Below, piece by piece: positions 1 through 64,000 of a stretch of 64,000 nucleotides of DNA. A program made the translations under genes and the position numbers. The DNA comes from Bacteroidia bacterium. GTDB lineage: Bacteria > Bacteroidota > Bacteroidia > B-17B0 > Aurantibacillaceae. The notes beneath the pieces were generated by a model, which was not told the origin of the DNA, made no database searches, and saw only the letters and a list, made by a program, of their open reading frames with translations. The stretch is from NCBI GenBank assembly GCA_016787445.1, contig JAEUTQ010000069.1, positions 1-64,000 on the forward strand, given 5' to 3'. Within the stretch, counting starts at the first letter, position 1. Every line of letters begins with the position of its first letter.

Positions 1-402
1 GCGCAACAGCCATTGCCGGGCGCTAAAAATGTGCACTGCACATTTTCTTAACGCTGGCAAGCTACCAAATGGGTGATCTCCTTGGCCCGCCTGCGGAGCT
101 TCCCATTTGGCTTAACGCAATTTGTTGCGCATAAAAAACCGTATAAAATGAGGCCAGTATTCGGTAATATCGTCTTCGAGGAACGCTCCGAATGGAGAAT
201 ATAGAATATTGGGAATGTTTGGATTAAATGGAGTAAAATGCTAATCGGAGGGTTGATGCCGGGCAGCGATAGCGGGAAAATTGCCTTCTCCGAGGCCTAA
301 GCCGACGGCAATTTTAACCGTGGTTTGCGCCTGCCTCTTGCGCAAAATCGCCTTTCGGCATCAAGAGTTTTTTGGTTACTTTTTGGCGATCCAAAAAGTG
401 AC
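1..402. repeat. Palindrome-rich non-coding region
   Basis: No convincing gene lies before 550. The stretch carries several inverted repeats: 1-8 with 123-130 (GCGCAACA arms), 26-35 with 37-46 (AAAATGTGCA arms, one-base loop), 65-73 with 102-110 (CCAAATGGG arms), 277-285 with 307-315 (AAAATTGCC arms), 324-329 with 340-345 (TTGCGC arms), and 375-386 with 391-402 (12-bp stem with one G-T pair, loop CGAT). Such dense palindromes resemble dispersed intergenic elements of Bacteroidota, but copies elsewhere in the genome cannot be seen here. 403-549 is plain AT-rich DNA leading to the next gene. A 60-codon open frame at 325-507 is judged spurious. Confidence 0.6.
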
Positions 403-549
403 ATAAAGAAATTCGTCTACGTTTTTATCAAGGCAGAAAAGAAAATAAAACCACCTTCCATAAAAGCGTTAATTTTTTACAAAATGAGCAATTTATTATT
501 ATTGTGAACGTTATGCAGAACTGACACAATTTGTATATTAGCAGAATTA

Positions 550-1263
550 ATGAGCCAGAGCTTAGTCATAATTCCTACCTACAACGAAATTGAGAACATC
601 GAAAAGATGATTCGTAAAGTTTTTTCGCTGAAGCGTGAATTTCATTTATTGATTGTAGACGACGGCTCTCCCGACGGAACGGCACAAAAAGTAAAAGAAC
701 TTCAAAACGAATTTGGCTGTAAGCTCCACATTGAGGAGAGAAAAGGAAAGTTAGGATTGGGAACAGCCTATATTCACGGATTTAAATGGGCATTAGCTAA
801 AAATTACGAATACATTTTTGAAATGGATTGCGATTTTAGTCACAATCCGGATGATTTGATACGCTTGCAGGAAGCCTGTGAAAAAGGTGCGGATGTTTCA
901 ATTGGCTCCAGATATTGCAGCGGTGGGAAAGTGAGCAATTGGCCGTTAGGGCGCATTTTAATGAGTTATTTTGCCTCGGTTTACGTGCGCATTGTATTGT
1001 GGCTTCCGGTGAAAGATACTACTGCCGGGTTTAAATGTTATAAGCGAAAAGTTTTAGAAACCATTAATTTGGATGGCATAAAATTTATGGGCTATGCCTT
1101 TCAGATTGAAATGAAATACACCGCCTACAAAAAAGGATTTAAATTGGTAGAAGTGCCAATTATGTTTGTTGACCGTGTTGAAGGCGTAAGCAAAATGAGC
1201 ACCAAAATTTTCAAAGAAGCCTTCTGGGGTGTATTGCAAATGCGCTTTAAGAAAATGGATTAA
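550..1263 (+). CDS. Polyprenol-phosphate mannosyltransferase-like GT2 (Dpm1 family)
   Basis: This is a family 2 glycosyltransferase of the dolichol-phosphate mannose synthase (Dpm1) type, expected to move mannose or a similar sugar from its nucleotide donor onto a polyprenyl phosphate at the inner face of the cytoplasmic membrane. Visible marks are the N-terminal VIIPTYNE strand (residues 6-13), DDGSPDG (37-43), the DxD-like MDCDFSH (92-98) and GSRYCSGG near 123. At 237 residues it has the catalytic domain only, without the C-terminal membrane helices of longer relatives. The gene stands alone, convergent with the T9SS protein. It could serve lipid-linked sugar supply for protein or polysaccharide glycosylation; donor and acceptor are inferred from the family. 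Confidence 0.88.
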   Translation: MSQSLVIIPTYNEIENIEKMIRKVFSLKREFHLLIVDDGSPDGTAQKVKELQNEFGCKLHIEERKGKLGLGTAYIHGFKWALAKNYEYIFEMDCDFSHNPDDLIRLQEACEKGADVSIGSRYCSGGKVSNWPLGRILMSYFASVYVRIVLWLPVKDTTAGFKCYKRKVLETINLDGIKFMGYAFQIEMKYTAYKKGFKLVEVPIMFVDRVEGVSKMSTKIFKEAFWGVLQMRFKKMD

Positions 1264-1276
1264 TAATTCCAACAAG

Positions 1277-2218
1277 TTATCTTACCACCATTACCTTTTG
1301 ATGAAAAACAGACTCATTTTCTGAGCCTTTAAGGTAATAAACTCCACTATTCAAATCTGAAACATCTACGATGGTAAGGGTTGAAATAGCATTTATTGTT
1401 TTTACAATTTCTCCAAAGCAATTAATCAATATGAGATTTACCTTTTCTTTTGTTCTTATATAAAGTGTTTCGTTCGCGGGATTTGGAAAACAGTTTATTT
1501 TTGACTGCTTATTATTTATTTCATTGATTCCTGCAAAAGAAGATACATCTAAGTACAAAAGGCTCATTTGTCCTAGAAAAGTTGCATTATTGGTAGCTCT
1601 ATATAACAAAGGATAAAAAGGAGAAACATTATACCAAGTTTGTTCAATAACAGAATTACTATAGTTACGATCAATTCTAATTACGTTATTGTAGGTCTTG
1701 CCATCAATATTCATACTTCCATAACCGGTGCACGTAGATGTTAAAGTAAGTATTGATGAAGACGTTGAAGAGAAAAAAGTATCTATATGTGTACTTAAAT
1801 ATGTTATTGGGTAGACCAATTCTCTTTTAGTATTCAAACTGTAATCGTCACTACTAGAAGAACCAGTATTTTGTTCCTTTCCGATAAGGTCGAAGAAACT
1901 ACTATTGTTTATATAATAATTAAAACCCAATACTGAACCATAACTAAATCCAATACAATAATTGGATGAAGAAAATAGTGAAAATGTAGGTGTGCTGGAG
2001 GGATTCAAAACCGAAAAGGTACCTATAGCATTAAATGCGCCCAAAAAATTATTATTCCATGTTATATTGGAGCCTGTACTCAAATCAACAGTATTAATAG
2101 GATGACCTTTAATCAACCCTACTGACCCAATCGGTAAAACATTAGTAGAATTTACAATTGGCTGAGAATAACTTAATATTGAACTAAAAATATAAAATAT
2201 TACTAAAGCATACTTCAT
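1277..2218 (-). CDS. Secreted protein with T9SS C-terminal sorting domain
   Basis: A 313-residue protein with a signal peptide (MKYALVIFYIFSSILSYSQ) and a C-terminal type A type IX secretion sorting domain over about the last 75 residues, recognisable by NCFPNPANETLYI, the middle GEIVKTI strand and the final SGVYYLKG and KVMVVR strands. It should cross the outer membrane through T9SS and be released or anchored at the surface. The middle is Ser/Thr/Asn-rich and I recognise no enzyme domain; it may be a binding or adhesion protein. It is separated from the upstream gene by about 70 bases that hold its own promoter candidate. Confidence 0.8.
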   Translation of the reverse strand: MKYALVIFYIFSSILSYSQPIVNSTNVLPIGSVGLIKGHPINTVDLSTGSNITWNNNFLGAFNAIGTFSVLNPSSTPTFSLFSSSNYCIGFSYGSVLGFNYYINNSSFFDLIGKEQNTGSSSSDDYSLNTKRELVYPITYLSTHIDTFFSSTSSSILTLTSTCTGYGSMNIDGKTYNNVIRIDRNYSNSVIEQTWYNVSPFYPLLYRATNNATFLGQMSLLYLDVSSFAGINEINNKQSKINCFPNPANETLYIRTKEKVNLILINCFGEIVKTINAISTLTIVDVSDLNSGVYYLKGSENESVFHQKVMVVR

Positions 2219-2221
2219 ATT

Positions 2222-2252
2222 TAAATATATAAAAAATGCTTACATCCACAAA
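2222..2252 (-). promoter_or_regulatory. Promoter candidate for the T9SS protein gene
   Basis: On the minus strand TTTG (2249-2252) is followed after exactly 19 bases by TATATTTA (2222-2229), one base away from the Bacteroidota -7 consensus TAnnTTTG. The box ends three bases before the ATG at 2218, so the mRNA would have little or no leader. Confidence 0.4.
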
Positions 2253-2290
2253 ACGAAATACGCCCTTTAAGAGAAAAACTCTCAATAAAT

Positions 2291-2692
2291 TTACTTACAC
2301 TCCTCGCAGTTCCACTTTGGATCGTGGACATTAATATCGAGAATCTTTGAGGTTGTATCGCAATCGTTGATGACAAAATCAAATTTGTATTTATCTTTAA
2401 AATCCTCTTTTGGTTGAATAAAATACGTACCGCAAGGATCGGCATGAACATCGGTTAAATCGTAATTCACTTCAAAATTGCGCATTTCTATTTTCAGTAA
2501 AGCGCCATTGTAATGCATGCATTTTAATTTGCACAAGGCCTTATCGCTGAATTCAAAATGCTGAAACACGAGCTCCTGCATTTTCATTTCATTGGTTGTA
2601 ACACAACTGCGATTGCCAACCGTTGCAAACACAATCAAACATCCAATTAAAAAACCAATTCCGTAAAATTTTAAACGTTGTAGAAATGTCAT
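2291..2692 (-). CDS. Small membrane-anchored hypothetical protein
   Basis: About 133 residues. I place the start at the ATG at 2692 (MTFLQRLKFYG), directly after the stop codon of the YfiT-like gene, instead of the longer in-frame start at 2719 that would run into that gene. One N-terminal hydrophobic helix (about residues 7-25) is followed by a soluble domain with paired cysteines (CKLKC, CEECK at the C-terminus), which suggests an exported domain with disulfides or a metal site. No family is recognised. It is translationally coupled to, and probably cotranscribed with, the YfiT-like and alanine dehydrogenase genes. Confidence 0.65.
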   Translation of the reverse strand: MTFLQRLKFYGIGFLIGCLIVFATVGNRSCVTTNEMKMQELVFQHFEFSDKALCKLKCMHYNGALLKIEMRNFEVNYDLTDVHADPCGTYFIQPKEDFKDKYKFDFVINDCDTTSKILDINVHDPKWNCEECK

Positions 2693-2693
2693 T

Positions 2694-3236
2694 TTAAGTT
2701 CCTTTATAAATTTTCTCAATCAACTTTAGTTGCCCGTAATGATGCTCACCATGCCAGGTATAATTTGCCAATAATTCTGCCACCGTAAACATATGCTTGC
2801 TGCCCGGATGATAAGCTGTCAATTGCCACTCCTCATTATTCAGATTATTAAATAAATCTGTCATCCGCGCATGTATGCCATGTAACATTTGTAAACTCGG
2901 TTTAATATCCGAATAAGTTCCATCATACAAGGCAATCCATCGGTTCTCATCATAAGGTTTTATTTGTGATGGTTCTTCGGTTAGTGCGCCTTTCACACGA
3001 ATTACAAAGTTTCCGTGACTGTCGCCTAAATGATGTATAATTTGACGGGCATTCCATCCTCTAGGACGATAAGAAGTAGCAAGTATAGATGGGTTCCAAT
3101 CTTTCACTAAGGTTTCCAGCTTAAGGGGAAACGCCGAAAAAACTTTTAGATTATTCTTTACATCTGTTAAGGTATAATCTTTACCATAAACAAATGGTGC
3201 AACCGGATATTCTAAATTTCCTAAAGTATCAGACAT
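2694..3236 (-). CDS. YfiT/BstA-like DinB-family metal-dependent transferase
   Basis: A 180-residue DinB-superfamily four-helix protein of the YfiT group, whose better known members are putative metal hydrolases or bacillithiol S-transferases. The family pattern is clear: GWNARQIIHHLGDSH (residues 60-74), the conserved IKPYDENRW (92-100), and WHGEHH (161-166), which together give the three histidines that bind the metal. The length is normal. Its stop is next to the start of the following small gene, and it begins two bases after alanine dehydrogenase, so the three form one operon. Substrate unknown; Bacteroidota often lack classical bacillithiol assignment, so a thiol-transferase role is only inferred. 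Confidence 0.85.
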   Translation of the reverse strand: MSDTLGNLEYPVAPFVYGKDYTLTDVKNNLKVFSAFPLKLETLVKDWNPSILATSYRPRGWNARQIIHHLGDSHGNFVIRVKGALTEEPSQIKPYDENRWIALYDGTYSDIKPSLQMLHGIHARMTDLFNNLNNEEWQLTAYHPGSKHMFTVAELLANYTWHGEHHYGQLKLIEKIYKGT

Positions 3237-3237
3237 G

Positions 3238-4455
3238 CTATATAGCCGCCATTAAGAGATTAATATCTTTGAATGGAAGATTAAACGCTTCTCCCATATA
3301 TTGGTTGGTAAGAATTCCATTATAAATATAAACGCCGTTTCGAACACCGGCATCCTTACGAACTAAACTATCAAAGCCACCTTCATCCCCCATATTTAAA
3401 ATAATCTGTGAGAAGATACTACTGAATGCGTAAGATGCAGTGCGTGCTACGCGTGAAGCAATGTTGGGTACACAATAATGAATAACACCGTGCTTGCGGA
3501 ATACAGGCTTGGTATGATTCGTTACTTTAGATGTTTCAAACACACCGCCCTGATCAATACTCACATCAATAATGACCGAGCCTGCTTTCATTTCAGAAAC
3601 CATGGTATCGGTTACAATGCAAGGGGTACGACCTTTATGCGCACGTAAAGCACCTATAGCTACGTCGGCTGTTTTTAAATGTTTCTCTAACACTTTCGGC
3701 ACAATTACAGAAGTAAATACGCGTGTACCTAATGAGTTTTGTAAACGACGTAAACGTGAAACAGACGAATCAAATACTTTTACGGATGCGCCTAATCCTA
3801 ATGCGGCACGTGCTGCAAATTCACCAACAGTTCCTGCACCGATAATTACCACTTCGGTTGGAGAAATTCCACTGATACCTCCTAAAATGGAACCAACCCC
3901 ATTATTAACGTTGCTCAATAATTCGGCTGCAATTAAAATACTTGCACCGCCTGCGATTTCTCCCATCGAACGAATAATCGGATAAATTCCTACATCATCG
4001 GTGATTAAATCAAAGGCCACGCAGTTTAATTTTTTACCAATTAACTTCTTTAAAAAATCTTCAGGTTGAACGGTTAATTGTAATGCAGAAAACAAAGTTT
4101 GCTTATGCTGCATCATTTCAATTTCTTCTAAAGTGGGAGGTGCAATTTTAAAAATCACATCCGCTTTATATACATCTTGCGGCGAATAAACTATTTCAGC
4201 ACCTGCTTCACTGTAATCATTGTCTTCGAAGTGGGCAGCTTTACCGGCACCCGCCTCAATAACAACACGGTGACCATTATTCACTAAAAGTGCAACTGCA
4301 TCGGGAACAAGTGGCACACGGTTTTCCTGAAACGCAATTTCCTTTGGAATACCAATGTAAAGTTTTCCTTTTTTGCGTGCTACCTCCAGCATTTCTTCTT
4401 GCGGAGCAAGCGCGCCTTTAGTCAGCGAAAACAAAACATCTTTATTCATTACCAT
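3238..4455 (-). CDS. ald: Alanine dehydrogenase
   Basis: NAD-dependent alanine dehydrogenase (alanine to pyruvate and ammonia), cytoplasmic, 405 residues. The N-terminal AlaDh/PNT domain shows IGIPKEIAFQENRVPL (residues 34-49), with the substrate-binding KE-x-RV pattern. The Rossmann domain has VVIIGAGTVGEFAAR (202-216), followed by VKVFDSS, the acidic end of the second strand. Length is slightly above the usual 370 because of about 30 extra N-terminal residues, common in Bacteroidota members. Starts at the first ATG (MVMNKD; an alternative ATG lies two codons later). It heads a run of three minus-strand genes. Transhydrogenase alpha subunit is the nearest alternative but the length and lack of a membrane part argue against it. 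Confidence 0.9.
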   Translation of the reverse strand: MVMNKDVLFSLTKGALAPQEEMLEVARKKGKLYIGIPKEIAFQENRVPLVPDAVALLVNNGHRVVIEAGAGKAAHFEDNDYSEAGAEIVYSPQDVYKADVIFKIAPPTLEEIEMMQHKQTLFSALQLTVQPEDFLKKLIGKKLNCVAFDLITDDVGIYPIIRSMGEIAGGASILIAAELLSNVNNGVGSILGGISGISPTEVVIIGAGTVGEFAARAALGLGASVKVFDSSVSRLRRLQNSLGTRVFTSVIVPKVLEKHLKTADVAIGALRAHKGRTPCIVTDTMVSEMKAGSVIIDVSIDQGGVFETSKVTNHTKPVFRKHGVIHYCVPNIASRVARTASYAFSSIFSQIILNMGDEGGFDSLVRKDAGVRNGVYIYNGILTNQYMGEAFNLPFKDINLLMAAI

Positions 4456-4473
4456 AATATTTTCTTTTATAAA

Positions 4474-5205
4474 TTAATAATAGGTGCCGTGATAAACTGG
4501 CGCATTACAATCATCAATACTTTTTGGCATTGGTCGGAAAATAATTCCAACTCTTAATTCAAATGTGCGGCTTCTGATACTGCTCAATCCTAAACGCGGT
4601 GGTTGATATATCAAATCCGGATTATAATGAAATTCCACAAACGGATGCCATTTTTTCCAGGTGAAAAATTCAAATCCTGCCCCGGCATCGCCACTGAACC
4701 AAATTTTCGGGAAAGTAGTTGCCATCTCCGGAAATACAGAAGCTGCGAAAGAATATAAATATTCTAATCTTACGCCCAACATGGTGTACCATTGTCCTTT
4801 TCGTGTGGTATTACCCATAAACTTCAAATAATTATTCCATTGAATGTATTGGTAAACATTTGCGCCTACTCTTCCACTCAATTCACCGGTATATAAATTC
4901 CCGATTTCCTTTTCTACGGCACCTTTCATGGTGTATTCAAATTCTGTTTGCCAGCGTATATGATCGTAACGTAAAAATTCTGCCAGCAATCCTACGCCGA
5001 AACTTTGGTAATCGCGTGAGTAATGGTTTTGCGGATAATAATACTCATACACAAAAACATTCGGATCCTTTTTGGTAGAATTTAAGTTACGGTAACGATG
5101 GGCAGTGCTGTTTCCTGCCACAAAAATTCCAATTCCTCTGAAAAACTGAGCGTTTGCTTCAACCGAAACAAAAATCAGACTTAATATAACGAGTAGTTTC
5201 TTCAT
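4474..5205 (-). CDS. Outer-membrane beta-barrel-like hypothetical protein
   Basis: A 243-residue exported protein with signal peptide MKKLLVILSLIFVSVEANAQ. The mature part alternates aromatic and polar residues (for example EFEYTMKG, VYQYIQWNNYLKF, HPFVEFHYNPDLIYQPP) and ends in a strand FELRVGIIFRP, followed by a short tail, as in small outer-membrane barrels. No named family is recognised. It lies between fabD and alanine dehydrogenase on the same strand with short gaps (9 and 18 bases), so it may be read through from fabD. Confidence 0.7.
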   Translation of the reverse strand: MKKLLVILSLIFVSVEANAQFFRGIGIFVAGNSTAHRYRNLNSTKKDPNVFVYEYYYPQNHYSRDYQSFGVGLLAEFLRYDHIRWQTEFEYTMKGAVEKEIGNLYTGELSGRVGANVYQYIQWNNYLKFMGNTTRKGQWYTMLGVRLEYLYSFAASVFPEMATTFPKIWFSGDAGAGFEFFTWKKWHPFVEFHYNPDLIYQPPRLGLSSIRSRTFELRVGIIFRPMPKSIDDCNAPVYHGTYY

Positions 5206-5214
5206 TTAAATGAA

Positions 5215-6102
5215 TTAAGCACTAACGGTCTCCATCCCTGCGTTTACTTTCTTAACCAAACCTTGTAAAACTTTACCCGGACCAACCTCAGTAAATGAAG
5301 TGGCGCCATCGTTAATCATTTGGATAACAGTTTGAGTCCATTTTACGGGAGCGGTTAATTGAGCAATTAAATTTTTCTTGATTTCATCCGGATTAGTAAC
5401 AGCACTTGCTGTTACATTTTGATAAACCGGACAAATTGGATTGTTGAAGGTTGTGGAGTTAATCGCCGCTTCAAGTTCAACGCGGGCCGGTTCCATTAAT
5501 GGCGAGTGAAATGCTCCACCAACAGGTAAAACCAATGCACGTTTAGCGCCGGCAGCCTTCATTTTTTCGCAGGCAATGTTAATGCCTTCAATACTTCCGG
5601 AAATAACTAATTGTCCGGGACAATTATAATTAGCTGCTACAACAGTATGACCTGATGCTGTGATTTCTTTACAAATATCTTCTACGACTTTATCATCTAA
5701 ATTTAAGATAGCTGCCATGGTAGAAGGATTTATTTCGCAGGCTTTTTGCATGGCCATAGCACGTTTGTATACTAATTGCAAAGCATCTTCGAAACTCAAC
5801 GTTTTATTCGCAACTAATGCGGAGAACTCTCCTAAAGAGTGACCTGCTACCATATCCGGTTTAAAATCGGCGCCTTTTGTAGCAGCCAACACAACTGAAT
5901 GTAAAAAAATAGCGGGTTGAGTTACTTTTGTTTGCTTAAGTTCTTCATCTGTACCACCAAACATGGTATCGGTAATGCGAAAACCCAAAATAGAGTTCGC
6001 TTTTTCAAATAAGTCTTTAGCTAAAGGGGACGAATCATAAAGATCTTTTCCCATACCGGAAAACTGAGAACCTTGTCCGGGGAATACATAGGCTTTTTTC
6101 AT
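5215..6102 (-). CDS. fabD: Malonyl-CoA:ACP acyltransferase
   Basis: Transfers malonyl from CoA to acyl carrier protein, the entry step of fatty-acid elongation, in the cytoplasm. The catalytic GHSLGE motif is at residues 87-92 (Ser89), the N-terminal FPGQGSQ at 7-13, and the catalytic His in GGAFHSPLM at about 199; 295 residues is typical. It lies 93 bases downstream of phaC on the same strand, so fatty-acid precursor supply and PHA polymerisation sit together; whether they share a transcript is not shown. The other fab genes and acpP are not in the window. Confidence 0.95.
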   Translation of the reverse strand: MKKAYVFPGQGSQFSGMGKDLYDSSPLAKDLFEKANSILGFRITDTMFGGTDEELKQTKVTQPAIFLHSVVLAATKGADFKPDMVAGHSLGEFSALVANKTLSFEDALQLVYKRAMAMQKACEINPSTMAAILNLDDKVVEDICKEITASGHTVVAANYNCPGQLVISGSIEGINIACEKMKAAGAKRALVLPVGGAFHSPLMEPARVELEAAINSTTFNNPICPVYQNVTASAVTNPDEIKKNLIAQLTAPVKWTQTVIQMINDGATSFTEVGPGKVLQGLVKKVNAGMETVSA

Positions 6103-6195
6103 AATGATAGTAAAATAGTAAAATTAGGCTATTTTACCCCTTCTTATACGCAAAAGCCTGAAATAGAGTTAACCGTAGATTGTTAAAAACAGAGC

Positions 6196-7239
6196 TTAAT
6201 CCCTCTTTTTCAACCAGGCAGTAACAGCAGGTGCTAATTCTTTTTGAGATTTACCACCAACAAACACCCCAATATGCCCACCTTTGAAGCTGTAAAGTTC
6301 TTTGTCTTTACTGCCAACATGGTCGTTTAACGGAATAGTAGCGGCAGGAGGCACTAAATGATCTTCGGTTGCGTAAATATTTAATAAAGGTGAAGTCAGA
6401 TTTTTAAGATTCACTTTCTTTCCTCCTACTTCGAGTTCACCCTTTACTAATTTATTTTGCTGATATAATTCTTTCATGAACTGACGGAAACATTCACCTG
6501 CTTGTGCAGGACTTTCGCTAATCCATTTTTCCATGCGAAGGAAATTCAGAAGCTTGTCTTTATCATCCAAAACATTCACTAAACTCTGTTGTTTCTGAAC
6601 TTTCATCATTGGTTTTAATAAATCAAAACCTTGATTTAAGAAATCACCCGGAATTAATCCATTGTTTCCATCTACCAGTTTATCAAAGTCCATATTTTTA
6701 CTCCAACGGAATAATAAACCATCATTGGTAGAGAAATCGATTGGGGTTACATGAGTAACCAAATTCTTTACCTTGTTAGGATACAATGAAGAATAAATTA
6801 CGCTAAGCGTTCCACCCTGGCAAATACTTAAAATATTGACTTTATCGATGCGGTGTTTTTTACGGATGAAGTCTACACAATTATTGATGTAGCCATTTAC
6901 ATAATCATCCAAATCCAAATAGCGATCGCTTTTAGAAGGATAACCCCAATCGATGAGATACACATCCAAACCTGCATTTAATAGATTTTTAATATAGCTG
7001 CGATCAGGTTGTAAATCGAGCATTTTATACGTGTTTACCAATGCGTAAACAATAAGTACCGGTGTTTTATACGTTGCATTTGTATCACGATCGTAACGAT
7101 ACAAAGTGAGTTTATCTTCTTTATAAACGGAAGTTTTAGGTGAAGTAGCGATATCTACTTCTTTAATTTGCTGAAGGGTGTCGTAACTCTTCATCATTTT
7201 CTGGCTCATGTCGGCCAGTTCCTTTATCATATTTTCCAT
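6196..7239 (-). CDS. phaC: Class III poly(3-hydroxyalkanoate) synthase subunit PhaC
   Basis: Polymerises (R)-3-hydroxyacyl-CoA into PHA at the granule surface. It has an alpha/beta-hydrolase fold of 347 residues, the short size of class III/IV synthases. The lipase-like box is SICQGG with nucleophile Cys140; the Asp is in YATEDHLVPP (Asp293) and the His in GGHIGVF (His322). The spacings 153 and 29 equal those of the Allochromatium enzyme triad (149, 302, 331). The first position of the box is Ser where class III usually has Gly. The partner phaE is just upstream on the same strand, but a strong hairpin terminator lies between them. Confidence 0.93.
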   Translation of the reverse strand: MENMIKELADMSQKMMKSYDTLQQIKEVDIATSPKTSVYKEDKLTLYRYDRDTNATYKTPVLIVYALVNTYKMLDLQPDRSYIKNLLNAGLDVYLIDWGYPSKSDRYLDLDDYVNGYINNCVDFIRKKHRIDKVNILSICQGGTLSVIYSSLYPNKVKNLVTHVTPIDFSTNDGLLFRWSKNMDFDKLVDGNNGLIPGDFLNQGFDLLKPMMKVQKQQSLVNVLDDKDKLLNFLRMEKWISESPAQAGECFRQFMKELYQQNKLVKGELEVGGKKVNLKNLTSPLLNIYATEDHLVPPAATIPLNDHVGSKDKELYSFKGGHIGVFVGGKSQKELAPAVTAWLKKRD

Positions 7240-7316
7240 AGTACAGAATTGGTTTTTAAATATAGCAAAAAAAACGATTAATTATAGTTGAGTGCAGGAA
7301 GAAGGTTGTGCGAAAC

Positions 7317-7343
7317 AAAAAATCCCGGGTTACCCCGGGATTT
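7317..7343 (-). terminator. Rho-independent terminator between phaE and phaC
   Basis: A perfect 10-bp GC-rich stem (7320-7329 with 7334-7343, AAATCCCGGG arms) with a 4-base loop. On the minus strand it is followed by a short T tract. It lies downstream of phaE and 77 bases before phaC, so phaC needs read-through or its own promoter. Confidence 0.75.
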
Positions 7344-7406
7344 ATTTACATCAAGCTGTTCCACAAACACTAAAAGAACAACCTGCTTTGCTATGAGTAA
7401 CCGTTA

Positions 7407-8759
7407 TTATTTTTTCTTTGCTTTTGAAGCTTTTTCTTCTTCAAAAAGTTCAGTATTTCCGGTAAGAGCTAATTTATTTTGTAACTCTTTTACGGTTTTC
7501 TTTAAATCATGGATGGTTTTATATAACTCATCAACTTCTGAACGGAAAACTACAGGATAATTTTCATACACATTTTCGAATTGTTTTTCGAATTGCTTTT
7601 TCACATCCATTCCTAAGCTAATCGTTTCAGCTTTAATTTTTGAAAAATCTTCAGTTGCCAATAATTCAGCTAAGAATTTTTCGCTGGTTTTAACCCACTC
7701 GTTATAAACCTCATTCATATTAGGCATTTCGCCCGGTTTTACATTCTTATATTTCTCTGAATATTCTTTTGCAATGGCTTCAAAAGCCTTTTGAGTTGTA
7801 GTCATTAAATTATACTGTAACTCATTTTGCTTAATTGAATATTCAGCGATTTTATCCATTAAATTAATGGCAGCTTCCACATTTTCTTTTTCCTTACCAG
7901 GATTAGCCAATTTCATGATCGGTTCAAATGTTTTACCGAATACGTTGTTAACCTGACTGTAAAGTTCTTTTACTTTTTCAAAGTTACCGCTGAATAACTG
8001 AGGAAACTCAGCAGACATACCTTGAATTTGCTGGAAGTATTCTTTGCTCAAATTATTTTGTTGAGTGAAGAAATCACGAACTTGTTTAGTAGCGTTATCG
8101 TAAACATCCTTCATGTTTGCACCTGAATAAAAGCTACCGAACAATTGTTCAGTTACCTTCTTGTAGTTCTCAACATTATAAATGTTTTTCCAGGTTTCAG
8201 CAGTAAAATCTTGATTTTGGATCGCTTTCATCATTGGTTGGAAAGCTTCCTGAACTTTTAAAAACACCTGATTGCTTTCAAACATATTCTTAAACATATC
8301 TTTATTAAAAGATGAGTTAAAGTTTTTTGTATAAGTATCGTAAGTGTTATTTAAAGTATTGATCCAGCTGTTGTAGATGTTAGTCCAAGAACTGTTCATA
8401 GCTCCAAAACTGTTCATGTAATCGTTAGCAGGTTTACCGTAATTAGCAAAGCTGTTATATAGGCTTTGGTTAAAATCGGTCATTTGCTTTACAGCATTTA
8501 ATTGTTGGTTATACCAGTTTTTGAAAAACTCTTCAGGTTTATTTTCAGCAGCATTAAACGCATTTGGCATACCCGCTTGCATTCCGCCTAATAAATTCAT
8601 TTGTTTCTCAAACCACTCCTTATAAATGTTTTGACCTTCGGTAGTAATATTACCACTGGTCATCGCATTTTGGAATTTTTTGGTTGAGTCCATCCAATTA
8701 TTCATAACGGTAGTTTGTGTCTCCAGCAAACTGTCGAAAAATGGATTGTTTGTTTTCAT
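7407..8759 (-). CDS. phaE: PHA synthase subunit PhaE-like / granule-associated protein
   Basis: A 450-residue, mostly helical protein with no signal peptide, rich in Asn, Phe, Met and Trp in its first 200 residues, with repeated amphipathic helices and a C-terminal coiled coil (VDELYKTIHDLKKTVKELQ, ending in KASKAKKK). This matches the PhaE subunit of class III PHA synthases, which binds PhaC and activates it on granules; typical PhaE is about 360 residues, so this one is long and may also act like a phasin. Identity rests on this pattern and on position upstream of phaC. The start at 8759 is the first ATG after an 85-base leader. Confidence 0.78.
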   Translation of the reverse strand: MKTNNPFFDSLLETQTTVMNNWMDSTKKFQNAMTSGNITTEGQNIYKEWFEKQMNLLGGMQAGMPNAFNAAENKPEEFFKNWYNQQLNAVKQMTDFNQSLYNSFANYGKPANDYMNSFGAMNSSWTNIYNSWINTLNNTYDTYTKNFNSSFNKDMFKNMFESNQVFLKVQEAFQPMMKAIQNQDFTAETWKNIYNVENYKKVTEQLFGSFYSGANMKDVYDNATKQVRDFFTQQNNLSKEYFQQIQGMSAEFPQLFSGNFEKVKELYSQVNNVFGKTFEPIMKLANPGKEKENVEAAINLMDKIAEYSIKQNELQYNLMTTTQKAFEAIAKEYSEKYKNVKPGEMPNMNEVYNEWVKTSEKFLAELLATEDFSKIKAETISLGMDVKKQFEKQFENVYENYPVVFRSEVDELYKTIHDLKKTVKELQNKLALTGNTELFEEEKASKAKKK

Positions 8760-8850
8760 TTTAATTTTAAGTTAAATTATTATTAATCAGTTACTTGTTA
8801 TATTTCTATCTGATTTCCAGTAACTTACAGCGTTATTTGGAAATTTTATG

Positions 8851-8882
8851 CAAATATCGGAATTTTTTAGCATACATGTCAA
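8851..8882 (-). promoter_or_regulatory. Promoter candidate for phaE
   Basis: Minus-strand GATATTTG (8851-8858), one base from TAnnTTTG, is preceded after 21 bases by TTG (8880-8882). It would give a leader of roughly 85 bases to the ATG at 8759. Confidence 0.35.
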
Positions 8883-8912
8883 GTATTTATATTAAAAAAA
8901 CATTAAATAATC

Positions 8913-8960
8913 GACTAAAAGCATTTATTAGTCTAAATTAAATTTTTATCTATACCTTCG
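8913..8960 (+). promoter_or_regulatory. Operator-like inverted repeat and phaJ promoter candidate
   Basis: The inverted repeat GACTAA (8913-8918) / TTAGTC (8928-8933) has a 9-base spacer. A -7-like box TACCTTCG (8953-8960, one mismatch to TAnnTTTG) follows, and the right arm of the repeat covers the -33 position exactly 19 bases upstream of it. The site lies in the 233-bp divergent region between phaE and phaJ, where a PHA regulator could act on both. No such regulator gene is next to it. Confidence 0.35.
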
Positions 8961-8992
8961 AAACCTATTATTATACAAACAATTACAGCCCC

Positions 8993-9400
8993 ATGATTGA
9001 AGTAGGACAAATTTATACACACGATTTCAACTTTTCACAAGACGAAGTAAATCGCTTTGCCGAGGTAACTGGCGATAAAAATCCTGTACACTTAAATGCT
9101 GACTACGCAGCAAAAACGATGTTTAAAAAACCAATTATGCATGGTATGTTAAGTGCTTCCTTATTCAGCAAAGTTTTCGGAACTCTTTTCCCGGGAGAAG
9201 GAACCATTTATTTAAAACAATCGTTGAGTTTTTTAAAACCTATGTATGTTGATGTTAACTACGAAGCTGTTTTTACTGTGAAAGAAGTTTTAAAGGACAA
9301 AAACCGCGCGATTGTAGAAACATTAATTAAGGATAAAACATCCGGAATAGTTTGCACAAGCGGTGAAGCTACGGTAATGAACGTTGACAAAATTAAATAG
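8993..9400 (+). CDS. phaJ: (R)-specific enoyl-CoA hydratase, MaoC family
   Basis: Converts trans-2-enoyl-CoA from beta-oxidation into (R)-3-hydroxyacyl-CoA for PHA synthesis. The hot-dog fold protein has 135 residues, the size of PhaJ. The hydratase motif reads VTGDKNPVHLNADYA, with catalytic Asp28 and His33, followed by the conserved PIMHGML. It is the first of two plus-strand genes divergent from phaE and phaC, with phaB 36 bases downstream, which supports the PHA role over the general MaoC dehydratase role. Confidence 0.9.
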   Translation: MIEVGQIYTHDFNFSQDEVNRFAEVTGDKNPVHLNADYAAKTMFKKPIMHGMLSASLFSKVFGTLFPGEGTIYLKQSLSFLKPMYVDVNYEAVFTVKEVLKDKNRAIVETLIKDKTSGIVCTSGEATVMNVDKIK

Positions 9401-9436
9401 ATATATAACACTTCTAATTCATTCATCATTTTTTTT

Positions 9437-10174
9437 ATGAGTAAAAGAACGGTATTAGTAACAGGAGCTACAGGTGGTTTGGGAACTGCCATGTGTAAGA
9501 AATTATATAAAGACGGATTTAATGTGGTTGGTAACTACCATACAAAAGAGAAAGCCGATAAATGGATGGAGCAAATGAAAAGCGAAGGCTTCAACATTAA
9601 ATTATTTTACGGAGATGTTAGTGATTTCGACAGCGCTGCTGATATGATTAAGAAAATTGAAGCGGAAGTTGGTCCGATTGATACTTTGGTAAATAATGCC
9701 GGTATCACGCGCGATAGTCGCTTAGTTAATATGAAAAAAGAAGATTGGTATGCCGTTATTAATACCAACTTAAACAGTGTTTTTAACTGTACAAAAAATG
9801 TAATCGACGGAATGATCGAACGTAAGTTCGGTCGAATTATCAATATCTCCTCTGTAAATGGTCAGCGAGGACAATTCGGACAAACCAATTACAGCGCAGC
9901 CAAAGCCGGCATGCATGGTTTTACAAAATCATTGGCAATGGAAGTGGCTAAGTATGGTGTAACTGTAAATACTATTTCTCCCGGTTATATCGGTACGGAT
10001 ATGGTAATGGCTGTTCCTGAAAAAGTATTGAATCAAATTGTAGCTCAAGTTCCGATGGGTCGCTTAGGTGGAACACATGAAGTTGCTTCATTAGTTAGCT
10101 TCTTAGCCAGCGAAGAAACCAGCTTTATTACCGGTGCCAACTACTCTATCAACGGCGGTCAGCACGTTTACTAG
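9437..10174 (+). CDS. phaB: Acetoacetyl-CoA reductase (short-chain dehydrogenase)
   Basis: Reduces acetoacetyl-CoA to (R)-3-hydroxybutyryl-CoA, normally with NADPH. A classical SDR of 245 residues: cofactor motif TGATGGLG (residues 9-16), NNAG (86-89), and the catalytic Ser139, Tyr152, Lys156 (YSAAK). NYHTKEKAD after the second strand resembles the PhaB cofactor-binding loop rather than FabG, and the location after phaJ supports phaB; FabG is the alternative. A weak hairpin with CCCC/GGGG arms lies downstream at 10252-10276 and may end the transcript. Confidence 0.88.
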   Translation: MSKRTVLVTGATGGLGTAMCKKLYKDGFNVVGNYHTKEKADKWMEQMKSEGFNIKLFYGDVSDFDSAADMIKKIEAEVGPIDTLVNNAGITRDSRLVNMKKEDWYAVINTNLNSVFNCTKNVIDGMIERKFGRIINISSVNGQRGQFGQTNYSAAKAGMHGFTKSLAMEVAKYGVTVNTISPGYIGTDMVMAVPEKVLNQIVAQVPMGRLGGTHEVASLVSFLASEETSFITGANYSINGGQHVY

Positions 10175-10319
10175 TTCAAATTCATCATTTATATTATATG
10201 AATTTAAGTTAACTGCTTAATTCATAACTCATAAATATTAATCCTATTTATAACATCCCCCATTATGGGGTTGTTATACTCAACTAAAACTTCTATTTTA
10301 GGGCCACTAATTAAAAACT

Positions 10320-11849
10320 ATGGCAAACACTTCAGCTAAAAAAGGGCATCCACAAGGACTCTATTTCTTATTCTTCACAGAAATGTGGGAACGTTTCAGT
10401 TATTACGGAATGAGAGCAATCTTCATTTTGTTCATGACAAAAGTTTTAATGTTGCAAGACAAAGATGCTTCTGAAATTTATGGTAGTTATACAGGTTTAG
10501 TGTATTTAACTCCGCTTTTAGGAGGGTATTTATGCGATAAATTTTTAGGTAACAGAAGAAGTATTATCATTGGTGGTATCCTAATGGCTATTGGTCAGTT
10601 TTGCATGTTCTTAAGTGCAAACATTGGTGCCGAGGGCGGTGTAACCATTATGTGGGCAGGATTAACAGCCTTAATTATCGGAAACGGTTTTTTCAAACCA
10701 AACATTTCTACAATGGTTGGTCAGTTATACCCTGAAGGCGACAGAAGAATTGACAGTGCATTTACCATTTTTTACATGGGTATCAATTTAGGTGCCTTTT
10801 TCTCACCGTTAATTTGTGGTTCTATGGATTTCAAATGGGGATTCTTAGCAGCTTGTTTAGGAATGGTTGCGAGCTTAGTGAGCTTTATACTTTTCCAAAA
10901 GAAATATTTAATCTCTGAAGAAGGAAAAGAAGTTGGTTTACCGGTTAAAAAATTGGACATGGGCAGCATCTTGATGATTATCGGTTCTATCGGAATTGTT
11001 TTCTTCATGTTAAACTTCAAACAAATGTTTAAGAGCGAAGTTGACGTAATCAGTTACTTCATTTATGGCGCTATGATAATTATGCCATTAATTATCTTAA
11101 CGGATAAAAGCCTTACAAAACTGGAAAGAAACAGAATCATTGTGATTTTCATTCTGGCTTTCTTTGTGATCTTCTTCTGGGGTGCATTTGAACAAGCCGG
11201 CGCTTCATTAACCTTGTTTGCAGATCGTCAAACTGAGAGAACCATCTTTGGTTGGGAAATGCCTGCATCTTATTTCCAATCTGTAAATCCACTTGCCGTT
11301 ATTATTCTGGCTCCCGTATTTTCAATTATCTGGGGTTACTTATACAGCAAAAAATTAGAACCAGCTTCTCCAAAGAAAATGGCTTTAGGTTTAACTTTAG
11401 TTTCATTAGGATATATCATTATTGCAATTGCAGTAAAAGGTTTAGCTCCGGATGCAAAAGTTAGTATGATGTGGTTACTTTCTCTTTACATCATCCACTC
11501 AATGGGTGAATTATGTTTATCACCTATCGGTTTATCCATGGTATCTAAATTAGCTCCATTACGTTTATCATCTTTAATGATGGGAACTTGGTTCTTAGCG
11601 AATGCAGCCGCTAATAAATTTGCCGGAACCTTAAGCGCATTAATTCCTCCAACCGTAGAACCGGGAGCACCTGCTCCAACTGAATTCCCTTCTTTCTTCG
11701 GATTTCAAATTACCAACCTTTATGAATTCTTTATGTTATTTATCGTAATGACTGGTGTTGCGGCTGGTATATTATTTGTTTTAAGCTCATGGCTTGAAAA
11801 AATGATGAAGGAAAAACATTCAGAAACAGTTGATGTTACCAGAGCATAA
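10320..11849 (+). CDS. POT/PTR family peptide:proton symporter (copy 1)
   Basis: A 509-residue major-facilitator protein with about 12-14 membrane helices, which imports di- and tripeptides with protons. Key marks: the ExxER motif EMWERFSYYGMR (residues 21-32) of the first helix, and the PTR signature GNGFFKPNISTMVGQLY near residue 120. It is 64 bases upstream of a second POT gene but separated from it by a strong terminator. Confidence 0.92.
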   Translation: MANTSAKKGHPQGLYFLFFTEMWERFSYYGMRAIFILFMTKVLMLQDKDASEIYGSYTGLVYLTPLLGGYLCDKFLGNRRSIIIGGILMAIGQFCMFLSANIGAEGGVTIMWAGLTALIIGNGFFKPNISTMVGQLYPEGDRRIDSAFTIFYMGINLGAFFSPLICGSMDFKWGFLAACLGMVASLVSFILFQKKYLISEEGKEVGLPVKKLDMGSILMIIGSIGIVFFMLNFKQMFKSEVDVISYFIYGAMIIMPLIILTDKSLTKLERNRIIVIFILAFFVIFFWGAFEQAGASLTLFADRQTERTIFGWEMPASYFQSVNPLAVIILAPVFSIIWGYLYSKKLEPASPKKMALGLTLVSLGYIIIAIAVKGLAPDAKVSMMWLLSLYIIHSMGELCLSPIGLSMVSKLAPLRLSSLMMGTWFLANAAANKFAGTLSALIPPTVEPGAPAPTEFPSFFGFQITNLYEFFMLFIVMTGVAAGILFVLSSWLEKMMKEKHSETVDVTRA

Positions 11850-11872
11850 TTAATTTTATAATTCATATCTTC

Positions 11873-11902
11873 AAAACCTACAAGCTAACTTGTAGGTTTT
11901 TT
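11873..11902 (+). terminator. Strong terminator between the two POT genes
   Basis: A perfect 12-bp stem (11873-11884 with 11889-11900) and a 4-base loop, followed by T residues to 11902. The next ATG is at 11914, so the second gene starts 11 bases after the terminator. Confidence 0.85.
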
Positions 11903-11913
11903 ATTTATATACA

Positions 11914-13425
11914 ATGGAAAAGGAAATAACTCTCGAGGAAATACAAAATTTTAAAGGCAAATATCCAAAGCAATTATGGTACTTGTTTTTTAGTGAGATG
12001 TGGGAGCGCTTTAGCTTTTACGGCATGCGCGGCATGTTGGTTTTCTTCATGATTAATCATTTAAATTTTGATGAAGTATCGGCCAACTTACAATATGGAG
12101 CGTCTCAAGCTTTCGTATATGCCTTTACTTTCATCGGTGGTTTTTTCGCGGATAAACTTTTAGGGTATCGTCGCTCTTTGTTTTGGGGCGGCTTACTTAT
12201 GATTGTGGGAAGTATTGTACTCGCCATTGATCCTGAAAGATTTTTTTTCATGGGTATTGGTTTTAATATAGTAGGAACAGGTTTTTTTAAACCCAACATT
12301 TCATCTATTGTTGGACGTTTATATAAAGATGGTGACCCACGTACAGACGCCGGCTTCTCTTTGTTTTATGCAGGTGTAAATTTAGGTGCTTTAATTGGAG
12401 GTTATTTATGTATTGCCATTGGTAAACGTGCCTTGTTTGGTGATTATATTCCTGAAGGAAAAGAATGGAATATCGCTTTCGGACTCGCTGCCATTGTTAT
12501 GATTGTTAGCTTACTCACTTTTGTCCGTACACAAAAAAGTTTATCGGTGATTGGAAATTCACCTTTACAACATCTGCCCGATTCAAAAAGAAAAATGTAT
12601 GAATACTTAACTTTTGCAGGCTCCTTACTATTAGTTCCCGTAATTATCACCATGGTTTCTAAAACGGAATACACCGATTGGTTTATGTACATCATCGGAC
12701 CTGTTTCACTTATCTACCTCATTTATGAGATGAAAAATTATTCAGCGGTTGAGAACAAAAAATTAGTAGCGGCTATTCTATTCATGTTCTTCTCCATCTT
12801 CTTTTGGGCCTTCTTTGAGCAAAGCGGAGGCTCCTTAAGTATTTTTGCCGCCAATCATTTAGGAAATTCAGTTGCCGGCATTCCTCTCGATCCAAACAGC
12901 GTAAACAATTCTGCCAATTCGTTATTTGTTATCGCTTTTGCGGCACCATTAGGCATGTTATGGATTTGGCTCAACAAGAAAAAAATCGAACCCAACACCA
13001 TTGTAAAATTCGGGTTGGGATTTGTATTTCTGGCATTGGGCTTTTATATGTTTTTTTATACCCGTTTCTTGGGCAATGAAAATGGTGTTACCTCGCTTGG
13101 CGCGTTTGCTTTTGGTTGGTTCATCATCACTTTTGGTGAGCTCTGCTTATCACCAATTGGCATGTCGGTTATGACAAAACTTTCACCACAAAAATTGCAG
13201 GCAGTTACAATGGGTATGTGGTTTTTGGCCAGCGCCTACGGACAATATTTTGCAGGATTATTAGGCGCTAATATTGCAGAAGCCTCGGCAAATTCTAATA
13301 ATTATGAAAAATTGGTAACTTATACCGAAGGCTATAAGCAGCTCGGTTTATACTCCTTAATTATTGGTATTCTGATAATTATCCTTTCTCCGGCTATTAA
13401 AAAACTAATGGGAGGCGTGAAATAA
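11914..13425 (+). CDS. POT/PTR family peptide:proton symporter (copy 2)
   Basis: A 503-residue homologue of the preceding transporter, with the same ExxER motif in EMWERFSFYGMRG (residues 28-40) and GTGFFKPNISSIVGRLY. The two differ clearly along their length (for example in the loop between the halves), so this is an old duplication with probable difference in peptide range. A terminator ends just before its start, leaving no room for a usual promoter after it; its -7/-33 would have to overlap the hairpin, or it depends on read-through. Confidence 0.92.
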   Translation: MEKEITLEEIQNFKGKYPKQLWYLFFSEMWERFSFYGMRGMLVFFMINHLNFDEVSANLQYGASQAFVYAFTFIGGFFADKLLGYRRSLFWGGLLMIVGSIVLAIDPERFFFMGIGFNIVGTGFFKPNISSIVGRLYKDGDPRTDAGFSLFYAGVNLGALIGGYLCIAIGKRALFGDYIPEGKEWNIAFGLAAIVMIVSLLTFVRTQKSLSVIGNSPLQHLPDSKRKMYEYLTFAGSLLLVPVIITMVSKTEYTDWFMYIIGPVSLIYLIYEMKNYSAVENKKLVAAILFMFFSIFFWAFFEQSGGSLSIFAANHLGNSVAGIPLDPNSVNNSANSLFVIAFAAPLGMLWIWLNKKKIEPNTIVKFGLGFVFLALGFYMFFYTRFLGNENGVTSLGAFAFGWFIITFGELCLSPIGMSVMTKLSPQKLQAVTMGMWFLASAYGQYFAGLLGANIAEASANSNNYEKLVTYTEGYKQLGLYSLIIGILIIILSPAIKKLMGGVK

Positions 13426-13484
13426 TTGACTAAAAGTATGGCGTAAAAAATCGCTTTTTTTTTTCTACTTTTACTCTTAGAATT

Positions 13485-13829
13485 ATGAACCTAAAAGAGA
13501 AAGTTTTAGAAATATTAGAAAAAGAAAAATACTCGTTTAAAGATTTAGCCGAGTATGTGAATATGAGCGAACAGGAATTAAGTACTGCCCTTGAAACAAA
13601 AAAATTAGAATTACGTACACTCGAATTAATTTCAAAGGGACTTAAAATTCCTCTCTATAGTTTTTTCCGTTCAGACAAACCGTATTTCAATCCTAACGAG
13701 GAACCTTATTATATCAATAAATTATGGGAAGGTGAAGCTTCGGCGCACAAAAACGAATTAACCGAAGAGATTGCTCTACTCAAACAAATTTTAGTTCAAA
13801 AACAGGCACAACTAGACAGCCTGAAATAA
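13485..13829 (+). CDS. Small helix-turn-helix protein with coiled-coil tail
   Basis: A 114-residue protein. Residues about 1-60 form a helix-turn-helix of the XRE/Cro type (FKDLAEYVNMSEQELSTALE, then TLELISKGLKIPLYSFF); residues 85-114 form a heptad-like coiled coil (ELTEEIALLKQILVQKQAQLDSLK) that would dimerise it. Probably a DNA-binding regulator. It stands between the POT genes and the CorC-like gene; a 9-bp inverted repeat lies right after its stop and before the CorC-like gene, a possible target, though this is a guess. Confidence 0.75.
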   Translation: MNLKEKVLEILEKEKYSFKDLAEYVNMSEQELSTALETKKLELRTLELISKGLKIPLYSFFRSDKPYFNPNEEPYYINKLWEGEASAHKNELTEEIALLKQILVQKQAQLDSLK

Positions 13830-13831
13830 TA

Positions 13832-13867
13832 TGTTTAAAGAAATTAAATTACATCCCTCTTTAAACA
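13832..13867. promoter_or_regulatory. Inverted repeat between HTH gene and CorC-like gene
   Basis: TGTTTAAAG (13832-13840) pairs perfectly with CTTTAAACA (13859-13867) across an 18-base spacer, seven bases before the ATG at 13875. It could be an operator or a leader hairpin. It has no T tract, so it does not look like a terminator. Confidence 0.35.
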
Positions 13868-13874
13868 ATACATT

Positions 13875-15170
13875 ATGTTAGCAGATATACTTATTACTTT
13901 ATTACTTGTACTCCTTAACGGATTTTTTGTAGCCGCCGAATTTGCTTTGGTAAAAGTTCGCTCTTCTCAATTGGATATTAAAATTCAAAAGGGAAGCACA
14001 CGCGCTAAAATGGCTAAAACCTTAATCGATAAATTAGATGCTTATTTATCAGCAACACAATTAGGAATTACTTTAGCAAGCTTAGCCTTAGGTTGGATTG
14101 GAGAGCGTGTTGTTGCGGCAATGGTAATTACTGTTTTTCATAAGTTTGGCTCCACACTTGATCCGGAAACCATTCACAGTATTTCTATACCGGTAGCATT
14201 TACATTAATCACATTCATGCATATTACTTTTGGTGAACAAATTCCAAAGATGATGGGAATTAAATTCCCACTCGAAACTACCTTGATTATTTCCTGGCCA
14301 ATGCGCGCATTTTATTTTGTGTTTGGTCCGTTTATTTGGTTACTTAATAAGTCTTCCAATATTTTTTTACGATTATTTGGAATTAAATCCGTTGGCGAAG
14401 AAGAGGTTCATACTGAAGAAGAATTACGCTTAATATTAACGGAAAGTGAAGAGGGCGGCGCTATTAAACCAAGTGAGAACGAATTAATTCAAAACGTATT
14501 TGATTTTGACGATCGCATCGTAAAACAAATTTTAGTTCCTACAAACCGAATTGCAGCTGTTGATGTGGAATCAGGAAGAGATGAAATTGTAAAACAGATT
14601 TTAGATGAAGGTTTCTCCCGAATGCCGGTGTTTTTGGGCGACATTAATAACATTATAGGTGTTGTGCATAGTAAAGACTTATTAAAGAGTGTAGTTGAAA
14701 ATAAATACAAAACCATAAGAGATATTATGCGTCCGGTTCATTTTGTACCTGAAAGCATGAAAATTAATGAACTGCTTCGCGATTTTCAGAAGCATCACAT
14801 TCAAATGGCCATTGTGACGGATGAATTTGGTACTACAGCAGGTGTGATCACCATGGAAGACATTATTGAAGAATTGGTTGGTGAAATTCAGGATGAGCAT
14901 GATGAAGAAAAACCAAATGTAGAGCAAAAAAGTGATTCGGAATTTATAGTGAATGCGCAGGCAAGTATTGTCGACGTAAATAACATTTTACCATTGGCAC
15001 TTCCGGAGAATCCGCATTATGAAACAATATCAGGATATGTAAATTATATTTTCGGAAGAATTCCTGCCGTAAACGATAAACGCGTTCGTGACGGATATGA
15101 AATCACCATTCTGAAAAGGAATCGCCAAAGTATCGAAAGCATTCGTCTTAAAGTAACCAATAACGAATAA
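13875..15170 (+). CDS. CorC/HlyC family membrane protein (CNNM + CBS)
   Basis: A 431-residue inner-membrane protein: N-terminal DUF21/CNNM domain with about four membrane helices (residues 1-185, with the family pattern LLVLLNGFFVAAEFALVKVR), a CBS-domain pair (about 205-335) and a C-terminal CorC_HlyC domain (about 350-430). Such proteins are linked to magnesium or cobalt efflux; the older name hemolysin is misleading. One base separates its stop from the following methyltransferase ATG, so they share an operon. Confidence 0.9.
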   Translation: MLADILITLLLVLLNGFFVAAEFALVKVRSSQLDIKIQKGSTRAKMAKTLIDKLDAYLSATQLGITLASLALGWIGERVVAAMVITVFHKFGSTLDPETIHSISIPVAFTLITFMHITFGEQIPKMMGIKFPLETTLIISWPMRAFYFVFGPFIWLLNKSSNIFLRLFGIKSVGEEEVHTEEELRLILTESEEGGAIKPSENELIQNVFDFDDRIVKQILVPTNRIAAVDVESGRDEIVKQILDEGFSRMPVFLGDINNIIGVVHSKDLLKSVVENKYKTIRDIMRPVHFVPESMKINELLRDFQKHHIQMAIVTDEFGTTAGVITMEDIIEELVGEIQDEHDEEKPNVEQKSDSEFIVNAQASIVDVNNILPLALPENPHYETISGYVNYIFGRIPAVNDKRVRDGYEITILKRNRQSIESIRLKVTNNE

Positions 15171-15171
15171 C

Positions 15172-15753
15172 ATGTTTTTAAGCGCCGAATATTGGAATAC
15201 CCGTTATAAGGAAAACGAATTTGGCTGGGATACCGGGAGTATTACCGAACCATTAAAGACTTATTTTGATCAGTTAGAAAATAAAAATCTTAGCATTCTT
15301 ATTCCGGGTGCCGGTAACTCTTACGAAGCAGAATATTTGTTTAATAAAGGATTCAAAAATGTTATCGTTGTTGATTTTGCACAAGAACCTTTAACAAATA
15401 TCAAAAACAGAGTTCCTGACTTTCCAGAAAACAATTTGGTGAAAGATGATTTTTTTAATTATAAAGGACAATACGATTTAATAGTAGAGCAAACATTCTT
15501 TTGTGCCATTGATCCAAAATTAAGGGCGCAATATGCCAAACATATGCATTCACTTTTAAAACCGGGTGGAAAATTAGTTGGACTACTCTTCGATACGGTA
15601 TTTGAAAAAGATGGTCCGCCTTTTGGAGGAAATAAGGAAGAATTCAGAACTTATTTCGACCCTTACTTCACCTACAAAACCTTTGAACCTTGTTATAATT
15701 CCATTGCGCCACGTGCAGGAAGAGAGTTGTTTATTCATTTAATTAAAAAATAA
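15172..15753 (+). CDS. SAM-dependent methyltransferase, TPMT family
   Basis: A 193-residue class I methyltransferase of the thiopurine S-methyltransferase family. The family opening is clear: YWNTRYKENEFGWDTG (residues 6-21), then the SAM-binding ILIPGAGNSYEAEYL and VVDFAQEP. Native substrates of bacterial members are thought to be thiols or metalloids such as selenium or tellurium; the substrate here is not known. It sits tightly between the CorC-like gene and an aminotransferase (no intergenic gap on either side). Confidence 0.85.
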   Translation: MFLSAEYWNTRYKENEFGWDTGSITEPLKTYFDQLENKNLSILIPGAGNSYEAEYLFNKGFKNVIVVDFAQEPLTNIKNRVPDFPENNLVKDDFFNYKGQYDLIVEQTFFCAIDPKLRAQYAKHMHSLLKPGGKLVGLLFDTVFEKDGPPFGGNKEEFRTYFDPYFTYKTFEPCYNSIAPRAGRELFIHLIKK

Positions 15754-16941
15754 ATGAACATCAATCATCGCCATATATTTTTACATAACGTAGCGCAAAC
15801 CTCCCCCACTCCATTGGCATTGGAAATTGTAAAAGCGGAAGGTATTTACATGACAGATGCCAACGGGAAACAGTACATTGATTTAATCAGTGGTATATCT
15901 GTGAGTAATTTAGGGCATTGCCATCCAAAAGTTGTTGAAGCAATTAATAAACAAGCGCAAACATACATGCACTTAATGGTGTATGGTGAATATGTTCAAT
16001 ATCCTCAAACGCAGTACGCGAAATTACTCACCTCTTTATTGCCGCCTCAACTCAACTGCATTTACTTTACCAATTCGGGAACAGAAGCAACTGAAGGCGC
16101 CTTAAAATTAGCTAAGCGCGTAACAGGGAGAAGTGAAATAATTTCCTTTAAGAACTCTTACCACGGCAGCACACATGGTGCTTTAAGCGTAATGGGAAAT
16201 GAAGAATATAAAAATTCGTTTCGCCCCTTATTACCGGACGTAAAGCAATTAGAATTCAATAATTTTTCTCAGCTCGAACAAATTAGCAGTAAAACGGCTT
16301 GCGTTATCATTGAACCAATACAAGGAGAAGCCGGTGTACATATTGCTAATTCAGAATACTTAAAAGCTTTACGAAAAAAATGTGACGACCATTGTGTACT
16401 CTTAATATTTGACGAAATACAAAGCGGATTCGGAAGAACCGGAACCCTGTTTGCATTTGAAAACTACGGTGTAGTTCCGGATGTAATGCTAATTGCAAAA
16501 GGTATGGGCGGAGGATTACCGATTGGTGCCTTTGTAGCTTCAGAAAAATTAATGAGTTGTTTAACCAACAATCCGGTGCTCGGACACATTACAACTTTTG
16601 GCGGGAATGCCGTTTGCGTTGCCGCTGCGCAAGCTACGTTAGAGGTTTTGGTTGATGAAAAACTATATTTACGTGCACTTGAGATTGAAAAGGTGATGAA
16701 AGAAGTGTTGGTGCATCCAAAAATAAAAGAAGTAAGATGCGTTGGTGCCTTATGCGCAATTGAGTTTGAAGACACGGAATTAAACATGAAAATCATTTCG
16801 AAGTGTATTGAAAAAGGAGTTATCACCGATTGGTTTTTACATTGCAGCACCGCGATGCGCCTGGCACCGCCATTAATCATTTCCAATAAAGAACTTCGCT
16901 TCGCTTTGCAGCAAATTATAGCAAGCATTAATGAAGCATAA
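15754..16941 (+). CDS. Class III (ornithine/4-aminobutyrate-type) aminotransferase
   Basis: A PLP-dependent aminotransferase of 395 residues. FTNSGTEATEGALKLAKR (105-122) binds the cofactor phosphate, IFDEIQSGFGRTG (218-230) holds the Asp220 that pairs with the pyridine nitrogen, and LIAKGMGGG carries the Schiff-base Lys249. Acetylornithine, ornithine and 4-aminobutyrate enzymes share this pattern, so the substrate is not settled; no arginine genes are nearby. It is the last gene of the 13875-16941 run. Confidence 0.88.
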   Translation: MNINHRHIFLHNVAQTSPTPLALEIVKAEGIYMTDANGKQYIDLISGISVSNLGHCHPKVVEAINKQAQTYMHLMVYGEYVQYPQTQYAKLLTSLLPPQLNCIYFTNSGTEATEGALKLAKRVTGRSEIISFKNSYHGSTHGALSVMGNEEYKNSFRPLLPDVKQLEFNNFSQLEQISSKTACVIIEPIQGEAGVHIANSEYLKALRKKCDDHCVLLIFDEIQSGFGRTGTLFAFENYGVVPDVMLIAKGMGGGLPIGAFVASEKLMSCLTNNPVLGHITTFGGNAVCVAAAQATLEVLVDEKLYLRALEIEKVMKEVLVHPKIKEVRCVGALCAIEFEDTELNMKIISKCIEKGVITDWFLHCSTAMRLAPPLIISNKELRFALQQIIASINEA

Positions 16942-16991
16942 GTTCACTAAAATCACAAACATCTCATTTACAATAACTTAAATTCATTAAT

Positions 16992-17038
16992 TTGCTACAA
17001 AACGTAGCAACACTTCGCTTTAATTCGTAGTAATTTTG
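16992..17038 (+). promoter_or_regulatory. Promoter with palindromic operator candidate (motif copy 1)
   Basis: A perfect -7 box TAATTTTG lies at 17031-17038. Exactly 18 bases upstream ends the 18-mer CTACAAAACGTAGCAACA (16995-17012), part of an inverted repeat TTGCTAC (16992-16998) / GTAGCAA (17004-17010). The same 18-mer, differing only in three central bases, occurs at 60093-60110 with the same 18-base spacing to the -7 box of another gene. It covers the -33 position, so a regulator bound there would control the promoter directly. Confidence 0.6.
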
Positions 17039-17061
17039 TTATATCAAAAACAAGATTAATT

Positions 17062-17448
17062 ATGAATTATTCAGTAGTACATGTTAACAAGATGGTATAT
17101 GAGCACAGAGAGGTTGTAAAACTTGAGTTTTCATATAGCGATGAATTAGTAAAATTAGTAAAGAGCCTTCCGGGTGCCAAGTGGGATAAGTTATACCGCA
17201 TGTGGTACATCGAGAAACGTACCGGCTTACTTAATGAGGTGTTGAATTGTTTTAAAGGCAAAGCTTACTTAGATTATAAAGCACTAAAAAATGAAGCGAT
17301 GCTTACAGCGCAACCTGTTTTGGAATGTAAAACAGAAGTACCACAGCCCGTTAAGAGCGTTTACTACAACAACAGTAAAACAGCTCCGGTTAAACAAGCT
17401 ACAAAAAAGCAAAGTGCCAAGGCAAAACAATACGCCTTGTTTATTTGA
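17062..17448 (+). CDS. Lone integrase N-terminal (arm/core-binding-like) domain protein
   Basis: A 128-residue protein whose first about 75 residues look like the N-terminal DNA-binding region of Bacteroidota tyrosine recombinases: a basic beta-rich start, then FSYSDELVKLVKSLPGAKWD, LYRMWYIEKRTGLLNEVLNCF and KGKAYLD. No catalytic recombinase domain (R-H-R-Y) follows; instead there is a Lys/Gln-rich tail. It has its own promoter and normal codon use, so it looks like an intact small gene rather than decay. It may be a domesticated DNA-binding protein; function unknown. Confidence 0.7.
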   Translation: MNYSVVHVNKMVYEHREVVKLEFSYSDELVKLVKSLPGAKWDKLYRMWYIEKRTGLLNEVLNCFKGKAYLDYKALKNEAMLTAQPVLECKTEVPQPVKSVYYNNSKTAPVKQATKKQSAKAKQYALFI

Positions 17449-17493
17449 TTTTATGACACATAATTGATATTTTTATTTTCAACAATTTCAATT

Positions 17494-17949
17494 ATGCGCT
17501 CAGAAGCCAAAACTCCGAATGAATATTTTAAATCTTTACCGGAAGAACGTAAAGAAGCAATGGATGAATTACGAAAAACCATTCTGAAAAATTTACCGAA
17601 AGGATTTGAAGAAGGAATGGGTTATGGCATGGTTGGATACGTGGTTCCGCATTCAATTTATCCAAAAGGATATCATTGCGATCCAAAACAACCACTTCCT
17701 TTTATGGGACTGGCTTCACAAAAAAACTTCATTGCTTTTTATCACATGGGGATATATGCCAATAAAGACTTACATGATTGGTTTGTGAGCGAATTTCCAA
17801 AACACAGTAAATACAAATTGGATATGGGGAAAAGCTGTATCCGATTTAAGAAAACAGACGGAATTCCTTATAAGTTAATTGGAGAACTTGTAAAAAAGGT
17901 AAGTGTGAAAGATTGGATTTCGAATTACGAAAAAGCCTTTAAAAAATAA
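17494..17949 (+). CDS. DUF1801 domain protein
   Basis: About 151 residues, starting at the ATG at 17494 (MRSEAKTPNEYFKSLPEER); an in-frame start ten codons earlier adds only a hydrophobic stretch and is less likely. The DUF1801 pattern is evident: LRKTILKNLPKGFEEGMGYGMVGY, then FMGLASQKNFIAFYHMG and a C-terminal CIRFKKTD. The fold is YdhG-like, a small cytosolic protein of unknown role. Convergent with the phosphoesterase gene, with which it ends back to back. Confidence 0.82.
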   Translation: MRSEAKTPNEYFKSLPEERKEAMDELRKTILKNLPKGFEEGMGYGMVGYVVPHSIYPKGYHCDPKQPLPFMGLASQKNFIAFYHMGIYANKDLHDWFVSEFPKHSKYKLDMGKSCIRFKKTDGIPYKLIGELVKKVSVKDWISNYEKAFKK

Positions 17950-19197
17950 TTAAGCGCGTTTTAATTCGATAACGGTTATCTCAGGCCATATTCCTACTCT
18001 GCCCGGATAACCTAAAAAGCCTAAGCCTCTGTTTACATATAAATGCTGATTATCCTGCTTGTATAAACCGGCCCACTGTTTGTATATATATTGCACCGGA
18101 CTCCATTTGAACCCCGGAATTTCAATTCCAAACTGCATGCCGTGTGTATGTCCGCTTAAGGTTAAATCAATATCCGGATACTCTGTGCGTATTTGTTTAT
18201 CCCAATGCGACGGATCGTGACTCATTAAGATTTTAAACGGATACTCATTAGCACCTTCATATGCCAAATGCATTATTCCATATTTAGGAAAATGCATGTT
18301 TGCCCCCCAATTCTCAATACCTAACAACGCTATTTTTTGTCCGCCCTTTTCCAATGCCACATGTTCATTCATCATTAATTTCCATCCCGAATCGGCATGA
18401 ACTTTTTTGAGGGCATTCAAATTTTCTTTCTTAGCTTCCTCTGTTGGCCAGCTTACATAGTCACCATAATCATGATTACCTAAAACTGAATACACACCAT
18501 GAGGGGCTTTTAAACTTTTTAATTGCTCTTCGAAGCCACGTGTTTCATCTGCAATGTTGTTTACTAAATCACCGGTAAATAATATCACATCCGCGCCTTG
18601 TTGCATCACAATATCAAATGCCTTTTTAATAGGCTCATTATCCATAAATGAACCTATATGTATATCAGAAATTTGAACAATTTTAAACCCATCAAAAGCT
18701 TCCGGTAAATTCGGACTTTTCACTTCTGCTTTATGAACACGATACTTATACGCGCCTTTTATCATGCCGTATAAAAAGGAAACTGCAGGAATAACTGTAA
18801 ACGTTATAGCTAGCTGACTTAAGAATTTTATGCGGGAAATACCATTCTCGTTAATGGTTTCGTTGGCCTGTGCTTTTACAAAAATGATTTGGTAAAGCCA
18901 TTTAAACAAACGAATGATATCATCGATTAACAAGAAACTAATTCCAAAAAGCTTACATATAACAAGTATTAATCCTGCCGCAGAAATAAATCGGAATTTC
19001 GCGCTCCATTCGGGAACCGGATGAAATAAGGAGATAACTGCAATGGCAATGTTATAAAAAGCTAATGCATAAGCCACCCATAAAACAGCCTTCTTTTTTC
19101 CATCACTAAAATCCTGGCTAAATGTTTTAACGGCCTGTAAGAAATAGATTTCGATTACAGTTACAATAATGAAGAATATGAAAAACCGCCAAAACAT
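17950..19197 (-). CDS. Membrane-anchored metallophosphoesterase (YkuE-like)
   Basis: A 415-residue protein with about four N-terminal membrane helices (residues 1-150) followed by a calcineurin-like phosphoesterase domain. The metal-binding motifs are all present in order: QISDIHIGS, FTGDLVN, LGNHDYGDY, MSHDPSHW and SGHTHG. Such proteins act on the outer or inner face of the membrane, for example on lipid A precursors or nucleotides; substrate unknown. Monocistronic: a bidirectional terminator lies upstream. Confidence 0.87.
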   Translation of the reverse strand: MFWRFFIFFIIVTVIEIYFLQAVKTFSQDFSDGKKKAVLWVAYALAFYNIAIAVISLFHPVPEWSAKFRFISAAGLILVICKLFGISFLLIDDIIRLFKWLYQIIFVKAQANETINENGISRIKFLSQLAITFTVIPAVSFLYGMIKGAYKYRVHKAEVKSPNLPEAFDGFKIVQISDIHIGSFMDNEPIKKAFDIVMQQGADVILFTGDLVNNIADETRGFEEQLKSLKAPHGVYSVLGNHDYGDYVSWPTEEAKKENLNALKKVHADSGWKLMMNEHVALEKGGQKIALLGIENWGANMHFPKYGIMHLAYEGANEYPFKILMSHDPSHWDKQIRTEYPDIDLTLSGHTHGMQFGIEIPGFKWSPVQYIYKQWAGLYKQDNQHLYVNRGLGFLGYPGRVGIWPEITVIELKRA

Positions 19198-19255
19198 GAT
19201 ACAAAAGTAGGTTTATGTTTTAATTGGATGTGGATTTTGTGATTTTTTATAATAA

Positions 19256-19287
19256 AAAAAAGGTTGCCTAAACAGACAACCTTTTTT
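19256..19287. terminator. Terminator downstream of the 19302 lipoprotein gene
   Basis: Stem AAAAAAGGTTG (19256-19266) with CAACCTTTTTT (19277-19287), loop 10 bases. The A and T runs on both sides allow it to work in both directions; it lies just after the lipoprotein gene on the minus strand. Confidence 0.75.
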
Positions 19288-19301
19288 AGAATCAAAAGCG
19301 A

Positions 19302-20144
19302 CTACTTCTTTATTGAAAATTCGTAATAATCATTATTCTTACCAACATCATCTAAAATATTAGTCAGACGAAGAACAACGTATTTGTTTGAAGAAACACT
19401 TCCTAACTTAGTAATAATCACATCTCCTACTTGTAAATTGTATAAAAGAGAAGTCTTTAAGCCGGCGTTATATGCTCCAATAGTTGTTGAATCGGTTGCA
19501 TTAGCGTAATCAAAACCGGTTCCGCCTGTATATAGTATAAAATTACCCTTTGCAGGTGATTGCCAGTTTTTTGATAAAGTGGTATTAGTAGTATCACTTA
19601 AATCCTGAATATCGCGGGCTGTACTATCAGCAATTAATGAGAATACTCCGGCATTGGTTTCCAAATTATAGGCATCAAAACCGGTTGAACGGAATCTAAA
19701 CATTCTATGTCCAGTTGTTTCGGTCAAAGCCTTAGGTGTAATGGCCGGTAGCGCATTAATATTAACAACTCTGAAATTTTCATTAGTCAATCCATTTTCG
19801 TCTACTGCTTTAAAGGTGATTGTAGTAGATTTTCCAGCAAGACTTTCAGGTAGCTTATAGTAATAATTAAAACTTGCGCCTTTAGTATTTATAATAGTAT
19901 CCAAAAGTGTAGTTGGGATTTGATTGTCAGGATTACTCTTTATTATGAATCTAGATAGTTTTACGTTAGTTTTTATCTCGATCTTAAAAGTTACTAAGTC
20001 ATTTACATTTCCAACAATATGAAGCTGACTTGGAGAGATAATAATTACTGGTGGCTCTTCCTTATTCTTTTTGCAAGACACAAATCCAAGAACTGAAATT
20101 GCAAGAATTACTAAAGGGAAAAAATATTTAAATGATTTCGTCAT
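19302..20144 (-). CDS. Hypothetical lipoprotein
   Basis: A 280-residue exported lipoprotein: signal peptide with lipobox ending SVLGFVSC, Cys at about residue 25, followed by a lysine-rich linker KKNKEEPP. The mature part is beta-rich, with an Ig-like stretch (TFKIEIKTNVKLSRFIIKS, then TITFKAVDENGLT) and a C-terminal part resembling a ligand-binding sandwich. No family recognised. It has its own terminators on both sides and is likely expressed alone. Confidence 0.75.
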   Translation of the reverse strand: MTKSFKYFFPLVILAISVLGFVSCKKNKEEPPVIIISPSQLHIVGNVNDLVTFKIEIKTNVKLSRFIIKSNPDNQIPTTLLDTIINTKGASFNYYYKLPESLAGKSTTITFKAVDENGLTNENFRVVNINALPAITPKALTETTGHRMFRFRSTGFDAYNLETNAGVFSLIADSTARDIQDLSDTTNTTLSKNWQSPAKGNFILYTGGTGFDYANATDSTTIGAYNAGLKTSLLYNLQVGDVIITKLGSVSSNKYVVLRLTNILDDVGKNNDYYEFSIKK

Positions 20145-20172
20145 GATTTTTTTTGTTTAACCAAAGTTAAAT

Positions 20173-20204
20173 AAAAAGGCCTGCCTAATTAATTAGGCAG
20201 GCCT
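20173..20204 (-). terminator. Perfect-palindrome terminator
   Basis: A perfect 28-bp palindrome (20177-20204, core AGGCAGGCCT) with an A run at 20173-20177, which is a T tract on the minus strand. It ends transcription of the 20226 lipoprotein gene and its upstream neighbour. Confidence 0.85.
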
Positions 20205-20225
20205 CTATTTATTAACAGAGTTTGG

Positions 20226-20633
20226 TTACTTTGTTTTAATTTTAAAAGCCTTAGCTCTTACATTTAAAGTAACTTTTTTACCTAAGAAAGCGCGGTTAGT
20301 TGTGCTTTCTGAAGATAAAGGCAATACGAAATCAGCGTCGTTCTTTTGTTTCAACGCATCATATAAAGCATTGTTGTAGGCGCGATCAAATGACTGTGTA
20401 GTCAATAATGTACCGCCTATGTTTGCTGTATGAAATCTTCTTCCTCCGTATGGAATACCTAGAACGTAGTATTGAGTTGCAGAACCTGTTACCTCACCTA
20501 CATATTCCAAATCTGAGCGATCGAAGTTCACTCTGGCGTCTAATTGTGCGCCTGCGATTGTTTTGTTTTGCATAGTACAAGAACTAAGCGCCAAAACAAC
20601 TGCAACTGCACCTGACATTAATATTTTTTTCAT
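20226..20633 (-). CDS. Small hypothetical lipoprotein
   Basis: 135 residues with a lipobox (ALSSC, Cys at about 19). The mature part contains VGEVTGSATQYYVLGIPYGG and a C-terminal YDALKQKNDADFVLPLSSES and KVTLNVRAKAFKIKTK, a pattern seen in small periplasmic lipoproteins where an alternating repeat ends in a strand. No named family is claimed. It lies 45 bases after an outer-membrane protein gene, likely in the same transcript. Confidence 0.7.
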   Translation of the reverse strand: MKKILMSGAVAVVLALSSCTMQNKTIAGAQLDARVNFDRSDLEYVGEVTGSATQYYVLGIPYGGRRFHTANIGGTLLTTQSFDRAYNNALYDALKQKNDADFVLPLSSESTTNRAFLGKKVTLNVRAKAFKIKTK

Positions 20634-20678
20634 ATGTATTAAATTTTAAAAAATTAATAGACTAAGTAAACTTCAGAA

Positions 20679-21572
20679 TTACTTACCAAAGTAAATGTTC
20701 AATAACAATCGTACATCTTGATTGGAGTCTGCATTAAATTCTCTCTTGCTTAATTTAGAGTAATTAGCATTTGAAGAGATAGAACCAGCTGATGAATCTT
20801 CAGTGTATTTTACTGAATATGTACCAGCAGTAGAACCTGTAACAACACGCTCTTCATTTACTTTAGTAACTCCACCAAATGTCCACTTAGCATTCCATCC
20901 ATATTCTAAACCAATTGATACTGGTAAGTGAGCTAAGAATACATTAAATCCGGTTACAACACCTAAACCTACGTTTGTAGTTGGAGTCTTACGAGTGATA
21001 TAAGTTTTGTTACCGTTTCTGTAATCTACATTAGAGATAGATTTATCAGCACCAAAACCTAAGTATAAGTCAGCACCAACATATGCATCAAAAATATTGC
21101 TTGATAAGAAGTGCTTTTCAACACCCGGAACAATTTCCCACATTCTTTCTACAGTTTTAGCTTTAACCTCCGAAAAGTTATTCATAGAAACACCATTCGG
21201 CATGGTAGTATTAGTTGTAACTGTATTTGGATTGTAGTAGCTAGCCGAGTCTAATGCAGAACCCTTAAATGCTACATTCTTGTTTTGCAAGCGAACTCCA
21301 AAACGGATTGCGATATCATCAGTATGATAATACTTGTAGGTTAAGATATCACCAGATCTCAAAGAGTTACCGGTAAATAATTTAGCCATACCACTGGTAG
21401 AATCGTTTCCTGCGATTGCACCAAATGAAGTTCCTAATACAAATGACATGTCACCAGCTTTTGGTCTTGCACCATACTTAATCACATTGTCATCATTTTC
21501 TCTTGTTGAAAGTTGCGCAAAAGCAGACGAAACGCCGAATGCCATTGCCAATAGAGCGATTGATTTTTTCAT
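20679..21572 (-). CDS. Outer-membrane beta-barrel protein
   Basis: A 297-residue exported protein with signal peptide MKKSIALLAMAFGVSSAFAQ. The rest is amphipathic strands (for example DMSFVLGTSFGAIAG, DIAIRFGVRLQNKN, FDAYVGADLYLGFG, VSIGLEYGWNAKWTFGG) and a terminal DVRLLLNIYFGK, ending in Phe-Gly-Lys as in barrels. Probably a porin-like or structural outer-membrane protein. A near-ideal promoter precedes it, consistent with strong expression. Confidence 0.82.
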   Translation of the reverse strand: MKKSIALLAMAFGVSSAFAQLSTRENDDNVIKYGARPKAGDMSFVLGTSFGAIAGNDSTSGMAKLFTGNSLRSGDILTYKYYHTDDIAIRFGVRLQNKNVAFKGSALDSASYYNPNTVTTNTTMPNGVSMNNFSEVKAKTVERMWEIVPGVEKHFLSSNIFDAYVGADLYLGFGADKSISNVDYRNGNKTYITRKTPTTNVGLGVVTGFNVFLAHLPVSIGLEYGWNAKWTFGGVTKVNEERVVTGSTAGTYSVKYTEDSSAGSISSNANYSKLSKREFNADSNQDVRLLLNIYFGK

Positions 21573-21597
21573 AGTTTTGTTTAGTTTTATGATTGTC

Positions 21598-21628
21598 CAA
21601 ATTTAGCAGTTATAACATATACGCTAAA
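21598..21628 (-). promoter_or_regulatory. Near-consensus promoter of the 20679 gene
   Basis: Minus strand: TTTA (21625-21628), exactly 19 bases, then the perfect -7 box TAAATTTG (21598-21605). Transcription would start near 21591, giving a leader of about 20 bases. Confidence 0.7.
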
Positions 21629-21685
21629 CTGATTTAAGTTAGGTTTTAAACAAAGTAATGTTAAGTAGTTGTTAGCCAGTGATTA

Positions 21686-22363
21686 CTAGGCTTTGTTTTG
21701 AAGTAATGGTACAAACTTAAATTTACCTAATACTTGTCTCTCAAATGTAGAATCGCTTGTCTTCCTGAGAATATACATTTCTTGTTGTTCACCTTCGCCT
21801 ATGGGAATTACCATAATACCACCGGTTTTTAGTTGAACCAATAAATCATTGGGTAAATAAGGAGCGCCGGCTGTTACAATTATCTTATCGAATGGTGCGT
21901 GTTGCGGTAAACCTTTATAGCCATCTCCATAAAAAAAACGCACCGATTTATAACCAAGGTATGGAAGAAACAATTTTGTTTTATCATACAGGGATTTTTG
22001 ACGCTCAATCGTAAACACCTTTGCGCCCATTTCAACTAACACTGCTGTTTGATAACCACAACCACTACCAATTTCTAATACTTTCTCACCGCTTTTTATT
22101 TCCAACTTTTCGGTTTGAAAGGCTACAGTAAACGGGTGGGAAATGGTTTGTCCTGCACCAATAGGCAAAGCTTTATCAGAATAAGCATGTTCTAACATAG
22201 CGGGACGAGCTGTACTTTGGTCAAAAAACAAATGACGCGGAATTTTCTCAATGGCTTTTAATACCGCCTCATCAATTATTCCCTTGAGTTTGAGTTGCTC
22301 AACCAACCTTCTTCGCTTTCCCTGAAAAAGATACTCGTCTTCTTTACTTACGTGATAAAACAC
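21686..22363 (-). CDS. pcm: Protein-L-isoaspartate O-methyltransferase
   Basis: Methylates L-isoaspartyl residues of aged proteins so they can revert, using SAM, in the cytoplasm. 225 residues. The family marks are IPRHLFFD (41-48), LPIGAGQTISHPFTVAF (67-82) and the SAM loop VLEIGSGCGYQTAVL (95-109), then FTIERQKSLYDK and IIVTAGAPYLP. It lies alone, divergent from the Gfo/Idh gene. Confidence 0.93.
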   Translation of the reverse strand: MFYHVSKEDEYLFQGKRRRLVEQLKLKGIIDEAVLKAIEKIPRHLFFDQSTARPAMLEHAYSDKALPIGAGQTISHPFTVAFQTEKLEIKSGEKVLEIGSGCGYQTAVLVEMGAKVFTIERQKSLYDKTKLFLPYLGYKSVRFFYGDGYKGLPQHAPFDKIIVTAGAPYLPNDLLVQLKTGGIMVIPIGEGEQQEMYILRKTSDSTFERQVLGKFKFVPLLQNKA

Positions 22364-22454
22364 TTTTTGTTCTGTTTAGATTTCAAATTTAAGGTTGAAG
22401 TGTGGTATCTTTTAAACTATTAAATTTTATTGCTAACAATTAAACTTTAAAACA

Positions 22455-22462
22455 TATTTTTG
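22455..22462 (+). promoter_or_regulatory. -7 box of the Gfo/Idh gene
   Basis: Perfect TATTTTTG at 22455-22462, six bases before the ATG at 22469, so the start of transcription would coincide with the start codon. No clear -33 TTTG at 19 bases. Confidence 0.45.
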
Positions 22463-22468
22463 CTTTGG

Positions 22469-23428
22469 ATGACAAAAATTGGAATAATCGGCTTAGGCCA
22501 CCTTGGTAAAATCCATTTGAAACTTTTACAGGAGATCGATGGATTCGAAATTGTTGGTCTATTCGATATCGATTCTCAATTAACAAATGATTTAGCAAAA
22601 CAGTCTAATTTACGTGCTTGTAACAGCTACAAAGAGTTGCTTGAGCTGAGTGAAGCCATTGATATTGTTACCCCTAGCCTTACACATTTTGAACTGGCAG
22701 CCATTGCACTTGAACACGGAAAGCACCTATTCATTGAAAAACCGGTAACACCTACGGTTAATGAAGCTCAAAAACTTTTACAACTAAACCAAAAAAATCT
22801 GGTTATTCAAGTCGGCCATGTGGAGCGTTTTAATCCCGCATACACTTCATGTACCGCTCTATTTAAAACTCCTCATTTAATTGAATTTAAACGTTTTGCC
22901 ATTTATAATCCGAGAGGCACCGATGTATCTGTAACGCTCGACTTAATGGTTCATGATTTGGATATTCTTTTAGATACTATAAAAAGTCCAATAAAAAACA
23001 TTTCAGCTCACGGCCATACAGAAATCAGTAAGAGTGCCGATGTAGCTGAAGCTACTATTGAGTTTGAAAATGGTTGTGTTGCCATCCTCTCAACTAACAG
23101 AAACGCTTCCGGTAACATAAGAGAAATTACTGCTTATCAACACAATACGATTATAAACATTGATCTTCTTCAAAAGAAATCGGTGATAAAAGAGTTTAAA
23201 AATCTTCATAAAACCAATCGTGATTCTGGGCAAAATTCACAGGATAAAGATGTGTTAATAAAATACCCGATTATTTCCCCTTCTAACGCAATAAAAGACG
23301 AGTTATTGGCGTTTCACAAGAGTATAACAACAGGTGTAAAGCCGGCCGTTACTCTTGAAGAAGCGATTGAGGTTTTGAAATTAGTGCAAAGCATTGATGA
23401 AAAAATACTCAATCATACAACAAAATAA
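22469..23428 (+). CDS. Gfo/Idh/MocA family oxidoreductase
   Basis: About 319 residues, starting at the ATG at 22469 (MTKIGIIGLGHLGKIHLKLL); an in-frame TTG three codons earlier is inside the promoter box and less likely. The N-terminal Rossmann fold binds NAD(P) (IGIIGLGHLGKIH), the family EKPVTPT motif is FIEKPVTP, and the C-terminal sugar-binding half has VGHVERFNP and the long alpha/beta domain. Reduces or oxidises a sugar or cyclic polyol; substrate unknown. It is followed by a lipoprotein and a sugar transferase on the same strand. Confidence 0.88.
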   Translation: MTKIGIIGLGHLGKIHLKLLQEIDGFEIVGLFDIDSQLTNDLAKQSNLRACNSYKELLELSEAIDIVTPSLTHFELAAIALEHGKHLFIEKPVTPTVNEAQKLLQLNQKNLVIQVGHVERFNPAYTSCTALFKTPHLIEFKRFAIYNPRGTDVSVTLDLMVHDLDILLDTIKSPIKNISAHGHTEISKSADVAEATIEFENGCVAILSTNRNASGNIREITAYQHNTIINIDLLQKKSVIKEFKNLHKTNRDSGQNSQDKDVLIKYPIISPSNAIKDELLAFHKSITTGVKPAVTLEEAIEVLKLVQSIDEKILNHTTK

Positions 23429-23452
23429 CTTCCTCAATAGGTAAATGTACCT

Positions 23453-23460
23453 TACTTTTG
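23453..23460 (+). promoter_or_regulatory. -7 box upstream of the 23477 lipoprotein
   Basis: Perfect TACTTTTG, 16 bases before the ATG at 23477; the small repeat AGGTA/TACCT at 23439-23453 just precedes it. Confidence 0.4.
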
Positions 23461-23476
23461 CGCCTTTAAATTTTAT

Positions 23477-24331
23477 ATGAGGTTATTGAAATATTTTTTA
23501 CTCCTGATTTTATTTTACGGCTGTACCAAAGACAAATACAAAGCACCCGATGCTTTTTTTGTGAAGCCGCAAACAATTGCTGTGGCAACTACCACACTTC
23601 AAGGAAGCACCAGCCACAATATTACCGATATCTGGTATTACATAAACGGACAATTTAAAGGCGCATATCCTGTTGGAAACATCATGCCTTTTCCTGTTTC
23701 TGGGAATAATACTTTAAGTTTTTTTGCCGGGATAAAAAACAATGGAATTTCGGCCACCCGCCAGCCTTACGAGTTTTATCAGCCAATTATAATTGATACC
23801 ACTGTGGAAGCCGGCGTTACCGTGAACCGAAATTTTACATTTAAATACAAAGACGCTTGCGTGTTTCATTGGATTGAAAGTTTTGAAGGCTATGGAACTA
23901 CAACCGGTATCACAATTCAAAACTCTATTAACACCGATACTACTTACCAAATTTTGAATAAAGCATCTAACCCTACTGCTGATGTTTTTGAAGGTGCAAA
24001 ATGTCTTTACATTGCTTTAGATAATGATCATCAAATTGGTCAATATCAATCTACAGCCTTATTTACATTGCCAAAAGGAGGCGCACCTGTCTATTTAGAA
24101 ATGAATTACAAATGCAATCAGCCTTTTGATGTTGGAGTTTACAATGGAAGTAGCTTTACCTATGTTTCATCCGTGAATTCAAGCGACGGCGAATGGAAGA
24201 AAATCTATATCCAATTGAGTGCCGGTGCTACCATTAATCTCGCAGCAACTGCCGGATGGTTTATGAAAGCTGTTAAACAAACGGATACGCCACAAATTTA
24301 TATCGACAACATCAAGATCATCAGTTACTAA
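23477..24331 (+). CDS. Hypothetical lipoprotein
   Basis: A 284-residue protein with a short signal peptide and lipobox ending LFYGC (Cys at about 14). The mature part is beta-rich; the second half (SFEGYGTTTGITIQNS, then GQYQSTALFTLPKGGAPVYLEMNYKCN and a final PQIYIDNIKII) resembles carbohydrate-binding or choice-of-anchor sandwiches. No enzyme motif seen. It directly abuts the sugar transferase gene, so the two share a transcript; a role in surface polysaccharide is possible. Confidence 0.75.
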   Translation: MRLLKYFLLLILFYGCTKDKYKAPDAFFVKPQTIAVATTTLQGSTSHNITDIWYYINGQFKGAYPVGNIMPFPVSGNNTLSFFAGIKNNGISATRQPYEFYQPIIIDTTVEAGVTVNRNFTFKYKDACVFHWIESFEGYGTTTGITIQNSINTDTTYQILNKASNPTADVFEGAKCLYIALDNDHQIGQYQSTALFTLPKGGAPVYLEMNYKCNQPFDVGVYNGSSFTYVSSVNSSDGEWKKIYIQLSAGATINLAATAGWFMKAVKQTDTPQIYIDNIKIISY

Positions 24332-25753
24332 ATGAACAAAACGGTACATACCATAAAATATGTGTTGTTCGATTTCTTTTCGGCGGCAACCGCCTGGACC
24401 GCCTTTTACATGTACCGTAAAAACTTTATTGATCCGTTCAAAATAGGCACAATGCCGGATGTGTTGTTCGACACCCAATATTATAAAAGCATTATCATCA
24501 TTCCTCTACTCTGGATATTGTTTTACTATTTGGTTGGAACCTATAATAACGTCCTACGTCGTTCACGTATTAATGAGTTCGTGCAAACTTTTGCAGTTTC
24601 CTTATTAGGCGTTACGGTTTTGTTCTTTGCGCTCTTATTAGATGATTATGTGACGAATTATAAATTCTACTATAAACTGTTTTTTGCTTTATTCGGATTA
24701 CATTTTGTAATTACTGCTTTCTTCCGTTTAATTTTATCAAGTATTACCAATTACAAAATCGCTAACCGGAGCTTTGGTTTCAGAACAGTTATTATCGGCA
24801 GCAATGAGCGCGCATTGAGTACGCTAAATGAAATTAATTCCTTAAAAAAAGGTATCGGGAATACCTTTATTGGATATGTGCACATTGAAGGTAAAAACGG
24901 TTACTCGGAGGTATTAAAGAAACAATTGCCTCACTTGGGTGAATATCACGAGATAAAAGACATTATTGAAAAAAACAATGTTGAAGAAGTAATCATTGCC
25001 CTCGAAACCTTCGAACACGAATACTTAAAAGCCATTGTTAACGAGCTAAGCGATCTAGGCGTTGTGATTAAAATTATTCCGGATATGTACGATATTTTAT
25101 CCGGACAGGTGAAGATGAATTCCATATTCGGAACACCACTCATCGAAATTAAAAACCAAATCATTCCCGATTGGCAAATTGCCGTGAAACGTTTTATTGA
25201 TGTGTTCTTATCCTTATTCGTGTTAGTGTGCTTCAGCTGGTTGTATTTAATCCTAATTCTTGCCGTAAAACTTTCTTCTAAAGGTCCGGCATTTTTCAAA
25301 CAAGTTCGTGTAGGTATTCATGGTCGCCCGTTCTACATTTATAAATTCCGGACCATGTATTGCGATGCCGAGAAAATGGGCCCTGCTCTCTCCAGCGAAA
25401 ATGATCCTCGCGTTACTAAAGTGGGCCGTTTTTTACGCAAAGTAAGATTGGATGAAATGCCTCAGTTTTTAAACGTTCTAAAAGGCGATATGAGCTTGGT
25501 TGGACCTCGTCCGGAAAGACAATTCTTTATCGATCAAATTGTACAGCGTGCGCCTCATTATAAGCATCTGCATAAGGTAAGACCGGGTATCACCTCATGG
25601 GGACAAGTAAAATACGGCTATGCGGAAAATGTTGACCAAATGATTGACCGCTTAAAGTTTGATATTTTGTATATTGAGAACATGAGTCTCCTACTCGATT
25701 TCAAAATTCTGGTTCACACCATTCTTATAGTGATTCAGGGAAGAGGAAAATAG
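24332..25753 (+). CDS. Undecaprenyl-phosphate sugar transferase (WcaJ/WbaP-like)
   Basis: Polyprenyl glycosylphosphotransferase that starts polysaccharide synthesis by placing a sugar-1-phosphate on undecaprenyl phosphate. 473 residues: about four N-terminal membrane helices, a CoA-binding-like middle (VIIGSNERALSTLNEI, about residues 150-260), and the C-terminal catalytic domain after residue 280 with a further helix, YKFRTMYCDAE, KVRLDEMPQFLNVLKGDMSLVGPRPE and PGITSWGQVKYG. Starts at the ATG immediately after the stop of the lipoprotein gene. The glycosyltransferases that would follow are at 43114-49373. Confidence 0.92.
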   Translation: MNKTVHTIKYVLFDFFSAATAWTAFYMYRKNFIDPFKIGTMPDVLFDTQYYKSIIIIPLLWILFYYLVGTYNNVLRRSRINEFVQTFAVSLLGVTVLFFALLLDDYVTNYKFYYKLFFALFGLHFVITAFFRLILSSITNYKIANRSFGFRTVIIGSNERALSTLNEINSLKKGIGNTFIGYVHIEGKNGYSEVLKKQLPHLGEYHEIKDIIEKNNVEEVIIALETFEHEYLKAIVNELSDLGVVIKIIPDMYDILSGQVKMNSIFGTPLIEIKNQIIPDWQIAVKRFIDVFLSLFVLVCFSWLYLILILAVKLSSKGPAFFKQVRVGIHGRPFYIYKFRTMYCDAEKMGPALSSENDPRVTKVGRFLRKVRLDEMPQFLNVLKGDMSLVGPRPERQFFIDQIVQRAPHYKHLHKVRPGITSWGQVKYGYAENVDQMIDRLKFDILYIENMSLLLDFKILVHTILIVIQGRGK

Positions 25754-25839
25754 CTCTCTTTTCCTCCCTGATTATTCGTTCCGATAAATCAGATTTCTTA
25801 ACTATATTTACTTTAATTAATCTGTTTAAACTTTTAATC

Positions 25840-26034
25840 ATGAAAAATTTATTTATTTGTTTGACAACGCTTCTTGTCATTTCTTGTAGCCAAGAGAATA
25901 CTAAGGAAGCAGAAAAATCAACTAAGGAGCCCCAGGTAATTTGTGATACCATAATTGAATCTAATTTTGATTCACTTGGGAATGAAATGTTAACTAAAAA
26001 ATGGCATTGTGATACCATAAAAGAAAAGCAGTAA
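25840..26034 (+). CDS. Small lipoprotein
   Basis: 64 residues with a clear lipobox (MKNLFICLTTLLVISC, Cys at 16) and a charged tail containing two CDTI repeats (VICDTIIESNFDSLG and HCDTIKEKQ). Function unknown. It sits in the 288-base gap between the sugar transferase and a methyltransferase; the lipobox argues that it is real despite its size. Confidence 0.6.
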   Translation: MKNLFICLTTLLVISCSQENTKEAEKSTKEPQVICDTIIESNFDSLGNEMLTKKWHCDTIKEKQ

Positions 26035-26041
26035 TCCGGAG

Positions 26042-26671
26042 TTGAATAAAAATCAAATAGCTGTCGACATCTTTAATAAATACGCTCAACAATACAGCGA
26101 GCGTTTTATGGATGTAAGTTTATACCATAAAACTTTTGATTCGTTTATATCACGATTACCAATTAAAGAAGCTGAAATATTGGAAGTAGCCTGTGGTCCG
26201 GGTAACATCACAAAATACCTTCTATCGCAACAACCGGCATTAAGAATTTCCGGAACCGATCTTGCAGCACAAATGATTGAAATTGCCAGGCAACATAACC
26301 CCACGGCTTCATTTGAATTATTGGATGCGCGTGAAATCAAATCGCTCAATAAAAAATTTCACGGTATCATGTGTGGGTTTTGCTTTCCTTATTTTTCAAA
26401 AGAAGAAGCTTTGCGTTTCATTCAGGATGCAGCTACTGTATTATTGAAAGATGGTGTAATTTACATTAGTACCATGGAAGATGATTATTCTAAATCCGGT
26501 CCAAGAAAAGGAAGTCAAGGTGATGAGATATTTATGCACTTTCATGAAGTCGCTTATTTAACGGAAGAGCTCCTCAAAAATGGTTTTTCGAACATTGAAA
26601 CACATCGTTTAGAAAGCAAAGGCACAGATGGCTTAACTTATACGGATCTTGTTTTAATTGCTAACAAATAA
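26042..26671 (+). CDS. Class I SAM-dependent methyltransferase (TTG start)
   Basis: A 209-residue methyltransferase with the SAM-binding loop ILEVACGPGNITKYL (about residues 44-58), ISGTDLAAQMIEIAR and the conserved FHGIMCGFCFPYFS. The start is a TTG at 26042, preceded by GGAG; the next ATG would remove the conserved opening NKNQIAVDIFNKYAQQYSERFMDVSLY, so TTG is favoured. Substrate unknown. It lies seven bases after the small lipoprotein gene. Confidence 0.82.
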   Translation: MNKNQIAVDIFNKYAQQYSERFMDVSLYHKTFDSFISRLPIKEAEILEVACGPGNITKYLLSQQPALRISGTDLAAQMIEIARQHNPTASFELLDAREIKSLNKKFHGIMCGFCFPYFSKEEALRFIQDAATVLLKDGVIYISTMEDDYSKSGPRKGSQGDEIFMHFHEVAYLTEELLKNGFSNIETHRLESKGTDGLTYTDLVLIANK

Positions 26672-26672
26672 T

Positions 26673-27809
26673 TTAATAATTAGCTGGCTGATTGTATTGC
26701 GTAGCAAAGTACCAAATACCAACACCGACAGCAACTATACCTAATACCAATAATAAAATTTTAGCCGTACTCCATGGTCTTTCACCTTGTACCTCTCCTG
26801 TTCTGGCATTAATCATAAAACGATATACTTTATCATTGTAGCGGTAAGCGCTTAACCAAACCGGCAGTAAGATGTGTTTAAACTTAATATCATTATACTG
26901 ATTATTTAAAGATAAAATTTGTTGCTCATCACCACCGATATCGCTTCTTACGCTCGAGCGAATAGTACCATCCATTCTATCCTTTGCCTTTTCAAATCCG
27001 TCTTTTAAATTAACCTGGTAACTCTCGCTTACAAATCCGCTTAAATATTTATCGTTAAAAGCTTTCAATTCATGTAAATCCCAAGGTTCTAAATCATGCG
27101 CCATTTTTTCCGGCAATGAATGTGAAGCTACAATTAACACATCATCAAATTTATTATAAACTGTACCGCTGGCTGATGTCCAACGTGTTTTACGCACCTG
27201 TCGTGTTTGTCGTTTTCCTTGAGAATCGGTATACGTCTCCGTTACGTAATAATGATCACCACGCATACCGCGGTATTGACTAATTGTATTGGTATCATAG
27301 GTCCAGTAAGGCATGTAAATACCATTCAGTTTTTCGGCGCTGTGTTGAGCGTATTCTTTTAATTTGTTTGGAGCAAACCACAAACCTCTTACCCACTTCA
27401 CAAAACATTCATTCGCGCCCTTCCTCTCTATTTTAAACGGCAGTAAATAACTTGGTTTAATGATGCTTGATGTTGTAGCGTTTTTCACTACTAACGGCGT
27501 ATCGCAATAAGGACAATTACTCGCTGTAATATTTTGACCAAGAGTAGTAGCTGCTCCACAGTTCTCACATTTAACCGTACTTACTTCTTGTTTATCTTCC
27601 TTGTGAGCTTGCTCGTTTAAAAAACTCTCAAAATCATTTTCAACAACAGCGGTGGCAGCTTCAGCACCTTCGTGTATATCATTCTTGGCGCCACAATATT
27701 CGCAATTGAGATGCTCTGTACCGGGCAGGTATTTTAAATTGGCACCACAGTCCTTACACTTTATAAAGTTGCCAACCTCGGCTGTCTTTTCACTGAATTC
27801 GTTGCTCAT
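26673..27809 (-). CDS. Zinc-ribbon membrane protein
   Basis: A 378-residue protein with two N-terminal zinc ribbons: CKDCG ... CEYCG (residues about 18-40) and CENCG ... CPYCD (about 81-100), a middle beta-rich region with a conserved FAPNKLKEYAQ/MPYWTYDTNT stretch, and one C-terminal membrane helix (ILLLVLGIVAVGVGIWYF). Such two-ribbon proteins are common in Bacteroidota and Firmicutes but have no known function. It is convergent with the methyltransferase; stop codons nearly touch. Confidence 0.75.
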   Translation of the reverse strand: MSNEFSEKTAEVGNFIKCKDCGANLKYLPGTEHLNCEYCGAKNDIHEGAEAATAVVENDFESFLNEQAHKEDKQEVSTVKCENCGAATTLGQNITASNCPYCDTPLVVKNATTSSIIKPSYLLPFKIERKGANECFVKWVRGLWFAPNKLKEYAQHSAEKLNGIYMPYWTYDTNTISQYRGMRGDHYYVTETYTDSQGKRQTRQVRKTRWTSASGTVYNKFDDVLIVASHSLPEKMAHDLEPWDLHELKAFNDKYLSGFVSESYQVNLKDGFEKAKDRMDGTIRSSVRSDIGGDEQQILSLNNQYNDIKFKHILLPVWLSAYRYNDKVYRFMINARTGEVQGERPWSTAKILLLVLGIVAVGVGIWYFATQYNQPANY

Positions 27810-27904
27810 AATTTTATTATCTAATTACTATTTCGAGTTTCTAATTGAAGGGCGCACTATTTAATCACTTAAACAATAATGAATCAAAAACTAGAAACTA
27901 GAAA

Positions 27905-28771
27905 TCACTTTGGTATAACTAAAGTATCAAAACTTGGCGAATATCCAAAGAAACCACCTACAACATCCTGAGATTCGAACGTACTCATAATGTTTGAGGG
28001 AGAGGAAAACGGATTTCCATTGCTGGATTTATTCAAATAATAAGAATTCCAAAATAAATATTCCTTCCTTCTAATGGTACAAAACTTCACTACAACCGTA
28101 TCGCCTCTTTTATAAAACCCGCGCTCAGGATCATCATTGTATTCTTGTATCTCATTTGGTTGCGGACCTCTTTCATAACCAAACTCAAAGGATTTACCAT
28201 CTACAAACTTATCATCAAACACCGAACTGAATGGCGCAGCATATAAATCGTCTTTATTTAACCTTGTAGCAAACCAACGGTAGTTATTGCCAAGCCCGGC
28301 CGGCTCTGTTAAACGCGCCCACATAAAACCTAAACTATCTTGCTCGCCTTTAAAAAACAAACTATCCAAAGCGATCGGCGGATTAATAAAAGTATCCGCT
28401 GTATAAGTCTTCCCGTTTACAGTTACTGTTAAGTAATACAATTTCCCTACCTGTCCTGTGATTTTTGTACCAACATAGATGTAACCACTGTTGGGATCTA
28501 ACTCCTTTAAAGTATCGGTAATTGTTCCATCGCTAACGGTAATAAAAGCTCCCTTTACAAAAGCATTTCCGGGCTGACTGAAATCAAAGTCGCCAAAGAA
28601 TGGAACCGACCACGACAAAAGCACAATTGGAAATCCGTTTGTCTCTATGCTCGCTTCTACTATCAGTTTTTGTTTATACTCAGGCAACTTTACATCAATA
28701 TCCTTTCGGCAGGACGTAAATAAGACTGTCAAAACAAATACTATGAATGAATATGTAATTAACTTTTTCAT
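27905..28771 (-). CDS. DUF4249 lipoprotein
   Basis: A 288-residue lipoprotein (signal peptide, Cys at about residue 21 in LFTSCRKD) with the DUF4249 pattern: KLIVEASIETNGFPIVLLSWS near the start, then an Ig-like GAFITVSDGTITDTLKE and YYLTVTVNGKTYTADT. DUF4249 proteins sit beside TonB-dependent receptors in Bacteroidota and may bind the receptor's ligand at the surface. Here its ATG is the base after the receptor's stop, which confirms the pair. Confidence 0.88.
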   Translation of the reverse strand: MKKLITYSFIVFVLTVLFTSCRKDIDVKLPEYKQKLIVEASIETNGFPIVLLSWSVPFFGDFDFSQPGNAFVKGAFITVSDGTITDTLKELDPNSGYIYVGTKITGQVGKLYYLTVTVNGKTYTADTFINPPIALDSLFFKGEQDSLGFMWARLTEPAGLGNNYRWFATRLNKDDLYAAPFSSVFDDKFVDGKSFEFGYERGPQPNEIQEYNDDPERGFYKRGDTVVVKFCTIRRKEYLFWNSYYLNKSSNGNPFSSPSNIMSTFESQDVVGGFFGYSPSFDTLVIPK

Positions 28772-31216
28772 TTAAAATTTAAAATTCCAGGTTACACTTG
28801 GTAAAATCGGAAATAAAGAAACCTGTCTGGCGGTTACCTTTAAATTTCCATTCATAAAATCACCTTCGCGTTTATAATAAATAAAATAAGGATTGTAACG
28901 ATTATACGCATTGAATATGCTGAGCGTATAACTGTTCTCAAAGTTCTTCATCCATTTTTTCGGAAGCACAATAGTATTAACATCCTTTCCTTTCCTGGTG
29001 TAACGTTTCACTAATCTTTCCCGTTTCCTTAACAAATGCTTCTCTCTGTCAGGTGTAAACGTAATATTTAAATCCATGCGGTGATAAGCCGGGAATTCAT
29101 AGGAATTACGTAATCCATAATCATAACTTACACTTCCTTCATAAATGAAAAATCCGCCGGGTAAAGTTCCTCTGTTACCGGTTCCGTAAACCCAAATCAA
29201 ACCGAAATTCCACTTTTTACTATGATCATAGGTTAATACAAGAGAGGCGTCATGTCTTCTGTCGTATTTCGCCAAATACTTTTGTCCGTAGTTAATCTCA
29301 TTAAATTGTCGCCAGGTCCACGATAAAGTATAACCAATCCAACCTGTAAACTTTCCTACACTTTTCTTTACGAAAAATTCAGCGCCATAGGCCCAGCCTT
29401 TTCCAAAGGTGAAAGCATTATCCGGATTATCATACACATTATCGGATGGTTGTGCGCCCTCTTTATAATCCACCTGATTTTGCATGGTTTTGTAATAGGC
29501 TTCGATAGAAGTTTCAAATTCATTGTCTTTAAAATTTTTGAATATTCCTATCGCATACTGATCAGAAATTTGTGGTTTAATCACTTCCGTGCTCGGCATC
29601 CAAACATCTGTTGGTAAACTCACCGACGACATTGTTGCCAAGTGTATGTATTGATAATTGTGAGTATAAGATGCTTTAACAGATAAGGATTTGGTAAATG
29701 CATAACGGAGTGATAAACGCGGCTCCAGTCCGTAATAATCCACTACCTTTTTGCCTTTTTTATAAATGATGGTATCTGCAGGTTGTCCCACTTGCGCTTT
29801 AATGTAACGTGTAAACGGACCAAACTGCTGGAAATAACTAAAGCGCAGTCCCGCATTTACTTTCAGTTTTTCGGTAATCTCCCAATCGTCACCGGCATAA
29901 ATAGCAGCATCATGTGAATACAATTTAATAATGTTTCCTAAATCAAACTCTGTATCGCCTTGCTTTGCTGAAACGCTGGTAGGAATAAACGTATGAAATA
30001 TATAATTTATTCCCACTTTTATATTGTGGCGCGGATTCGGGAAATAATTAACATCGTATTTAAAATTCCAATCTTTAATCCCCGACTTAATAGTCATTTC
30101 AAAATTATCTTGCTCTGCACCAAATGCGAAATCATAATTTGTAAATATGACTGAAGCATTTGAAAATAATTTCGAACTAAATAAATGGTTCCAACGTAAG
30201 CAGGCTGTTGCATTTCCCCAGGGAATAGTTGTTTTAAAATCCGCTTCAGTATCATTAAACTTAAAAATATCACGTCCGAAATAAGAGCTAAAGTACAAAC
30301 GGTCTTTATCCGAAAACTTATAATTGACTTTAGCATTCAAATCATAGAAGTAATAAGTGGTGCCTGCAAATTCACTTCCCGGTTTAAAGAATGGTTTCGA
30401 AAGTACATCGATGTAAGTACGGCGCGCACTAAAAACAAATGAGGATACATCCTTTTTAATAGGACCTTCAACCGTTAACCGTGAAGCTATTACCCCTATT
30501 CCACCAGTAGCATGAAAAGTTTGGTTGTTACCTTCTTTCATGGAGATATCAAGCACCGATGAAAGTCTGCCGCCGTATTGTGCCGGCATACCACCTTTTA
30601 TTAAGTTGACATTTTTAATCGCATCACCATTAAACACCGAGAAAAAACCCATTAAGTGAGAGGCATTGTATACTGGGGCTTCATCCAATAAAATTAAATT
30701 TTGATCGGGACCGCCACCACGAACATAAAAACCGGAATTACCATCGCCCGCTGATTTCACACCCGGAATAAGTTGAATGGTTTTTAAAACATCTACCTCC
30801 CCCATAAAGGCCGGTAATTTTTTAATGTCAGCCATATCCAGATTAACGGAACTCATTTGAGTAGAACTCACATTTTTATCGGGATTGTCAGTACTTATCT
30901 CTACTTCCCCTAATTGATTCTCGCCGGGATTTAAATTGATATTGATAGAAGTGTTTTTATTTAACTCGATGGTTTGGGTCTGCGTTTCATATCCCAGAAA
31001 GCTAAACACTAAAGTGTATTTTCCTTTGGGAACTGTAATGGAATAAAAACCGTATTGGTTAGCGGAAGTAGCTTTGTTTATTTCCTTAATAAGGATGGTT
31101 GCTCCCGGTGTACTCTCACCGTTAGATTTATCTTTTATATAACCGCTGATACTGAAGTTTTGAGCATAAACTTTGCTAATCAACAAGAGAACAACTATCC
31201 AACTTCTGAACTTCAA
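28772..31216 (-). CDS. TonB-dependent receptor with carboxypeptidase-like regulatory domain
   Basis: An 814-residue outer-membrane receptor. Signal peptide (ending KVYAQ), a CarboxypepD-regulatory-like N-terminal domain (about 20-105, GYIKDKSNGESTPGATILIKE), a plug domain (about 125-240, with the conserved IQLIPGVKSAGDGNSGFYVRG), and a 22-strand barrel ending SVTWNFKF. It should import a substrate with TonB energy; not a SusC, since there is no SusD and the size is smaller. The partner DUF4249 follows directly. Substrate unknown. Confidence 0.92.
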   Translation of the reverse strand: MKFRSWIVVLLLISKVYAQNFSISGYIKDKSNGESTPGATILIKEINKATSANQYGFYSITVPKGKYTLVFSFLGYETQTQTIELNKNTSININLNPGENQLGEVEISTDNPDKNVSSTQMSSVNLDMADIKKLPAFMGEVDVLKTIQLIPGVKSAGDGNSGFYVRGGGPDQNLILLDEAPVYNASHLMGFFSVFNGDAIKNVNLIKGGMPAQYGGRLSSVLDISMKEGNNQTFHATGGIGVIASRLTVEGPIKKDVSSFVFSARRTYIDVLSKPFFKPGSEFAGTTYYFYDLNAKVNYKFSDKDRLYFSSYFGRDIFKFNDTEADFKTTIPWGNATACLRWNHLFSSKLFSNASVIFTNYDFAFGAEQDNFEMTIKSGIKDWNFKYDVNYFPNPRHNIKVGINYIFHTFIPTSVSAKQGDTEFDLGNIIKLYSHDAAIYAGDDWEITEKLKVNAGLRFSYFQQFGPFTRYIKAQVGQPADTIIYKKGKKVVDYYGLEPRLSLRYAFTKSLSVKASYTHNYQYIHLATMSSVSLPTDVWMPSTEVIKPQISDQYAIGIFKNFKDNEFETSIEAYYKTMQNQVDYKEGAQPSDNVYDNPDNAFTFGKGWAYGAEFFVKKSVGKFTGWIGYTLSWTWRQFNEINYGQKYLAKYDRRHDASLVLTYDHSKKWNFGLIWVYGTGNRGTLPGGFFIYEGSVSYDYGLRNSYEFPAYHRMDLNITFTPDREKHLLRKRERLVKRYTRKGKDVNTIVLPKKWMKNFENSYTLSIFNAYNRYNPYFIYYKREGDFMNGNLKVTARQVSLFPILPSVTWNFKF

Positions 31217-31228
31217 TTTAAAGATGCA

Positions 31229-31930
31229 TTAAGCATTCGATTTTTTCTTCTTGAAACCGTAATAGAAACCAAAACCGAAAGATATATATCCCATATTAGC
31301 CTTATTACGGATTTTTTCATAATTCTTCCAGCCATCCAAACGAGGTAATTCAGGATTGAATTGCTGTAATGTCATGTTATAGGCGAGAAAAATACTGAAA
31401 GCGAAATTATCTTCCACCAAAAAATTAATACTGGCTTCCGGTCTTACAAACGCTGTGGTAAACGAAGTAGGAATGTTATTGTACATACTATCCTTCACCG
31501 CTACAGTTCCTGTATAAAAATTATAAGAAGCGCCTGTACTTAAACTTAAAGACCAAAAACTTTTTGGTCCTGCCGGTTTATCGTAATGAAAGGCTAATAC
31601 ACCATTGTGCATTTGCTGCCGGGTATTAATGTTTCGTCCGTACACATCTCTAAATTCGGTAGTCGTATTAAAAAGTGCATTTTGATAACCGACACCTAAA
31701 CAAAAATTATTAAATAAACGCAAGGTTATTTTTAATCCACCGTCGTAAAGTCCGTTAAAACTCACACGATAAGCCTGACTGCCCACAACTTTCGGAACAC
31801 CAATGAAAGCACGAACTGCTACCCTAGGCAAAAGCTCTTTATCTTCTTGTGCAGGTAATATTGCACCAAAAGCCATTAAGAAAATAAGGGTTAATTTTAG
31901 AGCTCTCATCTGAACCTTAAAAATACTCAT
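31229..31930 (-). CDS. Outer-membrane barrel-like hypothetical protein
   Basis: 233 residues; either ATG (31930, or 31909 giving MRALKLTLIFLMAFG) leaves a good signal peptide ending ILPAQ. The mature protein is beta-rich with barrel-like strands (LFNNFCLGVGYQNALF, SFWSLSLSTGASYNFYTG, NFAFSIFLAYNMTL) and a C-terminal MGYISFGFGFYYGFKKKKS. It precedes the TonB receptor by 12 bases and so belongs to the same operon; it may be an accessory of that uptake system, but this is inferred from position only. Confidence 0.75.
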   Translation of the reverse strand: MSIFKVQMRALKLTLIFLMAFGAILPAQEDKELLPRVAVRAFIGVPKVVGSQAYRVSFNGLYDGGLKITLRLFNNFCLGVGYQNALFNTTTEFRDVYGRNINTRQQMHNGVLAFHYDKPAGPKSFWSLSLSTGASYNFYTGTVAVKDSMYNNIPTSFTTAFVRPEASINFLVEDNFAFSIFLAYNMTLQQFNPELPRLDGWKNYEKIRNKANMGYISFGFGFYYGFKKKKSNA

Positions 31931-32009
31931 TTATTAATAAATTTTACCATTTATACTAAATAAAAAAATGGCATTTCTTTTATTTATTTCTTTACTTTAA
32001 ATCCTAAGT

Positions 32010-33440
32010 ATGAAACGCCTTTTTACTCTTTTTATTTTATGCCTTTTTACATTTTCCGGAATGGCTCAACTGGCCTCCAAAGAAACGCATGAAAAAACGG
32101 CAGCCATCCTATTGAAAGAATATAACGCACAGAATTACAAAGGTATTTATAAGCTTCTGGATGCCGATTTTAAAAAGCAAATCTCAGAAAAAGAACTGGG
32201 CGATTTTTTTAAGCTCAACATTTACGATCTGTATGGCGCGATGCTTTCCATTCAGCACAGCGACTATAAAGGCAGCGCACATCTATTTGTAGCGGAGTTT
32301 AAGAATGGGAAAATGGACCTGCAATTAAGCTGTAATGCTGAAGAACAAATAACAGGCATGGGTTGGACCGTGCATGAAGAGAAGCTACCAAAAGTTCCGG
32401 TATTAAACAATGGCGAATTAAGAAGCGACAACCCTTTAGCTAATCAACTGGAGTTGCAAATAGATTCGATTGTAAAAAAATACCACGAAAACAATAGTGT
32501 TTGCGGATTAAGCATTGCAGTTTACAATGGAGAAACTACCAAATTTTACAATTATGGTGAAGTTGCCAGAGGAAAAAACGAATTACCCAGTTCAAAAACC
32601 ATTTATGAAATTGGCTCCGTAAGTAAAGTTTTTACAGGCATCTTATTGGCGCAGGCCATCACCGAGAAAAAAGTTAGCGCCAACGACCCGCTTAAAAAGT
32701 ATTTAGGTGAATCGTATAAAAATTTAGCTTATAAGGGTAAGCAAGTTGAATTGGTACATTTAAGTAATCACACATCCTGCATTCAACGTATTCCCTCTGA
32801 TTTAACCACACAAAAGGGTTATGATGCCTCCAATCCCTATAAACATTACACCAAAGAAATGCTTCTTAATTACATTTCAACCATCTCTATTGACACGTTT
32901 CCTGGTTTAAAAAACGAGTATTCTAATCTCGGTGCTGCTTTGCTGGGCGTAACCTTAGAAAAAGTGTATAATAAAAACTATGAAGACCTGGTAAAAGAAA
33001 AAATCACAACGCCTCTTAAGATGCATGATACCAAAATCATTTTAAATAGCGAGGATGAAAAACGCTTTGCGGAAGGACATAATTCATACGGACAAACCAC
33101 TGATAAATGGGATTTGGGTGCTTTTTCAGGAGCCGGCGGATTACGGTCGACCAGCGAGGACATGATACAATTTGTAAAAGCCAATTTAGCGGATAGCATT
33201 CCAGCTTTTAAGTTATCGCATTATTCAACATTTAATAATGGCCGCGATCATGTGGCTATGGCTTGGCAATTAGTGAACACAAAAAAAGGAAATGAATTGA
33301 TTTGGCACAACGGAATGACTCAGGGCTTTTCCAGTTTCTGTGGATTAATTAAGAGTAAAAATGTGGGTGTGGTTGTGTTAAACAATACCGGCTTGTCGGT
33401 TGATCAAATTGCCATTGGTATTTTAAAAATGCTTCAGTAG
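32010..33440 (+). CDS. Serine hydrolase (beta-lactamase class C family) with DUF3887-like N-terminus
   Basis: A 476-residue exported protein (signal peptide ending FSGMAQ). Residues about 25-120 resemble the DUF3887 small domain often fused in front; residues 145-476 are a class C beta-lactamase-like hydrolase. The catalytic SxxK is SVSK (203-206), with YSN in NEYSNLGAA and an H-x-G-like WHNGMTQGF near the end. It may act on peptidoglycan peptides or esters rather than antibiotics. Divergent from the envelope block; followed three bases later by a YdeI protein. Confidence 0.85.
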   Translation: MKRLFTLFILCLFTFSGMAQLASKETHEKTAAILLKEYNAQNYKGIYKLLDADFKKQISEKELGDFFKLNIYDLYGAMLSIQHSDYKGSAHLFVAEFKNGKMDLQLSCNAEEQITGMGWTVHEEKLPKVPVLNNGELRSDNPLANQLELQIDSIVKKYHENNSVCGLSIAVYNGETTKFYNYGEVARGKNELPSSKTIYEIGSVSKVFTGILLAQAITEKKVSANDPLKKYLGESYKNLAYKGKQVELVHLSNHTSCIQRIPSDLTTQKGYDASNPYKHYTKEMLLNYISTISIDTFPGLKNEYSNLGAALLGVTLEKVYNKNYEDLVKEKITTPLKMHDTKIILNSEDEKRFAEGHNSYGQTTDKWDLGAFSGAGGLRSTSEDMIQFVKANLADSIPAFKLSHYSTFNNGRDHVAMAWQLVNTKKGNELIWHNGMTQGFSSFCGLIKSKNVGVVVLNNTGLSVDQIAIGILKMLQ

Positions 33441-33442
33441 AA

Positions 33443-34096
33443 ATGGGAAAAACGGATACACGCCTCGAATTATACATCAGTAAATCTGCGCCCTTTGCGC
33501 AAGAAATTTTATGGCATATAACAGAATTAGTTCACGAAGTGTGTCCGGATGCCGAAGAAACCATGAAGTGGAGCTTTCCATGTTTCATGTATAAAGGAAG
33601 TATTTTATGTAATATAGCCGCCTTTAAGAAACATTGTGCTTTTGGGTTTTGGCTAGAATCGAAAATGAAAGATCCCAAAAAGATTTTATCCAGAGGTAAA
33701 GCAAAAAACGGAATGGGTTCGCTGGGAAAATTAACCAGTATTAAAGATTTACCGAGTGATAAAATTCTAAAAGATTACATTAAGGAAGCCATGAAACTGA
33801 TTGATGCAGGTGAGAAACTAAGTAAGAAACCCGATGATAAAGAAAAGAAAGCTTTGGTTATTCCCGATTACTTCAAGAAAGCTCTCAGCAAAAACAAAGA
33901 CGCCCTACATACCTTCGAAAATTTCAGTCATGCTAATAAAAAGGAATATATAGTCTGGATAACAGAAGCTAAAAGGGATGAAACCAGAATAAAAAGACTG
34001 GAAACTGCCATTGAATGGATGGCTGAAGGAAAAATCAGAAACTGGAAATACATTAAAAAGTACAATGAAAAACGAAGATTACTTAATATACAATAA
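33443..34096 (+). CDS. YdeI/OmpD-associated family protein
   Basis: A 217-residue cytosolic protein with an N-terminal DUF1801-like half (EETMKWSFPCFMYKGSIL, AFKKHCAFGFW) and a C-terminal OmdA-type half (VIPDYFKKALSKNKDA, SHANKKEYIVWITEAKRDET, RIKRLETAIEWMAEGK). Homologues are called YdeI or bacteriocin-protection proteins; the biochemical role is unknown. Two bases after the hydrolase and overlapping the next methyltransferase start by 32 bases. Confidence 0.85.
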   Translation: MGKTDTRLELYISKSAPFAQEILWHITELVHEVCPDAEETMKWSFPCFMYKGSILCNIAAFKKHCAFGFWLESKMKDPKKILSRGKAKNGMGSLGKLTSIKDLPSDKILKDYIKEAMKLIDAGEKLSKKPDDKEKKALVIPDYFKKALSKNKDALHTFENFSHANKKEYIVWITEAKRDETRIKRLETAIEWMAEGKIRNWKYIKKYNEKRRLLNIQ

Positions 34097-34862
34097 AGAG
34101 TCGTGGAACGCGCGCACCGAACATCATTTTAATTCGGGCTTTTATGAAGTAGATGCTTTTAAGCAAGGTAAGAATATGCTAAACAGTATAGAATTGGATT
34201 TACTAGGTGACATAAAAGGTAAAAGCGTTTTGCATTTGCAATGTCATTTCGGACAAGATACTTTAAGTTTAGCGCGATTAGGTGCTAAAGTTACCGGCGT
34301 TGATTTTTCGGAAGAAGCCATTAAAAAAGCCAAACAGTTAAACGATGATTTAAAATTAGATGCTCGCTTTATATGCTGTGACGTGTATACATTACCACAA
34401 CATTTAAATGAGCTGTTTGATATTGTATTTACATCGTATGGTGTGATTGGTTGGCTACCGGATATGGACAAATGGGCCGGCGTTATTTCCCATTTCCTGA
34501 AACCTGGAGGGAAATTTGTTATGGCTGAATTTCACCCTGTGGTGTGGATGTTTGACAATGATTTCAGTAAAGTAGAATATAATTATTTCAAAGCCGACGC
34601 CATTGTGGAAACCGAAAATGGCACCTATGCCGATAAATCTGCACCAATTAAAACTACAACCATTAGCTGGAATCACGGACTTGCAGAAGTTTTGGAAGCT
34701 TTACTTAAAAATGGTTTAAGATTAAATAAGTTTCAGGAATTCGATTATTCGCCCTACCCTTGCTTTAATCATGTTGTAGAAACTGAACCCGGCAAGTGGC
34801 ATATTAAGCATATTGGAAATCGAATTCCAATGGTTTATGCATTAGTGGCTGAAAAGTTGTAG
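34065..34862 (+). CDS. Class I SAM-dependent methyltransferase
   Basis: About 265 residues from the ATG at 34065 (MKNEDYLIYNKESWNARTEHHF); an earlier ATG at 34011 would overlap the previous gene by 86 bases and is disfavoured. Motif I is SVLHLQCHFGQDTLSLARLGAKVTG; later come VIGWLPDMDKW and a C-terminal half typical of small-molecule methyltransferases. Substrate unknown. Last gene of the 32010-34862 operon. Confidence 0.85.
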   Translation: MKNEDYLIYNKESWNARTEHHFNSGFYEVDAFKQGKNMLNSIELDLLGDIKGKSVLHLQCHFGQDTLSLARLGAKVTGVDFSEEAIKKAKQLNDDLKLDARFICCDVYTLPQHLNELFDIVFTSYGVIGWLPDMDKWAGVISHFLKPGGKFVMAEFHPVVWMFDNDFSKVEYNYFKADAIVETENGTYADKSAPIKTTTISWNHGLAEVLEALLKNGLRLNKFQEFDYSPYPCFNHVVETEPGKWHIKHIGNRIPMVYALVAEKL

Positions 34863-34914
34863 AAAAGAACTTATCAAAGGACACATTCATCCTGCGAACT
34901 AGAGCTAATTTTTC

Positions 34915-34922
34915 TAAATTTG
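34915..34922 (+). promoter_or_regulatory. -7 box of the antiporter gene
   Basis: Perfect TAAATTTG, 27 bases before the ATG at 34950. No TTTG at the -33 position; the distance to the start fits a short leader. Confidence 0.4.
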
Positions 34923-34949
34923 CATTATAGTCGAAAGCTATTTTAACTT

Positions 34950-37217
34950 ATGAAACAGTATAAAAATCTATTTACCTATATATCCATAATAGGTGTTTTT
35001 GCTGTTATCATTTATCTTTTGATTGGTGGTGGGAAATCACTGGAGGCTGGAAAAAACGTCATCGATAAAAACCTGAACGTTTCAATTCTGGATGATTTCA
35101 GTAACACCATGCATCACAACGTAACGCATCCATTAGCCATTTTATTGATTCAAATCCTAACTATCATTTTTACTGCACGTACTTTTGGATTTATCTTTAA
35201 TAAGATGGGGCAACCTACCGTGATTGGAGAGATTATTGCGGGCATATTCCTTGGTCCTTCTTTATTAGGCATGTGGTTTCCTGAATACAGTGCCTTTCTC
35301 TTCCCAAAAGAATCCTTAGGTAACCTGCAACTTTTAAGTCAAATCGGACTGGTTCTATTTATGTTCGTTATTGGCATGGAGCTTGATTTAAAAGTTTTAA
35401 AGAACAATACCGCAGTTGCACTTTTCATTAGTCATATCGGTATAATTGTTCCTTATGCATGTGGACTTGGTTTATCTTTTTATTTATACAAAGAGTTTGC
35501 ACCAGATGGCATCAATTTTATATCCTTTGGATTATTTATGGGAATTGCCATGAGTATCGCTGCATTTCCGGTAATGGCAAGGATTATTCAGGAAAGAAAT
35601 CTTACAAAAACAAGATTAGGTACATTGGCAATTACCTGTGCTGCCAGTGATGATATCACTGCATGGTGCATTCTTGCTATTGTTATTGCAATTGTTAAAG
35701 CCGGTACAGTTGCTTCCGCTTTATTCACCATTCTCATTGTAATTGGTTATTTATTCGTCATGCTCAAACTGGTTCAACCGTTTTTGAAAAAATTCGGTGA
35801 AGTATATTCCAATAAAGAATCTTTAAGTTTAAATATTATTGCCACCATTTTCGGAATATTACTCATTTCGTCGTTAGCAACAGAAATTCTGGGCATTCAT
35901 GCTTTATTTGGTGCTTTCTTAGCGGGAGTTATAATGCCTCCTTCTATTAATTTCCGCCGGTTAATTATAGAAAAGATTGAATCCGTTTCTTTAGGTTTAT
36001 TACTCCCACTATTCTTTGTGTTTACGGGCTTACGTACCGAAATAGGATTATTAAACAATTCACACCTCTGGTACACAACAGTTATAATTATTGCGGTTGC
36101 CATTGCCGGTAAATTTGGAGGAAGCTTTGCTGCTGCGAAGATTTTAGGTAATAGCTGGAAAGACAGTTTGTCAATTGGCGCTTTTCTAAATACTCGAGGA
36201 TTAATGGAGTTGGTTGTAATTAATATTGGTTACGACTTAGGTGTGCTTTCTCCTGAAATATTTGCGATGATGGTTTTAATGGCTCTTTTTACAACCTTCA
36301 TGACCGGGCCAACATTGGATTTAATAAACCTTATTTTCAAAAAGGATAAGGAAGAACCTTTTGTAAAAGTTAAACAAAAATTCAGGGTATTACTTTCATT
36401 TGCAAATCCAAGCAGTGGAAAAAAATTGGCACGGGTTGCTAATTTAATTTCAGGTTACTCAAAAAACTCAACTGAAATTATGGCTTTGCACGTTACACCT
36501 ACCGCCGACATTAATCCATATCAACTAGCCGAATACGAAAAGGAAAGTTTTAAGCCAATAAAAGCAGAAGCCCAAAAACTAGGTCTTACTATTAAGACCA
36601 ATTACAAAGTAAGTAATGATGTGAGTGAAGAGATTTTAAGTGATGCTAACTCCGGGCATTACGATATTATGTTGGTGGGAGTCGGGCAATCCGTATTTGA
36701 AGGCACTTTACTAGGACAATTCATTGGTATTACAGCCAACGCATTGAATCCCGATAAATTAATTGGTACACTCACAGGGAAAGGCGGGATTTTCAAAACA
36801 CAAAATATTTTAGATGAAAAATCAAATGCTTTCATCAACAATAGCAAAATTCCGGTAGGTATTTTTATTGATCATAATTTAGATCAGGTTGAAAAAGTAT
36901 TAATGCCGGTAGTTTCTATCAGTGATGTATTCTTACTTTTCTACGCAAAAAAAATCATTCGTAACAGCAACGTTCAAATTACCATTGTGGATTTTAACGG
37001 CATCATTGAAGCAAACACCGAATTAAAAGAAGAAATCACGAACCTTGAAAATTACGCGCCGGGTAATTTCCATTTAATAAATCGTCAAAACTGGCAGATG
37101 ATTGAGTTTTACAATCATCACTTAGTTATTTTAAGTATCGATGGGTTTAAATTATTATCGGACGATATTGTGATGGGCGAAAAAGAAACACCTTCCTTCC
37201 TTTTAATCCGACCTTAA
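34950..37217 (+). CDS. Kef/CPA2-type cation:proton antiporter
   Basis: A 755-residue inner-membrane antiporter: about 13 membrane helices in residues 1-470, including the CPA2 patterns GEIIAGIFLGPSLLG and LAITCAASDDITAWCILAI, the paired acidic residues (DD) of the ion site, and NTRGLMELVVINIG. The C-terminal 270 residues are soluble and resemble a universal-stress or nucleotide-binding domain (RVLLSFANPSSGKKLARVANL), which may gate the channel. Exchanges Na+ or K+ for protons. Convergent with the thiamine-binding protein gene; their stop codons share the bases TTAA at 37214-37217. Confidence 0.9.
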   Translation: MKQYKNLFTYISIIGVFAVIIYLLIGGGKSLEAGKNVIDKNLNVSILDDFSNTMHHNVTHPLAILLIQILTIIFTARTFGFIFNKMGQPTVIGEIIAGIFLGPSLLGMWFPEYSAFLFPKESLGNLQLLSQIGLVLFMFVIGMELDLKVLKNNTAVALFISHIGIIVPYACGLGLSFYLYKEFAPDGINFISFGLFMGIAMSIAAFPVMARIIQERNLTKTRLGTLAITCAASDDITAWCILAIVIAIVKAGTVASALFTILIVIGYLFVMLKLVQPFLKKFGEVYSNKESLSLNIIATIFGILLISSLATEILGIHALFGAFLAGVIMPPSINFRRLIIEKIESVSLGLLLPLFFVFTGLRTEIGLLNNSHLWYTTVIIIAVAIAGKFGGSFAAAKILGNSWKDSLSIGAFLNTRGLMELVVINIGYDLGVLSPEIFAMMVLMALFTTFMTGPTLDLINLIFKKDKEEPFVKVKQKFRVLLSFANPSSGKKLARVANLISGYSKNSTEIMALHVTPTADINPYQLAEYEKESFKPIKAEAQKLGLTIKTNYKVSNDVSEEILSDANSGHYDIMLVGVGQSVFEGTLLGQFIGITANALNPDKLIGTLTGKGGIFKTQNILDEKSNAFINNSKIPVGIFIDHNLDQVEKVLMPVVSISDVFLLFYAKKIIRNSNVQITIVDFNGIIEANTELKEEITNLENYAPGNFHLINRQNWQMIEFYNHHLVILSIDGFKLLSDDIVMGEKETPSFLLIRP

Positions 37218-37501
37218 TATTTTTCTAGTTTTTCTTCGAAATAAACATCACGGTTGGCCGCGTGTATTTTAATGTTGATGAGAATTTCGTTTGAATTTTG
37301 CAAAGCGATATTTTTAATACCGTCAATTAAGGCGAATACATCGGCACTTTTCCCTTCCACCACTGTCTCAAAAGGACAAACTTTATACTTTAATCCGCTT
37401 TGCTGAATAAGCGAAATGGCTTTATCTACAACATCCCATCTTTTCTGTTCAGTATCGATTGGCAGCAGTTGAATGGCGGCGTTGATGGTAAAATCACTCA
37501 T
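37214..37501 (-). CDS. MTH1187/YkoF-type thiamine-binding protein
   Basis: A 95-residue ferredoxin-like fold protein of the thiamine-binding (PF01910) family: INAAIQLLPIDTEQ, VDKAISLIQQSGLKYKVCPFETVVEG, and FALIDGI are its typical strands. Binds thiamine or a related pyrimidine in dimers or tetramers. It is the last of a minus-strand group with SRPBCC and pyrE. Confidence 0.82.
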   Translation of the reverse strand: MSDFTINAAIQLLPIDTEQKRWDVVDKAISLIQQSGLKYKVCPFETVVEGKSADVFALIDGIKNIALQNSNEILINIKIHAANRDVYFEEKLEKY

Positions 37502-37503
37502 AT

Positions 37504-37911
37504 TTATTTTAATTGCGACAATTTTAAAGCCATGGTATTCACCAAATGCGTGAGCGGTTTTTCAGCCATCATTTTAATAAATGGATTGATATCGCCATGC
37601 AACTTCACGGTGCATTGTCCGGCTGCATCGGCTTCGCCATTTAGTTCGGCCTCCAACAAAAAATTGAATTTGGCTAATCCTTCCGATTCAAAAATGATTA
37701 AGGAATAAGGTTTTTTCTCTTTAAACTTTACTTTTAAAGGCGTTACACCCCGGATATTAAAGCTGCAACTCTCGGCATCACATTCAAAATTTTCAACCTT
37801 ATCTTCAGGCATAATAGCCGCGAAGTTTTTGAAGTCGGCCAAAAACTCATAAATGTGTTTTAATGTACTTTGGGTAGAATGCGTATCGCTAACGATGGTA
37901 AACTCAGCCAC
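37504..37911 (-). CDS. SRPBCC (START-like) family protein
   Basis: 135 residues with the helix-grip pattern of SRPBCC proteins: TIVSDTHSTQSTLKHIYEFLADFKNFAAIMPEDK, then alternating strands (SCSFNIRGVTPLKVKFKEKKP, FNFLLEAELNGE, CTVKLHGDINPFIKMMA) and a final helix (MALKLSQLK). Binds a hydrophobic ligand in a central cavity; the ligand is unknown. It follows pyrE by five bases and precedes the thiamine-binding gene by two. Confidence 0.75.
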   Translation of the reverse strand: MAEFTIVSDTHSTQSTLKHIYEFLADFKNFAAIMPEDKVENFECDAESCSFNIRGVTPLKVKFKEKKPYSLIIFESEGLAKFNFLLEAELNGEADAAGQCTVKLHGDINPFIKMMAEKPLTHLVNTMALKLSQLK

Positions 37912-37916
37912 GATAA

Positions 37917-38573
37917 TTAATTATTTACAACGCCCCAGTTGGCAGGATCTTTACGCCATTGCTTTAATGACTCCACATCCTTCTCATCAATATAGCCTTT
38001 CTTCAAGGCTTCATCAATAAGTACGTTATAATCGGTTAAAGTCTTTACAATAATATTCGCCTTTTTGAAATTATCGGCTGCCTCATCAAATCCATAAGTA
38101 AAAATAGCTACCATGCCTTTCACCACACAACCTGCTTCTTTTAAAGCGTCAACTGCTTTTAAACTACTTCCTCCGGTTGAAATTAAATCTTCAATCACAA
38201 TAACACTTTGTCCCTTTTCTACCACACCTTCAATCATGTTCGTTAAGCCATGTTTTTTAGCTTCGCTGCGAACATACACAAAAGGCAATCCCATTTCTTG
38301 AGCAATTAAAGCGCCTTGCGCTATACCACCTGTAGCAACACCTGCAATTACATCCGGCTTACCGAAATGTTTATTAATGGTGTTAACATATTCCTGACGG
38401 ATATATGTACGAATTTGAGGATAAGATAATGTTTTACGGTTATCACAATATATTGGCGATTTACGCCCGCTAGCCCAGGTAAATGGTTTATCCGGACTTA
38501 ACTTAATAGCTTTGATTTGTAATAAAAATTCGGCAATTTTAAACGCCGAGTCATCGAATGCGGTCATGGGCAC
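37917..38573 (-). CDS. pyrE: Orotate phosphoribosyltransferase
   Basis: Makes orotidine 5'-phosphate from orotate and PRPP in pyrimidine synthesis. 218 residues. The PRPP loop is VIVIEDLISTGGSSLKAVDAL, the substrate strand FTWASGRKSPIYCDNRK near the start, and AGVATGGIAQGALIAQ. The first ATG gives MPMTAFDD; the next, two codons on, is equally good. Leads a three-gene minus-strand operon and is divergent from the Nudix gene. Confidence 0.93.
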   Translation of the reverse strand: MPMTAFDDSAFKIAEFLLQIKAIKLSPDKPFTWASGRKSPIYCDNRKTLSYPQIRTYIRQEYVNTINKHFGKPDVIAGVATGGIAQGALIAQEMGLPFVYVRSEAKKHGLTNMIEGVVEKGQSVIVIEDLISTGGSSLKAVDALKEAGCVVKGMVAIFTYGFDEAADNFKKANIIVKTLTDYNVLIDEALKKGYIDEKDVESLKQWRKDPANWGVVNN

Positions 38574-38611
38574 AAAATTAGCCTTATAAAAGGGTTTAGA
38601 AAGAGATTTTT

Positions 38612-39229
38612 ATGAACAAAAAAATTTATTTCAATAATGCATCTATTCTCTTAACACAAGAGACAATTCAACCTTCGGGCAATCAATTAATTGTAGATAC
38701 CTCCTTGTTAACGGATGATTTTTGGCAGCATTCTTTGCAACAATTTATTCAACAAAACAGTAAACAGGATTTGATTTTTCTTTGCAAAAACGTAGATTCT
38801 TTTTTCGAAAAACTGAAGACACAATTTGTTTACATTGAAGCGGCAGGCGGACTCATCACACAAAACAATAAGTATCTTTTTATTTACCGCCTCGATAAAT
38901 GGGATTTACCCAAAGGTAAAATTGATACGGGCGAAAACCCGCCTCAAGCCGCTATTCGCGAATGTGAAGAGGAATGCGCTATTACAGGACTTACGATCGT
39001 AAAAGAACTACCTTCCTCCTATCATATTTATCCCTATAAAGGGAAATACGCCCTTAAAATAACGTATTGGTATTTAATGAATAGTACACATTCAGGAAAG
39101 CTCATTCCGCAAACTGAGGAGAATATAGAAAAAGTGGAATGGATGGATAAAAACGCTATACATTCTATTGTAAAAGAAAACACATATCCGTCAGTTTTAG
39201 ATGTGATTTCGGTCAGTATTGATAATTAA
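38612..39229 (+). CDS. Nudix hydrolase
   Basis: A 205-residue protein with an N-terminal extension (1-70) and a Nudix domain from about 75. The Nudix box reads GKIDTGENPPQAAIRECEEECAI (from Gly102): the E, RE and EE residues that bind metal are present, but the box Gly near the end is Ala. KWDLPKGK precedes it, as in diadenosine-polyphosphate or ADP-ribose hydrolases. Substrate open. Confidence 0.85.
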   Translation: MNKKIYFNNASILLTQETIQPSGNQLIVDTSLLTDDFWQHSLQQFIQQNSKQDLIFLCKNVDSFFEKLKTQFVYIEAAGGLITQNNKYLFIYRLDKWDLPKGKIDTGENPPQAAIRECEEECAITGLTIVKELPSSYHIYPYKGKYALKITYWYLMNSTHSGKLIPQTEENIEKVEWMDKNAIHSIVKENTYPSVLDVISVSIDN

Positions 39230-39267
39230 AAAATAAACTTATATTTAACCTATTAAAAAACACACAT

Positions 39268-40170
39268 ATGATACATTTTAAATCAGGCAAAATTTTAATT
39301 CCGGTAGATTTTTCGGAAACGTCTTTATTAGCTATTAAGCACGGTGCTTTTTTAGCAAAATATACCAAAGGCGATTTATACTTATTGCATGTTATCAATA
39401 AACAATTTGAGCATTATGCCGTTGTTGAACAACCTATGCACATAGATGGGCCTGAGAAATTTGAGCAAGCCGCAACTAATAAATTAAACTTTTTAGCCAA
39501 TCAGATTAAAGATGAATATAGCGTTACCATTAACACGATTGTGAAAATGGGTAATCCAACTAAAGAAATCATCGCCACCGAAAAAGAAATTGGGGCTGAT
39601 ATGGTGGTGATGGGTACACATGGTTATTCTCCAATAGAAGAATTTGTAATTGGCAGCAATACTTTAAAAGTAATCACCAAAGGAAGTGTGCCGGTTATGA
39701 CCATGAGTCAAAAAGCGAAGAAATTCGGTTACACAAACATTTTATTACCTATTGATACATCAGGACACAGCCGCCAAAAAGTAAGTTACGCCATCGAATT
39801 AGCTAAAACATTCAGCGCGCACTTACACGTTGCCGGAATTTTAGGGGACGATGATGTAAATGAAGCAGCAGGTATGGGTGTGGTAATGAACCAAATTAAA
39901 GAATTAGCAAAAAAACAAAATGTAATCGCCACCAGCGAAATTCTGAAAGGTGTTAAGAACCGTGCTAAAGCTACTATTGCACATGCAGAAAAAACCAAAT
40001 CTGATTTAATCATTATTATGACCGATCAGGAAGCGGAAATCAGCGGTTTCTTCTTAGGCCCTTATGCGCAACAGGTCATTCATCATTCGGACATTCCGGT
40101 GATTGCCATTACGCCTGAACAAAACACCGATTCAGACGTTAGCATTATGTCAGGTACATCAGGAATTTAA
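39268..40170 (+). CDS. Universal stress protein, tandem USP domains
   Basis: A 300-residue protein with two USP domains (about 1-145 and 155-285). Each starts with the ILIPVDFSETS / ILLPIDTSGHS ATP-binding strand and the first has GTHGYSPIEEFVIGSNTLKV, near the G-2x-G-9x-G(S/T) nucleotide loop; in the second the loop is altered (MTDQEAEISGFFLGPYAQQVI). Binds ATP or is an oligomeric stress factor. Directly followed by the 110-bp repeat array. Confidence 0.9.
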   Translation: MIHFKSGKILIPVDFSETSLLAIKHGAFLAKYTKGDLYLLHVINKQFEHYAVVEQPMHIDGPEKFEQAATNKLNFLANQIKDEYSVTINTIVKMGNPTKEIIATEKEIGADMVVMGTHGYSPIEEFVIGSNTLKVITKGSVPVMTMSQKAKKFGYTNILLPIDTSGHSRQKVSYAIELAKTFSAHLHVAGILGDDDVNEAAGMGVVMNQIKELAKKQNVIATSEILKGVKNRAKATIAHAEKTKSDLIIIMTDQEAEISGFFLGPYAQQVIHHSDIPVIAITPEQNTDSDVSIMSGTSGI

Positions 40171-40189
40171 ATTCCTTTCTAATCATAAT

Positions 40190-40583
40190 GTCATTTCGAG
40201 CGTTAGTGAGAAATCTGTTTCCATGATAGATTCCTCCCTCCGGTCGGAATGACATTTTTTATAATTGTCAGTTCGAGCGTAGTCGAGAACTTGGTAATTG
40301 TCATTTCGAGCGTTAGCGAGAAATCTGTTTCCATGATAGATTCCTTCCTCCGGTCGGAATGACATTTTTTATTACTGTCGGTTCGAGCGTAGTCGAGAAC
40401 TTTGTAATTGTCATTTCGAGCGTTAGCGAGAAATCTGTTTCCATGATAGATTCCTCCCTCCGGTCGGAATGACATTTTTTATTATTGTCAGTTCGAGCGT
40501 AGTCGAGAACTTGGTAATTGTCATTTCGAGCGTAGTCGAGAAATCTGTCTTCATCATAGATTCCTCCCTCCGGTCGGAATGAC
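40190..40583. repeat. Exact 110-bp-period tandem repeat, 3.6 copies
   Basis: Four 64-bp A units (40190-40253, 40300-40363, 40410-40473, 40520-40583) alternate with three 24-bp B units (40267-40290, 40377-40400, 40487-40510). The period is exactly 110 bp and copies differ by only a few bases. Each A unit starts GTCATTTCGA and ends TCGGAATGAC, which pair with one G-T, so each can fold into a hairpin of about 64 bases. B units contain GTTCGAGCGTAGTCGAGAAC. Open frames cross the array on the minus strand only because 110 is not a multiple of three. Confidence 0.92.
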
Positions 40584-40595
40584 ATTTTGTTTAAA

Positions 40596-40770
40596 ATGCA
40601 TTTTTATTTCATCACATAAGCCGTAACTTTAAGCCATCAAAAATCAGAAGTCATATTACATTTTCGTTATCATTTTTGTTATCGGATTTTCGATACTCTG
40701 TGGCTTTAAAATCTCAAGCCTCAAATTCGATTACGACTTCGAAGCTTTTTTTCCGAATGAAGACAAAGAG
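40596..40770 (+). pseudogene. Out-of-frame N-terminus of the RND exporter
   Basis: This stretch encodes the missing start of the following protein but in shifted frames. From 40633 the frame is open into the gene and codes a membrane helix (YYIFVIIFVIGFSILCGF) followed by DYDFEAFFPNEDKEL. Upstream, adding one T to the T5 run at 40601-40605 and one A to the A5 run at 40639-40643 gives a continuous start from the ATG at 40596 (MHFLFHHISRNFKPSKNQK). Both gaps fall in homopolymers, so assembly error or recent decay are both possible. Confidence 0.6.
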
Positions 40771-42924
40771 TTGGAATTCTACGAAAAGTACCGTCAGAAT
40801 TTCGAGTACGATAACGAATTCGTATTAATTGCTCTCGAAAACAAAAACGGCATATTTAATAAAGGTTACCTCGAAAAGGTGAACGCGCTTACCAACGACT
40901 TAAACCAATTAAGCTACGTTAAGCAAGTTATTTCACCAACCAATTTAAAAATGCTTAGTCTTGGCGGACTCGCTCCGGTTCAAACCAAAGTATTGCATTA
41001 CGATAATCCCGATTTGTATAAAGATGACAGCACCGCCATTTACAGCTCAGGAGAATTTGTTGGTTCTTTCTTTCCGAAGAATGCAAAATCACTTAGCATT
41101 TACATTAAAACCCGCGACGAACTCAGTAAAGTAAAATCCGATTCTCTGGCGAATCAAATCGTAGCTTGCATCAATAAATACAAATTCGACGACATCCATT
41201 TTGTGGGTAGAATATTCGCGCAGGATGTGTACTTACAAAATCTTCAAAAAGAATTTGTGTACTTCCTTACTATTTCTTTTGCCTTAGTCATTATCTTCCT
41301 TTGGTTTTCTTTCCGAAGTGTTTACGGCATTATTGTTCCTATCTCTATAGTTCTCATTTCTATTTTCTGGACGCTGGGCATTATGGCTTTGATTGGTAAA
41401 CCTATTGATTTAATGTCGGTGATGCTACCTACCATGGTATTTATTGCCGGCATGAGCGACGTGGTGCATTTCTTTTCCAAATACTTCGAAGAGTTATCTA
41501 AAAACACCGAGCGAAGCAAAATTTATCCTCTCATTTTAAAAGAAGTGGGATTCCCTACTTTCCTTACTTTAATCACCACACTGGTTGGTTTTTTATCGCT
41601 CTTATTTTCGAGCATACAACCCATCCGCGATTTCGGAATTTACACCTCGGTAGGAATTGTAATTGCTTTTATCTTAAGCTACACTTTACTTCCGGCTCTT
41701 TTATTTTTCTTCACGCCTAAAAAACTGGTAAGCGTGCATGGCCACGACAATAACACTTATAATGTGATGCGTAAAATGCTCTTCTGGATTTTCAGAAACC
41801 AGAAAGCCATTGTTGCCATCACGGTTTTACTTATTATTACCTCCGTTGCCGGGATTTATAAAATAAAGGTGAATAATCTATTGTTAGATGATTTAAGCAA
41901 TGGCGTAAAAATCAAGCAAGACTTTAACTTCTTCGATAAAGAATACAGCGGTGTTCGTCCGCTCGAAATACAAATCACTGTTAAGGATACCGGCAAAAAC
42001 GTTTGGGATTACAGCATCATTAAACAATTAAATGGACTTGATGAATTCATTAAGAAAGAATACGGCGCAGGATTTTTGTATTCGCCTGCTTCACTGGTTA
42101 AATCACTCAACAAAGCTTTGAACGATAATGCGGGTTTGACTCTTCCGAATCAAGAAGACTTTGAAACCATTACCAAGGAATTAAAAAACAACAAAAAGAA
42201 TAAAGACATCAAGCGTTTGGTGAGTGCAGATTTTAAAACCGCGCGCATCAGTGCTAAAATTCAGGATGTGGGCAGCAGCATTGTAAAAGAACACAATCAA
42301 AAATTAAACGAGTATGTAGCGGCAAACATTAATCCCAAAGAATTAGAAATAACAGTGACCGGCGCGGCGCATCTGGTAGATTTAAATAACGATTACATGG
42401 TAGAAAACATGATGCAGGGCTTTTTGTTTTCGATTATTGTGATTGTCATCCTCACTTACTTTTTACACCGCAGCTGGAGAATGGTATTGGTATTTATTTT
42501 ACCGAATGTTATTCCTTTAGCCATTATGGCGGGCGTGATGGGCTTTATGTGCATCGAATTAAAATCGGCCACTTCTTTGGTGTTTAGCATAGCTTTTGGT
42601 GTAGCTACGGATGACACCATACACTTTATATCCCGTTTAAAAATAGAATTAGGTTACGGCAAGAGTTTGATGTATGCCTTTAAACGCACCTATTTTGAAA
42701 CAGGAAAACCCATCCTGCTTACCACTTTCATTTTAATGGGAGGATTCATGAGTTTAATGATCAGCGATTTTCAGAGTACTTATTATTTCGGTTTTTTAAT
42801 TTGCGTCACCATTATCATTGCCGTACTCGCCGATATCTTTTTATTGCCGGTAATGCTCTTTGCCATTTTGGGTGGGAAAAAGAAGGAATTGTCAAATCAA
42901 CAAAACCCTGTTCAAAACCAATAA
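40771..42924 (+). CDS. RND/MMPL-family exporter with sterol-sensing-like domain
   Basis: A 717-residue inner-membrane protein from the TTG at 40771, the only usual start in this frame. Two similar halves: a periplasmic loop, then groups of membrane helices (about 165-300 and 545-690). MMPL/SSD marks are LPTMVFIAGMSDVVHFFSKYFEEL and SIAFGVATDDTIHFISRLKIEL, with an acidic residue in the fourth helix of each half. It exports lipids or hopanoid-like molecules in related proteins; substrate unknown here. The predicted start lacks the first membrane helix that the family has; the DNA just upstream codes for it out of frame. The 110-bp repeat array lies just before. Confidence 0.82.
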   Translation: MEFYEKYRQNFEYDNEFVLIALENKNGIFNKGYLEKVNALTNDLNQLSYVKQVISPTNLKMLSLGGLAPVQTKVLHYDNPDLYKDDSTAIYSSGEFVGSFFPKNAKSLSIYIKTRDELSKVKSDSLANQIVACINKYKFDDIHFVGRIFAQDVYLQNLQKEFVYFLTISFALVIIFLWFSFRSVYGIIVPISIVLISIFWTLGIMALIGKPIDLMSVMLPTMVFIAGMSDVVHFFSKYFEELSKNTERSKIYPLILKEVGFPTFLTLITTLVGFLSLLFSSIQPIRDFGIYTSVGIVIAFILSYTLLPALLFFFTPKKLVSVHGHDNNTYNVMRKMLFWIFRNQKAIVAITVLLIITSVAGIYKIKVNNLLLDDLSNGVKIKQDFNFFDKEYSGVRPLEIQITVKDTGKNVWDYSIIKQLNGLDEFIKKEYGAGFLYSPASLVKSLNKALNDNAGLTLPNQEDFETITKELKNNKKNKDIKRLVSADFKTARISAKIQDVGSSIVKEHNQKLNEYVAANINPKELEITVTGAAHLVDLNNDYMVENMMQGFLFSIIVIVILTYFLHRSWRMVLVFILPNVIPLAIMAGVMGFMCIELKSATSLVFSIAFGVATDDTIHFISRLKIELGYGKSLMYAFKRTYFETGKPILLTTFILMGGFMSLMISDFQSTYYFGFLICVTIIIAVLADIFLLPVMLFAILGGKKKELSNQQNPVQNQ

Positions 42925-42987
42925 TCCTTTAACACAATAAGCGTTCAAATTGTAATAGCTTTATATAAAAGTAATTTGAATGATTAA

Positions 42988-43065
42988 ATGAATACTCAGG
43001 AACGCTTACTGGATATTGTGATTTACTTCGTTGTTACTGCTATGCTCTGTTGCATTTTCTTTTAA
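42988..43065 (+). CDS. Possible 25-residue membrane peptide
   Basis: ATG at 42988 to TAA at 43063-43065. One hydrophobic helix with two cysteines (LLDIVIYFVVTAMLCCIFF) after a short polar start (MNTQER). An inverted repeat TAAGCGTTC (42938-42946) / GAACGCTTA (43000-43008) spans its start. It is below usual gene size, so the call rests on the composition alone. Confidence 0.3.
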   Translation: MNTQERLLDIVIYFVVTAMLCCIFF

Positions 43066-43113
43066 TTCCGCAACTACGAAGATTTTTCACTTGTTGTTAA
43101 ACCTGAAATAGGT

Positions 43114-44343
43114 TTAGTGTTGATGTTTTGTCTCTTTCTCAGGTAACAATGTTAAATCATACCGCAACAACAAACACACAAAAAAGCCAAAAAACAAATT
43201 ACCGGCTTGCGTTTGCAGCATTGACTCAACCAAAAAATTCAACATAATAATCACGCTGAATAAAACCAAAATAGTATTCCGCTTAGCAAATCCATAAATC
43301 ATTCCTCCAAGCGTACCTATTACTAAAAGCAATGTCCCAACTACACCCAATCCTATAAAGGTTTGAAAGTATTGATTGTGGGTATTTAAATTATGTTCTA
43401 AGGCACCGGTGAGTCCATGCTCTTTGTAGGCCGCTTGCAAAACATCATTTGCATCGCCTACGCCTACACCCCACCAGAAATTATTTTTAATGATTTCCAT
43501 GCTCTCTCCCCAAATCAACATTCGAACAGCTGTACTCTCCACGGAAGTTTTATCAACGTTTGCTGAAGAAGCTGTTTTAAGGGCGTTACTGAGTCTTTCA
43601 AACGGGGTAGGCAAAGCCATATATAAAATACCGACTAAGGCACAAAGCGCCAATAAAAACACTACAAATCGTCCGGGTGTTATTACCTCCTTGTATTTAA
43701 TAATCGGAAGTAAAATACCTACAGCCAATAAAGCAATGATACCAATTTTAGATGCGCATAAAAAGATGCCGATCACAAAACTTAGCATTAAAAACACGCG
43801 CATGATGGTGAGCCATTTTTCTCTCTCAAACCATACAGGATAAACTAAAAATAAAACGACTGACGCAAATAACATGTACATGGAGAAATAACCCGCATGC
43901 ATGAAATAAGAAAATTTATTGTAGTAAAAATGATTTTCTCCGTCTAGGATATAAATCCATAAGGCCCGCATTAAACAGGCTATCAATGCGAAGAAACATC
44001 CACTCACAAAAGCTATCACAATACGTCGAATGGTGGATGAATTGATTTTAAAAAGAAAGAAAAAATAAGGAAATGCTAGAAATCCCATTTTTACTTCAAT
44101 GGCACGGAAGGATTCATGTTTATTATCTGAAAGAGCCGCGCTGATAACGTGTAATGCAAAATAACCAAGCATGACAAGGAACCATGGATTTTTTAATCCG
44201 CTTAACATATCATCCTTTTTGGCCACAAACCAAGAGGTAATAAACCAGAGTATGATGAGAATGGATAAGTTTAATCCAAATGGCATTAAGAAGGTGAACA
44301 ACACCGGCAAATTTTCAAAAAATATTTGGCTGCGCGTTTTCAC
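43114..44343 (-). CDS. O-antigen ligase/polymerase-like membrane protein
   Basis: A 409-residue protein with about ten membrane helices and one large periplasmic loop (about 235-320) containing NTHNQYFQTFIGLG, the pattern of Wzy/WaaL-type proteins. Joins polysaccharide repeats or attaches them to lipid A or another acceptor. Last gene of the operon 43114-49373, whose genes overlap or abut, so they are made together. Confidence 0.82.
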   Translation of the reverse strand: MKTRSQIFFENLPVLFTFLMPFGLNLSILIILWFITSWFVAKKDDMLSGLKNPWFLVMLGYFALHVISAALSDNKHESFRAIEVKMGFLAFPYFFFLFKINSSTIRRIVIAFVSGCFFALIACLMRALWIYILDGENHFYYNKFSYFMHAGYFSMYMLFASVVLFLVYPVWFEREKWLTIMRVFLMLSFVIGIFLCASKIGIIALLAVGILLPIIKYKEVITPGRFVVFLLALCALVGILYMALPTPFERLSNALKTASSANVDKTSVESTAVRMLIWGESMEIIKNNFWWGVGVGDANDVLQAAYKEHGLTGALEHNLNTHNQYFQTFIGLGVVGTLLLVIGTLGGMIYGFAKRNTILVLFSVIIMLNFLVESMLQTQAGNLFFGFFVCLLLRYDLTLLPEKETKHQH

Positions 44344-45573
44344 TTACAATTGAATTAGTTCATTATAAAATTTTTCAGCGATGGTATCGCGGTTAAAATT
44401 TTGGTTCACGTAGTTTCTGCCATTCACACCTAATTGTTTGGCCTTTGTATAATCAGAAGAGACATCAATGACAGCCTTTACCAATATATTTACATTCTCG
44501 GGTTCAAAATACAATCCGCATTGGCCTTTTTGAATAAACAAGTCACGCGCCTCGCCATCTACACCCAATAAAATGGGCAGTTCCATGGCCAGGCTTTCAA
44601 ATATTTTGGAAGGAATAGCGCCTTTAAACAAATCGAGTTTCTTTAAGGGAATGATGGCAGCGTTCACCGATTTTAATACCTGAGGCATTTGGCTCTTTGG
44701 CACAAAATCAATAAATATCACATTGCTTAATCCGTATTGCTTTTGCAGCTCTATGAGTCTTGGTTTCTCCGGACCATTGCCCAATAACACAAATTTCAAA
44801 TGCGGTTTATCTTTTACGGCTTTAGCTGCTTCCAGAATTATTTCCAAGCCTTGCGCTAAGCCAATGATGCCGGCATAAAGAAAAACAAAATCATCTTGAG
44901 CGATATTATTCTTAATTCTGAAATCACCGGCCGCTATTTGCTGAGGGTTATAATAATTCATATCTACCCCATTCGGCAGCCAATAGGTTTTAACTTGTGG
45001 AAAACGTTGATTAATATTCTGACAAATCCCTTGTGTTTGTCCGCTTACCAACACCGACGCTTTATATAATTTCTCCTCGAGGTTATACGCCATTTTAAGC
45101 ATGGTAGAATTAGTTACCACACCAAGCTTCTCTGCCGACTCCGGCCAAAGATCGGAGACGTTAAAGATTAATTTGGCTTTTTTGGTTTTAGCCAAACGCA
45201 AAGCCGAGTAACCCAGAAATAAAGGCGGGGATTCACATAAAATAAAATCTACATTCCCAATTTTTCGTTTTCCATACCAGGCACTTGAGCATACAAAAGA
45301 AAAATAATTCAAGAGGCGTTTAATGATGCCTTTGCTTTTAGAAACATAAATCCAACTGCGGTGAATTTTCAATCCTTCACTCTCTTCATACACATACTTC
45401 TTACCCAAGTACTCTTTCTGCACTTCCATTTTAGGATAATTGGGCATGGCAGTAAGTATACTCACATCGACACCTTTGTTTTTTAAACGTACTGCCAATT
45501 CGTATAAACGATTTTGCGGTGCGCCAACTTCAGGCGGAAAGTATTGAGTTAATATGAGTAATTTGATTGCCAA
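44344..45573 (-). CDS. Glycosyltransferase, GT4 family (WbuB-like)
   Basis: A 409-residue GT-B transferase. The N-terminal half opens LLILTQYFPPEVGAPQNRLYELAVRLKNKG, the WbuB-like signature; the C-terminal half has FLYAGIIGLAQGLEIILEAAK and IPSKIFESLAMELPILLGVDGEARDL, where the E-x7-E nucleotide-sugar residues fall. Transfers a sugar to the growing lipid-linked oligosaccharide at the cytoplasmic face; linkage unknown. Abuts both neighbours. Confidence 0.9.
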   Translation of the reverse strand: MAIKLLILTQYFPPEVGAPQNRLYELAVRLKNKGVDVSILTAMPNYPKMEVQKEYLGKKYVYEESEGLKIHRSWIYVSKSKGIIKRLLNYFSFVCSSAWYGKRKIGNVDFILCESPPLFLGYSALRLAKTKKAKLIFNVSDLWPESAEKLGVVTNSTMLKMAYNLEEKLYKASVLVSGQTQGICQNINQRFPQVKTYWLPNGVDMNYYNPQQIAAGDFRIKNNIAQDDFVFLYAGIIGLAQGLEIILEAAKAVKDKPHLKFVLLGNGPEKPRLIELQKQYGLSNVIFIDFVPKSQMPQVLKSVNAAIIPLKKLDLFKGAIPSKIFESLAMELPILLGVDGEARDLFIQKGQCGLYFEPENVNILVKAVIDVSSDYTKAKQLGVNGRNYVNQNFNRDTIAEKFYNELIQL

Positions 45574-46410
45574 TTATAGTATAGCTTGAAGTTTAGTCTG
45601 CGTTTGTGATTCTAATTCGCTAATCGCCTTTTCAAAAGAAGTAAAAGCAATTTTATTTTCAATCAGATAATCACAAAGCCAAATATACCAATCTATCCAA
45701 GTTTTAAAACTTTTACTGAAGTAACGATCATGAAAATCAATACCGATGTAATTTAAATTACTCTCAAAGGCTTTGTCGATCGATTTTTTAGTCGCCTCCT
45801 TACATTCTTCTAAATTGCGGCATTGCCATTTCTTTCCATTCTCAATAATCCATCCATCCATAATTTGAAATGGAAACTCCCACATTTGGCCAACTTTATA
45901 AGGATTCTCAAAAGAATGAACAGTCGTATCAAAACGGTATCCGGCTTCGTTAAAATAATTAAGCGTATTCTCGTTTCGTTTTACATAATGCATGCGCATT
46001 CCTTTAGGCTTAATATTAAACGCTTTCTCGAAACATTGCTTTTCGTTTTTTACTTTATCTAAGCTTTGAAAACAAATGCCATGTATTCCAACCGTCTCAC
46101 CATGCTCTATAATTCGCTTTATCCAAACAGCGGCTGCATTATTACTGTAGTTTAATCCTATTCCTTTATCTACACCAATAAAAAAAGTGGACGGAATATT
46201 TTTTGTTTTATTAAAGGCAATTAACTCATCAATGTTTTGCCACTTATTCATTAAAAAATCATTCCAACGTAAGAAATATTCCTGAAATCCAATTTTCCCT
46301 AATGCCAATTCAATGTTGGTACGCACCATGAATTTCGGTACAATCATATCCCGCAGTAAGTGTTCACTTACCGTAATATGATCGATATCGTGGGATATAA
46401 TTGCTTTCAC
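45574..46410 (-). CDS. Polysaccharide deacetylase-like protein
   Basis: A 278-residue protein with a NodB-like fold: the SHDIDH motif near the N-terminus (residues 6-11) carries the metal-binding Asp-x-Asp-His, followed by IPSTFFIGVDKG, TVGIHGICFQSLDKV with the conserved H, and YRFDTTVHSFENPYKVGQMWEFPF. No signal peptide, so it likely works inside the cell on lipid-linked or nucleotide sugars or as a glycan modifier. One base overlaps the preceding gene's stop. Confidence 0.85.
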   Translation of the reverse strand: MKAIISHDIDHITVSEHLLRDMIVPKFMVRTNIELALGKIGFQEYFLRWNDFLMNKWQNIDELIAFNKTKNIPSTFFIGVDKGIGLNYSNNAAAVWIKRIIEHGETVGIHGICFQSLDKVKNEKQCFEKAFNIKPKGMRMHYVKRNENTLNYFNEAGYRFDTTVHSFENPYKVGQMWEFPFQIMDGWIIENGKKWQCRNLEECKEATKKSIDKAFESNLNYIGIDFHDRYFSKSFKTWIDWYIWLCDYLIENKIAFTSFEKAISELESQTQTKLQAIL

Positions 46411-47303
46411 TACTTCTTAAATAATTTAATATACCAGGGTAAATTATTAATGTTTAAATAACCGTAATCCACTTGTTCGCCACCTAAACCTTTATAAAAA
46501 CCTGCTAAACCGGCCGATAAAGAACCGCCAGCAAAATCAAAGGTTTCTGATTTATCTTCAAAGTACTTGATAGCATGACTCACCAATAAATGCATACTTC
46601 CTGTATTCTCTTTCTTATCAAAATTAGTGCCCTTTAAAAAAATGGTATGCTTTCCGTTTGAAATAAATGTACCAATTGCCATGACTTCACCATTTGCATT
46701 TATCACTTTAAAGGTATGGAGTTTATTTACCTCAGCCGCATTTTTGAGGAGTATCATAAATACAGATTGTGCTTCCTCATTTAATCCTAATTCGTTTTTC
46801 AAAAAAGGAATTAAATAGGTTTGAGATAAATGCATAGCATCGCTACCCTTCACGTCCTCCACTTTAAAGCCGTTATTCTGCGCTCTTGAAATATTGCGTT
46901 TGGTATTTTCGTTAAACGAATACGATTTTTTATACTTTATAACAAAGGTACATTTTGTTGCTGTGCTATGATTACATAAATGATTCAATTCAATCTCAAT
47001 AAGCTTGTACTTTTTCGTTATATAATCAATGCAAAAATTTAAATCTTCCTTCGTATAATCACCAAACAAACCCAATTGCGATGTAAAATGAGGTTGTGGC
47101 AAATAGTTTATTCCGTGCTTTGTTTTTGAAGTAATGGGAAAAACACATTTATAATTTTCACCGATTAAAGCATCCCATCCGGGTGAAGTAGCATTTAAAT
47201 AAAAAGATTGTGCAAATACCAAGGGCGCTTTTGAATTTAATATCGTTTGATCCCATTTAACAAAATCAATTTCACGGTGAGATATGTAATGTAGTTTACT
47301 CAT
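46410..47303 (-). CDS. FemAB/GNAT-like acyltransferase (copy 1)
   Basis: 297 residues with the acyl-CoA N-acyltransferase fold of the FemAB or BioF2-like group: SFNENTKRNISRAQNNGFKVEDVK, MAIGTFISNGKHTIFLKGTNFDKKENTGSMHLLVSHAI and FDFAGGSLSAGLAGFYKGLGG, the last a strand-turn seen in these enzymes. Adds an acyl or aminoacyl group to the surface glycan or a lipid carrier. It follows a second such gene, and both share the operon with a deacetylase. Confidence 0.8.
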   Translation of the reverse strand: MSKLHYISHREIDFVKWDQTILNSKAPLVFAQSFYLNATSPGWDALIGENYKCVFPITSKTKHGINYLPQPHFTSQLGLFGDYTKEDLNFCIDYITKKYKLIEIELNHLCNHSTATKCTFVIKYKKSYSFNENTKRNISRAQNNGFKVEDVKGSDAMHLSQTYLIPFLKNELGLNEEAQSVFMILLKNAAEVNKLHTFKVINANGEVMAIGTFISNGKHTIFLKGTNFDKKENTGSMHLLVSHAIKYFEDKSETFDFAGGSLSAGLAGFYKGLGGEQVDYGYLNINNLPWYIKLFKK

Positions 47304-48265
47304 TAGAACAACTCCCGCTTTTTAAATTTCAAAAGCATTTCCAATGGCAATGCGGCTTTATTAATGGTAAAGTATGGAACTAAATGCGGACCAAAACTCC
47401 TGAAGAACTTCTCCACTCCTTTTAACATGGAACCTTCAAAGTCGAACGTTTGACAACCTATGCTTTTCGCCTTCTCGATAGACTTATGTAAAAGCAAATT
47501 GATGACGCCACTCACCTCAGCGTTTTTATCAATACCACCAAATAAATAATAACATACTTCTTTATCGTAAGCGCAGAAAACAGCACCTTGCAGTTGACCA
47601 TTTTGAAAAGCACTTAAACAAAATGAATTAGTGGGATTAGAGAATTTTAAAAATATATTTTTCAATTCCGCTTCGTAAACATTAGCGCCGGCCAAAAGTA
47701 ATGCGTGCTTGAAGAAAGCAAACATATTTTCGTTGCTTAATCCATCTTCTTTCATTGAAAGTTCTTGTTTGAGACAAGCGTTGATTTTATTTCTGTTCTT
47801 AGGATCGTAATTTGAATAAATATCATCAAGACTTTTATTGAGGTCGATACGATAGGTATAATTCGGAATGACTTTATATTTTTCCCAAATAAAAGGCTGC
47901 ATATCCTTCACAGAAGAATGAAAAGCCAAGACCAGTAATTTACTTTTCAGTGAACTTAAATAGTTGCAAACTTCGGAAACAACCTCTTTTGAAAAACTAT
48001 TGACCGATGCCTGGTTCTTTGCTTCCGAGAAATAAAACAAGCCGCAATGTGGTGTGTATGGTGGAAGTTTTACGAATGAGGTTCCCATTTTACTGGTTTG
48101 ATAATAATAGAAACCACCGATAAATTTTTGATCATCGTTATGAATTCCCACTAATTTTAATTGAGAACCATAAATAGATAACCATTCTTTAGAGGCAAAG
48201 ACACCAACAGCCGCTGAGGCTTTCTCGTAAAACAAATCCTTATTTTCAACCGGCTTTAAAATCAC
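47303..48265 (-). CDS. FemAB/GNAT-like acyltransferase (copy 2)
   Basis: 320 residues, same fold as copy 1 but only distantly similar: NYTYRIDLNKSLDDIYSNYDPKNRNKINACLK, GAVFCAYDKEVCYYLFGGIDKNAEVSGVINLLLHKSI, and FDFEGSMLKGVEKFFRSFGPHL. The two proteins may act on different acceptors or as partners. Stop overlaps the start of copy 1 by one base, and the gene begins two bases after the preceding GT4 stop. Confidence 0.8.
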   Translation of the reverse strand: MILKPVENKDLFYEKASAAVGVFASKEWLSIYGSQLKLVGIHNDDQKFIGGFYYYQTSKMGTSFVKLPPYTPHCGLFYFSEAKNQASVNSFSKEVVSEVCNYLSSLKSKLLVLAFHSSVKDMQPFIWEKYKVIPNYTYRIDLNKSLDDIYSNYDPKNRNKINACLKQELSMKEDGLSNENMFAFFKHALLLAGANVYEAELKNIFLKFSNPTNSFCLSAFQNGQLQGAVFCAYDKEVCYYLFGGIDKNAEVSGVINLLLHKSIEKAKSIGCQTFDFEGSMLKGVEKFFRSFGPHLVPYFTINKAALPLEMLLKFKKRELF

Positions 48266-48266
48266 T

Positions 48267-49373
48267 TTATTTTTTCAAAACAGAATTATAGGCTTCAATC
48301 ATTTTATTTAAACTCACATTAAAGTCGTAGGTATTTAAAACATGTTCGCGTCCCTTCTTTCCCATTTCCTCTCTTAATTGCGGATTGTTTATCAATTTCT
48401 CAATAGCATCAGCAATCTCCACTGCGTTCTTTTTCTTAACAATGATACCGAACTTACCTTTATCTATAACTTCCATGAGCCCTCCTACATCCGATACAAT
48501 AACTGGCGTTTCACTCGACATGGCTTCTACAACAGCTACACCAAAACTTTCGCTGTCATCAATTGATACATTTAAAAAGATATCTAGCAAATTATGGTAA
48601 TGCGGAACATCCGAAAATTTTATGCGTCCGGTTAATTCAACTGTGTCCGCTAATCCTTCAGCTGCAATTTGTTTTTTATAATAATCGGATTGACTACCTG
48701 CACCAATCAACAGAAATTTTAATTTTTGATTTTTGATACGATCCTTTAAAATTTTAGCAGCTTCAATGATATATCTGATTCCGTATTTCTCTTCAATGGA
48801 TTTAATAGTACCGATGTAAATTGTATTAGGTTCTTTTGAAACATTCGCTTTTTTGAAAACACTTGTATCCACTCCAAAAGGAGTCACCGTAATATTTTTT
48901 CCCGTGTATTTTAAAGTTTCCTGCTTCATGATTTCACTTGTAGAGAGAATCATATCAGCCTTACGGAGATTATATTTCAGAAGTGATTTATGGAGATAAG
49001 AGGCGTTGGGAAAACCATACACGTCCATTCCCCAAACCGAAATAATGTAAGGATGGAATCCGGACAGCGCACCAATTAATCCGTAACTGGTTGCATAATG
49101 TGCGTGTAATATATCTGGTTTAAATGTTGCAATAGCGGCTTTTAATGCGCCAACATTTTTAATGTATTTTATTTTTGTTTTTAATTTTTTGGCGTTAACC
49201 GTTTCTTCCGCCTCGTGCAGCAGAGTAATCAACGGATGATTATTAATCCAATCATAGGTTGCTTTATTAAAACTAAATACACCTACATGAATTCCTTTCG
49301 ATGCCAAGCCCAAAGCCCATTTTTCGGTATGCTCGGAGCGTGAATCAGACAACAAAAGGATTTTCAATGGCAT
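48267..49373 (-). CDS. Glycosyltransferase, GT4 family
   Basis: About 368 residues from the ATG at 49373 (MPLKILLLSDSRSEHTEKWAL); an upstream in-frame ATG at 49448 would add 25 residues without a match to the family and overlap a terminator. C-terminal half shows PNTIYIGTIKSIEEKYGIRYIIEAAK and SFGVAVVEAMSSETPVIVSDVGG (E-x7-E pattern). First gene of the polysaccharide operon. Sugar specificity unknown. Confidence 0.88.
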   Translation of the reverse strand: MPLKILLLSDSRSEHTEKWALGLASKGIHVGVFSFNKATYDWINNHPLITLLHEAEETVNAKKLKTKIKYIKNVGALKAAIATFKPDILHAHYATSYGLIGALSGFHPYIISVWGMDVYGFPNASYLHKSLLKYNLRKADMILSTSEIMKQETLKYTGKNITVTPFGVDTSVFKKANVSKEPNTIYIGTIKSIEEKYGIRYIIEAAKILKDRIKNQKLKFLLIGAGSQSDYYKKQIAAEGLADTVELTGRIKFSDVPHYHNLLDIFLNVSIDDSESFGVAVVEAMSSETPVIVSDVGGLMEVIDKGKFGIIVKKKNAVEIADAIEKLINNPQLREEMGKKGREHVLNTYDFNVSLNKMIEAYNSVLKK

Positions 49374-49450
49374 AACGAATTTGAATTTACGGTAAAAATA
49401 GTCCCGATTTTGCTGATATACAAGCTTTAAATTATTGTGTTGATACAATA

Positions 49451-49479
49451 AAAAACGCCGCAGTTTTTGCTGCGGCGTT
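49451..49479 (-). terminator. Terminator of the M43 protease gene
   Basis: Stem AACGCCGCAG (49454-49463) with CTGCGGCGTT (49470-49479), 6-base loop; on the minus strand followed by TTTTA. Separates the protease transcript from the polysaccharide operon. Confidence 0.85.
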
Positions 49480-49496
49480 AGTGGAGTGAATTTTAA

Positions 49497-51662
49497 TTAT
49501 TCAATGATTAATTTTCTGGTAATTTTTTGTCCGTTCAATTCAACGTTAACAATGTACATACCTGCTTTTAAATGCTGGAATTCGTTAACTGTTACCGTAT
49601 GATTACCCGGATTTAAATTAAATATTTTTTCTGCTTCAACTGTTTTACCGATAACATCAGTTACCGATACTTTAATTTCTGCATTATCATTTAATGAGAA
49701 TACAACATTAGCTGAACCATTTGTTGGATTTGGGTATAATGCTAATCCGATTGATTGACTTAATTCGTTTACACTTAAAGGTGTATTGAAATTAATATCA
49801 TCTAAGTATAAGTTATTACCAAAACCAGAAGCAGTGTTCTCTTGGAAATAGAAACGGATTTTTACGTTTGGTTGAGTTTTGAAAGTATTAAATGCAGGAT
49901 GAGAAGTTAAAGTATAAAGTTTAAACTGAGCAGGAGTTGGTGTAAATGGAGTTGTAGTTACACCACCCGAACCTGATGCCATTGTAGAAGGAGAAGGAAC
50001 ATAAATATCTGACCAACTTCCTCCACAGTTTGAGCTTGCCTGAACTTTAAATACATCAGCCCAAGTACCATTGTACTGTGCATACGCATATTTGAAAGTA
50101 AATGTAGCGCCAGGGTTTGCAGCAAAGTTATAAGAAGGAGTTTCTAAAATATCAATTGCTCCACCCGGATTGATAGTGTTATTCATGTAATATGAATTGC
50201 TACCAGATGCTGCTGCAGCGGTATTTTGTTGCCAAGTAGTTCCACCGGTTTGATTAATGATAGTCCAATTTGTAGGTAAACCTGAAGCTTCAAAACTTTC
50301 CTGATAACTTCCGCTTACGTTCGCAACACCAGAAATTACATTCACGGTTTTTGTTTTAACAGAAGAACCCTGTGCATTATTAACAGTTAATGTTACAGTT
50401 TGTGTACCAACTGAACTAAAAGTAATACCCGTTGAAGCACCTGTAGGATTAGCAATGGATGCGCCACCGGTTGCTGTCCAAGCACGACCTGTTACAGCTC
50501 CATTATAAGAATCATCAATGAAATTTAAAGTACCGCCGGCACAAATTGTATAAACGTTTAAAGCTGTTCCAAATACTGAATGGAAATCAGCTATTGGAGC
50601 GCAAGTACCAGTACCGTTAACATCGGTAGCAGTTAAATTAGCAGTAGCCCAAAGATTATTTCTTCCGCTTGTACTAGAAGCCAAGGCAGCACGCATTACG
50701 TTAGTTTGACCTGTTGTAAACATTTTCGGACAAGAAGAATAGTCCATAATATTTTCTACGTTAGCCTGACCACTTCCAACGCAGGTATTACCAGATGCAC
50801 TAGAAGGACAAGTTGAAAAATATCCTTTGGTCATTGGTGTATCAGCAATTCCATCATCACCACAAGAAACACCAGGATTATTTGTATTACCAAAAGTATG
50901 AGAAAGGTTTAACCAGTGACCAATTTCGTGACTTAAAGTACGCGAATCGATATAGTTACTACTAACCCAACCTGAACGAATCACAAACGCATCGCGTGAA
51001 TTACCAGCAGGCCAAGTTCCGGGTTTGTAAGTATAACCAACAATTACACCACCAGAAGTTGAACAAGTAGCGGTATTCGGACAAATAGAACGAACCACAT
51101 AAATATTTAAATATTTAGTTGGATTCCATTGGCCCGCTCCGGTTCCGGAATAAGCATAATTTGGAGATGCTTGATTCCAATCGGTGCTTGGATTGTAATA
51201 GTGAACAATACCTGAAGTACAATTTCCGCTAGGATCTTTGTGCGCAAGCATAAACTTAATATCGCTATTAATATAAAGCGATGAAAACAATGGACTAATT
51301 GTACTAACATCAGATCCAGTAGCTGAATAATCATTATTGATATTCGCTAAAGCAGAGATACAATTAGCATCTGAAATATTTTCAGAACCGTTGGTGTGTA
51401 GGATATGAAATACTACAGGAATGGTGTATTGAAAAGCAGCACCAACCTTTTTGTTCTTCAAACTCTCTTCATATTCTAATGTAGCGAGACGTAATTTTTC
51501 CTGCTCGGCCTCATATTTCGCACGTAATGAAGGGTCTGCTTGAAAAGCGGCCTCCATGGCGTCGTAGGTAGCACAAGGCATTACGGTTTGCTGTTCTTGA
51601 GCTAGAAGGCTTGTGCCGCTCAATGAGAAAGCAAGTAATAAAGTTTGTATGGATTTTTTCAT
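49497..51662 (-). CDS. M43 metalloprotease with PKD and T9SS sorting domain
   Basis: A 721-residue secreted zinc protease of the pregnancy-associated plasma protein-A (M43, cytophagalysin-like) family. Signal peptide (MKKSIQTLLLAFSLSGTSLLAQ); zinc motif HEIGHWLNLSH at residues 245-255 and the Met-turn NIMDYSS near 306; a PKD-like domain (about 370-440) with VGTQTVTLTVNNAQGSS; a choice-of-anchor-like sandwich; and a C-terminal type A T9SS domain (LYPNPTNGSANVVF ... KAGMYIVNVELNGQKITRKLIIE). Cut products are likely extracellular proteins. Confidence 0.93.
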   Translation of the reverse strand: MKKSIQTLLLAFSLSGTSLLAQEQQTVMPCATYDAMEAAFQADPSLRAKYEAEQEKLRLATLEYEESLKNKKVGAAFQYTIPVVFHILHTNGSENISDANCISALANINNDYSATGSDVSTISPLFSSLYINSDIKFMLAHKDPSGNCTSGIVHYYNPSTDWNQASPNYAYSGTGAGQWNPTKYLNIYVVRSICPNTATCSTSGGVIVGYTYKPGTWPAGNSRDAFVIRSGWVSSNYIDSRTLSHEIGHWLNLSHTFGNTNNPGVSCGDDGIADTPMTKGYFSTCPSSASGNTCVGSGQANVENIMDYSSCPKMFTTGQTNVMRAALASSTSGRNNLWATANLTATDVNGTGTCAPIADFHSVFGTALNVYTICAGGTLNFIDDSYNGAVTGRAWTATGGASIANPTGASTGITFSSVGTQTVTLTVNNAQGSSVKTKTVNVISGVANVSGSYQESFEASGLPTNWTIINQTGGTTWQQNTAAAASGSNSYYMNNTINPGGAIDILETPSYNFAANPGATFTFKYAYAQYNGTWADVFKVQASSNCGGSWSDIYVPSPSTMASGSGGVTTTPFTPTPAQFKLYTLTSHPAFNTFKTQPNVKIRFYFQENTASGFGNNLYLDDINFNTPLSVNELSQSIGLALYPNPTNGSANVVFSLNDNAEIKVSVTDVIGKTVEAEKIFNLNPGNHTVTVNEFQHLKAGMYIVNVELNGQKITRKLIIE

Positions 51663-51685
51663 GTGTTTGTGTGTGTTTATTTCAT

Positions 51686-51717
51686 TAAAGTTACAAAATC
51701 AAAGTCCTGAATGCAAA
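51686..51717 (-). promoter_or_regulatory. Promoter candidate of the protease gene
   Basis: Minus strand TTTG (51714-51717), 20 bases, TAACTTTA (51686-51693, one mismatch), leader about 18 bases to the ATG at 51662. Confidence 0.4.
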
Positions 51718-51724
51718 TTTTTAT

Positions 51725-52654
51725 CTATTTTTTGTCTTTTAAACCTAGTTGATTTAAGGCCATCATATCTTTCATGGTTTTTTGCATTCCTTCAACGCTA
51801 CCATCCAAGAAAATAACATTTCCTTCCCCATGTTCTGCAAAATTTTTAATAGCTTCTGTCCACATACTAAATAATATCAGGTTGGCATCTAGATTAGCGT
51901 CAACCATTTGCTGAGCTGCCACGGCCATACCTTTAGCTACCTCTTCACGGAATAAGGCCACACCTTGTCCTCGTAATTGGGAAGCTTCTTTCTCGGCTTG
52001 AGCCGCAATTTTAATGGCATTTCCTTCGGCTTCGGCTGCTTTTGTTTTAGTAATTAAAAGGGCCTGGCCCTCATTTTCGGCAGCTGCCTTTAGGTTATTA
52101 CTTGCTACTACTTTAGCCATCGAGCGCATTACTTCTTCATCAAAAGTGATGTCGTTTAATTGAAGATCTATTAAATGATATCCCCACTCTTCTAATGTTT
52201 TATCCAATTGATCTTTTACTGCTTCAACAATATCCCTACGTAGAATTAATACTTCCGATTGTTTTTTTGTTGCCACAAAGGCTCGCACCGAACCTTCAAC
52301 CGAGCGAACTAAAGCCTGCATAAAATTTCTTTCATCAATGAATTTAAATGCCACATTTTTAATCGTTTCTTCCTCTTGATTCAACACCGAATAAAGTAAC
52401 ATAGCGGTAAAGTTTACATTCGCCTGGTCAATAGTAACGGCCTGAAAACCTAACTCAGCACTACGATTTTGAATGGAGATTTTTTTTGCTACCCGTTCAA
52501 TAAAAGGTATTTTGAAATTTAATCCCGGTCTTAAAATACGGCTGTATTTCCCGAAAACTGTAATTACCGCAACAGTACCTTGTTGTACGGTTTTAAATGA
52601 TAACAGTAAAAGGAGTAATCCTAAAACTGATAAAATAATTGTACCAACTCCCAT
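51725..52654 (-). CDS. SPFH/band 7 (stomatin-like) protein
   Basis: A 309-residue membrane-anchored scaffold protein: one N-terminal helix (LSVLGLLLLLLSFKTV), the band-7 domain with FGKYSRILRPGLNFKIPFIERV, SIQNRSAELGFQAVTIDQANVNFTAMLLYSV and RSVEGSVRAFVATKKQSEVLILRRDIV, then a coiled coil rich in Ala/Glu/Lys (AAAENEGQALLITKTKAAEAEGN). Similar proteins form rings in lipid domains and help membrane quality control; partner protease (NfeD-like) not found nearby. Confidence 0.9.
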   Translation of the reverse strand: MGVGTIILSVLGLLLLLLSFKTVQQGTVAVITVFGKYSRILRPGLNFKIPFIERVAKKISIQNRSAELGFQAVTIDQANVNFTAMLLYSVLNQEEETIKNVAFKFIDERNFMQALVRSVEGSVRAFVATKKQSEVLILRRDIVEAVKDQLDKTLEEWGYHLIDLQLNDITFDEEVMRSMAKVVASNNLKAAAENEGQALLITKTKAAEAEGNAIKIAAQAEKEASQLRGQGVALFREEVAKGMAVAAQQMVDANLDANLILFSMWTEAIKNFAEHGEGNVIFLDGSVEGMQKTMKDMMALNQLGLKDKK

Positions 52655-52726
52655 GATTTTATTTTTTTTTTAAATATATCAAAAAAACAAGAGAGCCTGA
52701 TTTTTATTACTTTTAAGGTAACAGAA

Positions 52727-53815
52727 ATGGACAAGCGGTTACTAATATATTTATTGTTGTTTTTGGCACATTTGTTAAACGCACAAGAGAAAAAGGGCGA
52801 CTTTTCGGTTGAAGAAGCCGGTGCCTCTGCTGTAGATACCATTCAAAAAAAACCGGAAGTAGATTTTTATAAGGCTGCCATTAAACTTCAGGATTCCGCT
52901 AAATGGAAAGAATCGATGATTCCTCTTAAGAAAGCACTTAAAATAAACCCTGAATATTTAAACGCCAGTAATAAAATGGGCTTTGCCAAATACAACTTAG
53001 AAGACCTCATGGGGGCTGAGTTTGATTATTTATGGTCGTTGAAGATTGATCCAAATAATTTTGAAGCACTTAAATACCTGGGAATCATTTATTTTAAAAA
53101 CAAACGCTATAATGATGCTAAATTGTATATGGACAGTGCAGGTAATCAACGTATTGATGATCCTGAATTTTTTTACTACCGCGCCAAACTGATGTTTACA
53201 GGAAAAGAGTATAAAAAGGCCCTTAGTTTGGCCGACTACGCCACAGAAGAAAATAAAAAATATACGGAAGCTTATTTGCTCAAAGCAGAAATACGTTTAG
53301 CGATGAAAGATTATAACTACGCTTTAAAAGAATTAAACGATGCGGAAAAAACGATTCCTGCCGATAAACCTGATTATAACTTATATAAGACAAGAGCTAA
53401 AACGAAGTTCGAGCTAAGAGACTATAAAGGCGCTGTTACTGATTGGAACGTTTATATTGATGCCAACCCCAATCAGGAAGAAGCACTAATTTCACGCGCC
53501 GCTGCAAAAATTAACTCAAATGAGTTTAGTTCGGCAATCGTTGACCTGGATGATGCCGCGAAGTTAAATCCTAAAAACCCTGTTATTTATAACTATAGAG
53601 GTGTAGCAAAAGGAGAAAATAAGCAAATAGTCGAAGGATTAAAAGACCTGGATTACGCCATCAAGCTAAAATTTAACTATCCGGCTGCTTATGTTAACCG
53701 CGCAGCACTTAAATTTGCAAGCAAAGATAAACGCGGTGCATGTCAGGATTTGGAAAAAGCCGATGCTCTTGGAGATCAAATGGCTTATAAATTAATTGAA
53801 CAATACTGTAAATAA
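52727..53815 (+). CDS. Exported TPR-repeat protein
   Basis: A 362-residue protein with an N-terminal signal (MDKRLLIYLLLFLAHLLNAQ) and at least seven TPR-like helix pairs (for example WKESMIPLKKALKINPEYLNASNKMG, YKKALSLADYATEENKKYTEAYLLKAEIRLAMKDYNYAL, and RAAAKINSNEFSSAIVDLDDAAKLNPKNP). Probably a scaffold in the periplasm or at the outer membrane. Its stop abuts the queD ATG. Confidence 0.8.
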   Translation: MDKRLLIYLLLFLAHLLNAQEKKGDFSVEEAGASAVDTIQKKPEVDFYKAAIKLQDSAKWKESMIPLKKALKINPEYLNASNKMGFAKYNLEDLMGAEFDYLWSLKIDPNNFEALKYLGIIYFKNKRYNDAKLYMDSAGNQRIDDPEFFYYRAKLMFTGKEYKKALSLADYATEENKKYTEAYLLKAEIRLAMKDYNYALKELNDAEKTIPADKPDYNLYKTRAKTKFELRDYKGAVTDWNVYIDANPNQEEALISRAAAKINSNEFSSAIVDLDDAAKLNPKNPVIYNYRGVAKGENKQIVEGLKDLDYAIKLKFNYPAAYVNRAALKFASKDKRGACQDLEKADALGDQMAYKLIEQYCK

Positions 53816-54223
53816 ATGAAGACTTCTGTAGTTCGTAAAATAACTTTTCACTCGGCCCATCGCCTGCATAACCCCAATTGGAATGATACTAAAAACAAAG
53901 AAGTTTTTGGCTTATGTGCTAACCCTAATTATCACGGACACAATTATGATTTGCTGTTTAAAGTAACCGGTGAGGTAAATCCTGAAACGGGATTTGTAAT
54001 GGATTTGAAAGACCTCAGTGATTTATTAAACAAAGAAATTTCAGAGCGTTTTGATCATCGTAACTTAAATTTGGATGTACCTGAATTCAAAAATCTGAAT
54101 CCTACAGCTGAAAACATCGCGAAAGTTGTATATGATATTATGCGACCGAAAATTAACACACAATTCGACATACAAGTTACATTATACGAAACCCCTAGAA
54201 ATTTTGTGATTTATCCTGACTAA
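53816..54223 (+). CDS. queD: 6-carboxytetrahydropterin synthase / PTPS
   Basis: 135 residues. Zinc ligands are in FHSAHR (His15) and YHGHNY (His40, His42), the catalytic Cys is Cys34 in LCANPNYH, FDHRNLNLDVP and LNPTAENIA (Glu) complete the pattern. Converts dihydroneopterin triphosphate to 6-carboxytetrahydropterin in queuosine synthesis, or is a 6-pyruvoyl-tetrahydropterin synthase; the Cys favours QueD. Ends with stop overlapping the apaG stop on the other strand by 4 bases. Confidence 0.88.
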   Translation: MKTSVVRKITFHSAHRLHNPNWNDTKNKEVFGLCANPNYHGHNYDLLFKVTGEVNPETGFVMDLKDLSDLLNKEISERFDHRNLNLDVPEFKNLNPTAENIAKVVYDIMRPKINTQFDIQVTLYETPRNFVIYPD

Positions 54224-54606
54224 TTAAGTTTAGCGGGAACGATTAAATTAAATTGCGGAATGGTAACTTCTATCTCGGAACCATCGCTCATTTTTTTCAT
54301 GGTATAATAGCCTTGCATATACCCGATTTCAGAGACTAAATTACAACCGCTATTGTATTCGAACTTTTCACCCGGCTCCAATATGGGCGTTTCACCAACT
54401 ACACCAACACCATCAACCGTTCTAACTTCATTAATACTATCGAAAATTTCCCAATGCCTTTTAATTAATTGGACAGTCTGATTGCCTTTGTTCTCAATAG
54501 TAATGTAATAAACAAAGAAATAATGGTTTTCGCGCGGATTCGACTGTTCGGGCCAATATTTGCACTCTACCGAAATTTCAATGTTATGAGTTAGTGTTTT
54601 GGTCAT
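54220..54606 (-). CDS. apaG: ApaG-like protein
   Basis: 128 residues of the ApaG fold, a small beta-sandwich: HNIEISVECKYWPEQSNPRENHYFFVYYITIENKGNQTVQLIKRHW, GVGVVGETPILEPGEKFEYNSGCNL, and GYMQGYYTMKK are typical. Linked to cobalt or magnesium resistance in Salmonella CorD, and similar domains are found in F-box proteins; the biochemical role is unsettled. Convergent with queD, with no room for a terminator. Confidence 0.9.
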   Translation of the reverse strand: MTKTLTHNIEISVECKYWPEQSNPRENHYFFVYYITIENKGNQTVQLIKRHWEIFDSINEVRTVDGVGVVGETPILEPGEKFEYNSGCNLVSEIGYMQGYYTMKKMSDGSEIEVTIPQFNLIVPAKLN

Positions 54607-54748
54607 TTTATATGGCTTTATTAAATGCCTGGCCCTTGCAAATTAATATCTTTTTTACCTTCCAAACAAAAGATTTAACAATCTAATTTTCAAACACTTA
54701 TTTTTCGTTAAAATTAGAATTAAAGCCCCTTTCAACCGAATTAAATCG

Positions 54749-54756
54749 TATATTTG
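54749..54756 (+). promoter_or_regulatory. -7 box of rpsA
   Basis: Perfect TATATTTG, giving a leader of about 90 bases to the ATG at 54852. The leader (54762-54851) has short GC-rich patches (CCCTGATAAACCCG) that could fold; self-regulation by S1 is possible but not shown. Confidence 0.45.
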
Positions 54757-54851
54757 TAGCCCGTTTTTTCAGGGAAGAACGGATTTTATAAAATTAATTA
54801 GTTAAACCCCTCGGTTTTACCCTGATAAACCCGATACAAGTAAATTAAAAA

Positions 54852-56642
54852 ATGGCAGATAAAGCCTTAGTAGGAAATCCGGATTTTGACTGGAATTCCA
54901 TTGGAAAAAAACAAGACAATTATTCAAACGACGAACGTTCTAAGTTTGATGAATTGTATGGTAAATCATTAAGTACTGTAAACGATCTTCAGATTCTGGA
55001 AGGTACTGTAGTGGCAAAAAACAACCGTGAAGTTGTTGTGAACATTGGTTATAAATCGGATGGTGTTGTAGCCTTATCAGAATTCCGTTATAATCCTGAT
55101 TTAAAAGTTGGTGATAAAGTTGAAGTTTTCATTGAGAAAGCTGAAGACGCAGCCGGCCAATTAATTTTATCTCATAAAAAAGCGCGTGCTAACAAAAGTT
55201 GGGATCGCGTTAATGAGGCTCTTAACTCTAACGAAGTTATTAAGGGTTATGTTAAGTGTCGCACTAAAGGCGGACTTATCGTGGATGTATTCGGTATCGA
55301 AGCATTCTTACCGGGTTCTCAAATCGACGTTAAACCAATTCGTGATTACGATGTTTACGTTGGTAAGACTATGGAATTTAAAGTTGTAAAAATCAACAAC
55401 GAATTCAAAAACGTAGTAGTTTCTCACAAAGCATTAATTGAAGCTGAAATCGAGAACCAAAAACGTGAAATCATCTCTAAATTAGAAAAAGGACAAGTAT
55501 TAGAAGGAACTGTGAAAAACATTACTTCTTACGGTGTGTTTATTGATTTAGGTGGTGTTGACGGATTAATTCACATTACTGATTTATCATGGGGTCGTAT
55601 TAACCACCCTGAAGAAATCGTTAAGTTAGACGAGAAAATTCAAGTGGTAATTCTTGATTTCGATGATGACAAAAAACGTATTGCTTTAGGTTTAAAACAA
55701 TTATCTTCTCATCCTTGGGATGCTTTAAGCACTGAAATTAAAGTTGGTGATAAAGTAAAAGGTAAAGTTGTAGTTATTGCTGATTACGGTGCATTTATTG
55801 AAGTTGCTCCTGGTGTTGAAGGTTTAATTCACGTAAGTGAAATGAGCTGGAGTCAACATTTACGCAGCGCTCAAGATTTCGTAAAAGTGGGTGATGAAGT
55901 TGAAGCTGTAGTTTTAACTTTAGACCGCGATGAGCGTAAGATGAGCTTAGGCATGAAGCAATTAACTCCTGATCCTTGGAATATGATTATGGAGAAATAC
56001 GCTAAAGGTACTCGTCACACAGGAACTGTTCGCAACTTCACCAATTTTGGTGTGTTTGTTGAATTAGAAGAAGGTGTTGATGGTTTAGTTCATATCTCTG
56101 ATTTATCTTGGAGCAAGAAAATTAAACACCCTAGCGAATTCTGCAAAGTAGGTGATAAAATGGATGTGGTTGTATTGGAAATTGATGGCGAAAACCGTCG
56201 TTTATCTTTAGGCCATAAACAATTAGAAGATAATCCTTGGGATGTATTTGAAACTGTATTTACAATCGACTCTATCCACAATGGTACAGTTATGAGTGTA
56301 AATGATAAAGGTGCTATCATTGGTTTACCTTATGGTGTTGAAGGATTCTGTCCTGCTCGCCACTTAGCTAAAGCTGATGGTACTACTGCTAAAACTGAAG
56401 AAGTATTAGAGTTTAAAGTAATCGAATTTAGTAAGGATGCTAAGCGTATCGTAGTTTCTCACGCTCGTTTACACGAAGAAGTGAAAGAAGAAGCTAAGAA
56501 AGCTGACAAAGCGGCTAAAAAAGCGGATTACGAAGACGCTAAAAAAGCAGTGAAAAAGGTAAAAGACAATGTTGAAAAAACCACTTTAGGTGATATTTCA
56601 GCTTTATCTGACCTTAAAGACAAAATGGACGGCAAAAAATAA
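54852..56642 (+). CDS. rpsA: Ribosomal protein S1
   Basis: The 596-residue S1 protein binds mRNA on the 30S subunit. Six S1 (OB-fold) domains are visible in order: about 45-115, 130-197, 213-285, 300-370, 387-457 and 475-540, each with the G-V-F/Y-I-D/E-L-G pattern (for example ITSYGVFIDLGGVDGLIHITDLSW and FTNFGVFVELEEGVDGLVHISDLSW), then a lysine-rich tail (KKADYEDAKKAVKKVKD). Tandem terminators follow. Confidence 0.95.
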   Translation: MADKALVGNPDFDWNSIGKKQDNYSNDERSKFDELYGKSLSTVNDLQILEGTVVAKNNREVVVNIGYKSDGVVALSEFRYNPDLKVGDKVEVFIEKAEDAAGQLILSHKKARANKSWDRVNEALNSNEVIKGYVKCRTKGGLIVDVFGIEAFLPGSQIDVKPIRDYDVYVGKTMEFKVVKINNEFKNVVVSHKALIEAEIENQKREIISKLEKGQVLEGTVKNITSYGVFIDLGGVDGLIHITDLSWGRINHPEEIVKLDEKIQVVILDFDDDKKRIALGLKQLSSHPWDALSTEIKVGDKVKGKVVVIADYGAFIEVAPGVEGLIHVSEMSWSQHLRSAQDFVKVGDEVEAVVLTLDRDERKMSLGMKQLTPDPWNMIMEKYAKGTRHTGTVRNFTNFGVFVELEEGVDGLVHISDLSWSKKIKHPSEFCKVGDKMDVVVLEIDGENRRLSLGHKQLEDNPWDVFETVFTIDSIHNGTVMSVNDKGAIIGLPYGVEGFCPARHLAKADGTTAKTEEVLEFKVIEFSKDAKRIVVSHARLHEEVKEEAKKADKAAKKADYEDAKKAVKKVKDNVEKTTLGDISALSDLKDKMDGKK

Positions 56643-56715
56643 GCCGCTAGTTATTCACTGATTATCAGTTGAATAACTAAAAAATAATCCGTCCGGACGA
56701 GTTCCGGATAGAGCA

Positions 56716-56747
56716 AACTAAAAACACGCCATGGTTTTTAGTTTTTT
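56716..56747 (+). terminator. First rpsA terminator
   Basis: Stem AACTAAAAAC (56716-56725) with GTTTTTAGTT (56734-56743) and a T run to 56747. Confidence 0.7.
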
Positions 56748-56751
56748 GAGG

Positions 56752-56787
56752 TCCCGATCGTGTTAATAACCGGTCGGGATTTTTTTT
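56752..56787 (+). terminator. Second rpsA terminator
   Basis: Stem TCCCGATCG (56752-56760) with CGGTCGGGA (56771-56779, one G-T pair) and eight T residues. It lies four bases after the first. Two further hairpins lie between the rpsA stop and the first terminator, at 56648-56677 and about 56690-56708. Confidence 0.8.
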
Positions 56788-56871
56788 GCCCTTTTTTTGG
56801 AGGCGGACAATATTTTGGAATACCTTCCGTTATTACTTAAAATGAAAGTATAAACCCATAAATCCCCGCCG

Positions 56872-57066
56872 ATGATAAAAACATCTACTCTACCTTCTTC
56901 TTTACACACCGAAAACAAAACTGAAACTTCTAAAAAAGGAGAACAGCAGTTACCTGAATTCGCAGAGCCTTCAGCTAATTGCATCAATAACATTTTAAAC
57001 TACTCCAAATCATTAAAGGTTTTAAAAAGCCAATTGATTAACGAAATTGAAGTAGTACATACTTAA
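56872..57066 (+). CDS. Small hypothetical protein (64 residues)
   Basis: A 64-residue cytosolic protein whose C-terminal half (CINNILNYSKSLKVLKSQLINEIEVV) resembles a short helical pattern (ILxYS+xL) that I recall in small Bacteroidota proteins of unknown function. It is closed in by the rpsA terminators upstream and its own terminator right after the stop, so it is an independent unit. Confidence 0.6.
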   Translation: MIKTSTLPSSLHTENKTETSKKGEQQLPEFAEPSANCINNILNYSKSLKVLKSQLINEIEVVHT

Positions 57067-57096
57067 AAAAAAGCCCCGAATTATCGGGGCTTTTTT
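57067..57096. terminator. Bidirectional terminator between the 64-residue gene and nadB
   Basis: A perfect 13-bp stem (57067-57079 with 57084-57096), 4-base loop, A run and T run on the two sides. It overlaps the nadB stop codon (57095-57097). Confidence 0.9.
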
Positions 57097-58669
57097 ATTC
57101 AACAACTTCTGTTTTTTTATACTGTTGCATATAATGCAAGCCAACACTCTCTTTGCGTTGCATGGCATGTTTAATAATTAAATAGCCAACGCATATAATG
57201 TTTCTTAACTCACATAATTTAGGCGTAATGATAGTTTTATCGTAAAGCGCTTCGTTCTCCTTGTATAAAATCTCTAAACGATCGAAGGCACGCTTTAAAC
57301 GTAAATTACTTCTCACAATCCCAACATAGTTACTCATAATCTGCTGAACTTCCTTTTGAGACTGTGTAATCAAAATCATTTCCTCCGCCTGCTCTGTTCC
57401 TTCTGCATTCCAATTAGGAATATTTTCTTTGAACTGAATAGAATCAATCATTGACGAAGCATGTTCAGCTGCACTATGTGCAAATACACAAGCTTCCAAT
57501 AATGAATTACTTGCCAATCGGTTTGCGCCATGTAATCCGGTACAAGCACATTCACCAATAGCAAATAAATTATCAATTGTAGACTTACCATTTTCATCTA
57601 CAATAATTCCTCCGCATAAATAATGCATCGCAGGCACTACCGGTATCATTCGCATAAATGGATCAATACCTAAGCTCATGCATTTATTATAAATATTCGG
57701 GAAATGTTCTATGAATCCTTTACGGTCTAAATGACGGCAATCCAAATACACAAAATCATCACCGCGTATTTTCATTTCATTATCGATGGCGCGTGCAACG
57801 ATATCACGTGGTGCTAAAGAACCTCGCGAATCATATTTCTGCATAAATTCTTTCCCATCGAGTGTCTTCAATACAGCTCCAAATCCTCTAATTGCTTCTG
57901 TAATTAAAAAACTCGGGTGCTCATTTGGATTATAAAGCGATGTTGGATGAAACTGTACAAACTCCATGTCTTTAACATGACCTTTGGCACGATACACCAT
58001 GGCAATACCATCACCTGTAGCAATCGTTGGATTAGTAGTAGTTGCATACACATGTCCTGCCCCACCCGTTGCCATTACCGTAACTTTTGCCAACACCGTT
58101 TCAATTTTTTGTGACTTAGTGTTTAAAACATAAGCTCCATAGCATGTAATTCCTTTTGTTTTTGACGTTACCAACTCACCTAAATGATGTTGCGTAATAA
58201 TATCAATAGCAAAATGATGATCGAGAATATTAATATTGGGGTGTTTGCGTACTTGTTCAATTAAAGCGCGTTCAATTTCATATCCGGTTATATCCTTATG
58301 ATGTAAAATGCGGTGTTCGCTATGACCACCTTCCTTTGCCAAATCATAATCGCCATTTTGTGCTTTATCGAAACGTGTACCAAGTTCAATCAATTCTTTT
58401 ACGCGTTGTGTTCCTTCGGTTACCACCTTTCGCACAATTTTCTCATCGCACAATCCAGCCCCTGCCACTAAAGTATCCTGAACATGTTTCTCAAAACTAT
58501 CCTTATCATGCCACACAGCGGCAATACCTCCCTGTGCGTACTTGGTATTACTCTCCTCTTCATTGGCCTTGGTAATAAGAAACACCTTTTTGGTTTCCGC
58601 TACTTTTAAAGCAAAACTAAGGCCGGCAATACCAGAACCAATTACTAAATAGTCGGTTTTATGTTGCAT
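57095..58669 (-). CDS. nadB: L-aspartate oxidase
   Basis: A 524-residue FAD enzyme that oxidises L-aspartate to iminoaspartate for NAD synthesis. FAD motif GSGIAGLSFALK (residues 8-19), NTKYAQGGIAAV, DTLVAGAGLCDE, the active-site EGGHSEHRILHH and GGIIVDENGKSTIDNLFAIGECACTGLHGANRLASNSLLE; length is normal. The partner nadA is not in the window. Divergent from nfu with overlapping promoters. Confidence 0.95.
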   Translation of the reverse strand: MQHKTDYLVIGSGIAGLSFALKVAETKKVFLITKANEEESNTKYAQGGIAAVWHDKDSFEKHVQDTLVAGAGLCDEKIVRKVVTEGTQRVKELIELGTRFDKAQNGDYDLAKEGGHSEHRILHHKDITGYEIERALIEQVRKHPNINILDHHFAIDIITQHHLGELVTSKTKGITCYGAYVLNTKSQKIETVLAKVTVMATGGAGHVYATTTNPTIATGDGIAMVYRAKGHVKDMEFVQFHPTSLYNPNEHPSFLITEAIRGFGAVLKTLDGKEFMQKYDSRGSLAPRDIVARAIDNEMKIRGDDFVYLDCRHLDRKGFIEHFPNIYNKCMSLGIDPFMRMIPVVPAMHYLCGGIIVDENGKSTIDNLFAIGECACTGLHGANRLASNSLLEACVFAHSAAEHASSMIDSIQFKENIPNWNAEGTEQAEEMILITQSQKEVQQIMSNYVGIVRSNLRLKRAFDRLEILYKENEALYDKTIITPKLCELRNIICVGYLIIKHAMQRKESVGLHYMQQYKKTEVVE

Positions 58670-58680
58670 AATTTAACACT

Positions 58681-58688
58681 CAAAGGTA
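58681..58688 (-). promoter_or_regulatory. -7 box of nadB
   Basis: Perfect TACCTTTG on the minus strand, 11 bases before the ATG at 58669. Its -33 region overlaps that of the nfu promoter. Confidence 0.5.
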
Positions 58689-58712
58689 AACAATTATACG
58701 CTTTATTGTTCG

Positions 58713-58720
58713 TAAATTTG
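58713..58720 (+). promoter_or_regulatory. -7 box of nfu
   Basis: Perfect TAAATTTG, four bases before the ATG at 58725, suggesting a leaderless mRNA. Back to back with the nadB box, 24 bases apart. Confidence 0.5.
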
Positions 58721-58724
58721 ACGC

Positions 58725-59348
58725 ATGAATCCGAACGAAATCCCATACATCATATACGCCGAGGAAACTCCTAATCCTGCTACCATGAAATTTGTAGCAA
58801 ACCGTTTACTCTTAGTGAGTGGTGCAACGGCCGATTATAAATCAGTTGCTGATGCCAAAGATGCTCCCATCGCAAAAGCACTGTTTAATTTCCCTTTTGT
58901 AAAACATGTTTTCATTTCGTTTAACTACATTACCATTACCAAACATGATTCGGTATTGTGGGAAGATATCTCTTATGAATTACGCATCTTTATTACGGAT
59001 TATTTAAATAAAGGAAATACTGTTGTAGATAAATTACCTGAACAACAAGTAGCGGCCGATTCTTCTTTTACAAAAACGGTTAATATCAATACTCAACATA
59101 ATGCTCCCAAAAATGATATTGAAAACAAAATCATTGAAGTACTCGAGCAATATATTCGTCCCGCTGTTGAACAAGATGGCGGACTCATCACCTTTAAAGA
59201 ATTAAACGACGGTATTGTAACTGTACAAATGCGAGGAAGCTGCAGTGGTTGTCCGAGCAGCACAATGACTCTCAAAGCAGGCATTGAAGCTTTATTAAAG
59301 CGCCTTTTACCTGATCACGTAAAAGAAGTGGTAAGTGAAGCGATGTAG
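58725..59348 (+). CDS. nfuA: NifU-like Fe-S scaffold/carrier (Nfu)
   Basis: A 207-residue protein with an N-terminal Nfu_N domain (residues 12-95, TPNPATMKFVANR) and a C-terminal NifU domain (135-205) with the cluster-binding CSGC (Cys173, Cys176) in MRGSCSGCPSSTM. Carries [4Fe-4S] clusters to target proteins such as NadA. The neighbour nadB makes the NadA substrate, so the pair fits NAD synthesis. Symbol by domain content; it may also be called nfu. Confidence 0.88.
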   Translation: MNPNEIPYIIYAEETPNPATMKFVANRLLLVSGATADYKSVADAKDAPIAKALFNFPFVKHVFISFNYITITKHDSVLWEDISYELRIFITDYLNKGNTVVDKLPEQQVAADSSFTKTVNINTQHNAPKNDIENKIIEVLEQYIRPAVEQDGGLITFKELNDGIVTVQMRGSCSGCPSSTMTLKAGIEALLKRLLPDHVKEVVSEAM

Positions 59349-59460
59349 TTATTTATTATTTCTGGTTTCTTGTTTTAAAGTTTTTATCTTTTTGATTAAA
59401 CGAGCCTATCCAGTTTAGCAATCAACCAGAAACATGAAATTTTAAACAAGAAATAAATTC

Positions 59461-60090
59461 ATGAAAACGGCCATTATATTCGGAGTAACAGGTTTAACAG
59501 GAAAAGCTCTTTTGCACAATATTGTAGAGGATGCCCGTTACTCCAAAATTTATATCGTTACCCGACGACCTTGCGGATTTATACATCCAAAAGTTGAAGA
59601 AATACTTTTCAATTATAAAGACTTTAAAGAAATGCCTCCTATAAAGGCTGATCACGTTTTCTGTTGCTTGGGAACTACCATAAAAAAAGCTGGCTCAAAA
59701 GAAGCACAACAAATCATTGACCGTGATTATCCTATTGAAATTGCCAAATATTCTAATACACTTGGCGTCGAAAAAATGGTTACAGTTTCTTCTATTGGCG
59801 CTGATGCCAAATCATCGAATTTCTATTTACGTACCAAAGGTGAAATGGAAGAAGGTGTAAAATCAAATTTTAAACATTCCGTATTTGTTCGTCCCTCTTT
59901 TTTATTGGGTAACAGAGAAGAAATGCGTATTGGTGAAAAGATTGGGATTGCTTTATTTTCCATCATCAACCCTCTTTTATTCGGCAGTTTATCCAAATAT
60001 AAAGGCATTCACGTGAGCCAACTCTCAAAAGCGATGATTAACGCTTGTTTTAATAAAACGGAAGAGGTTTTATATTATAAAGATTTTTAA
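59461..60090 (+). CDS. NAD(P)-binding oxidoreductase, TIP30/atypical SDR type
   Basis: A 209-residue atypical short-chain protein: IFGVTGLTGKALLHNI (residues 5-20), ADHVFCCLGTTIKKAGSKEA, VEKMVTVSSIGADAKSSNFYLRTKGEMEEG with Ser and Tyr-x-x-x-Lys-like residues, and FVRPSFLLGNREEMR. Resembles human TIP30/HTATIP2 and small bacterial NAD(P) proteins; substrate unknown. Preceded by 112 bases with a loose repeat (TTTCTGGTTT) but no clear promoter. Confidence 0.82.
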   Translation: MKTAIIFGVTGLTGKALLHNIVEDARYSKIYIVTRRPCGFIHPKVEEILFNYKDFKEMPPIKADHVFCCLGTTIKKAGSKEAQQIIDRDYPIEIAKYSNTLGVEKMVTVSSIGADAKSSNFYLRTKGEMEEGVKSNFKHSVFVRPSFLLGNREEMRIGEKIGIALFSIINPLLFGSLSKYKGIHVSQLSKAMINACFNKTEEVLYYKDF

Positions 60091-60092
60091 TT

Positions 60093-60136
60093 CTACAATT
60101 TGTAGCAACAATTTTCTTAATCCTTGCTTAAATTTA
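60093..60136 (+). promoter_or_regulatory. Promoter with the same operator candidate (motif copy 2)
   Basis: The 18-mer CTACAATTTGTAGCAACA (60093-60110) equals the motif at 16995-17012 except for three central bases. Exactly 18 bases later comes the -7 box TAAATTTA (60129-60136; last base A for G), four bases before the GTG at 60141. Position and distance match copy 1. Confidence 0.6.
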
Positions 60137-60140
60137 TCTC

Positions 60141-61529
60141 GTGTTTGCAATTATCGATATTGAAACCTGCGGAGGGAAATTTGATTTCCGACATGGAAGA
60201 ATTACTGAAATTTGTATTGTAAAGCACGATGGTTTACAAGTAATAGATGTTTGGTCGACACTCATTAATCCGGAGTGCCACATCAGCACCTACTTTACCA
60301 GTCTTACCGGTATAACCAATGACATGGTTCGTGATGCCCCTAAATTTTATGAAGTAGCTAAGAAAATCATTGAAATGACCGAAGGTTGCATTTTTGTTGC
60401 GCACAATGTAGGTTTTGATTATGGGTTTATAAAAGAAGAATTTGCGTCATTAGGATACAAATACAGAAAGGATACTTTATGCACAGTTAGACTAAGCAGA
60501 AAATTAATACCGGGAAGAATTTCCTACAGCTTAGGTCATTTATGCGCCTCCTTGGGAATAGAAATTGAAGGAAGACACCGCGCACAAGGCGATGCGGAAG
60601 CTACGGCTAAATTATTTGATTTGTTATTGCAATTAAAATCACAACATCCTCAATACAAAAATATGGGCGTAGAAGAAATCATGACACGCCGCATTGATAA
60701 AATTAAAGAATATATTCTCAAAAAATTACCGGAAGAATGTGGTGTGTATTATTTCCTGAATAAGGATCAAGAGATTATTTACATTGGAAAAAGTACCAAT
60801 ATGTATCAGCGGGCCATTGCACACTTTAACAGTAAAGAGAACAAAAGCAAAAAGCTCCTGAATGATTTATACAATGTTGATTTTGTAGTTACCGGAAGTG
60901 AATTAGTAGCGCTTCTGCATGAATCTTCTGAAATCAAAAAGCATAAACCTAAATATAACCGTGCGCGCAAAGCCGATGAGTTTACTCACAGTATAGACTC
61001 CTTCAAAGACAAAAGCGGCATCATCAACTTTAAGATTGTTGCTTACGAAGAATCGGAGAACGCTGTAGATTCATTCGTCACATACTCTTCAGCACGCGAA
61101 AAACTAGAAAAATGGATTGATGAATATGAGTTGTGTTTACGCTATTGCGGATTAACGGGAGAAGACGCCGTTTGTTTTAATCATCAGATAAAAAAATGTA
61201 AAGGCATTTGTAACAATGAAGAAGAAGTTGAAGTGTATAACAAACGTGCTGAAGAAGTGATAAAAAAATCGGCTTACGAAAAATCAAATTTTCTTATTCT
61301 TGACAAAGGCCGTCATCATGAAGAAAGAGCTTTGATTCTAATTGAAAACAATCAATACAAAGGATATGGTTTTATTGACTCCAGTCATCAAATAAATTCT
61401 ATGGATGATTGCCGCGACATCATCACTCACGCACCCTATTATCCTGATAGCGATAATCTGGTAAAAGGCTGGATGCGCACCAACAAATACTATAAAACCT
61501 TTGAATTAACTGTCAATAATTTTAATTAA
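60141..61529 (+). CDS. DnaQ-like exonuclease fused to GIY-YIG nuclease
   Basis: A 462-residue fusion: a DEDDh 3'-5' exonuclease (residues 1-165; D6-I-E8, HNVGFD with Asp93, HRAQGD with His146 and Asp151), then a GIY-YIG nuclease (about 198-275, GVYYF ... IIYIGKS) and a UvrC-like C-terminal part with CKGIC (about 352-356). Similar fusions (for example Rv2191 of Mycobacterium) are thought to act in DNA repair, like Cho. Starts at a GTG. The promoter carries the shared palindrome motif. Confidence 0.9.
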   Translation: MFAIIDIETCGGKFDFRHGRITEICIVKHDGLQVIDVWSTLINPECHISTYFTSLTGITNDMVRDAPKFYEVAKKIIEMTEGCIFVAHNVGFDYGFIKEEFASLGYKYRKDTLCTVRLSRKLIPGRISYSLGHLCASLGIEIEGRHRAQGDAEATAKLFDLLLQLKSQHPQYKNMGVEEIMTRRIDKIKEYILKKLPEECGVYYFLNKDQEIIYIGKSTNMYQRAIAHFNSKENKSKKLLNDLYNVDFVVTGSELVALLHESSEIKKHKPKYNRARKADEFTHSIDSFKDKSGIINFKIVAYEESENAVDSFVTYSSAREKLEKWIDEYELCLRYCGLTGEDAVCFNHQIKKCKGICNNEEEVEVYNKRAEEVIKKSAYEKSNFLILDKGRHHEERALILIENNQYKGYGFIDSSHQINSMDDCRDIITHAPYYPDSDNLVKGWMRTNKYYKTFELTVNNFN

Positions 61530-61560
61530 AAAGCCCCATAACTTTTATGTTATGAGGCTT
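61527..61560 (-). terminator. Terminator after the beta-propeller gene
   Basis: Stem AAGCCCCATAAC (61531-61542) with GTTATGAGGCTT (61549-61560, one mismatch). The A run at 61528-61532 gives a T tract on the minus strand, and the hairpin may also end the exonuclease transcript. Confidence 0.6.
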
Positions 61561-61579
61561 AATCGTAATTATCGCTATT

Positions 61580-63148
61580 TTATAATGTTTTGTGTTTGGT
61601 AATTGTTTGTTCGTTAAATCGAATAAAATAATTACCTGTTTGATCGAAGCGAGGTGCATAACAACCTTTAAGCTTTCCTAATATTTTACCACTTGCCAAA
61701 TCAAAACGAACAAATTCATTCTGATCATCTTCATCCTTACCGGTCCACACAATGTAAGCATCTCCTTTAAATTCTGTAAACAAAACTTTATTTGTGGAAG
61801 TAGCGTAATTTTTTACTCCTGCCGGAGAATAAGATGCAATTCCTTCTTCGCCTTTAATAATATAGTTTTTGTCGTACTCAAAAATATACTTAGGTTTTCC
61901 GATTTCTTTACCTAACTCTACTTTGCTCTTTATCTTACCTGATGATGGTTCTAAATAATATACAAACTTTGGAGAACAGGCAACCAGTGTATTTCCATCC
62001 ATCAAAATAGTACACTCTGATTTTGAAAATTTATCTTCTGTAAACACCGTCTCAGCAGTCCATAATTGCTTTCCACTGGCCGCGTCAAACGCACGAATAT
62101 CCGATTTACCTTCATATACATTTTTTGCAATATTAGTAGTAGCGCCATTATTGGCATTATATACCGACTTAGCTTTACGGATATAACCTCCGAATTTTGC
62201 AATTAAAACATTATCAGACACCAGGAGTTCTGACACTACATCATTATTGTCTAATTTTTCACTCTTCCATAGCAATGCTCCTGTATTTATATCAAGCTTC
62301 TTAATTGCTTTCTCGCCTTTTGACAAATCGCATAAATATACCGCATCTTTATCTACTGTTGGTAACGGTGATTTCCCGATTTCCTGAGATGTCATGCCTG
62401 CATCTACCATATCAAAAGTAGTTGTCCATAAGACTGAACCATTTTTTAAATCTAATACAGTAATACCTTCATAAATCACAAACACCTTTCCGTTTTTAAC
62501 CATTACATTCATCATTATATCCGGATCATCGCTGCTCAATAATAATCGGTTAATATGAGTAACCGCTCTTGCCTTAATGGCTGTTGACCACGTATTTCCT
62601 CCAGAAGCCTTAACTGTTACATCAAATGTGTTACCCGCACTTGAGTTCTTTAAAAATTTATCTTTGAAGTACAGTTCAACAAATGTATTAGTAGCCTCAT
62701 CAACTGTATAAGTGGCAAATGTTTGCTTTACCTTCGTTTTTTTAACCTTATTACTTTTATCTTTCAGAGTAGATTCAGTAACAGAACTGTTTATTTGTCC
62801 GGTTTTGGAATCGAGGTAAATTGTAGTTTTAGTATCTTCTTTTGGTTTGTTATAAACCACCTCTACCGGATCTCCTTCTTTAGCCCATAAGAAAGTCCAG
62901 TCTTCAACAGACTTAATACCTAGACGTTCTTTTGCGTTAAATGTCCATAATGTTTTACCATTGGTTCCATCCACCATCGAAAAGGCTTTTAAATCGCCAA
63001 TAATAATCATAGATAAATCCGCGTTACAGGAATTCCATTTGTTTTCTACATCAACTTTGGTTTCCCATTCTTTTTTAAATTCAGTTTGAGAGAAAAGTAT
63101 TCCGCTAAAAAATAGCAGCGATGCCACAAGCATTTTCTTTGTTTTCAT
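61580..63148 (-). CDS. Exported PQQ-like beta-propeller protein
   Basis: About 522 residues, starting at the ATG at 63148 (MKTKKMLVASLLFFSGILFSQ, a signal peptide); an earlier ATG at 63169 would lengthen the leader without signal. The protein has several outer-membrane-type beta-propeller blades (GTNGKTLWTFNAKER, NGSVLWTTTFDM, NTGALLWKSEKLDNND, ASGKQLWTAETV) with the PQQ-like DxxTGxxxW turns. No catalytic site seen; likely a binding or structural protein. Its neighbour is a LuxR-type regulator, and it may be in its regulon. Confidence 0.82.
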   Translation of the reverse strand: MKTKKMLVASLLFFSGILFSQTEFKKEWETKVDVENKWNSCNADLSMIIIGDLKAFSMVDGTNGKTLWTFNAKERLGIKSVEDWTFLWAKEGDPVEVVYNKPKEDTKTTIYLDSKTGQINSSVTESTLKDKSNKVKKTKVKQTFATYTVDEATNTFVELYFKDKFLKNSSAGNTFDVTVKASGGNTWSTAIKARAVTHINRLLLSSDDPDIMMNVMVKNGKVFVIYEGITVLDLKNGSVLWTTTFDMVDAGMTSQEIGKSPLPTVDKDAVYLCDLSKGEKAIKKLDINTGALLWKSEKLDNNDVVSELLVSDNVLIAKFGGYIRKAKSVYNANNGATTNIAKNVYEGKSDIRAFDAASGKQLWTAETVFTEDKFSKSECTILMDGNTLVACSPKFVYYLEPSSGKIKSKVELGKEIGKPKYIFEYDKNYIIKGEEGIASYSPAGVKNYATSTNKVLFTEFKGDAYIVWTGKDEDDQNEFVRFDLASGKILGKLKGCYAPRFDQTGNYFIRFNEQTITKHKTL

Positions 63149-63166
63149 AATTGTTGGTTTATGCCT

Positions 63167-63197
63167 CAAAGTTGCTCTTAATCTTAAGAACGGTCAA
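63167..63197 (-). promoter_or_regulatory. Promoter candidate of the beta-propeller gene
   Basis: Minus strand TTGA (63194-63197), 19 bases, then CAACTTTG (63167-63174; one mismatch). Lies between the gene and the response regulator. Confidence 0.4.
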
Positions 63198-63201
63198 TAC
63201 G

Positions 63202-63226
63202 AAAAAAGTAGTAATTAAAGTACTAC
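63202..63226 (-). terminator. Terminator/palindrome after the response regulator gene
   Basis: GTAGTA (63208-63213) with TACTAC (63221-63226), followed on the minus strand by TTTTTT. It overlaps the regulator's stop codon. Its TACTACA/AGTAGTA parts also resemble half-sites of the palindrome at 63883-63900. Confidence 0.5.
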
Positions 63227-63849
63227 ATTTTTGGGAAAACCTTGTTGAGAGCTTCAGTTCTGGAATTAACCTGAAGTTTTATATAAATATTGCGAATATG
63301 TGTACGCACGGTCTCGGTACTTAAAAATATCTCGTTTGCGATTTCCTTATAGCGATACCCTTTTGATAACAAATTCAATATTTCCTGTTCGCGGGATGTT
63401 AATTTCTCCAGCTCCTCATTTTTTTCATTTACATGAAACGAGTTAACTATCTTTCTGGCAATTTGACTACTCATTGGTGAGCCGCCTTTATGCACATCCA
63501 CTAAAGCATCTAATATCTTTGAAGGTTGTGTTGTTTTTGTAAGATAGCCCGTAGCACCAACTTTTAAAGAATTAAAAACAGACTCCGTATCTTCAAACGA
63601 GGTGAAAATAATAAACTGAGTACCTTTGCAAATAGGTTTTAATTCTGCAATACATTCTATACCCGTTTTACCCGGTAAATGAATATCCACCAATACAACA
63701 TCAAGATTTAACTTAGGAATTGACTTTATCGCGTCTTCAGCATTGTCAAAAGCATGTTCACAGGAAAAACCCTCACTTCCATTAATTAAAGCCAACACGT
63801 TTTCACGAATTTGCTTTTCATCTTCTATGATGCCTATTTTCAATTCCAT
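63223..63849 (-). CDS. LuxR/NarL-family response regulator
   Basis: 208 residues: a receiver domain (1-120) with the acidic pair Glu9-Asp10, phospho-acceptor Asp55 in VVLVDIHLPG, the Thr in IIFTSFED and Lys in YLTK, then a LuxR-type helix-turn-helix (about 145-205; LTSREQEILNLLSKGYRYKEIANEIFLSTETVRTHI). Paired with the histidine kinase upstream on the same strand. A -7 box and a palindrome precede it. Confidence 0.92.
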   Translation of the reverse strand: MELKIGIIEDEKQIRENVLALINGSEGFSCEHAFDNAEDAIKSIPKLNLDVVLVDIHLPGKTGIECIAELKPICKGTQFIIFTSFEDTESVFNSLKVGATGYLTKTTQPSKILDALVDVHKGGSPMSSQIARKIVNSFHVNEKNEELEKLTSREQEILNLLSKGYRYKEIANEIFLSTETVRTHIRNIYIKLQVNSRTEALNKVFPKM

Positions 63850-63853
63850 CTTA

Positions 63854-63900
63854 CAAAAATAAAAATAAGATTAATTTTTTATTTACTACTTAAGTGGTAA
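63854..63900 (-). promoter_or_regulatory. Response-regulator promoter with 7-2-7 palindrome
   Basis: A perfect -7 box TATTTTTG on the minus strand (63854-63861) lies four bases before the ATG at 63849. The palindrome TTACTACTTAAGTGGTAA (63883-63900) covers or borders the -33 position; inside it TACTACT and AGTGGTA are two heptamers separated by two bases, the geometry of NarL-type sites. A site for the regulator's own control is likely but inferred. Confidence 0.5.
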
Positions 63901-64000
63901 TTACTTTCGGATTATAGAAACCAAAGGGATACTAACTTTAATAACAGTACCGTGCGAATCTGAGTTTACTTCAAACGCTCCACCTAATCCATCAACCCTG
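63901..64000 (-). CDS. Sensor histidine kinase, C-terminal end (partial)
   Basis: The last 32 codons and the stop (TAA, 63901-63903 on the plus strand as TTA) of a gene that begins outside the window. The peptide ...RVDGLGGAFEVNSDSHGTVIKVSIPLVSI holds the G-box-like end of a HATPase_c domain (GLGG and the final HGTVIKVSIP strand). It is the likely kinase partner of the response regulator 51 bases downstream; the sensing part is not in view. Confidence 0.8.
   Translation of the reverse strand, partial: RVDGLGGAFEVNSDSHGTVIKVSIPLVSIIRK

Follow-up and report, generated by a model that had tools for sequence, protein, structure and literature searches.

A recombinase N-domain kept as a gene of its own behind an SOS-type box, probably turned into a DNA-damage-response protein, in a genus of Bacteroidia

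How does the opening of a recombinase come to stand as a gene of its own, and what might it do there? The window analysed here, a stretch of 64,000 nucleotides, contains a short open reading frame that runs exactly over the interval given in Table 1, from ATG to TGA, and is a real gene. A class-III aminotransferase gene is its 5' neighbour; on the 3' side come a gene for a DUF1801 protein and one for a metallophosphoesterase. The sequence-only reading had taken the product for the DNA-binding opening of a Bacteroidota tyrosine recombinase, possibly domesticated. Pfam, PHROGs, NCBIfam and PADLOC assign the protein to no family with significance: the Pfam profiles of Arm-DNA-bind and SAM-like integrase N-domains did not match above cut-off, and sub-threshold DUF5710 and HARP hits were the sole standouts in the curated libraries. 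A scan of the orthologous loci against Rfam found nothing. The gene content between the stand-alone gene and the metallophosphoesterase gene (17449-17949 in the window, and loci L034-L037) varies by species, with DUF1801, a GxxExxY-like gene plus a small protein, or a GIY-YIG-like gene, marking a spot of gene turnover.

Table 1. Features of the stand-alone gene and its promoter in the window
Feature	Position	Strand	Support
Stand-alone N-domain protein, 128 aa, stop codon included	17062..17448	+	
Folded domain, putatively HARP-like, residues 1-76	17062..17289	+	AlphaFold pLDDT of about 90 for most residues; 4o66 matched by Foldseek and by profile; purifying selection
Disordered, lysine-rich, fast-evolving linker, about residues 79-121	17296..17424	+	pLDDT below 50; high dN in residues 86-128
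C-terminal hexapeptide QYALFI, conserved, a candidate motif for binding the DnaN clamp	17428..17445	+	
SOS-type operator, perfect palindrome TTGCTAC-AAAAC-GTAGCAA	16992..17010	+	Kept in six genomes of the genus
Further half-site GTAGTAA, overlapping the promoter	17027..17033	+	Five of six genomes read GTAGTAA, the other one ATAGTAA
Probable Bacteroidota -7 element TAnnTTTG (TAATTTTG)	17031..17038	+	TA-A-N-TTTG in six of six genomes

Whereas the named Pfam profiles were insignificant, direct comparison with integrases was not. The best match outside the genus is a 383-residue integrase of another genus (E 5e-20, 42% identity over 76 residues), and many further integrases match with E values down to 1e-14, far above chance. 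These matches are the N termini of recombinases of about 380 residues that carry PF13495 and PF00589 and score as XerA- or integron-integrase-like in NCBIfam. Homology covers roughly the first 115 residues of these Xer/integron-type tyrosine recombinases and stops where the SAM-like domain begins: the alignment runs on through the linker, pairing the end of the protein, KQSAKAKQYALFI, with ERQKAKVTEFKKWM, where the integrase's SAM-like domain starts, and in tblastn with the 383-residue integrase it reaches integrase residue 114 in two orthologues. Neither the gene nor the window contains the PF00589 catalytic domain with its R-H-R-Y residues, and a tblastn search of all 64 kb with three full integrases as queries returned the gene itself and one chance-level match (E 0.31); related loci hold no catalytic remnant either. 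The recombinase origin of the gene is well supported, and the simplest reading would make it the 5' part of an integrase gene. Compared with the long Xer/integron-type recombinases of Bacteroidia (PF13495 plus PF00589; NF040815, TIGR02249-like), it has in common the N-domain, the linker and, often, an upstream SOS-type box, but it lacks the SAM-like and catalytic domains, carries a new conserved C terminus and has no attC-like sites nearby. The earlier claims that this is a free gene without a catalytic part, and that neither an integrase fragment nor an att site lies close by, are thus borne out, the latter with an ad hoc attC pattern that found nothing in the window. At the related loci, the same kind of site was absent from four of five, while the fifth (L037) gave a single weak match of 54 nt. 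An integron remnant at this position was rejected on the absence of attC-like sites from the window and from those four loci, though the small downstream genes vary between species.

Could the gene simply be a decaying, functionless integrase relic? Related genera do hold broken integrases with an open N-terminal frame, but the selection data already refute this reading, which we find scarcely credible. Full-length orthologues are present in five of the eight genus genomes (identities of 97% in G007, 69% in G006, 68% in G003 and 64% in G001), and in a sixth, G002, the gene start sits at a contig end. Absence from the remaining two is uninformative because these genomes are incomplete (84 and 75%) and the neighbouring aminotransferase gene is missing from them too. 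That gene lies directly 5' in G000, G007 and G003, and is separated from the stand-alone gene by one gene in G006 and by two in G002; in G001 the stand-alone gene is located elsewhere. Residues 1-85 are under strong purifying selection: G000 and G007 differ by six synonymous and no nonsynonymous changes, G006 and G003 show a dN of 0.04 at a dS of 0.97, and wider pairs reach a dN of about 0.17 with dS saturated, a constraint seen against near-saturated synonymous divergence. Also against decay, the operator is conserved, the stop position is fixed among the five orthologues despite three different stop codons (TGA, TAA or TAG), and the five genomes' proteins form a single clade in a tree of 27 N-domains (100/99). 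This clade adjoins the 383-residue integrase of another genus, at support that is not strong (94/74).

Retention of the stand-alone gene in the genus is therefore well supported; the form itself is confined to this one genus, which makes the sample small. In 395 genomes of the class, every match of E 1e-9 or better that falls outside the genus belongs to a frame of at least 373 residues. The candidate stand-alone forms inspected in other genera turned out to be contig ends or integrases that are frameshifted or decayed, the catalytic half lying alongside; weaker short frames, outside the inspected set, occur in G039, G044, G057 and G103. A scan of genome contigs gave no matches with the single protein as query and four metagenome-assembled genomes of the genus with the alignment. 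The stand-alone form is thus conserved in relatives, as the sequence-only reading had proposed to look for, and is not restricted to integrase debris, the window and the related loci being free of catalytic remnants. Since a free gene with its own operator, no debris nearby and a stand-alone form kept in relatives support domestication, that part of the idea of a domesticated DNA-binding factor stands; the interpretation as a whole is supported in part. The analysis goes beyond it in specifying the promoter box as SOS-type, the domain as apparently HARP-like and the C terminus as conserved.

The gene had also been credited with its own, probably regulated promoter, and a dedicated promoter region with a palindrome is indeed present. 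Conserved in six genomes before the gene is the palindrome TGCTACA-N4-(G/A)TAGCA, followed about 20 bp on by TA-A-N-TTTG, which fits TAnnTTTG, the -7 consensus of Bacteroidota, and is probably such an element; the recA box is followed at a distance of about 21 bp by a similar sequence, TACCTTTG. The own genome has two copies of the perfect 19-bp palindrome TTGCTACN5GTAGCAA; in the window, chance alone would give 0.31 matches at up to two mismatches. In the same genome, close variants of it stand before recA, before an XRE-S24 repressor gene and, within the window, before a DnaQ-GIY-YIG exonuclease gene; a genus-wide scan added boxes at ruvB and comM. The palindrome is very probably the SOS operator of this lineage, because it also stands before recA (eight of eight genus genomes), the LexA-like XRE-S24 gene (five genomes under a strict pattern), ruvB and many full-length relatives of our gene. 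With a matrix trained on the recA, lexA-like and ruvB boxes only (sites of 10 bits or more within 160 bp before a gene), sites precede 25 of the 39 genes with this N-domain, the stand-alone ones included, mostly 50-70 bp upstream, against 0.2% in shuffles. In Bacteroidetes, LexA is represented by S24 proteins with CI-like DNA-binding domains that bind palindromes with 5-bp spacers (Sanchez-Osuna et al. 2021, PMC8565304), and the CTAC-N5-GTAG motif found here is close to a validated variant, TTAC-AAATT-GTAA (PMC8565304). An SOS-type box at the promoter is well supported. Full-length relatives in this bacterial family would apparently be SOS-controlled too, and the gene would have inherited that promoter. 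The window holds another SOS-type box at 60090-60108 (ATTCTACAATTTGTAGCAA), before a gene at 60141-61526 whose product, a DnaQ-like exonuclease, also has a GIY-YIG domain; exonucleases of this type are reported to be SOS-regulated in Bacteroidetes (PMC8565304).

Because the protein is small, DNA-binding-like and basic in its tail, and its promoter contains a palindrome, it might be taken for a transcription regulator, that is, a sequence-specific DNA-binding protein controlling its own or other promoters. We regard this as very unlikely: repair genes such as recA, and the XRE-S24 gene, have the palindrome too, even in genomes where the stand-alone gene was not found, so another protein must read it, and no helix-turn-helix is predicted in the 128-residue protein. 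As a binding site of the N-domain itself, the palindrome was set aside on the same sharing with recA and other repair genes.

What was the parent system? In the surroundings of five full-length integrases, six attC-like hairpins (TAAC...CGTTA) were found, all 3' of the integrase and on its strand, compared with none to two (mean 0.3) in 20 shuffles. The pattern is ad hoc, and the hairpins support an integron-type parent without amounting to proof; they were noted at L124, L126, L127 and L128, and at L127 an Rfam DUF805b RNA motif (RF02914, 14307-14343) also lies downstream of the integrase. The family's long integrases have the appearance of integron-type systems that are uncatalogued and have their integrases under SOS control. 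Such control is known for class 1 integrons and Vibrio (PMC3108266), whose LexA-type box and downstream attC-like hairpins are matched by the full-length relatives. The latter differ in being from Bacteroidota, in their non-canonical LexA, in an extra HARP-like N-domain and in scoring below cut-off for TIGR02249; the stand-alone gene itself, unlike all of these, is not an integrase. The box points to integron-type integrases of this bacterial family being under a non-canonical LexA, as in Vibrio and class 1 integrons under theirs.

As domain and box kind are common to the gene and the full-length integrases, the main named rival is a dominant-negative modulator: the free N-domain, co-made with integrases in the SOS response, would compete for DNA sites or join their complexes and so damp cassette recombination. 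The own genome does encode a full-length relative, on contig C74, but at 25% identity it is distant. Two genomes, G003 and the 100% complete G006, keep the stand-alone gene with no detectable full-length gene that has its N-domain, G006 in particular speaking for independence from integrases, and the changed, conserved C terminus would be left unexplained. We hold this rival to be unlikely.

The fold offers a hint of what the protein may bind. AlphaFold predicts a confident domain over about residues 1-76 and disorder in the remainder. With the whole protein as query, Foldseek puts the HARP domain of SMARCAL1 (4o66) at the top (E 0.06); when the domain is trimmed out, 4o66 comes second (E 0.027), below E. 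coli YciH. The viral matches include proteins named HepA-related. The family profile has a single match in the PDB, again 4o66 (E 0.71), and Pfam HARP (PF07443) scores 16.7 bits (E 0.0055), below its curated cut-off of 25 bits. Each match is weak alone, but they converge, and we favour a HARP-like domain over an Arm-DNA-bind or SAM-like one; of the earlier assignment to the opening of tyrosine recombinases, the homology has held and the kind of domain has not. The likeness to SMARCAL1 consists of the Foldseek match and a short sequence match around ...LPGAKWD...W...; unlike SMARCAL1 HARP, the protein scores below curated thresholds and has no helicase attached. In the integrases, a HARP-like domain could suit the folded single-stranded sites used by integrons.

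The remainder of the protein is of a different kind. Its tail is basic, as the sequence-only reading had stated (9 K, 2 E and no R in residues 86-128), and the linker varies in length by 11 residues between orthologues. The C terminus, by contrast with this fast-evolving linker, is conserved: KQYALFI in four orthologues and KQYALLI in the fifth. Bacterial clamp-binding proteins have C-terminal QL(S/D)LF-like motifs (PMC9690074), and they resemble our protein in placing Q..L[F/L] at the C terminus after a disordered linker, though QYALF/L departs from the consensus at position 2. Peptides of the usual clamp-motif pattern occur in the own DinB (QFDLF) and DnaE (QASLF), and Q..L[F/L] was found in the last ten residues of none of 154 open reading frames of 150 residues or more. 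Docking on the clamp by this C terminus is plausible from the motif, and part of its hydrophobic pattern may be a remnant of the parent's SAM helix (EFKKWM).

Taken together, a recombinase piece has probably been turned into a DNA-damage-response protein, most likely a DNA-structure-binding accessory factor. The 5' part of an SOS-regulated integron-type recombinase gene, comprising operator, promoter, N-domain and linker, would have been freed once, in or before the ancestor of the genus, and retained under selection. With the operator repressed by the non-canonical LexA, damage to DNA would lift the repression, and the 128-residue protein would be made; its HARP-like domain, as in SMARCAL1, would bind branched or single-stranded DNA, and QYALF/L-I at the end of the disordered linker may dock on the DnaN sliding clamp, so that the protein would act at damaged forks or gaps as an accessory protein free of catalysis. 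The computation shows the homology and origin, the retention and selection, the sharing of the SOS-type box and the conserved C terminus; that damage induces the gene, that the domain binds DNA in the HARP manner, that the clamp is docked on and what the protein does in the cell are inferred. We hold the whole reading, an SOS-induced, catalysis-free DNA-structure-binding factor domesticated from a recombinase and possibly clamp-docked, tentatively and at somewhat short of even confidence. The more specific proposal of a new small SOS effector of Bacteroidota, combining a recombinase-derived HARP-like domain, a disordered linker and a clamp-docking peptide at damaged forks and domesticated from an SOS-controlled integron-type system, is possible but doubtful. 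Purifying selection and the conserved C terminus show function of whatever kind, and would also fit another retained role, for example binding to the nucleoid or to single-stranded DNA, or a part in defence when foreign DNA comes in; the C terminus would then serve some other partner. This we consider rather unlikely; for defence, PADLOC gave no match and no defence-like neighbours were recognised next to the gene in the window. The locus is a clear case in which an enzyme of a mobile element has lost its catalytic part and what is left is maintained by the host as a gene, its operator and promoter having come with the coding part.

SOS-type or similar boxes were also seen upstream of ORF6N-domain genes (L057 and L062, also L049), and both the own genome (L062, contig C74) and G007 (L127) have an ORF6N gene that directly adjoins a full-length integrase. 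Genes that resemble REP-associated tyrosine transposases, identified by eye only, begin right next to SOS-type palindromes at L067 and L056; the one at L067 lies directly upstream of dinB.
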